64,000 bases of DNA, from NCBI RefSeq assembly GCF_000374105.1, contig NZ_KB893650.1, forward strand, positions 366,862-430,861, given 5' to 3'. Shown here piece after piece: positions 1 through 64,000 of the stretch. The notes under the pieces are model-generated. The model saw nothing but the letters and a program-made list of their open reading frames with translations, did not search any database and had not been told where the DNA came from. The position numbers were made by a program, and so were the translations under genes. Origin of the DNA: Kangiella aquimarina DSM 16071. Lineage in GTDB: Bacteria; Pseudomonadota; Gammaproteobacteria; Enterobacterales; Kangiellaceae. Positions within the stretch are counted from its first letter, which is position 1. Each line of letters starts with the position of its first letter.

Positions 1-653
1 ATCCCGCAGGATTCCAGGTTCACAACTTTAAACAACCTTCAAGTCAGGAGCTGGATCACGACTTTTTATGGCGTACTTGCAAGGCTCTTCCTGAGCGAGG
101 CAGAATTGGTATCTTCAATCGCAGTTATTATGAAGAAGTTTTAGTAGTTCGTGTACATCCTAACTTTCTTCTGCATCAACGCCTGCCTAATTTCACTACT
201 GATAACTTGTTGCAGATTGACCAGCATACCCAGCTTTGGACCGACAGGTTTCAGTCAATAAATGATCACGAGGCGCACCTTGCCCGAAATGGCACCATTA
301 TTCTTAAGTTTTTCCTAAACGTTTCACAACAGGAGCAACACCGACGGTTTTTATCTCGTATCCACAACCCCGAGAAAAACTGGAAGTTTTCTAGTTCGGA
401 TATAGAAGAAAGTCAGCTGTGGGACAAGTATCAACACGCCTACCAAGAAGCACTATCTAATACTTCTCGACCCTGGGCACCCTGGTATGTTATTCCCGCC
501 GACAATAAACCAGCTATGCGGGCCATAGTATCGCAGCTTGTATTAGACAATATGCAACAACTCCCCTTAAAATTCCCTGCGCTATCCGACGAGGATAGAG
601 AGGCATTGCCAATCTACGAGATTGCTTTAAATAAACACATTTGTAATAAGTAA
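1..653 (+). CDS. PPK2-family polyphosphate kinase, 3' part only
   Basis: The open frame runs into the window from its left edge (frame starting at base 3), so the N-terminus is missing. The visible 216 codons contain the PPK2 hallmark segment GIFNRSYYEEVLVVRVHP early on, then a conserved helical C-terminal part with RPWAPWYVIPADNK. PPK2 enzymes transfer phosphate between polyphosphate and nucleoside mono- or diphosphates in the cytoplasm; which nucleotide is used cannot be told without the Walker A region, which lies outside the window. It converges on gyrB, and a hairpin terminator lies 32 bp after its stop. Confidence 0.9.
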   Translation, partial: PAGFQVHNFKQPSSQELDHDFLWRTCKALPERGRIGIFNRSYYEEVLVVRVHPNFLLHQRLPNFTTDNLLQIDQHTQLWTDRFQSINDHEAHLARNGTIILKFFLNVSQQEQHRRFLSRIHNPEKNWKFSSSDIEESQLWDKYQHAYQEALSNTSRPWAPWYVIPADNKPAMRAIVSQLVLDNMQQLPLKFPALSDEDREALPIYEIALNKHICNK

Positions 654-684
654 GTATTCACTATTGTTATGAAGTCAAAAAAAA

Positions 685-704
685 GCCGCTAATAAGCGGC
701 CTTT
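685..704. terminator. Bidirectional terminator between ppk2 and gyrB
   Basis: A 6-bp perfect GC-rich stem (GCCGCT, loop AATA, AGCGGC) at 685-700 is flanked by an A-run at 677-684 and by CTTTTG after it, so it can act as an intrinsic terminator for both convergent genes. Confidence 0.8.
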
Positions 705-731
705 TGTTTCTGCTTTTAAATCACTCTGCTG

Positions 732-3167
<2,436 letters not shown>

Positions 3168-3187
3168 TTATGATTGTTCTATTGAGC

Positions 3188-4300
3188 TTATTGCACATTC
3201 TTCTCTGAGGCCGTATCTATCACAGTAACAGCCCCATGTTCCACGTGGAACAACCTGACGTTATTATACCTGTTTATGAGGCTTTTGAGAGGATCTAAAT
3301 GCACACAAGTAATAAATATCTGTTGGCTTGAGGGTTGTTGAGCAAGAAAATCTAGCAACATCTGTTGATGCTCTTGATCCAGCTCGGCGCCTATATCATC
3401 AAGCAAAAAAACAGGATACTGTTGCCCTCTTTCTTGTGCAAGACTTAATTGAGCAAGCTTCAAAGCAGTGGTTACCAACTTCTGTTGCCCACGGGAAAGA
3501 TAGTCTGCAGCAAGCCTTTTTCCAGACATAATCTTTAGATCAGCCTTTTGAATGGTTGAGTGGGTGTAACCATGCTTTGCATCTTTTGGGTACTGTTCAA
3601 TCAGTAACTGCTCTAGGTCATGGCCCTGCCAACCTTGATAAAAATGCAAGGATACATCAACGTCAGGAAGAAATGACTTGATAATGCTATTGAAAAAAGG
3701 TTGTAGGAGTTGACAGTAATCCTCGCGGTATTGATTTACCTTAATAGAAAGAGGCACCAACTGACTGTCCCATACTGCTAACTCTCGATAGCTTTTACTG
3801 GTTTTAAGTAACTTGTTTCTTTGTAATATCAGTCTTTGGCAATCTTGCCAGCGTTTAAGGAAAGAATGTTCCACGTGGAACACTCCCCAATCCAACATTT
3901 TCCTGCGACCGCTGGAACCTTTTGTTAATAACTCATAGTGTTCTGGAGCTAGAACCTGAACCGGGGCGAGAGATACTAGATCACTCAATTTGGATAATGG
4001 CTCCTGGTTCAATCGCATGTGAACATCATTATTACGAAAACGCTGTATTCCTAACTTATGACCGGAACCATGGGCAGTCAGCTCAGCGAAAAGAGTAAAA
4101 GAGTCATGATCATGATTAACAAGCTTGTTATGCCGACTGGTTCTGAATGAACGACCGTGGCCGAGAATGTAGAGGGATTCAAGAATGCTAGTTTTGCCGG
4201 CGGCATTATTGCCGTAGATAATGTTTAGCTGAGGGGAAAAATGCAGCCTCGTGGGCTGCAGATTTCGAAAGTTTTCGATAGAAAGAGATTGGATGTGCAT
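3188..4300 (-). CDS. recF: DNA replication and repair protein RecF
   Basis: SMC-like ATPase that, with RecO and RecR, loads RecA on single-stranded DNA gaps. The 370-residue protein shows a Walker A motif (GNNAAGKTS, residues 30-38), the ABC-type signature (LSRGQQKLV near 270) and Walker B (FLLDDIGAELD near 300). I place the start at the ATG at 4300; one in-frame TTG lies directly before it, and neither has a clear Shine-Dalgarno sequence. It sits 33 bp after dnaN, which suggests co-transcription with dnaA-dnaN. Confidence 0.95.
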   Translation of the reverse strand: MHIQSLSIENFRNLQPTRLHFSPQLNIIYGNNAAGKTSILESLYILGHGRSFRTSRHNKLVNHDHDSFTLFAELTAHGSGHKLGIQRFRNNDVHMRLNQEPLSKLSDLVSLAPVQVLAPEHYELLTKGSSGRRKMLDWGVFHVEHSFLKRWQDCQRLILQRNKLLKTSKSYRELAVWDSQLVPLSIKVNQYREDYCQLLQPFFNSIIKSFLPDVDVSLHFYQGWQGHDLEQLLIEQYPKDAKHGYTHSTIQKADLKIMSGKRLAADYLSRGQQKLVTTALKLAQLSLAQERGQQYPVFLLDDIGAELDQEHQQMLLDFLAQQPSSQQIFITCVHLDPLKSLINRYNNVRLFHVEHGAVTVIDTASEKNVQ

Positions 4301-4333
4301 CAAAGATGCTTACTGTTTAGCGGTAAAGAGTTA

Positions 4334-5437
4334 TTAAAGACGCATCGGCATGACAACATATAGACTCTCGCCGCCATCAACTTCTTCTATTAATGTACTG
4401 CTATTAGCGTCTATGAAGGTTAGCTTGACCTGCGGAGTTTTTATCGTATTCATTACATCGATCATGTAACTGACATTAAAGCCAATCTCGAGATCTGTGC
4501 CCTGGTATTCGACGCCAAATTCTACTTCTGCTTCTTCTTGTTCTGGGTTGTTCGCATGCAAGCGAACCTGCTCGTTAGATAGCATAAAACGAACGCCGCG
4601 GAATTTTTCATTACAAAGAATAGAGGCTCGAGATAGGGATTCTTTAAATAACTCACGATCAGCTATAACGATTTTATCGCCATTACGAGGTAAAACCTTG
4701 TCGTATTCTGGGAAACGACCATCAACCAGCTTGGATGTAAATGAGTAATCTTCACCAATAACTTTAATATGATTAGAACCAAGATTAAGGGTGATTTTTT
4801 CTTCACTATGCTCAAGCAAGCGGGCTAATTCAGTAACACCCTTGCGAGGAATGATAGCGCTTATTTTATCTTCTGTATCAATAGAAACCTTAGCACGAGA
4901 AAGTGCAAGGCGGTGTCCATCGGTAGCTACAGTGGTTAAGCGGTCATTATCGAACTCAAACAGCATGCCGTTAAGATAATATCGGACATCTTGCTGCGCC
5001 ATAGCAAACTGCGTTTTTTCTATCAGGGTTTTAAGAATTTCCTGAGTCAGCTCCAGGGAGGCAAGACTAGCGGTTTCATCCAGGTTAGGAAACTCATTAG
5101 CAGACATGGTAGAAAGACTAAAACGACTGCTTGGTGTAATTAACTTAAGACGTGTTTCTGATTGCTCAACCTTAACATTTTCACCATCACCCAGACTGCG
5201 TACGATATCTAGCAGTTTACGTGCCGGAACCGTTATTTCACCAGGCTCAAATTCCCCTTCAAGTTCAACCTGTGCTTTAAGCTCTACTTCAAGATCTGTC
5301 GCGGTTAGTGATAACTTACTATCATCAACAACCATTAGAACATTGGATAAAACAGGAAGAGTTTGTCGCTTTTCTACAGCACCACTAACTAATTGAAGTG
5401 GCGCCAGCAATTGATCCCGGCTTATGGTAAAACGCAT
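4334..5437 (-). CDS. dnaN: DNA polymerase III sliding clamp (beta subunit)
   Basis: Ring-shaped dimeric processivity clamp that tethers DNA polymerase III and repair factors to DNA. The 367-residue length and three consecutive clamp folds match the family; the start MRFTISRDQLLAPLQLVSGA and the end YVVMPMRL are typical. An AAGGTG ribosome-binding site stands 5 bases before the ATG. Only 15 bp separate it from dnaA, so the two genes are almost certainly one operon. Confidence 0.98.
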   Translation of the reverse strand: MRFTISRDQLLAPLQLVSGAVEKRQTLPVLSNVLMVVDDSKLSLTATDLEVELKAQVELEGEFEPGEITVPARKLLDIVRSLGDGENVKVEQSETRLKLITPSSRFSLSTMSANEFPNLDETASLASLELTQEILKTLIEKTQFAMAQQDVRYYLNGMLFEFDNDRLTTVATDGHRLALSRAKVSIDTEDKISAIIPRKGVTELARLLEHSEEKITLNLGSNHIKVIGEDYSFTSKLVDGRFPEYDKVLPRNGDKIVIADRELFKESLSRASILCNEKFRGVRFMLSNEQVRLHANNPEQEEAEVEFGVEYQGTDLEIGFNVSYMIDVMNTIKTPQVKLTFIDANSSTLIEEVDGGESLYVVMPMRL

Positions 5438-5452
5438 AGAGACACCTTGTTA

Positions 5453-6847
5453 TTAGCTGGACAGAGTCCTTAGTAAATTGGAAAAGTCTTCTTCAATATC
5501 GATGCTTTCGCCTTTAAGCTGCTCTATCTTACGACAGGCATGTAAAACCGTTGTATGGTCCTTTCCCCCAAAAGCATCGCCGATTTCGGGCAGACTATGA
5601 TTGGTGAGGTTTTTCGCCAAGGCCATAGCCATTTGTCGCGGTCGGGCTATAGACCGACTGCGTCTTTGAGATAATAGATCAGAAACCTTGATCTTGTAAT
5701 AGCTGGCAACAGTTTTTTGTATGTTTTCAATAGAAATCAGTTTGTCCTGAGCAGCAATCAAATCTTTAAGAGCATCTTTAACAAAATCCAGGGTGATAGC
5801 CCGCCCAGTAAACTGAGCATTTGCAATAACGCGTTTTAGTGCACCTTCAAGCTCTCGAACATTAGAACGTATCCGTTTGGCTATGAAGAAAGCAACTTCA
5901 TTAGGTAGCTCAATTTTAGATGAATGAGCCTTGCTCATTAAAATTGCCACACGAGTTTCTAACTCTGGTGGCTCGACAGCAACTGTCAGGCCCCAACCAA
6001 ATCGAGACTTCAGGCGCTCTTCAAGGCCTTCTACCTCTTTAGGAAATCTATCACAGGTGATAATAACCTGTTTATTCTTTTCGATCAGGTTATTGAAGGT
6101 GTGAAAGAACTCTTCCTGTGTTCGCCCTTTGTTGGCAAAAAACTGAATATCGTCAATCAGTAAGGCGTCAACGGAGCGATAAAAATTCTTAAATTTATCC
6201 ATCGTGCCGGTCTGCAGTGCTTTCACCATATTGGCCATAAACCGCTCAGAATGCAGATAAACGACCCTTGCATTAGGATTTTGCTCCAAAATAGCATTAC
6301 CAACAGAATGCATCAGGTGGGTTTTACCCAAACCTACACCACCATAGATAAACAAGGGATTATAAGCTTCGCCTGGATTTTCAGTAACCTGTTGCGCAGC
6401 TGCACGAGCTAACTGGTTTGACTTACCTTCAACAAAGTTACTAAAGATAAAATTAGGATTGAGGTTGTTTTGCTGAAAACCAGAGGGTGCTTGTTCAGAC
6501 TTAGCAAATGATGTTGAGCGAACCTGATTAACGTTCTCAACAGCAGAACCATTAGAAGTTGAGGATACGGTTGAAGCAGAACTGCTTTGCTCAGCAGCCT
6601 GGTTTAAATTACCGACATGTAGAGAAATTTGCTTTTGCGAAGCAGAATCTTTTTGCTCAATGTATTCATTGATACGATCCAGGTATTGCTGACGAATCCA
6701 GTCAACGAAAAAAGGATTCGGTGCATACAAAGCCATCTCTGAATCTGTTTCCTTGACTTGAAGGGGCTTGATCCAAGTGTTGAATTCAGTAGCAGATAAC
6801 TCTGACTGCAATTTCTGTAAACAACTCCGCCACACATTACCCATCAT
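5453..6847 (-). CDS. dnaA: Chromosomal replication initiator protein DnaA
   Basis: AAA+ initiator that binds DnaA boxes, melts the origin and loads the helicase. All four domains are present in 464 residues: N-terminal domain I, a Ser/Asn-rich linker (about 85-125), the ATPase with Walker [10 protein letters not shown] (169-177) and Walker B LLIDDIQF (229-236), and the DNA-binding domain IV with its [15 protein letters not shown] signature near the C-terminus. Two consecutive ATGs (6847 and 6844) are possible starts; AGGA lies about 11 bases upstream. The gene points away from the 921-bp AT-rich gap that should hold the origin. Confidence 0.98.
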
Positions 6848-7640
6848 TATTATTAGAATCCTGAAAGTTTGCTTGTTAGTTATCGCCTCTACAATAAGAG
6901 AGACTTTTTAATCACTTCTCTTACCTGTTAGAACATATCTCCTGGGAAAAGAAATACGCTAAACAGATTAACGGTAAGTGTAGATCCAGAGAAAAAAATA
7001 ATCCACAACTTTACCTATATATTTTTACTATAAAGACAAACAAGGTAATAAATATAGATAGACTTAAAACTATACAGAAAAAGCTTAACTAATAAATAAA
7101 AGGATGAAATGTGGGTATATCTTGTATAAAAAACCTTTAAATCTGTTAATACAAGTCGAATAAAGCCATTTTTGATACTTATGCAGTTTTTGATCACCGA
7201 GTTAAAGACAACTTATACAGTAAGTTATCATTTCAATAACCTGATGAAAAACAATAAAAAAAGAGACTTATCAACAACCTTAGGTAAGACTAATAATAAT
7301 AATAAGATCTTTTTAAATAACTTTATTAATATTACAGGCTTAATAACTTGGTAAAAGCAAAATACGGGCAGATAATTGCTTAAAAGACCATAAAAAAAGA
7401 AAAACTAATAAAAAACCATAAAAACATGAAGTAAAGCAGTTTAAAGAAAATGAATGGTTTGATTAAAATATCCACAGAAGCCTCCAGAAAAACACAAAGT
7501 CAGCCTATCTTGTGGTTTTACTGGTTAATAAACACTAAATAGATACAACTGTATGAAAAAGGTACAGGTATGGCTTAACCTAACGACACCAGAAACAAGA
7601 ATAATACTGCTAAAAGATTGTTAAATAACCTATAATAACG
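6848..7640. other. oriC: Probable replication origin oriC (dnaA-rpmH intergenic region)
   Basis: The gap between divergent dnaA and rpmH is unusually AT-rich and holds no convincing gene; two short frames inside it (near 7015-7354) have no ribosome-binding site or familiar product. I see only near-consensus DnaA boxes, each one base off TTATCCACA: TAATCCACA at 6999-7007, TTATCAACA at 7268-7276 and ATATCCACA at 7468-7476; weaker matches occur at 7111-7119 and 7182-7190. A 13-mer-like unwinding sequence, GATCTTTTTAAAT, is at 7306-7318 beside a TAA repeat (7291-7304). Few GATC sites are present. The assignment rests on location and composition more than on perfect boxes. Confidence 0.7.
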
Positions 7641-7669
7641 TTGCACAAAGGCCATAAATCCTATAGAAT
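7641..7669 (+). promoter_or_regulatory. Candidate sigma-70 promoter of rpmH-rnpA
   Basis: TTGCAC (7641-7646), a 17-bp spacer and TAGAAT (7664-7669) give a plausible housekeeping promoter with transcription starting near 7676, about 90 bases before rpmH. The -35 box matches only three of six consensus bases. Confidence 0.5.
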
Positions 7670-7690
7670 CTCGCGTCCTTGTAGTAAGGC

Positions 7691-7728
7691 TGTGTCATTT
7701 TTTTGCGGTCACCAATGTGGGTGACACG
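7691..7728 (+). promoter_or_regulatory. Leader of rpmH with two competing short stems
   Basis: In the predicted untranslated leader, GTCACC (7708-7713) can pair with GGTGAC (7720-7725), while GTGTCA (7692-7697) can pair with TGACAC (7722-7727). The two pairings share bases and exclude each other. Any regulatory role is an inference from the sequence alone. Confidence 0.3.
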
Positions 7729-7768
7729 AAAAATCAGCTTAAATTTTATTGGCTAGTGGGTTAATCCG

Positions 7769-7903
7769 ATGAAAAGAACATTTCAACCAAGCATTATCAA
7801 GCGTAAGCGTACTCACGGCTTCCGTGCACGTATGGCCACCAAAAACGGTCGTCAGGTTATCAACCGTCGTCGTGCAAAAGGTCGTAAGCGTCTAAGCGCC
7901 TGA
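7769..7903 (+). CDS. rpmH: 50S ribosomal protein L34
   Basis: A 44-residue, very basic protein beginning [20 protein letters not shown] and ending with an Arg/Lys-rich tail, almost identical in layout to E. coli L34 (46 residues). L34 is a small protein of the large ribosomal subunit. It is followed 20 bp later by rnpA, the near-universal bacterial arrangement, with the promoter and leader lying in the origin region upstream. Confidence 0.97.
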
Positions 7904-7923
7904 TAAGAAAAGCATTCCTTGAT

Positions 7924-8307
7924 GTGAGCGACAAGCAGACTTGTCAAAAACAGCGTTCAGCTGACTTTCCTGCAAGTCTGCGTCTGCTCACAGCAGAGGA
8001 CTACAAAAGGGTTTTTAACAACCCTGTAAAGTTAGTTTGCCCTCCTTTCACACTCCTTGCTGTACCCAATCAATACAAATGTTGCAGACTTGGTCTAATT
8101 GTGGCCAAAAAAAATGTGCGTCGGGCTGTTGATCGTAATCGATTAAAACGATTAGCTCGCGAAAGCTTTCGAAATAACCAGTCTCAGCTACCCTCTTACG
8201 ACATCGTTTTATTAGCGCGCCGTGGTAGTAGTCAGTTGGCTAATAAGGTATTATTCGAGCACCTTGAACAACTCTGGATACGTTTACAGAGAAGGGTAAA
8301 CAAGTGA
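7924..8307 (+). CDS. rnpA: Ribonuclease P protein component
   Basis: Protein subunit that helps the RNase P RNA bind pre-tRNA and trim its 5' leader. The 127-residue product carries the family signature around [17 protein letters not shown] in its middle and is strongly basic. The start is a GTG at 7924, since no ATG is available between rpmH and the conserved region. Its stop overlaps the GTG start of yidD by 4 bp, so the two are translationally coupled. Confidence 0.95.
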
Positions 8308-8528
8308 TAAATCGAGTCTTGATTGGAATGGTACGTGGATACCAGAAGGTATTGAGCCCTGTCATGGGTAATCAGTGCCGTTTTTATCCAACCTGTTCAA
8401 ATTATTCGATTGAAGCTTTAGAGCAGCATGGGGCTATAAAAGGTAGTTGGTTAACCATTAAGCGAATTGCTCGTTGTCATCCCGGTTGTGAGGGTGGGCA
8501 TGACCCAGTCCCTCCAGTAAACAAATAA
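8304..8528 (+). CDS. yidD: Membrane protein insertion efficiency factor YidD
   Basis: Small (74-residue) peripheral membrane protein that assists YidC- and Sec-dependent insertion. The conserved cysteine-containing core is clear: [20 protein letters not shown], then Y-S-I-E-A-L and a [13 protein letters not shown] end. It begins with GTG overlapping the rnpA stop and is followed 30 bp later by yidC, its functional partner. Confidence 0.95.
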
Positions 8529-8558
8529 CAGTACACGCAAAGAATTAAAGAGATTGCT

Positions 8559-10166
8559 ATGGAATCGATGCGCGGATTTTTTATATTAGGTTTTGCTATA
8601 TGTAGTTTTTTGCTCTATCAGGCCTGGCAAAAAGATTATGGTCCTCAGCCTGAACAGGAAGTAAATGAGCAATTTGGTCAGTCAAATACGGTTGCTAATA
8701 GTAAAGTCGACACTAATAACCTGATTGAAGTAGTCACTGACGTATTCAAGATTAAAATTGATCGTGTGGGTGGCGATGTTGTTTATGCCGAGTTGAATGA
8801 CTATAACAAAGAGCTAAACAATGAGCAGGAAAAAGCAGTCTTATTCGATTACCGAGATCGAGTCTATCAGGCGAAAAGTGCTTTATTAGGTACTGGCGCA
8901 CCAGATAATCAATTACCAAGAGCAACTTATCAAACCAAGCAAAGCTCTTACTCGCTTCAAGATGGCCAAGATGAGCTGATTATCCCATTGACCTGGGCAA
9001 ACGATGAAGGTGTTCTATTCACCAAAACATTTACCTTTAATCGTAACGATTACGAAATTGGTGTTCAGTATAAGGTCAATAACCAGTCAAGTAATGATCG
9101 GACCTATAATTTCGTTGCAGAATTAATTCGTGATCAGAAGCCTACTGGATTAGAAGAAAAGTCATCTTTTGGTATGTCACCATTTTTGGGTGTTGCATAC
9201 TCTCCTGAAGAAAGAAAATACGAAAAGATTTCATTTGAAGATTTGGAAGAAGAGCCTATCAATGTAACCCGTCAAGGTGGTTGGATTGGCTATTTACAGC
9301 ATTACTTCATATCAGCCTGGATTCCTGAACAGCAGGAAAAGATTAAGGTAACCTCAACCGTTAAATCAAACCAGGATACAATCATTCGCTTTATCCAGCC
9401 AACAGTTGCTGTTCCAGCACAAGGCGAAAAAGTGATTAATGCAACGCTGTATGTTGGTCCGAAAATCCTCAAGCGTCTGGAAGCTGCAGCGCCAGGTCTT
9501 GAGAAATCGCTAGACTTGAGTTGGGTATGGTGGATCGGCTTACCGCTGTATAAATTGATGCAGTTCTTCTACTCATTCGTTGCCAATTGGGGCGTGGCCA
9601 TTATTCTCGTAACTCTGGTTGTTAAAACATTGTTATACCCATTGTCAGCAGCACAGTATCGCTCGATGGCCAATATGAGAAAATTAGCGCCCAAAATGCA
9701 GCAGTTAAAAGAGCGATATGGTGAAGACAAACAGCGTATGCAGCAGGAAATGATGAAGATGTATAAAGAAGAAGGTGCCAATCCATTTGGTGGCTGTCTT
9801 CCGATGTTGCTTCAGTTCCCAATCTTCATTGCATTGTATTACGTATTATTCGAAGCTGTTGAGTTGCGCCACGCACCATTCTTCGGCTGGATTCAAGATT
9901 TGTCGGTAGCTGATCCCTATTTTGTATTGCCGTTATTGATGGGGGGCAGCATGTGGTTGATGCAGAAGTTACAACCACAATCACCGACCATGGATCCTAT
10001 GCAGCAAAAGATCATGAGCTATCTACCTGTAGTCTTTACTGTGTTCATGCTGTTCTTCCCTGCCGGTCTGGTGCTTTACTGGTTATGCAACAACTTGATA
10101 TCAGTTGCACAACAGCAGTACATCACTAAGAAGATCGAAAAACAAGGTAATGCGAAAGCAAAATAA
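8559..10166 (+). CDS. yidC: Membrane protein insertase YidC
   Basis: Inner-membrane insertase that places proteins such as ATP synthase subunit c into the membrane, alone or with Sec. The 535 residues (E. coli 548) comprise an N-terminal membrane segment (about 5-22), a large periplasmic beta domain to about residue 310, and the conserved five-helix core ending in a Lys-rich tail. The core contains the typical [20 protein letters not shown] coiled segment and [14 protein letters not shown]. It is a Gram-negative type YidC because of the periplasmic domain. mnmE follows after 14 bp. Confidence 0.97.
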
Positions 10167-10180
10167 CCAGTGGGTTTACA

Positions 10181-11539
10181 GTGAGTACTCAAGATACAAT
10201 TGCAGCAGTAGCAACGCCACCCGGTCGCGGTGGCGTTGGCATTATTAGAGTATCTGGAAAAGCCTGTCAGACAATAGCAAAAACAATTCTTCGTAAACCG
10301 CTCAATATTCGTGAGGCAACCTACCTACCCTTTTATGATCTGGCCGGAAACATTCTGGACCAGGGCATAGCGATACTGTTTAAAGGGCCTAATTCATTTA
10401 CAGGTGAAGACGTGCTGGAGTTACAGGGGCATGGTGGTCCTGTCATTCTGGATATGCTACTAAAAGAGGTTTTAAAAGCAGGTGCCAGGATAGCAAAGCC
10501 CGGTGAGTTTTCTGAGCGTGCATTTTTAAACGACAAACTGGATTTGGCACAGGCTGAAGCAATAGCCGATCTGATTGAGTCAACTTCCGAACAGGCCGCT
10601 CGTTCTGCCATGCGTTCGTTGCAGGGTGAGTTTTCAAATAAAGTAAACGCACTGGTTGAGTCGCTGATTCATTTAAGAATTTATGTGGAAGCTGCTATCG
10701 ATTTTCCAGAAGAGGAAATTGACTTTTTATCTGATGGAAAGGTTCAGGCAGATCTTTATTCGATTCTGGATGATATAAAAAAACTCAGAAGTGAAGCGCA
10801 GCAAGGGTCGATTTTGCGAGAAGGTATGACAGTGGTTATCGCTGGTAAACCGAATGCAGGTAAATCAAGCCTACTTAATGCACTGGCAGGTAAAGAGTCC
10901 GCAATTGTAACTGAAATTGCAGGAACAACTCGGGATGTGTTACGCGAACATATTCATATTGATGGCTTGCCCATTCATATTATTGACACTGCCGGTTTGC
11001 GCGAAAGCGATGATACGGTTGAAAAAATTGGAATCGAGCGCGCCTGGCAGGAAATTGAAAAGGCCGATCAAATTATATTGGTTGCTGATGCCAGTGAAAC
11101 TCGACAGTTTATCCCCCATGAGATCGATCCGGCATTTACCAAGTTTGAACAATTTAAAGAAAAGTTGTTGCTCGTTGCTAATAAGGTGGATTTGACTGAG
11201 CAACTAGAATTATCACAATCAAGTGAATATAAAGTTCTACCACTCAGCGCGAAAACGGGTCATGGAATTAAAGAGTTAAAAAACACCTTGAAGGATATAG
11301 TGGGTTTTAAACAAACATCGGAAGGATCCTTTATTGCACGTCGTCGTCACCTCGATGCAATTGAGCGTGCGTTAGAATATTGTGAAAATGGAAAGCAGCA
11401 GCTGGAAGTTTATCATGCAGGAGAATTATTAGCGGATGAGCTTCGACAGGCGCAAAATGCTCTATCAGAAATCACCGGCGAATTTACCGCCGATGATTTA
11501 TTAGGACGAATTTTTAGCAGTTTCTGTATTGGAAAGTAA
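10181..11539 (+). CDS. mnmE: tRNA modification GTPase MnmE (TrmE)
   Basis: With MnmG it builds the 5-carboxymethylaminomethyl group on wobble uridine 34 of certain tRNAs. The 452-residue protein has the N-terminal folate-binding domain ([21 protein letters not shown] at the start), a G domain inside the helical domain (Walker [10 protein letters not shown] near 223, DTAGLRES near 270, NKVD near 334), and the exact C-terminal CIGK with the essential cysteine. GTG at 10181 is the start. It converges on the glycosyltransferase gene with only 15 bp between stops. Confidence 0.97.
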
Positions 11540-11554
11540 TCTAACTTACAATAA

Positions 11555-12919
11555 CTAAGAGGTCTGTTCCGCGGCTTGTTGCTGCAGACCAATCCGGTTC
11601 CATTTCTGCCACTTAACACTTTCCCTGTTATAGAGTTTCTGTAGACTCATGGTTAGGGCAACCAGTTCGATAAACTCAATAACATAAAGTAGCAGCCATG
11701 CTACAGGAATAAACGGGATCAGATTTCTGTGGAAACTGGATTTGGAATCGAGTTTTATCTGCATCGTTACCAACATCGAAGAAACCAGAATTACCGAGGC
11801 CAGCAACGCAAAGTCCTGACTGACAATAACGTAGCAGTAGAATAGGGATAAGAACAGGCCAACATTCAACAGCATAATCTCAGCATAAACTGCCAGCGGA
11901 AGAATAAACCAGGAAAGATAGCGACTATGCTGCGAGTTATTACTTAAAAATAACTCTTTGTGTTTTAAATAACAAAGTATACGACCGTATTTCCAACGCA
12001 GGCGTTGTTTACGTAGGCCTTTCCAGTCAGTAGGGCCTTCGGTATAAACTACCGCATCGTGAGCGTATCGAGTTTTGTAGCCATGACTTAGAATGCTCAT
12101 GGAGAGATCGATATCTTCGGTAATAATCTCTTCATCAAACCCTTTGAGATTGGTCAACACATCCCTGCGATAGGCTGCGGCCGCGCCACCAATAATGTGC
12201 ACGGCATTGAAGTAAGAGTCGGCGCGTTTATAGAAAAAGCCGCAAACATACTCCAACTGCTGTAACCACTCCAACGGTTTTCTTTTATTACCAACAATGA
12301 TATTACCGGCCACAGCACCAACAGAAGGATCGTCAAAACGCTGAACAAACTTATAGATTGCTTTTTGATCCACAATACAGTCTGCATCAATGGTAATAAT
12401 GATATTACCTTGGGCAACCTCCAGACCTTTATTAAGTGCTCGCGCCTTGCCACCATTGGTCAGTGATAAATACTTAATGGGCACTAGCTGGTTCGAGTGT
12501 TGCTCATAGTCAGCTATAAAATTTTGAACCAGTTTATCAGTATTATCGGTAGAGCCATCGTTGATTACGATGAGTTCAAAGTCATGATAATCGGAGTTAA
12601 GCACTGACTCGATGGTTTTGATAATACCAACCTCTTCATTCCACGCAGGCAACAGTACACTAACCTTATATGGGGTCATTGTAGTGTATCCCTGATTTAC
12701 CGGCTGAAAGGAGTAGCGAATGGCTGCATAAATCTGAACCAATAATTTAGTGATTAGAGGTATGACTAAAATAAAAAGAAAGCTCTTAAGGCCTAATAAT
12801 GTCTCAGATATAGGGCCATCAGAAACGAAAGCCATCACCAAAACAGTGGCCGATAGAAGGTAAAGGCTGATTAATATCAGCCTTAAAGTAATGGGTTGTT
12901 GCTTAAAAAAGTGAATCAT
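11555..12919 (-). CDS. Membrane-bound processive glycosyltransferase, family 2
   Basis: Resembles the GT2 enzymes that polymerise and export polysaccharides across the inner membrane (PgaC/IcaA, hyaluronan and chitin synthase type). Numbered from the longer 468-residue frame that starts with TTG at 12961, membrane segments lie near 24-45 and 58-78. The catalytic domain shows NDGS (134-137), DAD (192-194), TED (281-283) and QRLRW (319-323), and at least three hydrophobic helices follow. I prefer the ATG at 12919 (454 residues); no Shine-Dalgarno sequence decides. No deacetylase, export porin or PilZ protein lies nearby, so the product polymer is unknown. It is the last gene of a minus-strand trio between mnmE and mnmG. 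Confidence 0.85.
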   Translation of the reverse strand: MIHFFKQQPITLRLILISLYLLSATVLVMAFVSDGPISETLLGLKSFLFILVIPLITKLLVQIYAAIRYSFQPVNQGYTTMTPYKVSVLLPAWNEEVGIIKTIESVLNSDYHDFELIVINDGSTDNTDKLVQNFIADYEQHSNQLVPIKYLSLTNGGKARALNKGLEVAQGNIIITIDADCIVDQKAIYKFVQRFDDPSVGAVAGNIIVGNKRKPLEWLQQLEYVCGFFYKRADSYFNAVHIIGGAAAAYRRDVLTNLKGFDEEIITEDIDLSMSILSHGYKTRYAHDAVVYTEGPTDWKGLRKQRLRWKYGRILCYLKHKELFLSNNSQHSRYLSWFILPLAVYAEIMLLNVGLFLSLFYCYVIVSQDFALLASVILVSSMLVTMQIKLDSKSSFHRNLIPFIPVAWLLLYVIEFIELVALTMSLQKLYNRESVKWQKWNRIGLQQQAAEQTS

Positions 12920-13118
12920 ATAGGTTCTATTATTTACCGAAATATGAATTAGCTTACTCAAAATTGTGAGCGATTATTGCACAACAGTTGAAGAGCACAA
13001 AGCAATATGTATGAAGCAGTTCACAATAAGCTGTGGGTCACTGTTGGCAGTGTGAAGCGCTCAGCAAAAAAGCCTTAAAATCAGTAGGATATTGAAGAAA
13101 ATGCGGAACTTTTAAAGA

Positions 13119-13140
13119 AAATCCCGCCGTAGCGGGATTT
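13119..13140 (-). terminator. Terminator after the unknown 428-residue protein gene
   Basis: A 9-bp perfect stem (AAATCCCGC / GCGGGATTT) with a 4-base loop, 20 bp beyond the stop at 13160. Read on the minus strand it is followed by a T-rich run (TTTTCTTT). It separates this gene from the downstream glycosyltransferase gene. Confidence 0.8.
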
Positions 13141-13159
13141 GTTGATAGGTTTTAGGAGG

Positions 13160-14446
13160 TTAATCTGCCTGGTATTCGCGGCGAACCTGTAGGTTTCTTA
13201 TTTCAGAAATCCTGAACGGCATCTGGAGGTAATTACCTGCTGAAACCTGAGTATTGATTCGTGCTACGGATCCTTCAACAGATTCTATGGTGCCTTTATA
13301 AGATTTCCCGCGGTAATCAAAATATGCCTGATAATTGATGTATTCACCAAGTTGGGATGGATCGGTATCTTGCAAGGTCAAACCCTGTACCGTCTCAATA
13401 CTATCATCAACCACTTTAACTGGCTCATCAAGGGCCGGTAGGTCCTCAGGATTTGGTCGAGCTCCAAACAGCTGACGTATTTCATGATCGTTGATGGTCA
13501 CACTCATATTCAGGCTACTCAACATCAACTGAGGTGACATTGACATCAATTGAAATGGGTCCATCGAATTATCAGGATAGCTTGAGATCTTGATGCTGCG
13601 AGGATTCTCTACGTATTCAGCGTACTGAGTATAGAATTCCTGACTTAGATAGATAGACTGGTTATATAATACGTGTTGTAAATAATCCATATGACGCTGC
13701 TGGTACTCTTCTTTAGAAATACCAACTAAGTCCGCGCAATACTCATTCAATCGATTTACATAACCATCGTTATTGAGCACCATAGTGACATTCTTTAATT
13801 TCGAGGCAAAAGAGTTTTGGGTAAAGTTATCCAGCAAAAACTCGATCTGATAGCTGCCATAATCACGGGCACTGGCATAAATTGTAAACTTCGCCTGATT
13901 AAGATTTGGATCAATGTTAATACTGGTATCCAGATCAAGTGAGATTTGACTGTAACCCATTTCATTTAAATCGCTGATTGAAACAGAGCTTTTATTGTTA
14001 CAGCCGGCTAATTGCATTTCTGTTAACAGGTCTGATTCAGATGGAGACGCAAAAGCAGAAGTTGAATCCAGGTCGGAAGTTAGCGGAAACTGAAAGTTTT
14101 TAATTTTAAAGACCAGGGTGTTGGGATCTTCGGCCCACATGCCAGATTCGATGCTGCGAATAAACTTAAACGAATCAATCAGGTTACCGGTACCCACCTG
14201 AATTTCTTCGATGGTGGCATCTGTGCTGGTGCCTGGGAATGTCAGTTTTATGCCGCGGGTAACCGACTTACCGTCGGCACTAACGAAAGTGCTGTCATAG
14301 CTAGCAGAAGTAAAGGTTCTCAGGCTGGTAAATGCTTCATCAATAATTTGTTTGTTTTTATACCAGATGTAGCCGTAAGCTAGAGCTGCAGCAATTAAAA
14401 GAAATATAAATAAACGAATAAATATTTTCACCCTTTTCTCCTTCAC
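13160..14446 (-). CDS. Unknown membrane-anchored protein, 428 residues
   Basis: I do not recognise a family. The protein starts with a basic stretch and a single hydrophobic helix (about residues 8-27) that looks like an uncleaved signal anchor, leaving roughly 400 residues in the periplasm. The rest alternates short polar and hydrophobic stretches, suggesting a beta-rich fold, with two isolated cysteines (149 and 237). The last 70 residues (YFDYRGKSYKGTIESVEGSV and onwards) form what looks like a separate small beta domain. It lies 23 bp downstream of the CPBP protease gene in the same direction and has its own terminator. Confidence 0.75.
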   Translation of the reverse strand: MKEKRVKIFIRLFIFLLIAAALAYGYIWYKNKQIIDEAFTSLRTFTSASYDSTFVSADGKSVTRGIKLTFPGTSTDATIEEIQVGTGNLIDSFKFIRSIESGMWAEDPNTLVFKIKNFQFPLTSDLDSTSAFASPSESDLLTEMQLAGCNNKSSVSISDLNEMGYSQISLDLDTSINIDPNLNQAKFTIYASARDYGSYQIEFLLDNFTQNSFASKLKNVTMVLNNDGYVNRLNEYCADLVGISKEEYQQRHMDYLQHVLYNQSIYLSQEFYTQYAEYVENPRSIKISSYPDNSMDPFQLMSMSPQLMLSSLNMSVTINDHEIRQLFGARPNPEDLPALDEPVKVVDDSIETVQGLTLQDTDPSQLGEYINYQAYFDYRGKSYKGTIESVEGSVARINTQVSAGNYLQMPFRISEIRNLQVRREYQAD

Positions 14447-14469
14447 ATATTGATCAGCGGGAAAAACCG

Positions 14470-15159
14470 CTAAGCAAGGGTTAGCATAATTAAGTTATAA
14501 CTGGCGTGGCAAACAATAGGCGCCAACATTGACCTGCTGCGCAAGCGGATAATAGCCAACAAAACCCCCAGTATCAGGATGGCCACCAGTGCAAACCAAT
14601 AACCGTAGTATTCTAGTAGGTGAAAGGACATAAAGACAACTGAGGATAATGAAATTGCAGAGAAAGTCGAAAATTTACTGGATAAACCGGAAAGTAGGAC
14701 GCCACGAAACAGGTACTCTTCACCGAGTGGAGCTAGAACAATAACCGAAAAAAACAATAAGCTATTCGATAAAAAACCGCCATTAGTGATCTGCTCCAGA
14801 GTTGACTCAATGCCTGACGGAGGCGTGAAATAGTGACCCACCCAAATTGCAAGAAAAGCATAAACTACCCCGCAAGCAACTGATGTGAATAGCCAAAACA
14901 GGGATAGTTTAAGCTGCGGTATGAAGGTTTGACTAAAAAATGGAGCACTCAGACGCATGAGCAATGCATAGCTGGTCAGCAGGCCGAAACAGACAGAAGT
15001 GGCTAACATAATAGCCGGAGGATCAGAACCTAATGGGAGGTCTAAAAAGAAGTAAGCCAGAAACAGGATGCTGCTGGTGGTAAAAGCTAATAGCACCAGA
15101 GTCAAACAGGTTAATATAATACTTTCCGCAAAAGGGTATTTATCGTTGCCATTGGCCAA
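14470..15159 (-). CDS. CPBP-family intramembrane metalloprotease
   Basis: Multi-pass membrane protein with the CPBP (Abi/CAAX protease-like) motifs: APLGEEYLFRG (paired glutamates and arginine), FHLLEYYG (histidine), and CHASYN near the C-terminus. Bacterial members are putative glutamate-type intramembrane proteases, many of unknown substrate. The frame extends to a TTG at 15204, but a TTG at 15159 has a GGAG ribosome-binding site 7 bases upstream, so I place the start there (229 residues). It is the first gene of the minus-strand trio and shares its upstream region with divergent mnmG. Confidence 0.85.
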   Translation of the reverse strand: MANGNDKYPFAESIILTCLTLVLLAFTTSSILFLAYFFLDLPLGSDPPAIMLATSVCFGLLTSYALLMRLSAPFFSQTFIPQLKLSLFWLFTSVACGVVYAFLAIWVGHYFTPPSGIESTLEQITNGGFLSNSLLFFSVIVLAPLGEEYLFRGVLLSGLSSKFSTFSAISLSSVVFMSFHLLEYYGYWFALVAILILGVLLAIIRLRSRSMLAPIVCHASYNLIMLTLA

Positions 15160-15318
15160 AACAAAACTCCATCTTATTGTTTTATCAAAGTTTCTTATAA
15201 TCAAATGCTTATATCATAGTGTAAACTGCAACGGATCGACAGAGGATCTCAAATTGCAGCTGACGACCTTCTTTTAATAAAAAGGGCGAATAAAGAAGTC
15301 AAAAGAAGCTTAAAACTG

Positions 15319-15347
15319 TTCAAAAGTTAAACAAATGTCGGTATGAT
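15319..15347 (+). promoter_or_regulatory. Candidate sigma-70 promoter of mnmG
   Basis: TTCAAA (15319-15324), a 17-bp spacer and TATGAT (15342-15347); transcription would start near 15354, about 78 bases before mnmG. Confidence 0.5.
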
Positions 15348-15431
15348 CTCGCTCCCTTATTGCATGGGTTAGTGCGTAGGGTTGTTGTGTTAATTTTGCA
15401 ATATCAAGTATAGACCAGAGAAAATTGAATT

Positions 15432-17318
15432 ATGCGTTATCCAGAAAATTATTCAGTCATTGTTATTGGTGGCGGTCATGCAGGTACCGAGGCGGCATTA
15501 GCTTCTGCACGCATGGGCGTAAAAACCTTATTATTGACGCATAATATTGAGACGTTGGGTCAGATGTCATGTAACCCGGCAATCGGGGGCATTGGTAAAG
15601 GTCATCTGGTTAAAGAAATAGATGCACTGGGCGGTGCTATGGCACAAGCCATTGATCGTGCAGGTATTCAATTTCGAACTTTAAATGCCAGCAAAGGGCC
15701 TGCGGTACGAGCCACTCGTGCCCAAGCAGACCGTGCGCTTTATAAAAGTGCTATCCGAGAAATACTTGAGAACCAGCCTAATTTAACGATTTTCCAGAAT
15801 GCAGTTGTTGATCTGATTGTTGAGCAGAATAAGGTTATTGGTGTTAAGACCCAGATGGGCCTGGATTTTTATGCGCCAGCGGTTGTTTTAACGGTTGGAA
15901 CTTTCCTCGGTGGTCTTATTCACATAGGGATGCAAAACCACTCAGGCGGCCGTGCCGGTGATCCGCCGTCTATCGCGTTGGCTGAGCGCCTGCGTGAACT
16001 GCCTTTCCGGGTTGATCGCCTTAAAACGGGTACACCGCCGCGTATCGATGCTAAAAGTGTTGATTTTTCAGTAATGGAAGAACAACCCGGCGATAACCCA
16101 GTACCAACTTTTTCCTTTATGGGTACAGCGGACCAGCATCCTAGACAGATATCCTGCTGGATAACTCATACCAATGAATCAACCCATGACATCATTCGTG
16201 GCGGCCTTGACCGCTCACCGATGTATTCTGGTGTGATTGAAGGTGTTGGTCCACGCTACTGCCCTTCTATCGAAGACAAGATCATGCGCTTCAGTGACAA
16301 AAACAGTCACCAGATTTTTGTTGAGCCGGAAGGTTTAAATAGTCATGAACTCTACCCAAATGGCATCTCGACAAGCTTACCGTTTGACGTTCAGATGAAC
16401 CTGGTACGTTCAATAAAAGGGTTTGAAAATGCTCATATTACTCGTCCCGGTTACGCCATCGAGTATGACTATTTTGATCCGCGTGATCTGAAGGCTTCAC
16501 TGGAAACCAAGTTTATTGAGGGGCTTTTCTTTGCCGGACAGATCAATGGAACCACCGGATATGAAGAAGCCGGTGCTCAAGGTTTGATTGCCGGTATGAA
16601 TGCGGCACTTCAGGTTCAGGGTAAAAACGCCTGGTCACCACGTCGTGATGAAGCTTATATTGGTGTCTTAATTGATGACCTGATCACGCGCGGTACACAA
16701 GAGCCATACAGAATGTTTACCTCGAGAGCAGAATATCGTCTGATACTACGCGAGGATAATGCTGACTTACGACTAACAGAGAAAGGTCATGAGATAGGCT
16801 TAATTGATGATTCACGCTGGCAGGCTTTCAGTGAAAAGAAAGAAGCCATCGAGCGTGAAACTACCAGAATACAGAACCTGGTGGTACAACCGGATAGCGC
16901 CGCGGGACAACAACTTAATCAACAACTGGAAAAACCTTTAAGCCGCGCCTACAAAGGTGAGGAGTTATTGCGTCGACCCGATATTACCTATGCAGGTTTG
17001 ATGGCGCTTCCGGGAATGCTTGAAGAAAAAGTCGCTGATAAGGTTGCCGAACAGGTCGAGATCCAGATTAAATATTCGGGCTACATTGATCGCCAGAAAG
17101 ATGAAATTGAACGTAGTCTGCGTAATGAAAATACGGCGTTACCGAAGGATCTCGATTACAGCCAGGTAAAAGGTTTGTCCAACGAAGTGGTTCAGAAGCT
17201 GATGAACATCAAGCCTGAAACCATCGGTCAGGCTAGTCGTGTGTCGGGTGTCACTCCTGCGGCTATTTCATTACTACTGGTTCATCTAAAGAAACGACAG
17301 CAACTAAAATCGGCTTAA
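15432..17318 (+). CDS. mnmG: tRNA uridine-5-carboxymethylaminomethyl synthesis enzyme MnmG (GidA)
   Basis: FAD-dependent partner of MnmE in wobble uridine modification. The 628-residue protein begins with the Rossmann motif [17 protein letters not shown] (about 13-29), has the [14 protein letters not shown] motif that contains a conserved cysteine, and the family segment [17 protein letters not shown]. The helical C-terminal domain that binds tRNA and MnmE is complete. In many gammaproteobacteria mnmG begins this origin-linked row; here mnmE and mnmG are separated by the three-gene minus-strand block. Confidence 0.98.
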
Positions 17319-17336
17319 CGATTTCATGAACATCAA

Positions 17337-17354
17337 TGAGGGCTTCTGCCCTCA
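17337..17354. other. Hairpin between mnmG and rsmG
   Basis: A perfect 7-bp stem (TGAGGGC / GCCCTCA) with a TTCT loop lies 18 bp after mnmG. No T-run follows, so it is more likely a transcript-stabilising or processing hairpin, or a leaky terminator, than a full one. Confidence 0.45.
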
Positions 17355-17399
17355 CATACATAATATGAATTAAAACGACATTTAAAGAAGAATCAACTT

Positions 17400-18062
17400 G
17401 TGAATCCAGAATTATTCAAGCGACAAGAAAATTTTAATAAGAAATGTCAGGACATTGGAATTACATTAACCAATGATAAAAGTGAGCGCTTACTAAACTA
17501 TCTTTCTCTGCTGCTCAAATGGAATAAGGCTTTTAACCTGACGGCTATTACCAATCCAGAAGAAGCACTCAACCTTCATTTATTGGACTCGGTGTCTGTC
17601 TCACCAGCGATTTCGGACTACGAAACCTTGCTGGATGTGGGTACAGGCGGTGGCCTGCCAGGCATACCGTTGGCAATCATAAACCCGGAAAAACAGTTCA
17701 CATTACTGGATACCAACAGTAAAAAAACCCGTTTTCTGAAACAGGTTGTCTACGAGCTGGGCTTAACCAATGTGACGGTTATTAATCAGCGAGTACAAGA
17801 CTTTAAGAATCAATCAGGGTATGCTTGCATTCTTTCGCGGGCTTTTGCCAGCCTGGTTGATATTGTGCAATGGACCGAACATCTGCTGGCAGCGGACGGC
17901 CACTGGTTAGCCATGAAAGGTCAGTATCCTCAGCAAGAGCTCGATGAATTGCCAGAAACGACTGAGCTGGTCAGTGCACAGGAAGTCAAACTACCCGGTG
18001 TTAATGCCAGTCGTTGGTTTATCTATTTAAAACAGAAGCAGTCAGCAAGCTGCAAAAAATAG
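17400..18062 (+). CDS. rsmG: 16S rRNA (guanine-527-N7)-methyltransferase RsmG (GidB)
   Basis: Methylates G527 of 16S rRNA using S-adenosylmethionine; loss of this modification gives low-level streptomycin resistance in other bacteria. The 220-residue length and motifs fit: WNKAFNLTAI, HLLDSVSV, and the SAM-binding DVGTGGGLPGIPLAI, followed by SRAFASL. GTG at 17400 is the start. It is followed 16 bp later by parA. Confidence 0.96.
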   Translation: MNPELFKRQENFNKKCQDIGITLTNDKSERLLNYLSLLLKWNKAFNLTAITNPEEALNLHLLDSVSVSPAISDYETLLDVGTGGGLPGIPLAIINPEKQFTLLDTNSKKTRFLKQVVYELGLTNVTVINQRVQDFKNQSGYACILSRAFASLVDIVQWTEHLLAADGHWLAMKGQYPQQELDELPETTELVSAQEVKLPGVNASRWFIYLKQKQSASCKK

Positions 18063-18078
18063 AATAAAGAGGTGAAGC

Positions 18079-18855
18079 GTGGCGCATGTAATTGCCATTA
18101 CAAATCAAAAAGGTGGTGTTGGTAAGACAACAACTAGCGTGAACCTTGCAGCGTCGTTAGCTGAAGAAGGTAAGCGTGTGCTCTTGATTGATATGGATCC
18201 GCAAGGTAATGCGACCATGGGTTCAGGCATTGAAAAGGGTGATTTAGAGTTATCAGTCTATGATGCCTTGATGGAGCCAGCAGAAGCCAAGAGTCATATT
18301 GTGGTTTCAGAAGCTGGTAAATTTGACGTACTGCCTGCCAATGCTGATCTGACTGCTGCCGAAGTTCATCTGTTGCAACTGGACGATAAAGAAAAACGGT
18401 TACGCAAAGTGATTCAACAGATTGATGCATATTATGATTATGTGTTGATTGACTGCCCCCCTTCTCTGAACATGCTGACTCTGAACTCTCTGGTTGCGGC
18501 CAACTCGGTCATTATTCCGATGCAATGTGAGTACTATGCGCTGGAAGGTTTGTCGGCCCTGCTAAATACTATTGGGCAGGTTCAGGATCACATTAATCCT
18601 GAGCTGGAAATAGAAGGTATCTTGCGAACCATGTATGACCCCAGAAACCGTTTGTCGCTAGAAGTGTCTCGTCAATTATTCAATCATTTTGCAGATAAGG
18701 TCTATCGGACAGTAATTCCCCGCAACGTACGTCTGGCGGAAGCGCCCAGTTTTGGTGTTCCAGTTATGTATCATGACAGGTCATCAAGTGGCTCAAAAGC
18801 TTATCTAGCTCTTGCCGGCGAGATTATTCGTAGAAATAAAGTGGCCGCGAGCTAA
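18079..18855 (+). CDS. parA: Chromosome-partitioning ATPase ParA (Soj)
   Basis: Walker-type ATPase that drives segregation of origin regions together with ParB. The 258-residue protein starts MAHVIAITNQKGGVGKTTTS with the deviant Walker A (KGGVGKTT) and has LLIDMDPQGNAT and VLIDCPPSLNMLT. It lacks a long N-terminal DNA-binding domain, so it is the chromosomal (Soj) type. GTG start with a GAGGTG ribosome-binding site close upstream. Its place near the origin agrees with its role. Confidence 0.97.
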   Translation: MAHVIAITNQKGGVGKTTTSVNLAASLAEEGKRVLLIDMDPQGNATMGSGIEKGDLELSVYDALMEPAEAKSHIVVSEAGKFDVLPANADLTAAEVHLLQLDDKEKRLRKVIQQIDAYYDYVLIDCPPSLNMLTLNSLVAANSVIIPMQCEYYALEGLSALLNTIGQVQDHINPELEIEGILRTMYDPRNRLSLEVSRQLFNHFADKVYRTVIPRNVRLAEAPSFGVPVMYHDRSSSGSKAYLALAGEIIRRNKVAAS

Positions 18856-18885
18856 ACGTAAAGAATATAAGGGTGAAAGATAACA

Positions 18886-19779
18886 ATGAGTAAGCGTGGA
18901 TTAGGAAAAGGATTAGATGCTCTGCTTGGTGGAGCTATTAATAAGCCAGCCAAAAAGTCTGGAGATGGGTCAGCAAGCGTTGCTTTAGAATCAGAGCATC
19001 ATTTAAGAGAAATGCCCATTGAGTTTTTACAGCCTGGCCAGTATCAGCCCCGCCGAGTAATGACCGAAGAAGGTCTGGATGAGCTGGCAGACTCAATTAA
19101 AGCTCAGGGAATGATCCAGCCAATCGTCATTCGACCTATCGGCAATCAAAAGTACGAAATTATTGCTGGTGAGCGTCGCTGGAGAGCAGCTCAAAGAGCT
19201 GGTTTGCACGAAGTACCGGTCATTATCAAAGAAGTGCCCGATGAAGCAGCCATTGCTATGGCGCTGATTGAGAATATTCAACGTGAAGATCTCAATGCCA
19301 TGGAAGAGGCATACGCCCTGCACCGTCTGATGCAGGAATTCGGTCTGACTCACCAACAAACCGCCGACGCGGTGGGTAAAAGCCGAACCACGGTGACCAA
19401 CCTGCTGCGCTTAATGCAGCTCAGCGAACACTGCAAAACCTTATTGGAGCGTGGCGATCTGGAAATGGGTCATGCACGAGCGTTGCTATCTCTTGAACCA
19501 GCCAAACAGACTGAAGCTGCCAAGACAGTGGTCGCTAAGGCATTGACGGTTCGTGAGACGGAAAAGCTGGTGCGAAATATCAATGAGCCGAAAAAGAAAG
19601 TGAAAGCGGCGGAAAAAGATCATCATATTCAATCACTTGAGCAGCAACTAGCGGAAAAAATCGGGGCCAGCGTGGCTATCAACCATGGTAACAAGGGTAA
19701 AGGAAGCCTGGTTATTAATTACCATAGTCTGGATGAATTAGATGGCATACTACAACATCTAGGCATAAAGGAAGACTAA
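18886..19779 (+). CDS. parB: Chromosome-partitioning protein ParB (Spo0J)
   Basis: CTP-dependent DNA clamp that loads at parS sites near the origin. The 297 residues show the start SKRGLGKGLDALLGG, the ParB/Srx nuclease-like domain with AGERRWRAAQRAGLHEVPVI and ENIQREDLNAMEEA, the helix-turn-helix with VGKSRTTVTNLLRLM, and a C-terminal dimerisation region. I did not find an obvious parS palindrome by eye. A hairpin terminator follows before the atp promoter. Confidence 0.97.
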   Translation: MSKRGLGKGLDALLGGAINKPAKKSGDGSASVALESEHHLREMPIEFLQPGQYQPRRVMTEEGLDELADSIKAQGMIQPIVIRPIGNQKYEIIAGERRWRAAQRAGLHEVPVIIKEVPDEAAIAMALIENIQREDLNAMEEAYALHRLMQEFGLTHQQTADAVGKSRTTVTNLLRLMQLSEHCKTLLERGDLEMGHARALLSLEPAKQTEAAKTVVAKALTVRETEKLVRNINEPKKKVKAAEKDHHIQSLEQQLAEKIGASVAINHGNKGKGSLVINYHSLDELDGILQHLGIKED

Positions 19780-19816
19780 AACACAAGGTTTAGGTAGATT
19801 AGTTCTATTTATGAAT

Positions 19817-19840
19817 AAGGGGCTGCAAGCCCTTTAAATT
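19817..19840 (+). terminator. Terminator after parB
   Basis: An 8-bp stem (AAGGGGCT / AAGCCCTTT side, one G-T pair) with a 3-base loop is followed by a T-rich run, 38 bp after the parB stop and ahead of the atp promoter. Confidence 0.7.
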
Positions 19841-19864
19841 TTGTGTTTTTTCGCTGAGGTTTGG

Positions 19865-19893
19865 TTGATTAAAGGGCACTAAATCTTTATACT
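19865..19893 (+). promoter_or_regulatory. Promoter of the atp operon
   Basis: TTGATT (19865-19870), exactly 17 bp, then TATACT (19888-19893), close to the sigma-70 consensus. Predicted start of transcription is near 19900, just ahead of atpI. Confidence 0.7.
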
Positions 19894-19951
19894 TGCCGCC
19901 CGAATATGTGGTGAACCTATGCAGTTTTGCAGGGTGGAAGGGCAGCTCCTT

Positions 19952-20332
19952 ATGAGTGAATCATTAGCTAAGCAGGGTCGAAAGCAGGCCTACAAGATGG
20001 TTCTACTCCAATTAGGTATTAGCATAGCTTTAGTATTAATTGGCTTGCTGATTTCCTGGCGAGTGAGTGTGTCTTTGGGTGTAGGAAGCCTGATAATGGT
20101 TATCGCACACTTTGTTTTCGCCACCATAGTATTTAGAAGATCAGGGGCTCAGGCAGCAGAAGCAGTTAATAAAGCTTTCAAAATTGGTGAGAGCTTGAAG
20201 ATATTGCTGACCCTTGGGCTGCTGATTTTTGCTTTAACAGAATTACCGGTGCACCCACCATCACTATTGATCGGTTATGCGATTATTGTGTTTTCACAGT
20301 GGTTTGCGCCCTTAATCATTAAATCGTCTTAA
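19952..20332 (+). CDS. atpI: ATP synthase accessory protein AtpI
   Basis: Small membrane protein with four hydrophobic segments, first gene of the atp operon, thought to assist c-ring assembly and Mg2+ uptake. An upstream in-frame ATG at 19919 would add 11 residues; I prefer the ATG at 19952 because GGAAGGG stands 9 bases before it and the resulting length (126) equals that of E. coli AtpI. Sequence conservation in this family is low, so the name rests on position, size and topology. Confidence 0.85.
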   Translation: MSESLAKQGRKQAYKMVLLQLGISIALVLIGLLISWRVSVSLGVGSLIMVIAHFVFATIVFRRSGAQAAEAVNKAFKIGESLKILLTLGLLIFALTELPVHPPSLLIGYAIIVFSQWFAPLIIKSS

Positions 20333-20346
20333 TTAAGACCAGATGA

Positions 20347-21606
<1,260 letters not shown>

Positions 21607-21657
21607 TTAAGACAACCGAACGATTACTTTGACTAACCAACTAGAGGGGGAATAGAC

Positions 21658-22128
21658 GTGAATGTAAACGCTACCCTAATAATCAATATGATTTTCTTTG
21701 CCGCATTTGTGTGGTTCTGCATGAAGTTCGTGTGGCCGCATATCATGAGTGCGATCAAAGAACGTCAGGATAAAATAGCTGAGGGTCTGGCTGCTTCTGA
21801 AAGAAGTCAAAAAGATCTGGAGCTAGCTCAAGAAAAAGCTGCTGAATTGTTGCGTGAAGCTAAGCAACAGTCTGCAGAGATTGTTGACTCTGCCAAAAAA
21901 CGTCATGCTGAAATTGTTGACTCTGCTAAAGACGATGCTCGTTCTGAAGCTGAGAAAATCAAGAATGGCGCTATGGCTGAGATTGAGCAAGAAGTTAACC
22001 GTGCTCGTGAACAGCTTCGCTCAAAAGTAGCTACCTTGGCTGTAGCTGGTGCTGAGAAAGTAATCGAGCGAAATATCGATGAAGCTGCGAACAACGATTT
22101 GTTCGAAAAGCTGGTTAAAGAGTTATAA
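21658..22128 (+). CDS. atpF: ATP synthase F0 subunit b
   Basis: Peripheral stalk subunit: an N-terminal membrane helix (about 5-25) then a long charged alpha-helix rich in Ala, Glu, Lys and Arg that dimerises and links F0 to F1. 156 residues, same as E. coli. The start is GTG at 21658 after a GAGGGGGAA ribosome-binding region. The repeat [20 protein letters not shown] (about residues 76-95) is a short internal duplication within the coiled coil. Confidence 0.96.
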
Positions 22129-22137
22129 GGGTTAACT

Positions 22138-22674
22138 ATGGCTGAGCTGACTACTATTGCAAGACCATACGCAAAAGCAGCATTCGAATATGCTCTTGGC
22201 GCTCAGACTGTATCTGAGTGGGCAAGCATGTTAGATTTTGTCGCTCAAGCCGTTAGCAACAATGACGTGGCCAACATTATCAGTAACCCTTCCCTTTCTG
22301 CTGAGCAAAAAGGTGAAGTGATTTTGAAAATAAGTGAAGGTCAGATAACTGATAAAGTTGAAAACTTTATTAAGTTGCTTGCAAGAAACCATCGTTTAGA
22401 AGCTTTGCCAGCGATAAAAACTCGTTTTGATGTATTGAAAGCGGATTTTGACAAAGCGGTTGAAGTAGAAGTAACTTCTGCGACAGCGTTGAGCGATGAT
22501 CAATTGCAACGTTTAACTGAAAAGTTAACGGCAAAACTTGGTCGTAAAGTTAATATTCAAACACAAGTAGATTCGTCCATGATTGGTGGTCTGGTTATTA
22601 AGGCTGGCGATATGGTAATTGACGGATCCGTACGCGGTAAGCTCAACAAGCTTTCCGAAACGCTAAGAGCTTAG
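22138..22674 (+). CDS. atpH: ATP synthase F1 subunit delta
   Basis: Links the b-subunit stalk to the top of the alpha3beta3 head. 178 residues (E. coli 177), starting MAELTTIARPYAKAAFEYAL with the typical RPYAKAAFEYA segment, and ending with the conserved SMIGGLVIKAGDMVIDGSVR. It is 9 bp after atpF and 12 bp before atpA, in full operon order. Confidence 0.96.
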   Translation: MAELTTIARPYAKAAFEYALGAQTVSEWASMLDFVAQAVSNNDVANIISNPSLSAEQKGEVILKISEGQITDKVENFIKLLARNHRLEALPAIKTRFDVLKADFDKAVEVEVTSATALSDDQLQRLTEKLTAKLGRKVNIQTQVDSSMIGGLVIKAGDMVIDGSVRGKLNKLSETLRA

Positions 22675-22686
22675 TGAGGAAGAAGC

Positions 22687-24234
22687 ATGAGTGTGCAACT
22701 GAATCCATCAGAAATTAGCGAGCTAATTAAAAAGCGAATCGACTCTTTTGAAGTCGTGAGCGAAGCTCGCAATGAAGGTACTATCGTCAGTGTATCTGAC
22801 GGTATTTTACGTATTCACGGCCTAACAGACGTTATGGCTGGTGAAATGATTGAATTGCCTGGCGGTAAGTACGGTATGGCCTTAAACCTTGAGCGCGACT
22901 CTGTGGGTGCGGTTGTTCTGGGTGACTATACCGATATCGTTGAAGGCATGACTGCTAAATGTACTGGCCGTATTTTGGAAGTACCTGTTGGCCGTGGTCT
23001 ATTAGGCCGTGTGGTTGACGCTTTGGGTAATCCAATCGACGGTAAAGGTCCAATTGATAATGACGGCTTCTCACCTGTTGAGAAAATTGCACCAGGTGTA
23101 ATTGAGCGTCAATCAGTTGATCAGCCAGTACAAACGGGTATTAAATCAATTGATGCCATGATCCCGGTTGGTCGTGGTCAGCGTGAGTTGATTATTGGTG
23201 ACCGTCAGACTGGTAAAACTGCGATTGCAGTGGATGCTATTATCAACCAGAAAGGCACAGGCGTAATTTGTGTGTATGTAGCGGTTGGTCAAAAAGCTTC
23301 TACCATTGCTGGTATCGTTCGTAAGTTAGAAGAGCACGGCGCGATGGATCACACCATTATCGTTGCTGCATCTGCTTCTGATTCTGCAGCGTTGCAATTT
23401 ATTGCTCCGTTTGCAGGCTGTACCATGGGTGAATACTTCCGTGACCGCGGTGAAGATGGCTTGATCGTATATGATGACTTGACTAAACAAGCATGGGCTT
23501 ATCGTCAGATTTCATTGTTGCTACGTCGTCCTCCAGGTCGTGAAGCATATCCTGGTGATGTTTTCTACTTGCACTCGCGTCTTCTAGAGCGTGCAGCGCG
23601 TGTTAACGCTGACTATGTAGAAAAATTCACAAATGGTGAAGTTAAAGGTCAAACTGGTTCATTGACGGCATTGCCAATCATTGAAACTCAGGCTGGTGAC
23701 GTATCTGCATTCGTACCAACCAACGTAATTTCGATTACTGATGGTCAGATCTTCCTAGAAACTGACTTATTCAACGCAGGTATCCGTCCAGCGGTTAACG
23801 CAGGTCTATCAGTATCTCGTGTAGGTGGTGCAGCACAGACTAAAATCATCAAGAAGCTTGGTGGTGGTGTTCGTCTTGCATTAGCTCAGTATCGTGAACT
23901 TGCAGCATTTGCTCAGTTCGCATCGGATCTTGATGATGCGACTCGTGCACAGCTAGAGCATGGTCAGCGTGTTACTGAATTGATGAAGCAGAATCAATAT
24001 GCTCCATTATCAGTAGCTGAAATGGCTGTATCTCTATATGCAGCTGAGAAAGGCCACTTGAAAGATGTTGAAATCAGCAAAGTAGGTGATTTTGAATCTG
24101 CATTGTTAGATTACTTCAAGAACCAGCACGCTGACTTGTTGAAAGAAATCAATGAAAAATGTGATTACAACGACGAAGTTGCAGGCAAACTTGAAGAAGC
24201 GGTAACCAAATTTAAGGCTACCCAAACTTGGTAA
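22687..24234 (+). CDS. atpA: ATP synthase F1 subunit alpha
   Basis: Non-catalytic nucleotide-binding subunit, three per enzyme. 515 residues with Walker A GDRQTGKT (about 170-177), the family signature around [17 protein letters not shown] and the arginine finger in that region. The N-terminus [18 protein letters not shown] is the normal membrane-facing delta-binding end. It is followed by a hairpin before atpG. Confidence 0.98.
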
Positions 24235-24241
24235 ATACATC

Positions 24242-24261
24242 AGGGTGCTGTGCACCCTTTT
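24242..24261 (+). terminator. Terminator-like hairpin inside the atp operon
   Basis: A perfect 7-bp stem AGGGTGC / GCACCCT with a 3-base loop (24242-24258) runs into TTTT (24258-24261), 7 bp after the atpA stop and before atpG. The short T-run suggests partial termination or an RNA-processing hairpin, not a full stop, since atpG-atpD-atpC are needed for the same enzyme. Confidence 0.55.
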
Positions 24262-24302
24262 GTGCTTTCACCAATTAATTAGATTAAGACTGGAAACATA
24301 CT

Positions 24303-25163
24303 ATGTCAGGCGCTAAAGAGATTCGTACCAAAATAGGGTCGATTAAAAATACGCAAAAAATTACTTCAGCAATGGAAATGGTTGCTGCAAGTAAAATGCG
24401 TAAAGCGCAAGATCGTATGGCGGCTTCTCGTCCTTATGCCGAGAAAATCCGCAACGTGATCAAGCACATTGCACAAGGTACTCCAGAATACCGACATGCT
24501 TATATCTCTGAAAGAGATGTAAAACGTGTTGGATATATTGTCATATCCACTGACCGTGGTTTATGTGGTGGTTTGAATATTAACTTGTTCAAAGCTGCAT
24601 TAAACGATATGAAAACCTGGTCTGAACAGGATATCGAAATTGACTTGTGCCTAATCGGCAATAAAGCGACATCTTTCTTCCGCAAGTTCGGTGGTTCAGT
24701 TGTTGCTAAGACTTCGAACCTGGGCGACACCCCTGAAATCGAAGATCTGATTGGTTCAGTTAAAGTTATGCTTAAAGCCTACGATGAAAAGCGAATTGAT
24801 CGTTTGTTCGTTGTGACTAATGAGTTTGTTAACTCAATGACACAAAGCCCGGTGGTAGAGCAATTGTTGCCACTACCTGCTGGACAAGACGATGAGCTAA
24901 AGCATCACTGGGATTATTTGTATGAACCAGAAGCTAAACCTTTGTTGGATAAATTGATGGTTCGTTTCATCGAATCACAAGTGTATCAGGCAGTGGTTGA
25001 AAATATCGCATGTGAACAGGCGGCAAGAATGGTTGCAATGAAAGCAGCATCTGATAACGCCGGTGACCTTATTGATGACCTTGAGTTGGTATACAACAAA
25101 GCTCGTCAGGCTGCGATTACTCAAGAGCTTTCTGAGATTTGTGCAGGTGCGGCTGCGGTATAA
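24303..25163 (+). CDS. atpG: ATP synthase F1 subunit gamma
   Basis: Central rotor shaft. 286 residues (E. coli 287), with the N-terminal helix containing [20 protein letters not shown] and the C-terminal helix with [20 protein letters not shown], which pair as the coiled coil in the alpha3beta3 cavity. The 68-bp gap from atpA is larger than other gaps in this operon and contains the hairpin. Confidence 0.97.
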
Positions 25164-25171
25164 CGCAATAA

Positions 25172-26590
<1,419 letters not shown>

Positions 26591-26616
26591 TCCAGCCCTA
26601 AAATTAGGGGGACCTA

Positions 26617-27042
26617 ATGGCAATGACAGTACATTTGGATATCGTTAGCGCCGAGGAATCAATCTTCTCTGGTAAAGTTGAGCGATTGATTGCAAACGGT
26701 GACTTGGGTGAGCTTGGTGTTGAGCCAGGCCACGCCCCTTTGCTAACGTCCCTGAACCCAGGGCCAATCAAGGTCACGTTACCAGGTGGCGAGGAAGAGT
26801 TTTTCTTTGTATCTGGTGGTATGCTTGAAGTTCAACCACACGTTGTCACAGTACTTGCTGATACGGCAGTTCGTGCAGAGGATGTGGATGAAGCGAAAGC
26901 TCTGGAAGCGGAAAAAATGGCTCGTGAAGCACTTCAGGATCAAAGCTCAGAGATTGAATACTCTAAAGCAGCGGCTGAACTTGCAGAAGCGGTAGCCCAG
27001 TTAAGAACATTACGTGCTATTCGCAAGAAAACTGGCAAGTAA
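26617..27042 (+). CDS. atpC: ATP synthase F1 subunit epsilon
   Basis: Rotor subunit that can inhibit ATP hydrolysis. 141 residues: an N-terminal beta sandwich ([36 protein letters not shown]) and a C-terminal two-helix region rich in Ala, Glu and Lys. It closes the atp operon and is followed by a strong terminator. Confidence 0.96.
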
Positions 27043-27064
27043 AGCTTAATAAAATCCGAACTAA

Positions 27065-27087
27065 AGGTGGCTTTGCCACCTTTTTTT
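27065..27087 (+). terminator. Terminator of the atp operon
   Basis: 7-bp perfect stem AGGTGGC / GCCACCT with loop TTT, then a run of seven T (27081-27087), 23 bp after atpC. Confidence 0.9.
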
Positions 27088-27195
27088 ATGGGTAACTCAA
27101 AAGAATTGAATTAGTTTAAATAATTAGAAGTAGAATGCTTCAAAATCACTGTTTAATGGTAAAATGCGCGCTTATTTAGGAAATATGACTATATT

Positions 27196-28584
27196 ATGGG
27201 TTTAAGTATCGTAATTTTGGCAGCGGGTAAAGGAACTCGCATGCAATCAAACATGCCAAAAGTGTTGCACAAAATTGCCAGTAAAAGCATGCTTCAGCAT
27301 GTAATTGATGCTGCGCAGCAGCTGCAGCCTGAACAAATAATTGTGGTCGCTGGTCATGAGATTGAGCAGGTTAAATCCAGCATAGCTGAACAGGATATTA
27401 TTATTGCTGAACAGTCTGAGCAATTAGGTACGGGCCATGCGGTAGATCAGGCGTTGCCGCTCGTTTCTGAGGGCAACCAGGTTCTTGTGCTTTATGGTGA
27501 TGTTCCACTGATTCAAAAAGAAACTCTTAAACAGCTAATAGATGCGCAGCCAAAGGATGGTATTGGACTGCTAACTGTGAAGCTGAAAGATCCATCTGGT
27601 TATGGACGAATTATTCGAAACACTGATGGACGGGTAACCGCCATTGTTGAGCAGAAAGACGCAACCATGGATCAGCTGGCAATAAATGAAGTAAACACAG
27701 GTATTATGTCGGTTGGCAGTAGCAAGCTAAAACAATGGCTAGCAAAAATTGATAATAATAATGCTCAGGGTGAATATTACCTGACAGACACCATTGCAAT
27801 GGCTGCTGATGAAGGAGGCGTCAGAGCCTGTCACCCTTCTTCAGCAATCGAAGTTGAAGGTGTCAATAGTCGTATCCAGTTAGCGCAGCTAGAAAGAGCT
27901 TTCCAGCAGCATCAAGCCGAACAGTTAATGAATGAGGGTGTTACCTTAATCGATCCAAGTCGTTTTGACGTTCGTGGCAATCTGATTTGTGCAACCGATG
28001 TTGTAATTGATGTTAATGTCATTATTGAAGGTGATGTCACAATCGGTCGGGGAAGTCAGATTGGCGCAAACTCAATCATTATCAATTCTAAGATCGGCGC
28101 CGACTGTATCATTAAGCCCAATAGCGTTATTGAAGGGGCCATCATTGAGTCGGATTGCTCGGTGGGTCCTTTTGCAAGAATTAGACCAGGTACGCAGCTA
28201 TCACAAGGTGCCTTTATCGGTAACTTTGTAGAAACAAAAAATACAGTAATGGGTCAAGGAAGCAAGGCAAGTCACCTGAGCTATATCGGGGATGCTGAGG
28301 TCGGAACAGGTGTAAACATCGGTGCCGGGGTAATTACCTGTAATTATGATGGTGCCAATAAATACAAGACTATTATTGAAGATGATGCATTCATTGGTTC
28401 GGATTCCCAGCTGATTGCGCCAGTTACCGTAGGCAAAGGAGCGACCATAGGTGCTGGCACTACTGTTACAAAAGATGTTGCAGCAGGTGAACTTTGCATT
28501 AGTCGTGTTGCCCAAAAACACATTGAGAGTTGGGCGCGGCCTGTAAAAGAACAGACTAAGAAAAATTTAGAGGAAAAGAAATAA
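27196..28584 (+). CDS. glmU: Bifunctional UDP-N-acetylglucosamine pyrophosphorylase / glucosamine-1-phosphate N-acetyltransferase
   Basis: Makes UDP-GlcNAc for peptidoglycan and lipopolysaccharide in two steps. The N-terminal uridyltransferase has [18 protein letters not shown] at residues 7-24; the C-terminal half is a left-handed beta-helix of hexapeptide repeats with the acetyltransferase site around [17 protein letters not shown]. 462 residues (E. coli 456). Its TAA stop shares one base with the glmS ATG, giving tight coupling with the enzyme that supplies its precursor pathway. Confidence 0.98.
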
Positions 28585-30413
28585 TGTGTGGCATTGTTGG
28601 TGCAATAGCGCAGCGAGATGTAAGCCAGATTTTAGTAGAAGGTTTGAAGCGACTGGAATATCGTGGATACGATTCAGCCGGTCTTGCAATTTATAATGAT
28701 AATGAAATTCAGCGATTAAGACGTCTGGGTAAGGTATCGGAATTACAGCAGGCCTTGAATGATACACCTCTACCAGGCGGGCTGGGTATAGCGCATACTC
28801 GTTGGGCAACCCATGGTGAGCCGAGTGAACGAAATGCACACCCTCACATGTCGGAAGACAATATTGCACTGGTTCATAATGGCATTATTGAAAACCATGA
28901 CGAGTTACGTGATGAATTAAAAGCCAAAGGCTATACATTTTCATCAGATACCGACACAGAAGTTATGGCTCACTGTTTGCATGAAGAATTAAAGACAAGT
29001 TCTAGCCTTCTGGAAGCTTTACAGAAAACTACCAAAAAACTTGAGGGTGCATACGGAACGGTTGCTATAGACGCAAACGATCCAAATAAAATGGTTGTAG
29101 CGCGCTCGGGTAGCCCACTTGTTATCGGTAAGGGCATTGGTGAATACTTCGTAGCATCTGATCAGTTGGCGCTATTACCAGTTACCCGTGATTTCATCTA
29201 TCTTGAAGAAGGTGAAGTGGCCGAGGTTCGTCGCGATGGCGTAACGATATTAGACAGTAATGGAAATCAGGTTGAACGTGAATTCGAAACGTCTGATATT
29301 CAGCATGATGCGGTAGATAAAGGCCGTTACCGTCACTTCATGCTTAAAGAAATCTTTGAGCAGCCCCAGGTAGTCAACGACACCCTTGAGGGGCGTCTGG
29401 TCAATCATAAAATTATCATCGAAACGCTGGGCGCGAATGCCAATAAAGTATTTGCTGATACCCGAGCAGTACAGATTATTGCCTGTGGCACCAGTTACCA
29501 TGCGGCACTAGTTGCAAAATATTGGATTGAAGATTACTTGAATATTCCATGTCTGGTGGAAATTGCCAGTGAGTACAGATATCGAGAAACAGCCGTATTG
29601 CCCAATAGCCTGTTTATAACTATTTCACAATCAGGGGAAACGGCAGATACCTTGGCTGCACTGAAAAAAGCAAAAGAACAAGGCTACCTCGGGACTTTAA
29701 CGGTATGTAACTCCCCTGCTTCTTCAATGGTGCGTGAGTCTGACTTTACATTGTTGACACGTGCCGGAACAGAGATTGGAGTGGCTTCAACTAAAGCTTT
29801 CACTGCCCAGCTTGTTTCTTTGATGCTATTGATGGTTACCATCGGTAAGGCACAAGGTATGGATGAGGCAAAAGAAAAGTCGATTGTCGATGCGCTGGAG
29901 CATTTACCTAATGAAATCCAGTCAGCTTTGGAACAGGCAGAAGCAATTGAAGATTTGTCAGAAGCATTTGCCGAAAAACATCATACCCTTTTCTTGGGCC
30001 GTGGCCAGCAATACCCAATTGCTATGGAAGCAGCTCTGAAACTCAAGGAAATTTCTTATATTCATGCTGAAGCCTATGCTGCTGGCGAGTTAAAACATGG
30101 CCCTCTGGCTCTGATCGATAAAGAAATGCCTATTGTCGTAGTTGCTCCAAAAGATAATTTGCTTGAGAAACTGAAGTCAAACATTGAAGAAGTACGGTCA
30201 AGAGGCGGTCAACTCTTTGTTTTTGCCGATGAGTCAGCTAATATTCAGAGTTCTGATGGTATAACCGTCTTTCCAATAAAGAGTCAGTACGCAATAACTG
30301 CGCCAATGGTGTATACAATCCCGATGCAGTTATTATCTTATTATGTAGCTGTAATTAAAGGTACAGACGTAGATCAGCCACGAAATCTGGCTAAATCTGT
30401 AACCGTAGAATAA
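28584..30413 (+). CDS. glmS: Glucosamine-6-phosphate synthase (isomerising)
   Basis: Converts fructose-6-phosphate and glutamine to glucosamine-6-phosphate, the first step of amino-sugar synthesis. 609 residues as in E. coli. Cys2 ([10 protein letters not shown]) is the glutaminase nucleophile; two SIS sugar-isomerase domains follow ([30 protein letters not shown]), ending [11 protein letters not shown]. It overlaps glmU by one base; no glmS ribozyme can fit upstream because of this overlap. dsbA begins 12 bp after it. Confidence 0.98.
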
Positions 30414-30425
30414 CCGGAGACATCA

Positions 30426-31037
30426 ATGAAATTGAAAACATTATTTGGTGCTGCATTAGCACTATTCGCATTAACCCAGGTAGCTTGTGCAGAAGCAAAT
30501 ACTGCTAGTGAAGCAAAAGAAGGAAAAGATTACTCGATTATTTCTGGTGCAAAAGGCGTTAATAAACCAGAAGTCATGGAATTCTTCTCATATACCTGCC
30601 CACACTGCTACAACGTAGAAGGGTTTTTGCATAAATGGGAACCAACCAAACCTGAAGAAGTTGAGTTTAAACAAGTACCGGTGTTTCTACCTCAGGTACC
30701 ACATTTGACCTATGGCTACTACACAGCAGAAGTGTTAGGTGTTCTGGATAAAGTCCATCCAGCTATCTTTAATCAATGGCATGCCCAGAAAAAAATCGTT
30801 AAATCGAAAGAAGATTTAATTCCGATTTTCCAGGCTGCTGGTGTATCTCAGGAAGAATTTGAAAAAGCCTACACCTCATTTGCTGTGGAAAGCAAAGTTC
30901 AGCACGCTAAAAAACTAGCTCGTGAATTCAAGGTGATGAGTTTCCCAATGTTCGTGGTGAATCAGAAATACAAAATTGAGAGCTACGAAAAGCTGGATTA
31001 TATGTTGAGCAAATTCCCAATCGAAAAAGCACAATAA
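30426..31037 (+). CDS. dsbA: Periplasmic thiol:disulfide oxidoreductase DsbA
   Basis: Introduces disulfide bonds into exported proteins. A signal peptide covers about residues 1-22 (cleavage after ACA is likely), the active site CPHC is at 58-61, and the cis-proline loop is SFPMFVV near 176. 203 residues, close to E. coli DsbA (208). A cysteine at 21 sits at the end of the signal peptide but the preceding residues (TQVA) are a poor lipobox. The 12-bp gap to glmS suggests co-transcription. Confidence 0.93.
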   Translation: MKLKTLFGAALALFALTQVACAEANTASEAKEGKDYSIISGAKGVNKPEVMEFFSYTCPHCYNVEGFLHKWEPTKPEEVEFKQVPVFLPQVPHLTYGYYTAEVLGVLDKVHPAIFNQWHAQKKIVKSKEDLIPIFQAAGVSQEEFEKAYTSFAVESKVQHAKKLAREFKVMSFPMFVVNQKYKIESYEKLDYMLSKFPIEKAQ

Positions 31038-31058
31038 TTTATATTCGAGTTATAATAA

Positions 31059-31082
31059 ATGCCGGTTCGCCGGCATTTTTTC
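31059..31082 (+). terminator. Terminator after dsbA
   Basis: 7-bp stem ATGCCGG / CCGGCAT closed by the very stable TTCG tetraloop, then TTTTTT (31076-31081). It ends the glmU-glmS-dsbA unit. Confidence 0.9.
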
Positions 31083-31098
31083 TATAGGCAGATAATTA

Positions 31099-32004
31099 AT
31101 GGCAAAAGGTAAAGCAGTTACTTCCAGCCCAACAAAGGTTTTCTTGATCCGGAGCATGATTCGAATATTTTCGGTGCTACCGATTTTTGTTGGACGCTGG
31201 ATTGCATATTTGTTTGCCAAGATAAGTCGTTGGAGCAAAAGTCGAGCCTATGTAACCAGTAAAACTAATATAGGGCTTTGCCTGCCAGAACTGACTAAAG
31301 AACAGCAGCAGGAAATCATTCATCAGAGTTTGATTAATACAGGACGATTGTTTACTGAAGCGGCCAAAGTTTGGTGTAAAAAAGACGCAGAGAAATGGCT
31401 CGATAATATTTATGGAGAAGAAGCGGTTAAGGCGACTTTAGAAAGTGGCAAGGGTGTTCTTATCACGGGAGCGCATCTTGGAAATTGGGAAGTAGCCCTG
31501 TACTACTTAGGTAGTCGCTATAAGTTTCATTGTATGTACCGCCCTCCTCGACAGCTGGAAATGGACGAAGTCATCTGTAAGGGTCGATGCAAGAACGAAA
31601 CCACCATGGTTAAAGGTAACAGCAAGGGCGTACTACATCTTATAGATGTATTACAACAGGCCGAAGTTGCCGCAATTCTGAGCGATCAGGAACCCGGTCG
31701 TCGCGCTGGTGTATTTGTTCCTTTCTTTAATCACCCAGCGTTGACCATGACTCTTGTGCAAAAAGTACAACAGAAAAGCAATGCAGAAGTCTATCAGATT
31801 GCTGCAATCAGAAATGAAACAGGAAAATTTGATATTCATCTGGAGCCACTAAATATGGATCCAAATCTTGATGAATTAATCTATGCAGAAAAAGTTAATC
31901 AGCACCTGGAAAACATCATTAGAAGATTCCCAGAACAGTATCAGTGGTCTTATAAACGGTTTAAAACTACCGAAGATGGCTCAAAAAATATTTATCGAAG
32001 ATAG
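31099..32004 (+). CDS. LpxL/HtrB-family lipid A acyltransferase
   Basis: Inner-membrane acyltransferase family that adds secondary acyl chains to the lipid A precursor. The HX4E motif is GAHLGNWE (His126, Glu131), followed by MYRPPRQLEMDEVI and DQEPGRRAGVFVPFF, the substrate-binding blocks of the family. A hydrophobic N-terminal segment (about 20-40) anchors it. 301 residues, near the usual 305-320. Whether it is the LpxL or LpxM type cannot be decided here. Its stop lies 5 bp from that of convergent trkH. Confidence 0.88.
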   Translation: MAKGKAVTSSPTKVFLIRSMIRIFSVLPIFVGRWIAYLFAKISRWSKSRAYVTSKTNIGLCLPELTKEQQQEIIHQSLINTGRLFTEAAKVWCKKDAEKWLDNIYGEEAVKATLESGKGVLITGAHLGNWEVALYYLGSRYKFHCMYRPPRQLEMDEVICKGRCKNETTMVKGNSKGVLHLIDVLQQAEVAAILSDQEPGRRAGVFVPFFNHPALTMTLVQKVQQKSNAEVYQIAAIRNETGKFDIHLEPLNMDPNLDELIYAEKVNQHLENIIRRFPEQYQWSYKRFKTTEDGSKNIYRR

Positions 32005-32009
32005 AAAAA

Positions 32010-33458
32010 TTAACGACGCCAGAAATAAGGCGTGAATAAAACAAGTAAGGTAAATATCTCAAGACGGCCTAAAAGCATCGCAAAGCTAAGCACATATTTT
32101 GCCAGATCACTTAAGCCGCTATAGTTCACAGCCACATCACCTAATCCTGGACCCAGGTTATTCATACAGGCCGCAACGGCGGAGAATGCAGTAATTTGAT
32201 CCAAGCCATCAGCAAGAAGAATAAGCATAAGTAGAACAAACAGCACAACGTAAGTAGCAAAGAACCCCCAAACGGCCTGTACAACCCTGTCGCTTACTGA
32301 CGTCTTGCCAAGCTTTATCAGGAAAATTCCATTGGGGTGTACCAGACGTTTAATTTCACGCATACCCTGTTTAAATAGCAGTAGGACACGAATCACTTTC
32401 ATGCCGCCACCCGTAGAACCGGCGCTGGCACCGATAAAGCTGGCAAAGATCAGTAATACTGGTAACAGAGTCGGCCATGCGGCGAAGTCTGCACTGGCAA
32501 AGCCAGCTGTGGTGGCAATAGAAACCGAGTGAAAAATACTTTTAACCAAAGCATCATCAAAGTCATATTCCTGATAATAAAGAAGGACAGCTGTACAGCT
32601 CAAAATAATAACCAGTAATATGCCGAAGTAGCCTTTAAATTCCGGATCTTTAAGGTAAGGTCTGATGGTCAGGGTACGCACAGAAATAAAATGAAGAGCA
32701 AAGTTTATCCCGGCAAGAAACATAAAGAAGGCACAAATCAATTCTATGGCGTGACTGTCGAAAAAGCCAATGCTGGCATCGTGGGTAGAAAAACCACCGA
32801 TAGCTACCGTCGAAAAACTATGGGCTATCGCATCAAAAGCGGTCATTCCAGCAAGCCAATAGGCCAGAGCACAGGCGATGGTAATGCCTAAATAAATATA
32901 CCATAGGGCCTTGGCAGTACCGGCGATTCTTGGTGTTAATTTATTATCTTTCATAGGCCCAGGCATTTCTGCACGATATAGCTGCATTCCCCCAATGCCC
33001 AACAAAGGCAGGATAGCTACGGCTAACACGATGATACCCATGCCACCTAGCCATTGAAGCTGTTGGCGATAATACAGGATTGAGTGTGGCAGATCATCAA
33101 GGCCACTAATGACAGTTGCACCAGTGGTAGTTAGACCTGAAAAAGATTCAAAAATAGCATCTGCTAAGCTTACAGGTAGAGACTGGGCCAATATAAAAGG
33201 CACCGCACCAAATGTGCTCAAAACCGTCCAGAATAGAACAACAATTAAAAAGCCATCACGAATTTTGAGCTCTGCACGTGCTTTTCGCTTTGGCCAGAAA
33301 AGGATAAAGCCGGTAATAAGCGATAGTAGAAATGTACTGATAAAAGCACTACCACCGCCATCTTCATAGATGGCAGAAACAACCGCAGGAGGCAGCATGG
33401 TCAGACTGAAGACCATCAGCAGTATGCCAAGGATGCGAATGATGGTAGCGTATTGCAT
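32010..33458 (-). CDS. trkH: Trk potassium uptake protein, membrane subunit
   Basis: Membrane channel subunit of the Trk K+ system. 482 residues with about ten hydrophobic helices and the pore-loop segments typical of the SKT superfamily (TTGATVISGLDDLPHS, GFSTHDASIGFF, TTAGFASADF, NNLGPGLGDVA). The conserved LQWLGGMGIIVLAVAILP block is present. The gene lies 14 bp downstream of trkA, its regulatory partner, in the def-fmt-rsmB-trkA-trkH row. Confidence 0.96.
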   Translation of the reverse strand: MQYATIIRILGILLMVFSLTMLPPAVVSAIYEDGGGSAFISTFLLSLITGFILFWPKRKARAELKIRDGFLIVVLFWTVLSTFGAVPFILAQSLPVSLADAIFESFSGLTTTGATVISGLDDLPHSILYYRQQLQWLGGMGIIVLAVAILPLLGIGGMQLYRAEMPGPMKDNKLTPRIAGTAKALWYIYLGITIACALAYWLAGMTAFDAIAHSFSTVAIGGFSTHDASIGFFDSHAIELICAFFMFLAGINFALHFISVRTLTIRPYLKDPEFKGYFGILLVIILSCTAVLLYYQEYDFDDALVKSIFHSVSIATTAGFASADFAAWPTLLPVLLIFASFIGASAGSTGGGMKVIRVLLLFKQGMREIKRLVHPNGIFLIKLGKTSVSDRVVQAVWGFFATYVVLFVLLMLILLADGLDQITAFSAVAACMNNLGPGLGDVAVNYSGLSDLAKYVLSFAMLLGRLEIFTLLVLFTPYFWRR

Positions 33459-33472
33459 GGCGTCAGTCCTGA

Positions 33473-34846
33473 CTAGAAATAAGTGACATTGACTTGAAAA
33501 AGACGCTCAACGTCGTGGATATAGGCCTTATCTACCATGAACAGTACAACATGGTCATTTTCACGAATAATGATGTTTTCATGTGCGATGAGAACCTGGT
33601 CGTCACGCACGATGGCACCAATGGATGTTCCTGGCGGCAAAGGTAATTCGCCAATGGTTCGGCCTACTACCAGCGAGCTTTGTTCATTGCCTTTTGCAAC
33701 CGCTTCGATAGCTTCAGCAGCACCGCGACGTAAAGAATAAACGTTAGATACCAGTCCGCGACGGATGTGTTTTAACAGACTGCCGATGGTGACCTGTTGT
33801 GGAGAAATGGCGATATCAATCTGATGGCCTTGAATCAGATCCACATAGGCAGTGCGATTGATTAACACCATAGTTTTGCGAACGCCAAGTTTTTTTGCCA
33901 GTAGAGCCGACATGATGTTAGCTTCATCATCATTGGTCACCGAGATAAACAAATCAAAGTCACCAATATTTTCATCTTTTAGCATGTCTTCATCAGACAC
34001 ATCGCCCTGTAAAACGAGCGTGTCGTGCAGGACGTCGGCCAGTTCCTGAGCTCGCTCAGGGCTACGCTCAATAATCTTGACCTGCATTTTACTTTCAAGA
34101 GCTTTAGCGAGACCCTCACCAATATTACCGCCGCCGGCAATCATCACGCGAGTGTAATTTTTTTCTAGCCGTTGCAGCTCGCTCATCACCGAGCGGATAT
34201 GTTTTTTGGCTGCCAGGAAAAAGACCTCATCGTCAGCTTCGATGATGGTGTGACCGGTCGGCACAATAGGTGCGCCTCTACGGAAAATGGCAGCAACCCG
34301 TGTATCAACGTTGGGTAAATGGTGCTTCAATTCTGATAAGGCATTACCTACCAGAGGGCCGCCATAGTAAGCGCGAACGGCGACCAGACGCACTTTACCT
34401 TCGGCAAAATCCAGCACCTGAAAGGCTCCGGGATTTTCAATCAGACGGGTAATATATTGAGTGACCAGTTTTTCCGGGCTGATAACCACATCCACCGGAA
34501 TATGATTATCTTTAAAGATGATGTCTTTATTGTGGTAATTGGGTGAGCGAATACGGGCGATTTTAGTGGGAGTTTGGTACAGGCTGTGTGCAATCTGACA
34601 GGCGATCATATTGACTTCATCGCTGTTGGTAACAGCAACCAGCATGTCGGCATCTTCGATACCGGCATTATAGAGCACATCAGGATAGGCGCCATGACCT
34701 GTAATGGTTCTCAGATCCAGGTGATCCTGGATATCGCGCAAACGCTTGCTATCAGTATCGATCAGCGTGATGTCGTTATCTTCGCCTTCCAGATTAAGCG
34801 CCAGGGTTGTGCCTACCTGTCCGGCTCCGAGAATGATGATTTTCAT
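33473..34846 (-). CDS. trkA: Trk system potassium uptake regulatory protein TrkA
   Basis: Cytoplasmic NAD(H)/nucleotide-binding gating protein of the Trk channel. 457 residues with two RCK modules: Rossmann motifs [13 protein letters not shown] (residues 3-15) and [13 protein letters not shown] (near 235), each followed by a TrkA-C domain. It precedes trkH by 14 bp and follows rsmB after 85 bp, an arrangement found in many gammaproteobacteria. Confidence 0.97.
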
Positions 34847-34931
34847 AACGACAATTAAGATCCTTGCCTTATTATTCGCTTAACTTTGCCTATGCTAACG
34901 CTATAAGCATCTGATCTAAAGGGTTTTTTGT

Positions 34932-36263
34932 TTAATTCGTGGCTTTTTCCAGCAGTGCGTAATAAAAGCCATCCATTGATAATTGACCTGGAATCAGCTG
35001 ACATCCCGTTTTTGAGTGTGATAATTGTTGGATTTCTGAACTCAAAGGTAACAGCTTGGCATCAGAATGGCTTTCGAGAAAACGATCGATTTGCTGCTCA
35101 TTTTCCTGCGGTAAAATCGAGCAGGTAGCATATAAAAGATGACCGCCAGGCTTTAACTTGGACCATAAATGCTCGAGGATTTGTTGTTGAAGATGAACAA
35201 GCTGATCGATATCGTTTGCTTTGCGCAGCAGCTTGATATCTGGATGGCGGCGAATGACGCCGGTAGCACTGCAGGGAGCATCCAGTAATATCGCATCAAA
35301 TTGCCCATCGGTAAAGTTGCTGTCAGTTAGATCCTGACAATCCACTTTGGCCCGAAGTTGCAAACGCAACAGGTTCTCTGAAATTCGCTGACAGCGGTCA
35401 TGGTCAATATCACAGGCGGTCAGTTCAATAGAGTCAAAGAGTTCTAATAAATGGCAGGTCTTGCCGCCTGGTGCGGCACAGGCATCCAATACTGTACTAT
35501 TGGGTGTTGGCGATAATATAGCCGCTGCCAGCTGTGCTGCAGCATCCTGCACTGACACATAACCGTCAGCAAAGTGTGGTAACTGTTCAACATTCACCGG
35601 ATGTTCTAGTACTAGGCCATTGGCTGCAATCGGGTGAGCAGTGGCAGACAAACCCTGTTCCAGCAGTTGTTCAAGGTAGCGATCGCGACCAATTTTCTGG
35701 CGGTTAACCCTAAGTGTCATCGGAGCCTGCTCGTTAATGGCACTCATCAATGATTCCATCTGGCCTTTATAATAGGGCTTCAGCATTGATATGAGCCAAT
35801 CAGGCAGTGCGAATTTGGTATCCCAGTTTGAATCAACTTTGGCGAGCAAGTCTGCTTCCTGTCGGATAAAATTGCGCAGAACACCGTTAACTACATTGGT
35901 AGCCCAGTTTTTCTTAAGCTGTTGGCACACCGAAACGGTTTCTGAAATAGCGGCATGATCAGGTACTCGACTGAATTCGAGTTGATAAAGGCCAATGATA
36001 ATCAGGCATAGCAGATCGCGATCTTTGGGCTTGAAAGGTTTTTGCAGTAACTGGCTGGCTATTGCTTCGAGTCGGATAAAGTAGCGACAGCTGCCTAATA
36101 CCAGTGCGCGAAAGAAACCATTATCAGAGCCCTGTTCAAAGCTTATGCTACTGAGCACATCGTTAGCCGACCGGCCTTCAAAGGCAATCGCGTGTAACGC
36201 CAGACAGGCCTGCTTGCGCAGCTGCTGACCAGTGTAAACCTGTGGGTTTGGTGCTACTGACAC
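34932..36263 (-). CDS. rsmB: 16S rRNA (cytosine-967-C5)-methyltransferase RsmB
   Basis: Methylates C967 of 16S rRNA. The N-terminal NusB-like RNA-binding domain (about 1-140) precedes the SAM-binding domain with DACAAPGGKT (near 255), the catalytic-cysteine motif DAPCSATGVIRRHPDIK (near 325) and YATCSILPQENE (near 390); both family cysteines are present. 443 residues. The start is GTG at 36263. It follows fmt after 53 bp. Confidence 0.95.
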   Translation of the reverse strand: MSVAPNPQVYTGQQLRKQACLALHAIAFEGRSANDVLSSISFEQGSDNGFFRALVLGSCRYFIRLEAIASQLLQKPFKPKDRDLLCLIIIGLYQLEFSRVPDHAAISETVSVCQQLKKNWATNVVNGVLRNFIRQEADLLAKVDSNWDTKFALPDWLISMLKPYYKGQMESLMSAINEQAPMTLRVNRQKIGRDRYLEQLLEQGLSATAHPIAANGLVLEHPVNVEQLPHFADGYVSVQDAAAQLAAAILSPTPNSTVLDACAAPGGKTCHLLELFDSIELTACDIDHDRCQRISENLLRLQLRAKVDCQDLTDSNFTDGQFDAILLDAPCSATGVIRRHPDIKLLRKANDIDQLVHLQQQILEHLWSKLKPGGHLLYATCSILPQENEQQIDRFLESHSDAKLLPLSSEIQQLSHSKTGCQLIPGQLSMDGFYYALLEKATN

Positions 36264-36316
36264 TATTTATCCTTGGCTAAGTGAAAAGCTGTCTGGGTGA
36301 ATGTAAAAACGTCTTT

Positions 36317-37276
36317 TTACAGACTAACAAACTGATTATCTGGAGCAAATAACTGCTGGTTTTTTGGCGCATTCAGCAGATCTTTAGCCGACATTGCTCG
36401 TGAGCCAGGTAGCTGCAGTTCGGTCAGTAAGAGGCAGTCCTCGCCACAACTGATTAGAATGCCATCGGCATCTGCCTGTAAAATGGTTCCAGGTGCTGCG
36501 TCTACTTTTTTATGGACAATGTAAGCCTGCCAGAGTCTGACGGTCTTATTTTCCAGCTGGCTGTAAGCTACTGGCCAGCTATTAAAGGCACGAATGGTAC
36601 GCTCAAGCTCTTCAGCACTGAGCTGCCAATTAATTTGCGCTTCTTCTTTGCTCAGTTTATGGGCATAAGTTGCCAGCTGATCATCCTGCGGGGTAGCTTG
36701 AAGTTTATTATCTGCGATTTCATCCAGTGCTTGAACCAATAACTGCGCGCCCATGTCTGCCAATCTGTCATGCAAAGTAGCGCCAGTGTCTCGATCGCTA
36801 ATCGGTGTGGACGCTGTTATTAGCATCGGGCCAGTATCCAGACCGGCCTCCATTTGCATGATGGTGATGCCAGTTTCTTTATCACCTGCCTGGATCGCTC
36901 TTTGGATGGGAGCAGCGCCCCGCCAGCGCGGTAGTAGAGAGCCATGCACATTGATACAGCCAAGTTTTGGAATATCCAGCACTTTTTGTGGCAATAAGAG
37001 CCCATAAGCTACAACTACCATGATATCCGCCTGATAACTGGCCAGCTGAGACAGGGATTCTTCAGACTTAAAGTTCAACGGTTGTTCGACAGGAATATGG
37101 TGTTGCAGAGCTAACTCTTTGACCGGACTCATAGTGACTTTTTTGCCACGCCCGGATTTGCGATCGGGTTGTGTATAAACGGCAACTACTTGGTGGTGGC
37201 TGTTAAGAACTGCAGCCAATGAACTGGCTGCAAAGTCCGGCGTTCCGGCAAAGATGACTTTCAGAGATTTAGGCAT
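36317..37276 (-). CDS. fmt: Methionyl-tRNA formyltransferase
   Basis: Formylates initiator Met-tRNA using 10-formyltetrahydrofolate. 319 residues with the N-terminal VIFAGTPDFAASSL, the folate-binding and catalytic block NVHGSLLPRWRGAAPIQRAI (Asn-His pair), the GITIMQMEAGLDTGPML loop and the C-terminal tRNA-binding domain. It starts 11 bp after def; the two enzymes act at opposite ends of the same formyl cycle. Confidence 0.97.
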   Translation of the reverse strand: MPKSLKVIFAGTPDFAASSLAAVLNSHHQVVAVYTQPDRKSGRGKKVTMSPVKELALQHHIPVEQPLNFKSEESLSQLASYQADIMVVVAYGLLLPQKVLDIPKLGCINVHGSLLPRWRGAAPIQRAIQAGDKETGITIMQMEAGLDTGPMLITASTPISDRDTGATLHDRLADMGAQLLVQALDEIADNKLQATPQDDQLATYAHKLSKEEAQINWQLSAEELERTIRAFNSWPVAYSQLENKTVRLWQAYIVHKKVDAAPGTILQADADGILISCGEDCLLLTELQLPGSRAMSAKDLLNAPKNQQLFAPDNQFVSL

Positions 37277-37287
37277 GTAAGTACTTA

Positions 37288-37788
37288 CTACTTTTGTTTT
37301 TGCTGCTTTTCAAGCATTTTACGAATTCGATTACGCTTTAAAGGCGAAAGGTAATCGACGAAGAGTTTACCTTCGATATGATCATTCTCATGCTGAATAC
37401 AGACTGCTAAAAGCTCACCTGTGTCAATTTCAAAGGGCTTGCCATGACGGTCAAGTGCTTTGACTACAATCTCATTAGCGCGCTGGACCTTGGCGTAAAT
37501 ACCAGGAAAAGAGAGGCAGCCCTCTTCCATTTCCTCAACCCCACGTTTTTCGACGATTTCTGGGTTGATGAAAACCAGTGGCTCGCTTTTATCTTCGGAC
37601 ACGTCGATCACGAAAAACTGCTTATGGATATTAACCTGAGTAGCGGCCAGGCCAATACCTGGTGCTGCATACATGGTCTCAAACATATCATCAATCTGCT
37701 GCTGCAGCTCGTCTCCAAAGTCAGTAACAGGCTTTGCCTTGGTGCGTAAACGAGGATCGGGGAACTCTAAAATCTCTAAAATAGCCAT
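37288..37788 (-). CDS. def: Peptide deformylase
   Basis: Metal enzyme that removes the formyl group from new proteins. Metal ligands are in EGCLSFPG (Cys) and [10 protein letters not shown] (two His), with the GIGLAATQV motif upstream. I place the start at the ATG at 37788 ([20 protein letters not shown], 166 residues), which matches the usual N-terminus; an in-frame TTG four codons earlier is possible but unnecessary. It heads the def-fmt-rsmB-trkA-trkH row, divergent from the lysM-dprA unit. Confidence 0.96.
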
Positions 37789-38082
37789 TGATTCTGTCAA
37801 TCTGTGTCATCAGGGATTCAGATCATAATAAATTAAGGCGACAAAGACCATTTTAAAGAGTAAATCAATGCGATAGTGCTTAAAATTATGATTAGACTGT
37901 GATTAAGTTGTAGTAATGTGATAAGAAATGTTGATAAGATGATGATCCTTTTAGACTTTGACCTTGTCAGATAAGGCCTGTGGGGCATCAACAGGGTCAG
38001 GTTTTGGCTATTTCCTATTGCTTTTTTTCGAGGTATAGTAAGCGCAATAGGATCCGATATCAGTTAATTACAAAGGAAAGCC

Positions 38083-39120
38083 ATGAAAAAATTAATAATT
38101 GCTTTGACTGCCTCGGTAGCGGTCTTATTTGGGGGGATCGCGCAGACAGCCGAGTTGCGTGACAATCATCCAGACACTTATGTGGTCCAGAAGGGCGATA
38201 CCTTGTGGGATATTTCGGCAACTTTCCTGACCGATCCTTGGTTGTGGCCGGAAATCTGGCATGTTAATCCTAATGTCGAGAATCCTCATTTAATTTATCC
38301 TGGCGATATCCTGAAGTTAGTTTATATCGACGGTAAGCCATACATCGTTAAAGCAAGCGATGGCACCATTAAGTTGCGCCCTGAAGCACGAGTTCTTTCT
38401 GAAGGAGAAGCAATTACTACAATCCCACTAAGTATGATCAAACCTTACCTTATCGATGAGATGGTTGTTGAACCTTCTGTTTTCGATACGGCTCCTTATG
38501 TTGTGGATTTGGAAGAAGATAGAAAAATTGCTGGTGCTTATGGTGATCGACTATATATAAGAGGTATAAGTGCTGGTTCTGGTGGTTCATTTGGAATCTA
38601 TCGTAAAGGTAAGGAATATCGCGATCCAGAAACGGACGAATTGTTGGGCGTAGAAGCTCGCTATCTGGCAAATGGCAATATTACCCGTGAAGGTGATCCG
38701 TCGACTTTGACAGTTAAAAAGTCAAAGCTAGAAATATTAAAGGGCGATGTGGCGCTTCCACGTAATGAAAATCCATTGCCACCGGTTTATGCTCCTCGTG
38801 CTCCAGAAACTGATATCAAAGCACAGATTATTTCTGTGTATGACGGCGTTACTCAGATTGGTCAATACAATGTAGTAACCCTAAACAAGGGTTCGCGTGA
38901 TGGCTTAGAAGAGGGTCATGTATTAAGCGTATATCAACGTGGTAAAAAGATTCATGATGAAATCGCCGCCCAACGTGGTGGAGATGCTGAAGTCACTCTA
39001 CCAGAAGAGCATGCTGGTACTTTGATGATTTTCAGAACCTATGACAAAGTCAGCTTAGCTCTAATTATGAATGCAACGCGTCCGATTCACTTGTTTGACG
39101 TTGCACGCAATCCATACTAG
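38083..39120 (+). CDS. LysM-domain secreted protein
   Basis: A signal peptide (about 1-23, cleaved near AQTAE) precedes one LysM peptidoglycan-binding domain (about 33-80: VVQKGDTLWDISATFLTDPW through PGDILKLVYI). The remaining 260 residues have no domain I can name; genes of this kind stand between def and dprA in many gammaproteobacteria. A TATAGT -10 box at 38034-38039 lies upstream with only a poor -35. Function is presumably in the cell envelope. Confidence 0.88.
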   Translation: MKKLIIALTASVAVLFGGIAQTAELRDNHPDTYVVQKGDTLWDISATFLTDPWLWPEIWHVNPNVENPHLIYPGDILKLVYIDGKPYIVKASDGTIKLRPEARVLSEGEAITTIPLSMIKPYLIDEMVVEPSVFDTAPYVVDLEEDRKIAGAYGDRLYIRGISAGSGGSFGIYRKGKEYRDPETDELLGVEARYLANGNITREGDPSTLTVKKSKLEILKGDVALPRNENPLPPVYAPRAPETDIKAQIISVYDGVTQIGQYNVVTLNKGSRDGLEEGHVLSVYQRGKKIHDEIAAQRGGDAEVTLPEEHAGTLMIFRTYDKVSLALIMNATRPIHLFDVARNPY

Positions 39121-39207
39121 TTTTTCAAAACTGGTTATTTGAAAAGTATTTAAACTTAAAGTTAACAACTCAAGAGATCTCATCACCAAGGACGGTGGTT
39201 AAACATT

Positions 39208-40299
39208 ATGGAACAACTCGAATTGCGCCACTGGTTGGCGCTTTCTCACATTAATATTGGTGCAAATAAGCTATTGGCATTTTTAGAGGCCGGAAATTCG
39301 CTTGCCCGATTATTTGAATTATCCGATCAATCATTACAAGAGCATGGATTTCGTCCTGGATTAGCTAAAAAGTTAGGCTTGGTAAGTGACGAGTTAATTG
39401 AACAGGACCTGGAGTGGTTTGACTCCGATCGTAAACATCTGATTCCCATTACCAGTAAAGATTACCCAGCATTATTGAAAGAAATTCCCGATCCACCCAA
39501 ATTACTGTTTGTCCATGGGGACAAGGGTTTATTAAAAGCGCACCAGATTGCGATTGTCGGTAGTCGAAACCCCACCGCACAAGGTAAAGAAAATACACGT
39601 GAGTTTGCAAAAACGTTGGCGGGTGCTGGGGCAGTCATCACCAGCGGAATGGCTCTAGGGGTTGATGGAATTGCTCATCAGGCGGCTCTGGATAAGGGGC
39701 AGCCAACCATTGCGGTTGTTGGAACCGGTCTGGATAGAATCTATCCGGCGCGGCATAAGGATTTGGCTATTAAGATAAGTGAACAAGGGGCTCTGGTATC
39801 TGAGTTTGCATTGGGCACACCGGTCAAAGCGAGTAATTTTCCAGTACGAAACAGGATAATCTGCGGTATGAGCCTTGGAACCCTGGTGGTTGAGGCAGCG
39901 ATTCGCAGTGGTTCATTGATAACGGCAAGACTGGCAATGGAACAGGGTCGAGAAGTGTTCGCAATTCCAGGTTCCATTCATAATACTCTGGCTAGAGGTT
40001 GTCATAGTTTAATCAAACAGGGCGCCAAATTAGTCGAAACGGCAGAAGAAATTATCGAAGAATTGGGGGCGCTGGCAGCCTGGCAAACCGAACATAATCA
40101 GCAAGATGCACCACAAGAGTTTGTTTTAGAAAAGGAATATCAGGACATGCTTGAGTTTGTTGATGATAGTACCACCAGTGTCGACACCATAATTCAGCGT
40201 AGCGGACTTGAAATAGAGGTAGTCAGCCATATGTTATTGTTGTTAGAATTGAATGACTACATAGCTAGTGTGCCCGGTGGCTATCAGCGTGTTCGTTAA
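39208..40299 (+). CDS. dprA: DNA-processing protein DprA (Smf)
   Basis: Binds incoming single-stranded DNA and loads RecA during natural transformation; also widely kept in species not known to be competent. The Rossmann-like core shows IAIVGSRNPTAQG, SGMALGVDGIAHQAAL, VVGTGLDRIYPARH and NFPVRNRIICGMS; a C-terminal winged-helix-like domain follows. 363 residues. Standard position after the lysM gene and before smg. Confidence 0.96.
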   Translation: MEQLELRHWLALSHINIGANKLLAFLEAGNSLARLFELSDQSLQEHGFRPGLAKKLGLVSDELIEQDLEWFDSDRKHLIPITSKDYPALLKEIPDPPKLLFVHGDKGLLKAHQIAIVGSRNPTAQGKENTREFAKTLAGAGAVITSGMALGVDGIAHQAALDKGQPTIAVVGTGLDRIYPARHKDLAIKISEQGALVSEFALGTPVKASNFPVRNRIICGMSLGTLVVEAAIRSGSLITARLAMEQGREVFAIPGSIHNTLARGCHSLIKQGAKLVETAEEIIEELGALAAWQTEHNQQDAPQEFVLEKEYQDMLEFVDDSTTSVDTIIQRSGLEIEVVSHMLLLLELNDYIASVPGGYQRVR

Positions 40300-40384
40300 G
40301 CAACAGTACAGCAACTATGTAGTATATCTAGCTTTACTCTAGCTTTTTAACCTGGCCTGGCCAGTAACCACAGAAGAGAGCTAA

Positions 40385-40864
40385 ATGAAAGAAGACGTAC
40401 TCGACGTACTACTCTATATCTTTGAAAACTTCCAAGACGAAGAAAGCAATCATATTCTCGCCAATGACTCACTCATTGAAGCCCTAGAAGACGTTGGTTT
40501 TACCGATGGTGAAATCAAAGGGGCTATCGATTGGCTTGATGGTTTGGTTGAAATCACGTCTGAGTCCAGTAAATCTGAAGATTTAGCGACTGATTCCATG
40601 CGCGTATTTTCGCCACAGGAGCAGTTGTTAATGTCGGCAGATGCCCAAGGCATGATCCTGTACTTTGAGCAGCGTGGGATTTTAGATCCTCAGGCTCGCG
40701 AAATGGTCATCGATCGTATGTTGGCGCTGGGTCCACAAGAAGACGTTGAAACCGAACTGGATCGCCTACGCTGGGTGGTCATGATGGTTCTGTTTAATTT
40801 ACAGGATCGAGATGCCGAGTTTGCCTGGGTAGAAAATCTGGAAAGTAGATCTGAGCCTCATTAA
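40385..40864 (+). CDS. smg: Smg family protein (DUF494)
   Basis: A 159-residue acidic protein starting MKEDVLDVLLYIFENF, with the conserved LPLPFQ-like middle replaced by FSPQEQLLMSADAQG and a C-terminal LRWVVMMVLFNLQ segment. The biochemical role is unknown; the gene sits next to dprA in many gammaproteobacteria. The topA gene often found after it is not here. Confidence 0.92.
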   Translation: MKEDVLDVLLYIFENFQDEESNHILANDSLIEALEDVGFTDGEIKGAIDWLDGLVEITSESSKSEDLATDSMRVFSPQEQLLMSADAQGMILYFEQRGILDPQAREMVIDRMLALGPQEDVETELDRLRWVVMMVLFNLQDRDAEFAWVENLESRSEPH

Positions 40865-41077
40865 TCAGTTTATCAAGACTCATTAGAGTCTCGGACTACA
40901 CCACAGCGGCCATCTGCCGTACACCTCTTTCAAAAGTAGCCACTGACTACTCAACTGACTTTTAATCTCTTGAATTCGAAGCAAAGACTGTTTTACCCTA
41001 TCTTTACAGGCCGTTGACGCAAATTAATACTCTGTTGGCGTAAGATAGCAGCAATATTAGCAACCACTGATAAACCT

Positions 41078-41920
41078 ATGATGTCACTTTCTATCGGCCC
41101 AATTAGCCTGCCCTTTGATCGGTTTTTAATTCTCGTCTGTCTGGCAATAACCTTTATTGTGGGTGCCTTTGCAGCAAAGAAAAGTAAGATCTCTATTGAT
41201 GGTAGTATTGCCGGTATCTTTCTGCTTTCTATGCTTGCCGCACGGATCAGTTTCGTGATCCAGTACTGGGCGGAATACCAACAAGATATTTGGTCAGTGA
41301 TTGATATCCGAGACGGTGGTTTTGATGCCTGGGCGGCAATCATCGTTGGCCTGGTGTCCTTAATTGTTTTTGCCTGGAAACAGCCGAAGGCACGCAAAGC
41401 ATTAATCAAAGCTTACTTGGTTGGAGTTTGTGTATGGGGAATCACTACTTTCACTTTGCAAATGCTGAATAATACTGCTCAACAGTTGCCCACGATAATG
41501 GTCCAGCAATTGGATGGAGTTGCGGTAGATTTGAATAAGGTTGAGCAAGGCAAGCCAAGAGTGATCAATCTTTGGGCTACCTGGTGTCCACCCTGTCGAC
41601 GAGAAATGCCGGTATTACAAGAAGCACAGCAGGAGATGACTGATGTTGGTTTTGTGTTTGTTAATCAAGGCGAGCATTCTGAAGTCATTGAGCAGTTTCT
41701 AAGTCGGGAAGATCTTGCTTTGAGTAATGTCATGGCTGACACACGAGGTGTATTAGGCTATCAGATAGGAAGTAGAGCATTACCAACAACTTTGTTTATT
41801 AATGCGCAAGGCAAACTGGTAGATGCGCATCTGGGTGAATTATCTAAGGCCAGCTTGAAAGCAAAATTAGAAAAAATAGAAAAGTTGGAAGTCGAACAGT
41901 CAGAGCAGTACAACGAGTAA
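41078..41920 (+). CDS. Membrane-anchored TlpA-type thioredoxin protein with Lgt-like N-terminal segment
   Basis: The C-terminal half is a TlpA/ResA-type thioredoxin with WCPPC (CPPC at 170-173) and the cis-proline in RALPTTLFI, probably facing the periplasm and reducing or handling disulfides. The N-terminal 125 residues hold about four hydrophobic helices. Within them, residues 55-92 (ARISFVIQYWAEYQQD, then DGGFDAWAA) resemble by eye the first part of prolipoprotein diacylglyceryl transferase (Lgt), but the Lgt HGG motif is absent (DAWAA instead), so transferase activity is unlikely. 280 residues; the first of two consecutive ATGs is used. A separate transcription unit is likely since 213 bp precede it. 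Confidence 0.85.
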   Translation: MMSLSIGPISLPFDRFLILVCLAITFIVGAFAAKKSKISIDGSIAGIFLLSMLAARISFVIQYWAEYQQDIWSVIDIRDGGFDAWAAIIVGLVSLIVFAWKQPKARKALIKAYLVGVCVWGITTFTLQMLNNTAQQLPTIMVQQLDGVAVDLNKVEQGKPRVINLWATWCPPCRREMPVLQEAQQEMTDVGFVFVNQGEHSEVIEQFLSREDLALSNVMADTRGVLGYQIGSRALPTTLFINAQGKLVDAHLGELSKASLKAKLEKIEKLEVEQSEQYNE

Positions 41921-42081
41921 CGGTATCGCTTTATGATTCTGATGGGTTCGGCTAAAAAGCCTACACAAAGCATGAACAAGCCAGTAAAATTGACGTTAAT
42001 TTCAATGACCAGCCACTAAGTCGAAAGGTTTGGAGCGTATCAACCTTGGTTACAATGAGGTCAACTCTTCATACACTTCGT

Positions 42082-42120
42082 TTAGGACTTTCAGTTAGGA
42101 CTCTCAATTAGGACTAGGTT
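42082..42120 (+). repeat. Three tandem 13-bp repeats abutting tsaC
   Basis: TTAGGACTTTCAG, TTAGGACTCTCAA and TTAGGACTAGGTT follow each other without gaps; all share TTAGGACT. The third supplies AGGA 6 bases before the TTG start codon of tsaC, so the repeat unit carries the ribosome-binding site. Confidence 0.75.
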
Positions 42121-42683
42121 TGGCCTATATCAATACTTTCAAATTGCATGCTGCCGCCCGAATTATTGGTCAGGGAGGCGTTATTGCTTATCCAACCGAG
42201 GCTGTGTATGGCCTGGGTTGTCATCCGTCGGCCACCAAGGCCATCCAGAGAATTCTCAATATCAAGCGACGCCCTTGGCAGAAAGGCCTGATTCTAGTGG
42301 CCTCAAGAGTCGAGCAGATTGAGCCTTACCTTAGTGAAGATGGACTAAAACTGATAGACTGCTTTCAAGAAAACCATAGGCGTCCAGTGACATGGTTGTT
42401 GCCGGTCAAGCAAGAGGTGTCTCCCCTGCTACGCGGTGAGCATAACAAAATTGCCATTCGACTGAGCGATAACCCTTATGTCAAAGCTCTGTGTGACGAA
42501 GCAAGAAGCGCTCTGGTTTCAACCAGCGCAAACCGAACAGGTCAATCAGAAATGAGAACCGCAGAAGAGGTTCGCAGTAAGCTTGGTGCTGAACTGGATA
42601 TGATCCTTGTTGGTACCACTGGTGGCCATAAGCGACCTTCATCAATAATAGACGCCCAAACCCGAGAAGTATTAAGAGCTTAA
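42120..42683 (+). CDS. tsaC: Threonylcarbamoyl-AMP synthase TsaC (YrdC/RimN)
   Basis: Makes threonylcarbamoyl-adenylate from threonine, bicarbonate and ATP, the first step of the t6A37 tRNA modification. 187 residues with VIAYPTEAVYGLGC, IKRRPWQKGLILVA, SALVSTSANRTGQ and RPSSIIDAQT, all as in YrdC proteins; size equals E. coli TsaC. The start is TTG at 42120, preceded by AGGA in the tandem repeat. hemF follows after 9 bp, which suggests one transcript. Confidence 0.95.
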   Translation: MAYINTFKLHAAARIIGQGGVIAYPTEAVYGLGCHPSATKAIQRILNIKRRPWQKGLILVASRVEQIEPYLSEDGLKLIDCFQENHRRPVTWLLPVKQEVSPLLRGEHNKIAIRLSDNPYVKALCDEARSALVSTSANRTGQSEMRTAEEVRSKLGAELDMILVGTTGGHKRPSSIIDAQTREVLRA

Positions 42684-42689
42684 GAGTAA

Positions 42690-44642
<1,953 letters not shown>

Positions 44643-44657
44643 GCGAGAAGAACTCGA

Positions 44658-45545
44658 GTGTTAATTCTGGACGCCATTATCCCCATTGCCCTGGTGGTGA
44701 TTATTGGCGTTCTGTTGGTGAAGTCCGGTTATGTAAGCGATGCATTCTTCCCGGAACTTTCAAAGCTGGTTTTTCGGGTCTTTGTTCCAGTATTTCTGTT
44801 TGTAAGTGTTTATCGCAGTGGTTTACAGGATGTTGGGCAGACACTGGTTGCCTATTTTGTTCCTGTTCTGGTGGTTTTTGTCGCGGTAGCGCTATTGATG
44901 AACCACCGTATGGCACTAACTTCTACCTTCTCCAATAATGTGCTGGTTGGTATCCCAGTGATACTGTCGGTGGCCGGTGAACAGGGCTTGACCATAACTC
45001 TGGCCGTGATTTCAGCGCATAGCCTGATCCTGTTCAGCGCTTTTTACCTATTTTCGACCAAGGTCAATGTTACCCCATCTAAGTTTAAAGCCAGTCTGAG
45101 CCTGTTCAGTAATCCAGTCATTATTGGTCTGCTCTTGGGATTGGCTTTTAATTACTCTGGAATCGAATTGCCCGCTCAGTTGATGACCCCACTTGAGATG
45201 GTCTCAGATGCCGCTTTACCTCTGGCACTGATCATTCTAGGCAGTTCGTTGGCGCAGATGGGTAAGATTCAAGCATCTCTGATTCAGAAAACGGTATTAA
45301 TCACTGCCATCAAGCTCATTGTATTACCATTGGTGGTGTACAGTTTTGGGCGCTGGGTGATGGAGCTTAACGATGTGACTCTAATCTCGTTGGTGATATT
45401 GGCTGCCTGTCCGACCGGGATCAGCGTCATGCCATTTGTTGAGGCCGTTGAGACGGATCGTCAGGTAGCCCATAGCACCATCGCTATTTCAACGTTGCTA
45501 TCAGTGATTTGTATACCAATTACCATTTGGTTGGTTCAAGGCTAG
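44658..45545 (+). CDS. AEC-family transporter (auxin efflux carrier-like permease)
   Basis: Ten-helix membrane permease: hydrophobic segments fill all 295 residues, with the typical VKSGYVSDAFFPELSKLVFRV N-terminal pattern and ALIILGSSLAQMG in the second half. Bacterial members export or import small organic acids such as malate or malonate; the substrate here is unknown. GTG start at 44658, 15 bp after hemB, so probably read through from the haem genes. Confidence 0.85.
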   Translation: MLILDAIIPIALVVIIGVLLVKSGYVSDAFFPELSKLVFRVFVPVFLFVSVYRSGLQDVGQTLVAYFVPVLVVFVAVALLMNHRMALTSTFSNNVLVGIPVILSVAGEQGLTITLAVISAHSLILFSAFYLFSTKVNVTPSKFKASLSLFSNPVIIGLLLGLAFNYSGIELPAQLMTPLEMVSDAALPLALIILGSSLAQMGKIQASLIQKTVLITAIKLIVLPLVVYSFGRWVMELNDVTLISLVILAACPTGISVMPFVEAVETDRQVAHSTIAISTLLSVICIPITIWLVQG

Positions 45546-45599
45546 AGTCAACCTGCTAGCTTTTGTATGATGACTTATCCCATTATTCAGGAATCTATC

Positions 45600-46319
45600 A
45601 TGCTTAGAACAATTAAAATTTCATTGTTATTGATAGCGTTAATCACGCTAAGCTCCTGCAAAACTACGGATGTTCAACGCGTATTGGATACTTTAGGCGG
45701 AGCCAACCAGCCATTATCAGAGCGAACAGTTGTTGCGGGTTTAAAAGAAGCCCTGGAAGTTGGCACTGAAAATACCGTATTTAAAACCAATAAAACAGGT
45801 GGTTTCAGTAATAACCCATTGATTAAAATTGTGGTGCCAGAGCAGTTCAGCGATGTAGCAACCAAAGTCAGGCAGATTGGGCTTGGTTCTTATGTGGATA
45901 AGTTTGAACTGCAGATGAATCGAGCTGCTGAGCAGGCATCTGGTGAAGCCAAGCAAGTATTTTTTTCTGCAATATCAGGCATGACGGTTCAGGACGCCTG
46001 GGGAATATTACGCGGTGGTGATAATGCTGCAACTCAGTATTTTAGAAATAAAACCGCACGCCAGCTAGAACAGAAATTCGCCCCCATCATCAGTAATAAC
46101 ATGCAAAAAGTGGGTTTTTATAGCGATTACCGTCGGCTGTTAACCACCTATGACAATATTCCATTCACCGATAAGCCCAACCTTGATATCGAAGATTATG
46201 TTATGGAAGAAACATTGGATGGCTTATTTACCCTGGTTGCTCAGGAAGAGGCCAAAATCAGACGTGATCCAATGGCAAGAACCACAGAGTTACTGCAGAA
46301 AGTGTTTGCACAGCAATAA
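45600..46319 (+). CDS. DUF4197 lipoprotein
   Basis: A lipoprotein signal (residues 1-19, lipobox LSSC) leads a DUF4197 domain of about 210 residues (ALEVGTENTVFKTNKTGGF, DAWGILRGGDNAATQYFRNK, FAPIISNNMQKVGFYSDY). Function unknown. The frame extends 11 codons upstream to 45567, but the ATG at 45600 directly precedes the signal sequence and has AGGAA 7 bases ahead. A strong terminator follows. Confidence 0.9.
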   Translation: MLRTIKISLLLIALITLSSCKTTDVQRVLDTLGGANQPLSERTVVAGLKEALEVGTENTVFKTNKTGGFSNNPLIKIVVPEQFSDVATKVRQIGLGSYVDKFELQMNRAAEQASGEAKQVFFSAISGMTVQDAWGILRGGDNAATQYFRNKTARQLEQKFAPIISNNMQKVGFYSDYRRLLTTYDNIPFTDKPNLDIEDYVMEETLDGLFTLVAQEEAKIRRDPMARTTELLQKVFAQQ

Positions 46320-46321
46320 AT

Positions 46322-46346
46322 AAAAGGCCAGACCACTGGCCTTTTT
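46322..46346 (+). terminator. Terminator after the DUF4197 gene
   Basis: 10-bp stem AAAAGGCCAG / CTGGCCTTTT with loop ACCA and a run of six T. Confidence 0.9.
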
Positions 46347-46384
46347 TATGCATATCAGGTATTTATGGTGTTTTCTAAACCTGA

Positions 46385-47269
46385 TTGGAAGTTGTTTTGT
46401 CTTACCCCCACCAAAGAATCACCATAAAGGCAACCGATGGCTTTGAGCTATCGGCCATGATCTATCCAGCTCACAACCAAACCGAATCCAAGAAGTATCT
46501 GATAATAGGATCTGCTTTTGGTGTCCCTCAGCAATACTATAAGCATATCGCTAATTATTTCGCTGAGCAGGGGATCAGTTGCCTGACTTTTGATTATCGA
46601 GGAATTGGTGAATCGAAAACCGGACTTATGCCAGCTCAAGAGATGCTGATGCAGCATTGGGGAGAGCTGGATCTGGAGGGTGTCATTCAATATGTAGAAC
46701 AAAACAATCGGCCTGAACAGCTTTACTACCTTGGTCATAGTGCAGGTGGACAAATTCTGGGTTTAGCACCCTCTTCCGATAAATTTAATAAAGTTATCTT
46801 GGCAGCTACTGGAGTTGGCGCCTGGCGGGCATGGCTAGGAGCTCAGAAATATGTATTAGCTGCCATGTGGTACGGCTTAATGCCACTGATGATGATGTTT
46901 CAGCGAGGCAACTTTTTCCACTCTAAGATGCTAGGTCCAATACCAGTACCAAAGCATGCCGTAAAGCAATGGGTCGAATGGGCAAAATCAGAAGACTATC
47001 TGTTCACGCCAGAGCATGATTTGGACTTAACAGGTTATGAGAAAATCAAAGCCGATATTTATGCTATAACCATTTCTGATGACTGGTATGCCCCGCAATC
47101 TTCAAGAGATGCATTGTTGGCACACTACTCTAACAGTCATCGAGTAACGCAATACATACTGCCACAAGATGTCGGCCTGAAAAAAATTGGACACTTCGGG
47201 TTGTTTCGGAAAAAGCAGGAAATCGTTAGCGGAATATGGCAACCTATAATCAATTTTTTAAACCAGTAG
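46385..47269 (+). CDS. Alpha/beta hydrolase
   Basis: Soluble alpha/beta-hydrolase fold protein of 294 residues. The nucleophile elbow is GHSAGG (about 117-122, Ser), an oxyanion-type GSAFGVPQ loop precedes it, and the C-terminal KKIGHFGLFRKK carries the probable catalytic histidine. Substrate unknown; likely an esterase or lipase-like enzyme. No ATG exists upstream of the conserved part: TTG at 46385 gives the longest form, while TTG at 46397 has GGAAG 5 bases upstream and may be the real start. The thioesterase gene follows after 9 bp. Confidence 0.85.
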   Translation: MEVVLSYPHQRITIKATDGFELSAMIYPAHNQTESKKYLIIGSAFGVPQQYYKHIANYFAEQGISCLTFDYRGIGESKTGLMPAQEMLMQHWGELDLEGVIQYVEQNNRPEQLYYLGHSAGGQILGLAPSSDKFNKVILAATGVGAWRAWLGAQKYVLAAMWYGLMPLMMMFQRGNFFHSKMLGPIPVPKHAVKQWVEWAKSEDYLFTPEHDLDLTGYEKIKADIYAITISDDWYAPQSSRDALLAHYSNSHRVTQYILPQDVGLKKIGHFGLFRKKQEIVSGIWQPIINFLNQ

Positions 47270-47278
47270 GCATGGATT

Positions 47279-47776
47279 ATGACAGAGAGAAATAAAAAGA
47301 AAGCGGAAGAGATTGAAACCTGGAACTTCGTTTTCCCAAACCAAAGTAATCCTTATGGCAATATGTTCGGTGGTGAATTGCTTGCGATTATGGATACAAC
47401 TGCAGCCATGGCAGCTATTCGTTATGCAGAAAAAACGGTATCAACCGCATCTGTTGAGCGAGTGATATTCAAAAAGCCGATTTTCGTAGGTGACCGAATA
47501 AAGACTGTTGCAAAAGTGGTTCTGGTAGGAAGAACATCGATGATGGTACGAACGGATGTATTTGTCGACAAAGGTGGTGACGAGGGTGATGTCTTGAGTA
47601 CAACGGCGCACTTTACGTTAGTCGCATTTGACGAACAGCGAGTGCCTGCAGAAGTACCGGAGCTTGTTATTGAAACAGATAAAGAAAAGAAACAGAGTGA
47701 ACTGGCGCAACAGATAAAGGATCATGTTGGTAGACGTGAAGTAAGAATTAAAGAAGTTGTGGAGAAATGGAAATGA
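47279..47776 (+). CDS. Acyl-CoA thioesterase (hotdog fold, YciA/BACH type)
   Basis: Hydrolyses acyl-CoA thioesters in the cytoplasm. 165 residues with the family motif NPYGNMFGGELLAIMDTTAAMAA (Asn and Asp of the active site) and a basic Lys-rich C-terminus. It is packed between the hydrolase gene (9 bp) and the next gene, whose start overlaps its stop by 4 bp. Confidence 0.9.
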   Translation: MTERNKKKAEEIETWNFVFPNQSNPYGNMFGGELLAIMDTTAAMAAIRYAEKTVSTASVERVIFKKPIFVGDRIKTVAKVVLVGRTSMMVRTDVFVDKGGDEGDVLSTTAHFTLVAFDEQRVPAEVPELVIETDKEKKQSELAQQIKDHVGRREVRIKEVVEKWK

Positions 47777-48468
47777 TAAAGAAAATAATAGCTGGATTAG
47801 CGCTATCAATTGCAGTTATTGCAAGTGCAGAAGATAGGATTGTTATTGGTGATACAGAAATTACAATTCCACAAGTGGAAGGATTTCAGAGTATTGGTCC
47901 AAGCCATTTGATGTATGACATCATGTTGAACTTTGTTCCTCCATCCAACGAATTGCTCGATATAAAAATAACAAACAGCGATATCGATGCTGAAATAAGA
48001 GGTATGGAGCCGGAATATAATCGCTATATTGTTATGCAAACCTACATCCCAACAAAAAATAGAGCTGTGTCCAAAAAAGAGTTTGAGCAATTAAGAAATT
48101 TTTTGGACAACCAGTATGAAGAAATGACCAAAGCAATTCAGTCTCAGGTTGATGAGCTAGCGGAAAAAGGGTCAAAGAAAGTAAGCAATAAATATTCTGT
48201 TGAGATGGCGACAAAAATAACTGATAACGTTCCGCTAGAGGTTTTTCATAATCAAGGATATCGGTTTTCAGCCATGAACCTAATGACAGGAAATGTGATG
48301 GTAGATGGTCAATCGGAATCAGTTAGCACTACCATGGGATTAAATGTACTACACGTTAAAGAAAAGATTATTTATCTATATGTTTATGAGGAATCTGACT
48401 CGGAATCGGCTCGTGACTGGGTAAAGAAAATGTCTACAGATTTTAGTAATACAATAATCGAGCAGTAA
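47773..48468 (+). CDS. Unknown secreted protein, 231 residues
   Basis: A clear signal peptide (about 1-19, MIKKIIAGLALSIAVIASAE) followed by a periplasmic domain of about 210 residues that I do not recognise. It has a repeated acidic pattern, a helical middle (about 105-150, with Gln/Lys/Glu) and no cysteines. The ATG at 47773 is chosen over 47767 because GGAG lies 8 bases upstream, and the ATGA overlap with the thioesterase stop implies translational coupling. Function cannot be inferred. Confidence 0.8.
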   Translation: MIKKIIAGLALSIAVIASAEDRIVIGDTEITIPQVEGFQSIGPSHLMYDIMLNFVPPSNELLDIKITNSDIDAEIRGMEPEYNRYIVMQTYIPTKNRAVSKKEFEQLRNFLDNQYEEMTKAIQSQVDELAEKGSKKVSNKYSVEMATKITDNVPLEVFHNQGYRFSAMNLMTGNVMVDGQSESVSTTMGLNVLHVKEKIIYLYVYEESDSESARDWVKKMSTDFSNTIIEQ

Positions 48469-48485
48469 AAGAGTAGAATAAAAAA

Positions 48486-48503
48486 AGGCTACCTAGGTAG
48501 CCT
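48486..48503. terminator. Palindromic terminator, minus-strand use clear
   Basis: An 18-bp perfect palindrome AGGCTACCTAGGTAGCCT. On the minus strand it is followed by TTTTTT (48481-48486) and so ends the small lipoprotein gene; on the plus strand no T-run follows, but it may still protect the end of the 231-residue protein's transcript. Confidence 0.75.
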
Positions 48504-48507
48504 CGGA

Positions 48508-48777
48508 TTAATTACTTCTTATTTGATTAGGTGGACTAATTAAGTGATTAGTTGGTTGGCGGGGGCCTGTGTCCTTGTGAGTAAAACGCTCGTAATAGGA
48601 CTGTTTGGTTAGACAATGCTTCTCTTTCATTTTCCAGCCGGGTTTATTTTGATAAAAACAAATTTTTTGTTCGGACGATTCAGTATCGACAGTATTTGCA
48701 GAGAGCGTATTACTCTTTGTTGTTGAGCAAGCAGCAAGTCCAAGAGCTACTAAAGACACAAAAATAACTTTTTTCAT
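48508..48777 (-). CDS. Small lipoprotein, 89 residues
   Basis: Lipoprotein signal (MKKVIFVSLVALGLAACS, lipobox LAAC, Cys17) followed by a Ser/Thr-rich linker and a short Lys-rich region with two cysteines (near 40 and 55). No known domain. It diverges from the next lipoprotein gene and shares a 196-bp control region with it. Confidence 0.75.
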   Translation of the reverse strand: MKKVIFVSLVALGLAACSTTKSNTLSANTVDTESSEQKICFYQNKPGWKMKEKHCLTKQSYYERFTHKDTGPRQPTNHLISPPNQIRSN

Positions 48778-48845
48778 AGAAATATCCTTTAAGTAAAAAG
48801 TCCAAGAATAATAAGGGTAGCTAAAGAGAAGTGATAAATAAAGAT

Positions 48846-48862
48846 AAGATTGTCACAATCTT
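48846..48862. promoter_or_regulatory. Perfect 17-bp palindrome in a divergent control region
   Basis: AAGATTGT-C-ACAATCTT has two perfect 8-bp arms around one base. It stands 69 bp upstream of one lipoprotein gene and 112 bp upstream of the other. Operator use is an inference; a transcript hairpin is the alternative. Confidence 0.4.
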
Positions 48863-48973
48863 GTACTGATATATGAGTTAGTGCGCGCAAAAATAAAAAT
48901 TCTATTTGATTTATCATTATGAAAGCTAGCAATATGGAATTTTATGACGTATTAAGTAAATAAGGAGAACACG

Positions 48974-49411
48974 ATGAAGAAATTAATCAGTTACTTTGTG
49001 ATCTCAGTATTTCTAATAAATGTTACGGGTTGTGGAACCATCCTGCATCCGGAGCGTAAGGGGCAGACTGATGGTCGCATAGATCCGGCAATAGCAATTA
49101 TGGATGGTGTTGGATTATTATTATTTGTGATTCCAGGGATTATTGCCTTTGCAGTTGATTTTCATAACGGAACAATCTACTTACCAGGCACTCAGGGCAG
49201 TTTACAAAATGATGATGGGACTCGGGTTGTAAAGTTTGACGGTGAGCTGGATATTGAAGAGCTAGCGTCGATTCTAGAAAGAGAGACCGGCCGTGACTTT
49301 GATCTGCAAAAAGATTTAACCATAGTGATGGAGCCTGAAACTGTTGAAGAAGCGCAAATGCGAGTGGTGCTTATTAATAAGTCGATGCACTTGAATCTGG
49401 CTCAGCAGTAA
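48974..49411 (+). CDS. Conserved lipoprotein, 145 residues
   Basis: Lipoprotein signal with lipobox VTGC (Cys20) and the start GCGTILHPERKGQTDGRIDP. A hydrophobic segment (about 43-62, GVGLLLFVIPGIIAFAVDF) suggests a second membrane contact. The pattern is familiar from small gammaproteobacterial lipoproteins of unknown function, often misnamed in databases. A clear GGAG ribosome-binding site precedes the ATG. A terminator follows. Confidence 0.8.
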   Translation: MKKLISYFVISVFLINVTGCGTILHPERKGQTDGRIDPAIAIMDGVGLLLFVIPGIIAFAVDFHNGTIYLPGTQGSLQNDDGTRVVKFDGELDIEELASILERETGRDFDLQKDLTIVMEPETVEEAQMRVVLINKSMHLNLAQQ

Positions 49412-49435
49412 TTTAAAGCAGTAAGAGTAAGAAAG

Positions 49436-49461
49436 AAAAGGCTACCTTGGTAGCCTTTTTT
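49436..49461. terminator. Bidirectional terminator between the lipoprotein gene and rhlB
   Basis: 11-bp stem AAAAGGCTACC / GGTAGCCTTTT with a 2-base gap, T-runs on both strands. The GGCTACC stem is the same as that at 48486-48503. Confidence 0.85.
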
Positions 49462-49493
49462 GTTGTCTATAACTGGTTATCAATTTTTACTGA

Positions 49494-50753
49494 TTAATTT
49501 CTAGGGTGACGTGGCTTTCCACCGCCTCTGCGCTGTGTCGGATGACGACGTTTTTGCTGAATGGGCAGTGAAGGCTTTAAGGTGGCCAGATATTCGGGCT
49601 TAATTTCCAGTTTGGGTAAAGGATGGCCGACATATTCTTCGATAGCTGTCAGGTTCATGGCAAAATCTTCACCAGCAAAGCTAATCGCATCACCTTCAGC
49701 ACCGGCACGAGCGGTTCGACCTATGCGGTGAACATAGTCTTCGGCATCATCGGGCAAGTGGTAATTAAAGACATGGGTAATGCCATCAATATGTAAGCCA
49801 CGCGCAGCAACGTCAGTGCAGACCAGCACGCTAACATTTTCATTCTTTAACTCGTCCAATAGTCGGAGACGTTTCTTCTGATGAACATCACCCGTCAATA
49901 ATTCTGCCTTAATATCGTTACCGGCCAGACAGGCCCAGACATGCTCGGCTGCTCGCTTAGTATTGGTAAAAACAATGGCTTTTTCAGGCTGCAGGCGGCT
50001 CATCAGGCCCACTAACAAGGGCAAAGCTTCTTCGCGGCTAGGGTAGAACAGGGCTTCGCGAATCTTTTTAGCCGTGACCTGTTGCGCCTGGATTTGCACA
50101 TGCTGAGGATTGTTCATATGCTCATATGCCAATTCCTGAACACGGTGTGATAAGGTCGCGGAAAATAGCATGTTGAGACGATCAGTGGCCGGAGGCATGC
50201 GATTAAATAAGTAGCGAATATCCTTGATAAAGCCAAGATCAAACATACGATCGGCTTCATCCAGAACAACACTATCAATAGCTTCCAGGCCAAATGCCTT
50301 GGTTTTATAGTAATCAATCAGACGACCAGTGGTGCCAATCAGGATATCAACTCCATCGATCAGTTGCTGGCGTTGTTTTTCATGATCCTCGCCCCCATAT
50401 ACTACTCGAATCTTGAGATCGGTATATTTACCAAGCTGGACAGCATCTTTGGCAATCTGCACCGCCAATTCGCGAGTAGGTGCCATAATCAGTGAGCGCG
50501 GCTCGTTTTTTCGGCGGCCTTCGATCTCGGGCAAAGTTAAAATATCGTTCATGATGCCTAATAAGAAGGCAATGGTTTTACCGGTACCAGTTTGTGCCTG
50601 ACCGGCAACATTTTGACCTTTGAGCAACAAAGGAAGAGTTTTTGCCTGAATCGGCGTGCAATATTCAAAGCCAAGGTCAGCAACGGCCTTGAGCAATTTG
50701 GGATCTAATCCTAGATCGGAAAATCTAATGGTCGATAGATGCGATGTATCCAT
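49494..50753 (-). CDS. rhlB: ATP-dependent RNA helicase RhlB
   Basis: DEAD-box helicase, in E. coli a degradosome component that unwinds RNA for RNase E and PNPase. Motifs in order: Q motif ([13 protein letters not shown]), [22 protein letters not shown] ([18 protein letters not shown]), [13 protein letters not shown]; a basic Arg/Gly/Pro C-tail ends it. I start at ATG 50753 (419 residues, like E. coli RhlB). The frame continues 29 codons upstream to a TTG, but that part does not resemble RhlB and would fill the divergent promoter region shared with trxA. Confidence 0.95.
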
Positions 50754-50861
50754 AAGGTAATTTTTACCATTAGCGCTTGCATTAACAGGCGCGATTGTTT
50801 GAAATAGTGCCATTGTGCGTATGTACAGAGCCAAGCGCAAGTAAATAGCAGGAGAAATTTG

Positions 50862-51188
50862 ATGAGTGACAAAATTGTATATCTGACTGATGCAACCTTT
50901 GAAGCAGAAGTTTTGAATTCTGATCAGCCAGTATTGGTCGATTACTGGGCAGAATGGTGTGGTCCATGCAAAATGATTGCGCCTATCCTTGATGAAGTTG
51001 CTGAGATGTATGAAGGCAAAGTTAAAGTTGCCAAGCTAAACATCGACGAAAACAGCGAAACCCCACCAAAATACGGTATCCGGGGTATCCCAACCCTGAT
51101 GTTATTCAAGGGTGGCAATATCGAAGCAACCAAAGTGGGTGCTTTATCAAAATCTCAGTTAATGGCATTTATCGACAGCAACGTTTAA
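50862..51188 (+). CDS. trxA: Thioredoxin 1
   Basis: General cytoplasmic disulfide reductase. 108 residues with WCGPC at 32-36 and the cis-proline in [13 protein letters not shown] 50862 has GGAG 7 bases upstream; a TTG one codon earlier is not needed. It is divergent from rhlB and precedes rho, the order rhlB-trxA-rho known from other gammaproteobacteria. Confidence 0.97.
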
Positions 51189-51206
51189 TGCCAGATTGAT
51201 ACTTAA

Positions 51207-51227
51207 AGAGGCTCCGGCCTCTTTTTT
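51207..51227 (+). terminator. Terminator after trxA
   Basis: 6-bp stem AGAGGC / GCCTCT with loop TCCG, then TTTTTT (51222-51227). Confidence 0.85.
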
Positions 51228-51407
51228 GTGATTAATAAGGCGGTGGCCTAAAACACTAGACACCCCGCAGAACTAATGCTACATTGAGCAAGCTAATAAA
51301 AAAGCGTCTCTAAGCCCCTGGGGCAAACTCCGTATCTTTTCCAAATAAATTATTTCACAGGAACTCGTTTCAAGACGTTTCTATGTTTCAATCAACAACT
51401 CGACACT

Positions 51408-52664
51408 ATGAATCTAACTGAATTAAAGCAAAAGTCAGCTCAAGAGCTGTCTGAAATGGCGAAAGCCGTTGGTCTCGACCACATGGCGCGTATGCGCAAA
51501 CAGGACATCATCTTCGGTCTATTAAAGAATCACGCGAAAAGCGGAGAAGATATTTTTGGTGGTGGAGTACTCGAAATCCTTCCCGACGGTTTTGGTTTCC
51601 TTCGCTCAGCAGAAGGCTCATACCTCGCTGGTCCAGATGATATCTATGTTTCCCCAAGTCAGATAAGACGCTTTAACCTGCGAACGGGCGATACTATTTT
51701 CGGCAAAATCCGCCCACCGAAAGACGGTGAACGCTATTTTGCCCTCCTGAAAGTCGCAGAAATCAACTACGACAGCCCTGAAAACTCTCGCAACAAACTT
51801 CTCTTTGAAAACCTTACCCCACTTCACCCAGACGAACGTATGCGTATGGAGCGTGGTAATGGTTCGACCGAAGACATCACCGCTCGAGTGATTGATTTGG
51901 CGGCTCCAATCGGTAAAGGTCAGCGTGCTCTTATCGTGTCGCCACCTAAAGCCGGTAAAACCATGATGTTGCAGAATATCGCGCAGTCGATTACCAGCAA
52001 CCACCCAGAATGCATGCTGATCGTTCTACTGATCGATGAACGACCAGAAGAAGTAACCGAAATGCAGCGTTCGGTAAAAGGTGAAGTCGTTGCTTCAACC
52101 TTTGATGAGCCAGCAGCCCGTCACGTCCAGGTAGCCGAAATGGTTATCGAAAAAGCCAAACGTCTGGTCGAGCATAAAAAAGACGTCATTATTCTGCTGG
52201 ATTCGATTACCCGTTTAGCGCGTGCCTACAACACCGTAGTGCCATCATCCGGTAAAGTATTAACCGGTGGTGTTGACGCCAACGCATTACAGCGTCCAAA
52301 AAGATTCTTCGGTGCTGCACGAAATATCGAAGAAGGCGGCAGCTTAACCATTATCGCTACTGCACTAGTCGATACCGGCTCCAAAATGGACGAAGTGATC
52401 TACGAAGAGTTCAAAGGTACCGGTAACATGGAATTGCACCTGTCGCGCAAAATTGCCGAGAAGCGTGTCTTCCCAGCCATCGACTTCAACCGCTCAGGTT
52501 CGCGTAAAGAAGATCTGCTGACCAGCCCAGAAGAGCTGCAAAAAATGTGGATCCTACGTAAGATTCTCCATCCAATGGATGAGATAGATGCGATTGAATT
52601 TTTGATCGATAAGATGGCGATGACGAAGACAAATGACGAATTCTTCGACGCCATGAAAAGATAA
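51408..52664 (+). CDS. rho: Transcription termination factor Rho
   Basis: Hexameric RNA helicase that ends transcription at C-rich unstructured RNA. 418 residues (E. coli 419): the N-terminal helical part ([18 protein letters not shown]), the RNA-binding cold-shock-like domain ([14 protein letters not shown]), Walker A PPKAGKT (near 178) and [11 protein letters not shown]. The 219-bp gap after trxA suggests its own leader, where Rho commonly regulates itself. A structured 127-bp element starts 5 bp after the stop. Confidence 0.98.
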
Positions 52665-52669
52665 GCCAT

Positions 52670-52796
52670 AAAAGGTCTTTTTAGGTTTTTGCTTTGTTAG
52701 TCTCTTGCTCGCTCGGTTACGTCCCTCGCTGTGCGTGACTTTAGGAATGCCCTTGGGTAAGAGACTGCCTCGCAAAACTCCTAAAAATCAGCTTTT
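52670..52796. repeat. Nested 127-bp inverted repeat after rho
   Basis: Outer arms AAAAGGTCTTTTTAGG (52670-52685) and CCTAAAAATCAGCTTTT (52780-52796) are near-complementary (8 perfect bp at the inner end). Inside, TTTTGC (52687-52692) pairs with GCAAAA (52772-52777), AGTCTCTT (52699-52706) with AAGAGACT (52759-52766), and GTTACG with CGTGAC (one G-T pair) in the core. It contains no plausible gene. A MITE-like or REP-like element or a structured small RNA would explain it; no second copy was noticed in this window. Confidence 0.55.
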
Positions 52797-52837
52797 CTGA
52801 CTCAATCTTTAGCGAAGGTGAAAAGGAGGACAAACTT

Positions 52838-53440
52838 ATGAAAATAATAATCGTCATCTGTGTTTCCCTATTGCTGGCAGGTTGTCAAATCACGCCCGAT
52901 AAAATTCATACTGGCACTTTCCAAATAGTCATAAAGTCAGTCGATGAGCCAGATTCAGAGGAGTATTTCTTGTACTTTCAAGCTCCTTATATCGACGGAC
53001 ATTCAATACCACAAAAACTTAAGAATGATTTAAATACTTCGTTGCGTTGGAAATGGCTAAATTCAGACTCCCCACCTAATACCTGTTTCGTAGCCAAAAC
53101 GTATAATTCAAATACTAGCTCGTATGATTATGATATTGGTTTAGCGATGTTAGAGCTAACCAAAACTCAAATCAGTGGTTCGCTGTATAGTTTTCCTGAT
53201 GCAGGAATGAACATAAACTTAGTAATTGATGAAAACAATCTAGTCACAGGTACCACAGAATGGTGGGGTGGTGTTTGGATAGTAGTGGAAGTCGATGAAA
53301 ACGGAAACAGAATCGACGGACAAGAAGACATTCCAGACGAAAGTTCTGGAGTCAGGCATCGAGGAAAAAAACAAGGTATTACCTCAATTAATCAATGTTT
53401 TGAGCATATGATGCAAGTACTTCCAGAATTGAATAAATAA
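52838..53440 (+). CDS. Unknown lipoprotein, 200 residues
   Basis: Signal peptide and lipobox LLAGC (Cys16) are clear, and an AAAAGGAGG ribosome-binding site precedes the ATG. The mature part has several aromatic and polar beta-strand-like segments (SLRWKWLNSD, GTTEWWGGVWIVVEVDENG) and two further cysteines, but no domain I can name. It is isolated between the inverted repeat and ubiD and could be an accessory gene. Confidence 0.75.
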   Translation: MKIIIVICVSLLLAGCQITPDKIHTGTFQIVIKSVDEPDSEEYFLYFQAPYIDGHSIPQKLKNDLNTSLRWKWLNSDSPPNTCFVAKTYNSNTSSYDYDIGLAMLELTKTQISGSLYSFPDAGMNINLVIDENNLVTGTTEWWGGVWIVVEVDENGNRIDGQEDIPDESSGVRHRGKKQGITSINQCFEHMMQVLPELNK

Positions 53441-53515
53441 CAAAATCAAACTCTCCTTAGGTATTTTTACCCAGTCTGCTAAAATACCCCCACTACTTAT
53501 CAACTCAAAATCCTC

Positions 53516-55003
53516 ATGCAATACAAAGATCTGCGTGATTTTATCGCTAAGCTGGAGTCGATGGGCGAGCTTAAGCGTGTTTCTGTGGAAGTTGATCCTT
53601 ATCTTGAAATGACGGAAATCTGTGACCGTACCTTGCGGGCGGGTGGTCCGGCGATCTTGTTTGAGAATGTGAAAGGTCATTCGATTCCGGTGCTGGGTAA
53701 TTTGTTTGGTACCACACGCCGCGTTGCTTTGGCGATGGGCAAGGAAGACTTGACCGGTTTGCGTGAGTTGGGTGAGTTGCTGGCTTTTTTAAAGGAGCCT
53801 AAACCACCGGAAGGATTCAAAGATGCGTGGCAGCAGTTGCCTGTCTTTAAGCAGGTTTTGAACATGGCGCCTAAGGTGGTCAAGAAAGCACCATGTCAGA
53901 AAGTGGTGCTTGAAGGGGATGAGGTCGATTTAAGCAAGATTCCAGTACAGACCTGTTGGCCAGAAGATGCCGCACCTTTGATGACCTGGGGTTTGACCAT
54001 TACTAAAGGCCCGCATAAGAAACGTCAGAATTTGGGGATTTATCGTCAGCAGGTTATCGCTAAGAATAAACTCATCATGCGTTGGTTGGCGCATCGAGGC
54101 GGAGCCCTGGATTTCCGTGAGTGGTGTCAGCAGAATCCTGGTCAGCCTTTCCCTGTGTCGGTAGCCTTTGGTGCCGATCCCGCTACTATTCTCGGAGCTG
54201 TGACGCCGGTTCCGGATACCTTAAGCGAATACGGATTTGCAGGCCTATTGCGAGGCGAGAAAACCGAAGTCGTCAAATCGATAGGTAATGATTTGCAGGT
54301 TCCGGCCAGCGCGGAATTTGTGCTGGAAGGTTATATCGATCCAGAAGAAATGGCTGATGAAGGCCCTTACGGCGATCACACCGGCTATTACAATGAGGTG
54401 GACAGTTTCCCGGTGTTTACGGTTGAGCGTATCACCATGCGCGAAGAACCCATCTATCATTCGACCTATACTGGCCGCCCACCGGATGAGCCTGCTATTT
54501 TAGGCGAAGCTTTAAACGAAGTCTTTGTACCGATCCTACAGAAACAGTTTCCGGAGATTGTCGATTTTTATTTGCCGCCGGAAGGCTGTTCCTATCGTTT
54601 GGCTATCGTGTCGATGAAGAAGCAGTATCCAGGGCATGCTAAACGAATCATGATGGGCGTCTGGTCTTTCCTGAGACAATTCATGTACACCAAGTTTGTG
54701 ATTGTGGTGGACGACGATGTAAATACACGTGATTGGAAAGACGTGATCTGGGCGATAACCACGCGGGTTGATCCGACTCGTGATTGCACCATGATCGATA
54801 ACACGCCGATTGATTATCTTGATTTTGCTTCGCCGGTATCGGGTCTTGGCTCAAAAATGGGTATTGATGCCACTAACAAGATGCCCGGTGAAACTGAGCG
54901 TGAGTGGGGTAAGCCGATTGTCATGGATCAGGCGGTTAAGGATAGAGTAGATACCCTGTGGGATGAATTGGGTCTAGACATCGACGACAAAGACAACCCA
55001 TAA
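53516..55003 (+). CDS. ubiD: 4-hydroxy-3-polyprenylbenzoate decarboxylase UbiD
   Basis: Prenyl-FMN-dependent decarboxylase of ubiquinone synthesis. 495 residues (E. coli 497) with strong identity to E. coli Ubi[63 protein letters not shown] and [17 protein letters not shown]. The enzyme needs the cofactor made by UbiX, which is not in this window. fre follows 11 bp later, the classical ubiD-fre pair. Confidence 0.98.
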
Positions 55004-55014
55004 CTGGAAAGAAT

Positions 55015-55764
55015 ATGTCAGAAAAGAATACCGAAAATTTAGAAGCCATTTTTGTTGATTGTGAAGTTACCCTGGTGCGCCGAATTGGCCGCGATGTGTA
55101 CTGGGTGCAATTGACTCCAACGAAAGGCAGCTTACCCTCTTTCACTGCGGGTCAATATTTGATGCTGGAGCTGGATGATGGATCTTTGTGCCCATTTTCG
55201 ATCGCCAGTTCACCCTTGCAGGATATACTGGAACTGCACATCCGTCGCCTGCCTGGTCATGACGCTGCCGATAAAATCGTTAGCCAATTGAAACATCGAA
55301 ACCTGGTCAGAGTGCAGATGCCATACGGAGAGTGCGTGCTGACTGACTCAGATAGACCAGCGGTATTCATTGCCGGCGGAACAGGTTTTGCCCCGTTTCA
55401 TTCCATTATCAAGACAGCATTGAAAAACGGTGATCAGCGTGAATTGACTTTGTATTGGGGCGCGCAAACTTCTGCGGATCTCTACCTATTAGAAGAGCCT
55501 CAAGCCTGGGCTAATGAGTTTGATCGCTTCAGTTTTATTCCTGTTCTATCGGGACTTGATGAGCAATGGCAGGGCCGTAAGGGTTTTGTCCATCATGCCT
55601 TCATGCTCGATCATGATGATATAACCAACATGGATATTTACGTGGGCGGTTCTGAACCTATGGTGATGTCTGTCTATCAGGATTTGTTGGATAGGAATGT
55701 AGCTAAAGAATCTATTCATTCCGACATTCTGAATATTAAGCGCGAGATGGGTCTACTGGACTAG
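55015..55764 (+). CDS. fre: NAD(P)H-flavin reductase
   Basis: Ferredoxin-reductase-like protein that reduces free flavins with NAD(P)H. The flavin-binding motif CPFSIASSP (with R-x-x-S replaced by F-S) and the NAD-binding GGTGFAPFHSI are present; 249 residues (E. coli Fre 233). It follows ubiD after 11 bp and converges on the polyene cluster. It could also supply FADH2 to flavin-dependent enzymes, including the oxidoreductase of the neighbouring cluster; that link is speculative. Confidence 0.9.
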   Translation: MSEKNTENLEAIFVDCEVTLVRRIGRDVYWVQLTPTKGSLPSFTAGQYLMLELDDGSLCPFSIASSPLQDILELHIRRLPGHDAADKIVSQLKHRNLVRVQMPYGECVLTDSDRPAVFIAGGTGFAPFHSIIKTALKNGDQRELTLYWGAQTSADLYLLEEPQAWANEFDRFSFIPVLSGLDEQWQGRKGFVHHAFMLDHDDITNMDIYVGGSEPMVMSVYQDLLDRNVAKESIHSDILNIKREMGLLD

Positions 55765-55768
55765 ACCC
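55749..55768. terminator. Weak hairpin over the fre stop codon
   Basis: A perfect 7-bp stem GGGTCTA / TAGACCC with loop CTGGAC spans the end of fre, including its stop codon, 17 bp from the end of the convergent ketosynthase gene. No T-run follows on either strand. Confidence 0.35.
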
Positions 55769-55784
55769 CATTCTACTGGACCAT

Positions 55785-57002
55785 TTACACTCTTTTGAAT
55801 ATAAGCGACGTGTTGATGCCTCCAAAGGCAAAGTTATTACTCATAATAAATTCGTTATCCATACTCCTGTCCAGCTCAGTAATGTAATCAAGCTCGGCGC
55901 ATTCAGGGTCAATTTCAGAGAGATTAACCGTTGGTGCGTACCAGTTATTGCGCATCATCTCGATGGATAACCAGGCTTCAATGGCACCGCAAGCTCCAAG
56001 GGTGTGGCCAAAATAGCTTTTCAATGAACTGATAGGAACTGAGCGATTGAAAACGGCGCGTGTCGCGTGAGACTCTGCTACATCTCCTCTGTCGGTTGCT
56101 GTGCCATGCGCACTGACATAACCAATGGCATCGGCAGTTAAACCTGCGTCCTGTAAAGCAAGTTGCATCGCCTGAGACATGGTTTCTTGCTGAGGTTGGG
56201 TGACATGAGCGCCATCGGAGTTACAGCCAAAACCAACCACCTCTGCGAGAATTTCAGCGCCTCGGGATATCGCATGATCATAGTCTTCAAGGATCAAGGT
56301 TCCAGCACCCTCTCCTATTACAAGACCATCCCTATTTTTATCAAAGGGTCGTGGTGTTAGCTCGGGATGTTGATTATTAATGGACGTAGCGAATAGAGAA
56401 TCAAAAACGGCACCTTGAGTAATGCATAGCTCTTCAGCACCTCCAGCAATCATAATTTTCTGTCGGCCAAACTTAATGGCCTCATAGGCATAACCAATAC
56501 CCTGGCTGCCTGAAGTACAGGCGCTGCTGGTTGGAATGATGCGACCTTTGCAACCAAAAAATACACCCATATTGACGGGAGCGGTGTGACTCATCATTTC
56601 AACGTAAGAAGTTGAGGTAAAGCCGGTCATTGGCCCACCTTTGATCAAATCGCCAAACACCGGGATGGTGCGAGTACTTCCAGAAGAAGAGCCGTAAGCG
56701 ATTCCGGTAGCGCCATTAGTCAAGAAGTCGCTTTCTAGCAGGCCAGCTTCGGCCAGAGCCTGTTGGGTTGCGCAAGTCGCCAACAGAGAAACGCGCCCCA
56801 TGCTGCGGATCCGTTTGCGTGGTAATTTTGGAAAGGTGTAATCGACCGGTGCCGCCAGGCTGGTGCGTAGACCCTCACAGGCCTCCCATTGAGGCATCAC
56901 TTGAACCGCATTTTTTCCTTGAGCCAGCTTACCTTGTATGGCCTGCCACTGCTCGCCAAAAGCAGTGATGCCGGACATGCCGGTAATAACAACGCGTGAC
57001 AT
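55785..57002 (-). CDS. Beta-ketoacyl-ACP synthase, ApeR-like
   Basis: Thiolase-fold ketosynthase that condenses acyl and malonyl units on a carrier protein. The full Cys-His-His triad is present: SACTSGSQ (Cys near 165), HGTATDRGD (near 300) and FGHTLGACG (near 335), with NNFAFGGIN at the end. 405 residues. In aryl polyene clusters the equivalent gene product, ApeR, stands last beside the ketoreductase. Its ATG overlaps the stop of the ketoreductase gene by one base. It is the last gene of the cluster here. Confidence 0.9.
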   Translation of the reverse strand: MSRVVITGMSGITAFGEQWQAIQGKLAQGKNAVQVMPQWEACEGLRTSLAAPVDYTFPKLPRKRIRSMGRVSLLATCATQQALAEAGLLESDFLTNGATGIAYGSSSGSTRTIPVFGDLIKGGPMTGFTSTSYVEMMSHTAPVNMGVFFGCKGRIIPTSSACTSGSQGIGYAYEAIKFGRQKIMIAGGAEELCITQGAVFDSLFATSINNQHPELTPRPFDKNRDGLVIGEGAGTLILEDYDHAISRGAEILAEVVGFGCNSDGAHVTQPQQETMSQAMQLALQDAGLTADAIGYVSAHGTATDRGDVAESHATRAVFNRSVPISSLKSYFGHTLGACGAIEAWLSIEMMRNNWYAPTVNLSEIDPECAELDYITELDRSMDNEFIMSNNFAFGGINTSLIFKRV

Positions 57003-57727
57003 CAGGCCATTCCTCCATTAACGGAAATCACCTGACGAGTAAGATAGCCCGCAGTATCAGAAAAGAGGTAGGACACCAGTCCCGCTATTTCTTCAGGTTT
57101 GCCCATTCGCCTGGCAGGAATCATTTTCATTGCTTCGCCTGCAAGTTCATCATCGACCATATCGGTTTCGATAAGTCCGGGCGCGACACAGTTTACGGTA
57201 ATTTTTCGTCTTGCCAATTCTACGGCAAGAGCTTTGGTAGCACCGATCAGCCCCGCTTTAGAGGCACTGTAGTTAACCTGGCCACGGTTACCGAGAACAC
57301 CTGAGACGGATGACATCACAACAATTCTACCGCCCTGCTTTTCACGAACCATCGGCATCACAAGCGGTTTCACAACATTGTAGAAGCCATCCAGGTTGGT
57401 ATGAATGACATCGTCCCAATCGGAATCAGAAAGAGCAGGAAAGGCATTGTCACGAGTGATCCCAGCATTACAGACTACGCCATAATAGGCACCATTTTGC
57501 TCAATATCTGACGTTAAGGCTTGCTGTGTTTGTTCGCGATCGGCAATATCAAACTGAAGCAATTGCGCCTGACCGCCTGCCTGCTGAATCTCTTCGATGG
57601 TTTCATTTGCCTGCTGTATACCAGAACGACAATGCACAGTTACTGAAAACCCACTTTTAGCCAGTTGCAGGGCAATACTTTTGCCAATTCCTCGACTAGA
57701 ACCTGTGACTAATACTCTTCTACTCAT
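57002..57727 (-). CDS. 3-oxoacyl-ACP reductase, FabG/ApeQ-like
   Basis: Short-chain dehydrogenase that reduces the keto group after each condensation using NADPH. 241 residues with TGSSRGIG (residues 8-15), NAG (near 92), the catalytic Ser (MSSVSGVLG) and YSASK (near 152), ending in VNGGMA as FabG does. It lies between the dehydratase gene (13 bp) and the ketosynthase gene (1-bp overlap), so it is specific to this cluster and not the housekeeping fabG. Confidence 0.92.
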   Translation of the reverse strand: MSRRVLVTGSSRGIGKSIALQLAKSGFSVTVHCRSGIQQANETIEEIQQAGGQAQLLQFDIADREQTQQALTSDIEQNGAYYGVVCNAGITRDNAFPALSDSDWDDVIHTNLDGFYNVVKPLVMPMVREKQGGRIVVMSSVSGVLGNRGQVNYSASKAGLIGATKALAVELARRKITVNCVAPGLIETDMVDDELAGEAMKMIPARRMGKPEEIAGLVSYLFSDTAGYLTRQVISVNGGMA

Positions 57728-57739
57728 AGCAAAGATCTC

Positions 57740-58216
57740 TTAATTTAGCAGTTGTGTCTGATCGCTGGTTTCAAATACATTCAGTTTAGCGGCGCAAACA
57801 CACTGGTTGTTCTGCACAATAGAGCAATCAAATGAACCTAAGCCGGAATCATCCATATACAACTCTTTGATTTGAACAGTGTATGTTTGGTTGTTATTAA
57901 ATTGTTGCTGAAAAAGCTCGAGTTTTCGGGTTCCTAATAAAAAGCCAAGATTTACCGGCTGATTGACCAGAAATGCCCTGATACCCGCCAAAGCTGCTAT
58001 TGCCTGAGCCATATACTCAACACCTACCCAGCTTTCTATGCCTGGAATGTCCGTTTGAAAAAAACGACTTTCAGCTGAAACTGAAAATTCAGCTACCAGC
58101 GAGGATTCATCGAAATCGACAATCTTATCAATCAAAACCATGGGTGCCGAATGAGGGACAAACTCAGACACAGGTTTCGATAAAATAATGGGTTTTTGTG
58201 CTTCTATCGATTGCAT
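57740..58216 (-). CDS. Hotdog-fold 3-hydroxyacyl dehydratase, ApeP-like
   Basis: 158 residues of hotdog fold. Typical ApeP features are FVPHSAPMVLID near the N-terminus and WVGVEYMAQAIAALAG with Glu67 on the central helix. It has only one histidine (His22); the histidine of the FabZ HFPGxP motif is missing (the place reads FFQTDIPG). It should remove water to form the conjugated double bonds, possibly as a partner of a second dehydratase outside the window. A GAGGAAG ribosome-binding site stands 5 bases before the ATG. Confidence 0.85.
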   Translation of the reverse strand: MQSIEAQKPIILSKPVSEFVPHSAPMVLIDKIVDFDESSLVAEFSVSAESRFFQTDIPGIESWVGVEYMAQAIAALAGIRAFLVNQPVNLGFLLGTRKLELFQQQFNNNQTYTVQIKELYMDDSGLGSFDCSIVQNNQCVCAAKLNVFETSDQTQLLN

Positions 58217-58225
58217 ATTACTTCC

Positions 58226-59419
58226 TCATGAGCGGCCGATTATAACACTGACGTTGTTGCCGCCAAAGGCGAAAGAGTTACTCATCGCAATGGATAAGTC
58301 GCTGCAATGATGTTCAGAGCTTGCCAGTGTTAAGGGCGGAATTTGCTGATCATAGTGGCCATCATATGCATGTTTAGGTAAGGAATACTTTGGTCCCTGC
58401 TGATTCAGAGCCAGCCAGCAGAAGGCAAGTTCTGTGGCACCAGCTGCGCCCAGTGTATGACCGGTGAGCGGTTTGGTTGAACTGACCATGGTGGTGGTGG
58501 GAAGCACCTGATGTACGGCTTTTCCCTCCATCAAATCGTTAAGTTCAGTGCCTGTGCCATGAAGATTGAGATAATCAACGTCATCTGAACTAATGCCTGC
58601 GTCAGATAGTGCCATCTGCATGGAGGATACAGCACCAGCACCTTCAGGATGGGGTGCTGAAATGTGGTGAGCATCAGAGGACTCGCCAACGCCAAGCAAT
58701 GCAACTTCAGACTTCTCTCGAGACATAATAAAAAGTGCAGCCCCTTCTCCGATATTGATTCCCTTTCGATTAGCACTAAAAGGCAGGCATAAATCGGAAG
58801 ATATGGCTTCCAGTGAGTCAAAGCCATTCAGAGTCATATCGCACAAAGAATCTGAACCGCCGACAATCACTGCATCGCAAAGATCATTTTCGATTAAGCT
58901 GCGTGCCGAAGCAAAAACTTTCCCGCTGGATGAACAGGCAGTAGAGATGCAATAAGCCGGCCCCTGCAGTTGAAGGTAGTCCTTGATAAAGTCTGCTGGA
59001 GAAGACATCTCAATCTGGGAATAGTCAAAATCGTCAGGAAAATGGCCAGATAGGGAGTATTTTTGCAAGGCTTGCTCCCCTTCGGCAATACCAGAGGTGC
59101 TGGTTCCGATAATCACCCCAATGCGATGGTTAGGGTATTGCTCAAGCATTTCTTTGAGCTGAGTGGATAGTTGTTGCAGGCAATGATGAACCAGTCGGTT
59201 ATTGCGGGTGTTATGCTTTAAATAAGGTTCCGGTATGGTTGGTAACTCAAGCGCAACCTGCCCGACCAGGAAAGTGCGGCCAGTAGCCGGTGATAGATAT
59301 GACTGCATGCCCGATGTGTCCGCTTGGATCAATTTAGAAAAGACTGACTGATGATCAGCTCCCAGGGCATTGATACAGGCCATATGATTAAGATAAACCA
59401 TCTGCTTATTCTGGGTCAT
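58226..59419 (-). CDS. Beta-ketoacyl-ACP synthase, ApeO-like
   Basis: Second ketosynthase of the cluster with an intact triad: STACSSSGK (Cys), HGTGTELND (His) and TGHTLGAAGATE (His), and NSFAFGGNN near the end. In aryl polyene systems ApeO is the chain-extending enzyme and works with a chain-length partner, ApeC, which is not in this window. I start at ATG 59419 (397 residues); a TTG at 59449 would give a 44-bp overlap with the gene before it, while the ATG gives 14 bp. Confidence 0.88.
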   Translation of the reverse strand: MTQNKQMVYLNHMACINALGADHQSVFSKLIQADTSGMQSYLSPATGRTFLVGQVALELPTIPEPYLKHNTRNNRLVHHCLQQLSTQLKEMLEQYPNHRIGVIIGTSTSGIAEGEQALQKYSLSGHFPDDFDYSQIEMSSPADFIKDYLQLQGPAYCISTACSSSGKVFASARSLIENDLCDAVIVGGSDSLCDMTLNGFDSLEAISSDLCLPFSANRKGINIGEGAALFIMSREKSEVALLGVGESSDAHHISAPHPEGAGAVSSMQMALSDAGISSDDVDYLNLHGTGTELNDLMEGKAVHQVLPTTTMVSSTKPLTGHTLGAAGATELAFCWLALNQQGPKYSLPKHAYDGHYDQQIPPLTLASSEHHCSDLSIAMSNSFAFGGNNVSVIIGRS

Positions 59420-59990
59420 GCTGCGTCTCTTCAATGGATATGGGGTCAATCAGTAAACTATAGCCACGCTCTAAATGCTGAAAATGAATCTGGCCTTGGT
59501 AGAACTCTGGGTCAGTATATTCAATCCGGATGACTTCCTTCTGATCACGCATAATCAACCGTTGTGTGGCATCAGGCTGCACCAGTTCTGCCCCTGAAAG
59601 AGCTTGGTTAATGGATGAGGCAGGCCACAGACTTAGCTGCATATCGGCCAGCAAATACTCCGGTTTTAATCCATCATCAGTGGGTAATCCGGAAGCGGTA
59701 ATCTGGCCTGCGGTCAATTGTATGGAAAAAAGACGGGTTCCAGTGGCGCTTAATCCGACCATAACCAATTGCTGGGCGCTGACTTCGGTTTGAAACAGAA
59801 GGTCATGTAACTCATTGTTATAATTGACCTGAGCACTTTGTAACAACTGAAAGTCATTAGTAAAAGGGTGGCTGGTGATTAATTGAAAATCAACGCCCTG
59901 AGCAATCGTTACAGTTTGACGATCGCTAACATAGGTGGAGCTACAGCCCCAAAACAAGAGGCTTAGAAAAAGGATTAGGAGGCTGCGCAT
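59406..59990 (-). CDS. DUF3261 lipoprotein of the polyene cluster
   Basis: A 194-residue lipoprotein: signal peptide with Cys16 after LFWG (an unusual Trp at the -2 position of the lipobox), then a beta-rich domain with GVDFQLITSHPF and RLFSIQLTAGQITASG. DUF3261 lipoproteins recur in aryl polyene clusters (ApeN position) and are thought to take part in moving the product to the outer membrane; the exact role is unknown. It overlaps both neighbours. Confidence 0.8.
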   Translation of the reverse strand: MRSLLILFLSLLFWGCSSTYVSDRQTVTIAQGVDFQLITSHPFTNDFQLLQSAQVNYNNELHDLLFQTEVSAQQLVMVGLSATGTRLFSIQLTAGQITASGLPTDDGLKPEYLLADMQLSLWPASSINQALSGAELVQPDATQRLIMRDQKEVIRIEYTDPEFYQGQIHFQHLERGYSLLIDPISIEETQHDPE

Positions 59991-61231
59991 AGTTGTCCTA
60001 AGGTATTAAGTCGACGCTCAGTCTGTTGAACGAATGGGTTTGTGGTGTCCCAGGCATAGCCGGCCAGAACGGAGCACACCATTGCTCTGATATTCTCCGG
60101 TGCAGACTCATAATGGATAATGTTCTGTAACTGTCCGTCATACCAGGATTGAACAAAAGCCTTAAAAGTATCTACCCCTTGCTGTAATGGTGTCGCAAAT
60201 TCAGATTCCCAGCAAACATCTTGACCTCTGAATTGCTTAAACAGGGCATCAGCCGCTAATTTCGCTGATTTGAAGGCTATGGTTACGCCTGAAGAAAATA
60301 TAGGATCAAGAAACTCACCGGCATTACCAAGCAAAGCAAAGCGCTCACCATACAATTGCTTAACGTTGGAGGAATAAGCGGTAATGTGCTGAACGGGAGA
60401 AGCCTTTTTGGCACCCTTCAACAAGTCCTGAAAACGAACAGTCTGTTGAATGGCAGTATCCAGTGTCTGCTCATGATTGGATTGATCGTGGCCAAGAGCC
60501 TCGAAAAACTCGGGTCTGGCAACACAGCCTAATGAGGAGGTGCCGTCTGCGAAAGGAATCAGCCAATACCAGACGTCCTGATGCTGAGGATGGGTTTCTA
60601 TCAGTATTTTATTACGATCATAGTTATGACAGCTGATGTTGTCTTTTATATGGCAGAACACAGAACTTCTTACAGGGAAATCACTTGGCTGGATTAAGTT
60701 TAACAGTCTAGGCAGAACTTTAGCGAAACCACTGGCATCCAGAACAAACTCTGCAGATATCTGTTCAACTTCTCCTTGTTCGTTTTCAACGCTTAACTCG
60801 CATTTGTCATCAAATATGGCTTCAGTTACGGAGTGGCCAAAGCGGAACTCCGCCCCCTGCTCTTGCACCAGCTGAACAAGCAGATGATCGAACTGCGCAC
60901 GCTTAACCTGAAAAGTATCACAGGGTCCTTCGCTAAATTTCTGTTCAAAATCAAAATAGCAGTAGTGCTGATCGGCGAAAAAAGCCGCACCATTCTTAAA
61001 TTGAAATCCAAGCTCGGGAGCGGCCTGCTTAATCGCATCAAGAAGATTAGCCTGTTGCAGATAAACCATGGATTGCGGTAACAGGCTTTCACCGATTGAA
61101 AACCGGGGAAAGTGTTGCTTTTCAACGACCAGAACATTGAGCTGGCCCTGGGTAAGCAAAGAAGCAGCCAGAGCACCGGCAGGTCCGGCCCCAATAATGA
61201 CAACATCATAGTGCGACTGCGGTTTATCCAT
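59975..61231 (-). CDS. FAD-dependent oxidoreductase, flavin halogenase-like
   Basis: A 418-residue flavoprotein of the tryptophan-halogenase superfamily. FAD is bound by GAGPAG (residues 15-20) and the later LLGNAGEFLDPIFSSGV (300-316). The halogenase hallmark WxWxIP appears as WYWLIP (221-226), and Lys79 in FQFKNGAAFF aligns with the halogenase lysine region. Related proteins occur in xanthomonadin and aryl polyene clusters. Halogenase or another polyene- or ring-oxidising activity are both possible. It overlaps MMPL upstream by 8 bp and DUF3261 downstream by 16 bp. Confidence 0.85.
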   Translation of the reverse strand: MDKPQSHYDVVIIGAGPAGALAASLLTQGQLNVLVVEKQHFPRFSIGESLLPQSMVYLQQANLLDAIKQAAPELGFQFKNGAAFFADQHYCYFDFEQKFSEGPCDTFQVKRAQFDHLLVQLVQEQGAEFRFGHSVTEAIFDDKCELSVENEQGEVEQISAEFVLDASGFAKVLPRLLNLIQPSDFPVRSSVFCHIKDNISCHNYDRNKILIETHPQHQDVWYWLIPFADGTSSLGCVARPEFFEALGHDQSNHEQTLDTAIQQTVRFQDLLKGAKKASPVQHITAYSSNVKQLYGERFALLGNAGEFLDPIFSSGVTIAFKSAKLAADALFKQFRGQDVCWESEFATPLQQGVDTFKAFVQSWYDGQLQNIIHYESAPENIRAMVCSVLAGYAWDTTNPFVQQTERRLNTLGQLCAAS

Positions 61232-63560
61232 TATCTAGTCCTTTAATACGATAGAGGCGATTGCCCACAATGGGGGAAAGAAGAAATACGGTCAAGATAC
61301 CGGTTAACATGGTGAGACCAAAGGCATGGATTGCCGGAGTCTCACTGAGTGACAGTAGACCGAATGAAAGGAAGGTTGTAGTCGCTGATAAGGTCACTGC
61401 AAGGTGAATATAAATAGAGCGTGATTGTGCTTCAGCATAGAACAGGCCGTAATCAATACCTATGCCAACGACTAGAAATAACGCCAGTGTACTGAACAGA
61501 TTAAAACTGCCAGCAATTAGGGTGGTCACGATAATCGCGACTGAGGCAGCAATAATGGGCGCGAAAATAACGTGGTAAGCAATTTTAATTGTGTACTTGG
61601 CCAGCAGCAGAGCAAATATTGCCAGGCAGGCCAGTAGTAGCATTAGAGTGGCAAGTTCTCGGTAATTGGAGAACAGCTCTGAAACTTTATCGACCTTATT
61701 GATAAAGTAAAGATCATCGTGAGTTTGTGCTAATTGTTCCAGGGCAGCCAAATCTTGAATGTTAGAGATGCTGATAATGGCTGCAGAATCGCCTTCAATC
61801 TTGCCTAACCACAGATACGATAGCCTTTGTCCTATAGGAGAATCTAGCCAGTCTGATAGGGAAAGATAGTCACTTTCTGAAGCCTTATAAGTATCAAACA
61901 ATGTCTGATAACTGGATGGGTCTAACAGACCGGTATCAAATAGCGATGACAGTTTAGATTGAGAAAGTTGCTGGCCAATCAGCTGATAATCGCTTTGCTG
62001 TTGAGCGCGGCTGGGTACCCATTGAGCCAGGTGGCTATATTGATCGATTACCTTTCGTGATACTAGCTCATCTAGATCATCATTGTATTGGCTTAAGGTT
62101 TGTAACAGCTGTTCATCAGATTCAGCACGAACCAGAAAAAACTGGTTGGTTGCCGGTGCTGAGATAATTCGGGTTAGTTCCGCTTCCTGATCGGTAAGCT
62201 GCTGAGGGGCTGCCTGTAGCTGCCTGATATTGTCATTAGCCCGGTCGGTATCGAGTAACAGGTAACCCGCAAAAACAGGTAATCCCAATAAAATGATAAA
62301 AAGTGCAGGATGAGCGAGTTTGCGACTGAAAGACTGATGACCTGTTAAAAGAGCGATAAATGGGCCTGGCGTGGAAACCTTGTATTGGAAAACATCGAAC
62401 AATAAGGACACCGTTAAAAAAGCGCCAATCAACCCTGCAATACAGAAAATAGCCATTTGCTGCAGACCAGGGAATGGAGCCATAAACAGCGCAATATAGC
62501 CAATGATGCTTGAAACAAGCCCCATCAGAATAGCTATAAAAATATGTGACAAGGGACGCCGGTGGTGAACGGCGCTTGAAAAATAGTGAAACGCATAATC
62601 AACTGCTACCCCTACCAGACTCGCGCCAAAAACCATCGTCAGGATATGAATTGAGCCAAAAACAATATGAACAGTTGTAAAGCCGATAAAGATTCCAGTG
62701 GCTAATGAGGTCATTGTCATTAGAAGCGGAGCTGTGCTTCTAAACGCAACAATCAATAGAGCGATAACACCAAGTAAGGAACCTAAGCCGATTGTTGATA
62801 TTTCTGATTTGGCAGAGGCTGCAGCATATTGGGCATAAAAAAGTGCACCGGTAGTTAAAAGCTCAACCTGGGGATTTTGTTCAGAGAATTGATCAAGTAA
62901 GCCGGCAATCTCTTCTTGTGTCCTGGTATCAAAGGGTGACTCTTTGAGACGCGCAGACAGAATCAGAACCTGCTGCCCCGAGTCGATAACTTTTAAAAAA
63001 TCGCCAACGACCTGTGTGTTGCTATGTCTAGAAGAACTATTGGCAACAGCCTGCTGTAAGTAACGGTAGGATAATAGCAAAGGATCCTGTGCAATCAGTG
63101 GTAATAATTGACCCGATAGCGGCGAGTAGATCATTTGTAGACTATGTTCAACAAAGGGCTCAGCACCCTCTGTTAACATCAGGCCTCTGTCTTTGCTGTT
63201 TAATAAATGAAAACGATGCTTGAAGATGAGTTCAGCAATGATCTCCTGCTCAGCCTCTGAGATTTGTGTGTTAAATCGTTCTATCAGTTGCGTCTGCTGC
63301 AACTGATTAACCAGAGAAGCGGCCACCGGCTCGAGCTCATTGGACGAATTGCTTTTTAGTCCAATTATGATCTGCTTGAAATTGTTATCGGAAAACTGAG
63401 CAAAGGCTTTTTCTGCAAAAGGATCAACTTCAGTTTCTGGTAACAGTTTCAGGATATTGGTTTCGACCTGTATGCCATCATGAAGCTGTTTATAAAACAG
63501 ACCTGCTGAAAGAAGGATAATTAATGCCCAAATGAGGGCTTTAACTTTAGTGGATGACAT
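61224..63560 (-). CDS. MMPL/RND-family exporter
   Basis: A 778-residue inner-membrane transporter with two similar halves: each has a membrane helix, a large periplasmic domain (about 30-240 and 420-600) and five further helices. GVAVDYAFHYFSSA in the first half and GIGIDYGLFYAEAQ in the second are the proton-relay segments with acidic residues. ApeM-type exporters in aryl polyene clusters have this layout and are presumed to move the lipid-linked product out. It overlaps the LolA-like gene by 14 bp. Confidence 0.88.
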   Translation of the reverse strand: MSSTKVKALIWALIILLSAGLFYKQLHDGIQVETNILKLLPETEVDPFAEKAFAQFSDNNFKQIIIGLKSNSSNELEPVAASLVNQLQQTQLIERFNTQISEAEQEIIAELIFKHRFHLLNSKDRGLMLTEGAEPFVEHSLQMIYSPLSGQLLPLIAQDPLLLSYRYLQQAVANSSSRHSNTQVVGDFLKVIDSGQQVLILSARLKESPFDTRTQEEIAGLLDQFSEQNPQVELLTTGALFYAQYAAASAKSEISTIGLGSLLGVIALLIVAFRSTAPLLMTMTSLATGIFIGFTTVHIVFGSIHILTMVFGASLVGVAVDYAFHYFSSAVHHRRPLSHIFIAILMGLVSSIIGYIALFMAPFPGLQQMAIFCIAGLIGAFLTVSLLFDVFQYKVSTPGPFIALLTGHQSFSRKLAHPALFIILLGLPVFAGYLLLDTDRANDNIRQLQAAPQQLTDQEAELTRIISAPATNQFFLVRAESDEQLLQTLSQYNDDLDELVSRKVIDQYSHLAQWVPSRAQQQSDYQLIGQQLSQSKLSSLFDTGLLDPSSYQTLFDTYKASESDYLSLSDWLDSPIGQRLSYLWLGKIEGDSAAIISISNIQDLAALEQLAQTHDDLYFINKVDKVSELFSNYRELATLMLLLACLAIFALLLAKYTIKIAYHVIFAPIIAASVAIIVTTLIAGSFNLFSTLALFLVVGIGIDYGLFYAEAQSRSIYIHLAVTLSATTTFLSFGLLSLSETPAIHAFGLTMLTGILTVFLLSPIVGNRLYRIKGLDNG

Positions 63561-64000
63561 ATGAACGGAGCTGATTGATCAGATCAGGATCGGTTGATGG
63601 TGAAAGCACCAGTTGAGTTGAATCGCCACTAGCCTCGGTAAATGAGAGCGTTTCTATGTGATTCTGACCGCTGATATTTATATTGGTAATGATGGGTTTC
63701 ATGTCATTGGAACTGGCTTCGAGCTCAATGCTCCAGCGTGTTTCTGTGCAGTCTAAAGCTACAGAAAAGTGGTTATCTAATTTTTCAAAATCACCAGCGA
63801 GAATAGCCAGAAAAGTCGAACTGATCAGCTGACTCATTTTTTGATTATTGTTGGCAGGCGACATGACCGGTTGATCATTTTTATTGAATTGTCTGAGAGT
63901 CTGCTGACCGATTAACAAGGTGCTTTTTATTGGCTGCTGAGTCTGCCAGATGACCTGGTTATCGTCGCTAATTAATAGATAGCCTTTAGAGATCAGAGGT
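63547..64000 (-). CDS. LolA-like periplasmic carrier, 3' part only
   Basis: The frame is open to the right edge of the window; reading from there gives SKGYLLISDDNQVIWQTQQP followed by a short loop and a beta-rich C-terminus, the pattern of outer-membrane lipoprotein carrier LolA family proteins. In aryl polyene clusters a LolA-like protein (ApeL position) precedes the MMPL exporter, as here, and may carry the product across the periplasm. An internal TTG at 63918 is not the real start. The N-terminus and signal peptide lie outside. Confidence 0.8.
   Translation of the reverse strand, partial: PLISKGYLLISDDNQVIWQTQQPIKSTLLIGQQTLRQFNKNDQPVMSPANNNQKMSQLISSTFLAILAGDFEKLDNHFSVALDCTETRWSIELEASSNDMKPIITNINISGQNHIETLSFTEASGDSTQLVLSPSTDPDLINQLRSYVIH

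What the first reader, a model, noticed from the sequence alone, without database searches (positions are those of the whole stretch)
55785..64000. Aryl polyene-type (xanthomonadin-like) cluster running off the right edge
Two intact ketosynthases, a ketoreductase, a hotdog dehydratase, a DUF3261 lipoprotein, an FAD oxidoreductase, an MMPL exporter and a LolA-like protein are packed with 1-16 bp overlaps or short gaps in the order known for the O/P/Q/R and export half of aryl polyene clusters. The carrier proteins, starter-making genes, ApeC partner and acyltransferase are not in the window and should follow to the right. Aryl polyenes are membrane pigments protecting against oxidative damage; this organism may be yellow.
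Basis: partly seen in the sequence, partly recalled or inferred. Interest (0 to 1): 0.7.

Follow-up and report, generated by a model that had tools for sequence, protein, structure and literature searches.

The report
Complete aryl polyene pigment gene cluster
The window ends inside an ordinary, apparently complete gene cluster with which a marine bacterium of the Kangiella group probably makes a yellow, membrane-bound antioxidant pigment (an aryl polyene), starting from an amino acid through a lyase dedicated to the cluster.

Summary
An uninterrupted minus-strand run of 18 genes, ApeC-D-E-F-G-H-I-J-lyase-K-L-M-FAD-N-O-P-Q-R, spans window 72216 to 55785 (extended coordinates). ApeO, ApeC and ApeR have known Ape structures as closest solved relatives. 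It is an aryl polyene (APE) cluster, but not a strict xanthomonadin cluster: two carrier proteins, no chorismatase or methyltransferase among the 18 genes, and an aromatic amino-acid ammonia-lyase instead. The same 18-gene order is in 33 of 80 named loci, so the system is common. Two inferred details deserve testing. The lyase is a clade apart from the genome's HutH-like gene, with an [F/Y]-H selectivity pair and the Gln of Tyr/Phe lyases; it may make 4-coumarate as starter. The FAD enzyme keeps the halogenase Lys and WxWxIP in 65 of 65 and 22 of 22 rows, so the head group may be halogenated. Product, colour and function are untested.

The parts
55785..57002 (-). ApeR, FabB/F-like ketosynthase (C162, H299, H333)
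   Evidence: NCBIfam PRK09116 over cut-off; best PDB hits 4ewg and 7f27, both named ApeR in PMC8358021; triad in 75 of 75 loci
57002..57727 (-). ApeQ, ketoreductase (S140, Y153, K157)
   Evidence: FabG-type NCBIfam models over cut-off; residues in 76 of 76 loci
57740..58216 (-). ApeP, hotdog dehydratase (H22, E67)
   Evidence: Pfam ApeP-like, 71.5 bits; best PDB 6qsr_B; residues in 75 of 75 loci
58226..59449 (-). ApeO, ketosynthase of the ApeO-ApeC pair (C172, H297, H331); a later start is possible
   Evidence: PRK09185 over cut-off; the only PDB hits at 1e-40 are 6qsp_A and 7f28_B
59406..59990 (-). ApeN, DUF3261 LolB-like lipoprotein
   Evidence: PF11659 114.5 bits
59975..61231 (-). FAD-dependent halogenase-type enzyme (K79, W221-x-W223-x-I225-P226)
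   Evidence: PF04820 82.1 bits, CmlS NCBIfam hit below cut-off, PDB 3nix then halogenases, motif conservation
61224..63560 (-). ApeM, RND/MMPL-type transporter
   Evidence: position and homologues in 75 of 80 loci; weak NCBIfam HpnN hit; no Pfam hit
63547..64000 (-). ApeL, LolA-like carrier; the gene runs past the window edge, to 64239 in extended coordinates. The ten further genes of the cluster (ApeK, lyase, ApeJ, I, H, G, F, E, D, C) lie beyond the edge, 64166-72216, and are listed with coordinates in the full report
   Evidence: PF03548; NCBIfam LolA2_flexi below cut-off; rest of the cluster

Best explanation
This is a complete aryl polyene cluster of a lyase-plus-FAD subtype. The dedicated ammonia-lyase deaminates an aromatic amino acid, most likely L-tyrosine, to a hydroxycinnamate (4-coumarate). 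ApeH activates the acid and loads it on carrier protein ApeE. ApeO-ApeC, helped by ApeR, extends it with malonyl units, and ApeQ and ApeI/ApeP reduce and dehydrate each unit to give the conjugated polyene. The FAD enzyme modifies the aromatic head, most likely by halogenation. ApeK assists release or proofreading, ApeD and ApeJ attach the chain to a lipid, and ApeM with ApeL and ApeN move it to the outer membrane, where it acts as a yellow antioxidant. Shown here: gene content, order and conserved catalytic residues. Taken from published work on other APE clusters: the pathway steps. Inferred: lyase substrate, halogenation, colour and function. The confidence given is for the APE identity; I put the tyrosine starter and the halogenation at about 0.6 each.
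For: All 18 genes lie on one strand with overlaps or short gaps. APE families found: ApeP-like, ApeI-like and Ketoacyl-synt_2; Ape structures are the closest solved relatives of ApeO, ApeC and ApeR. The order matches E. coli apeC-R in PMC8253772 Table 1 with two insertions. The identical 18-gene order is in 33 of 80 named loci, and ApeJ-lyase-ApeK are adjacent in 76 of 80. All 13 genomes with this lyase (E <= 1e-120) among 274 of the class also have an ApeP match over cut-off, 12 of 13 within 8 kb of it. The genome has a separate, HutH-like second PF00221 gene. The lyase carries Gln, not the HAL Glu (rule from PMC3992019), and its best PDB relative, a tyrosine aminomutase, also has His at the second selectivity position. 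The FAD enzyme keeps Lys and WxWxIP in 65 of 65 and 22 of 22 rows.
Against: No product, expression or colour data. The genome also has a UbiC-type chorismate lyase, so 4-hydroxybenzoate is available without the ammonia-lyase. The [F/Y]-H pair matches neither the His-first pattern reported for tyrosine lyases nor the SH of the HutH-like rows, so the substrate cannot be read off. FAD and lyase do not always go together: FAD was scored in 65 of 80 loci, and both FAD without lyase and lyase without FAD occur. ApeM has no Pfam hit, ApeH matches PDB adenylating enzymes only in part, and its Lys147 is K in 67 of 77 loci, Q in 6.
Confidence: 0.93

Rival explanations
1. The cluster is an APE cluster, but the starter is 4-hydroxybenzoate from UbiC, as proposed for E. 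coli. The lyase does something else, for example making a free cinnamate or degrading an amino acid.
For: UbiC family member at C1:282427-282966. X. doucetiae ApeH activates 4-HBA according to PMC8253772. APE clusters without this lyase exist.
Against: The lyase lies between apeJ and apeK in 76 of 80 loci and occurs only in ApeP-positive genomes in the 274-genome sample. The best NCBIfam hit of ApeH is a 4-coumarate ligase, but below its cut-off and without an ApeH control from a lyase-free cluster.
Confidence: 0.2
2. The lyase is specific for phenylalanine, or for another aromatic amino acid, so the head group starts as cinnamate and gets its oxygen or halogen later.
For: Phe at the first selectivity position is one of the two PAL patterns in the rule quoted in PMC3992019; Gln422 fits PAL as well as TAL.
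Against: The second position is His in every row examined (26, 80, 25). Head-group hydroxyls of known APEs commonly come from the precursor (PMC8253772). The FAD enzyme has halogenase rather than hydroxylase marks.
Confidence: 0.2
3. The genes make an unusual fatty acid or another polyketide, not an aryl polyene.
For: Single enzymes resemble FabF, FabG and FabZ. ApeQ also matches PF13561, a short-chain dehydrogenase model that bears the name of an enoyl reductase.
Against: The whole conserved set is present, including ApeC, ApeI, an aromatic lyase and the ApeL-M-N export set. ApeQ's two best NCBIfam models, both over cut-off, are keto reductases of the FabG type, and no other gene of the 18 matched a reductase of that kind.
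Confidence: 0.03

Closest known systems
E. coli CFT073 APE cluster (apeA-R; PMC8253772, passages read)
   Same: Genes C to R in the same order
   Different: Here no apeA and apeB (lipoprotein, methyltransferase) next to apeC; a lyase between J and K and an FAD enzyme between M and N
Xenorhabdus doucetiae / Acinetobacter baumannii APE enzymes (PMC8358021, first of four parts and passages read)
   Same: Closest solved structures of ApeO and ApeC, and the second closest of ApeR (after 4ewg, named PpApeR there); 6qsr, which I recall as the X. doucetiae dehydratase pair, is the closest for ApeI and ApeP
   Different: Starter described there is 4-hydroxybenzoate
Xanthomonadin / arcuflavin clusters (PMC3691225, PMC3949708, passages read)
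   Same: Type II aryl polyene PKS; halogenase gene near the KS-CLF in many clusters
   Different: XanB2-type chorismatase makes 3-/4-hydroxybenzoate there; xanthomonadin clusters lack a second carrier protein (PMC8253772)
Flexirubin cluster of Bacteroidota (PMC3992019, passages read)
   Same: Aromatic ammonia-lyase (FlxA, tyrosine) plus ligase starts an aryl polyene; best solved FAD relative is 3nix, which I recall as coming from Cytophaga
   Different: The FlxA NCBIfam model matched far below its cut-off (356.7 against 700 bits); no dialkylresorcinol genes recognised among the 18

Membership tests
Aryl polyene (APE) cluster | KS-chain length factor pair ApeO-ApeC | tested here: met
Aryl polyene (APE) cluster | Second ketosynthase ApeR with intact C-H-H | tested here: met
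Aryl polyene (APE) cluster | Two adjacent carrier proteins with attachment Ser | tested here: met
   Ser in 77 of 77 and 76 of 76 loci
Aryl polyene (APE) cluster | KR plus two hotdog dehydratases ApeI and ApeP | tested here: met
   residues of KR and ApeP checked; for ApeI my script looked at a neighbouring residue, so its active site was not tested across loci
Aryl polyene (APE) cluster | Aromatic acid-activating ligase ApeH | tested here: inconclusive
   an AMP-binding enzyme is at the ApeH position, with homologues in 77 of 80 loci; its substrate cannot be tested here
Aryl polyene (APE) cluster | Export set LolA-like, RND/MMPL, DUF3261 | tested here: met
   ApeM by position and weak hits only
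Aryl polyene (APE) cluster | Produces a yellow aryl polyene carboxylate | not testable with these tools
   needs extraction, absorbance and mass
Xanthomonadin cluster in the strict sense | XanB2-type chorismatase in the cluster | tested here: not met
   none recognised by Pfam among the 18 genes; a whole-genome search with PF21168 found nothing, but its control rang nowhere, so that search is inconclusive
Xanthomonadin cluster in the strict sense | Single carrier protein | tested here: not met
   two are present; no second one in Xanthomonas clusters according to PMC8253772
Flavin-dependent halogenase | Catalytic Lys and WxWxIP | tested here: met
   alignment, conservation; the meaning of the motifs is recalled
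Flavin-dependent halogenase | Halogenates an aromatic substrate | not testable with these tools
   needs an enzyme assay or product mass
Tyrosine ammonia-lyase | MIO triad ASG and Gln (not Glu) at the motif-2 site | tested here: met
Tyrosine ammonia-lyase | His at the first selectivity position | tested here: not met
   Phe or Tyr there, His at the next position; rule from PMC3992019; that column 89 is the rule's first position is my reading

The most novel reading that the evidence does not exclude
A widespread marine branch of APE clusters uses its own ammonia-lyase subclass, marked by an [F/Y]-H selectivity pair not seen in the other lyase rows compared here, together with a head-group halogenase. 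It would make halogenated (in seawater perhaps brominated) polyenes from a hydroxycinnamate rather than from the hydroxybenzoate starter known from E. coli and Xanthomonas.
Probability: 0.3. Interest if true: 0.4.

Novelty: new member of a known kind. Interest (0 to 1): 0.2.

Why it matters
[quoted passage not shown] The useful part is a testable prediction on how many marine APE pathways get their starter and whether their pigments carry a halogen.

Tried and rejected
Strict xanthomonadin membership was rejected: the chorismatase and single-carrier-protein features are not met. The fatty acid or other-polyketide reading was rejected because the APE-specific set is complete. The idea that the lyase is the histidine-degradation enzyme was rejected: a second PF00221 gene with the SH motif is elsewhere in the genome. 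A carotenoid as the pigment has no support: no SQS_PSY (phytoene synthase) family match in the genome, while the control rang in 7 of 14 genomes.

Two separate gains of the cluster within the genus are suggested but not proved. Three genomes (G004, G015, G017) have the cluster without the FAD gene, and the 19-19.5 kb fetched around it show no fre, SBP or rpoH neighbour; in G004, the only one of the three whose usual site was fetched, that site is empty. The lyase tree needs two changes, also by its starred branches, but holding all Kangiella rows together is not rejected (p-AU 0.07). The 991-bp gap at the site in G008 is not a recognisable remnant of the cluster: it holds two other small ORFs, and no APE protein matched L143 at better than E 0.42.

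Led nowhere: a wrong Pfam accession; an E. coli stretch chosen by guessed coordinates that missed the APE genes; the PF21168 search with a silent control. Nine paper searches were made. Those for lyases in APE clusters listed 5 and 4 papers (listings only, none judged relevant by title and abstract start); Kangiella plus aryl polyene gave none; Kangiella plus pigment plus yellow listed 5 and the tyrosine-lyase-with-marine-genera search listed 12 of 1,495, none opened. One search listed 7, of which only PMC8253772 was opened. The 2014 Cell survey of APE clusters (recalled) is not held, so I do not claim that the lyase in APE clusters is unreported. Promoter- and terminator-like patterns over the cluster are not clearly more frequent than in shuffles (21 against 29.0; 19 against 15.2, sd 4.4).

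Mended on re-reading: the distance in G308 is about 56 kb, not 57; ApeQ's PF13561 match is now told; the ApeI residue check is now told as missed. 

Full report
Observation. The eight genes described are present at 55785-64000 on the minus strand, with the domains named, except that the transporter rests on weak hits. The window is G000:C1:366862-430861. The 8,862 bases of L001 that lie inside the window are identical to it, and L001 continues for 9.1 kb beyond it. There the rest of the cluster follows without a break. Transcription runs from ApeC (72216) to ApeR (55785). A terminator-like hairpin of 8 pairs with a T run lies between ApeC and the upstream solute-binding protein gene, though such patterns are not clearly more frequent in this region than in shuffles.

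Genes beyond the window, in extended window coordinates (L001 position plus 55138), all on the minus strand: ApeL 63547-64239 (LolA-like); ApeK 64166-64609 (hotdog thioesterase); lyase 64611-66155 (PF00221, 541.5 bits; A149-S150-G151, F89-H90, Q422); ApeJ 66142-67905 (glycosyltransferase 2 plus acyltransferase); ApeI 67887-68261 (Pfam ApeI-like, 46.7 bits); ApeH 68263-69609 (AMP ligase; best NCBIfam hit 4-coumarate--CoA ligase below cut-off); ApeG 69619-70185 (membrane protein, IspA hit below cut-off); ApeF 70185-70442 and ApeE 70442-70705 (carrier proteins, S43 and S41); ApeD 70680-71507 (acyltransferase PF01553); ApeC 71473-72216 (PF13723, 162.3 bits).

Identity. E. coli genes apeC to apeR have the same order (PMC8253772, Table 1, passages read). 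This cluster differs by lacking apeA and apeB and by two additions, the lyase between J and K and the FAD enzyme between M and N. ApeC matches only the two ApeO-ApeC structures in the PDB at 1e-3. ApeO matches the same two entries only at 1e-40. ApeR's two best hits by far are 4ewg and 7f27 (558 and 504 bits; next 243.5), and PMC8358021 names both as ApeR. ApeI and ApeP match the two chains of 6qsr best. ApeH matches PDB adenylating enzymes only in part. Catalytic residues of ApeR, ApeQ, ApeP, both carrier proteins and the lyase's ASG are the same in every named locus where they were found; in ApeO they are kept except for gaps in 1 to 3 of 75 rows and one Ile. For ApeI the script looked at a neighbouring residue, so that site was not tested across loci. 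ApeH Lys147 is K in 67 of 77.

Organism. The lyase of K. shandongensis (L036) is identical in the tree to that of G018, a genome of the window's genus, and both lie on a contig of 278,760 bases. I therefore take the genus to be Kangiella.

Distribution. Kangiella shandongensis is the closest named one at 81%. In 33 of 80 loci the whole order C-D-E-F-G-H-I-J-lyase-K-L-M-FAD-N-O-P-Q-R is found by tblastn at 1e-3, and J-lyase-K are adjacent in 76 of 80; the exceptions are L053, L064, L103 and L113, the last a 3-kb contig. In 11 loci an FAD match sits divergently upstream of ApeC instead of between M and N, in the otherwise same order. Among 274 genomes of the class, 36 have an ApeP match at 0.001 (28 over cut-off) and 13 have this lyase at 1e-120; all 13 are among the 28. 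In 12 of 13 the two genes are within 8 kb, and in G308 about 56 kb apart. So the lyase goes with APE clusters, and 13 of 28 (or 13 of 36) of those sampled have it.

The lyase. The genome has two PF00221 genes. The other has the SH motif of HutH-like rows (L034). Of 61 genomes searched, own included, 26 have the APE type at 60% identity or more, while all other matches lie at 38% or less. The selectivity stretch reads LTR[F/Y]HGCG in all 26 (20 F, 6 Y), against SH in the 5 HutH-like rows printed. In the 80 named loci the first position is F in 79 and Y in 1, the next is His in 80, and the second motif has Gln in 79 with one gap. In 25 further rows, partly the same genomes, it is 20 F and 5 Y, 25 His, 25 Gln. 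The rule quoted in PMC3992019 (passages read) is Glu for histidine and Gln for tyrosine or phenylalanine lyases, and at the first position His for tyrosine lyases and Phe or His for phenylalanine lyases. The first rule speaks against a histidine lyase. The second is not met for tyrosine, so tyrosine is my inference. It is helped by His at the neighbouring position, as in the tyrosine aminomutase that is the best PDB relative, and by NCBIfam, where a tyrosine lyase model (BagA/FevW) scores highest, though below cut-off and hardly above a histidine-lyase model (411.9 against 410.4 bits). UbiC is also present, so 4-hydroxybenzoate remains a possible starter. The only ACPS-family match in the genome is one 130-aa frame, presumably AcpS, which would have to serve ApeE and ApeF too.

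The FAD enzyme. Its best solved relative is 3nix (300.7 bits, a flavoprotein/dehydrogenase by name). Of the next 13 sequences, 11 are named halogenases by their depositors, the other two being ChlB4 and the alkylhalidase CmlS. The Lys that aligns with the halogenases' Lys and the WxWxIP motif are kept in 65 of 65 named rows and 22 of 22 further rows scoring over 200 bits (the two sets share at least one genome). Halogenase genes beside the KS-CLF of such clusters are already described, and xanthomonadins carry 0-2 bromines (PMC3691225, passages read). Halogenation of this product is therefore plausible but untested. The FAD gene occurs with and without the lyase.

Genome context. In this genus 14 of 20 genomes have ApeP, the same 14 that have the APE lyase. 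In the own genome and nine others the cluster lies between the solute-binding protein gene and fre, and in an eleventh the contig ends before fre. In G008, G010, G012, G016 and G004 the open frames of those two genes are neighbours, 51-75 bp apart except in G008 (991 bp, other ORFs). G004, G015 and G017 carry a cluster without FAD in another place; the usual site was fetched only in G004 of these three. G003 and G011, without ApeP, were not examined at this site. So presence or absence as a block at one site is clear, while a second gain is suggested only.

Conclusion. An ordinary, complete APE cluster. The open points are starter and head-group chemistry, and bench data would decide them.

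Noticed in passing
window 55764-64000 and on to 72500 in extended coordinates; L140-L144: The cluster occupies the junction between a solute-binding protein gene (next to rpoH) and fre-ubiD; the junction is without the cluster in four cluster-less genomes and in G004, whose cluster lies elsewhere.
   Followed up: partly
L001 17186-17205 (beyond the window): Terminator-like hairpin (8 pairs) with T run between the solute-binding protein gene and ApeC, possibly insulating the operon.
   Followed up: no
G000:C2:337668-338018: Only one phosphopantetheinyl transferase (PF01648) match in the genome, so one enzyme may have to activate both fatty-acid and pigment carrier proteins.
   Followed up: partly
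L148-L150, L152, L154, L137-L139: ApeJ is found as two separate open frames in these Kangiella genomes but as one frame in the window's genome.
   Followed up: no
L168, L169 (G308): The APE cluster is split into two parts about 56 kb apart.
   Followed up: no
L053, L064: APE-type lyase genes with few or no recognised ape neighbours in the fetched stretch (Photobacterium chitinilyticum, Idiomarina aquatica).
   Followed up: no
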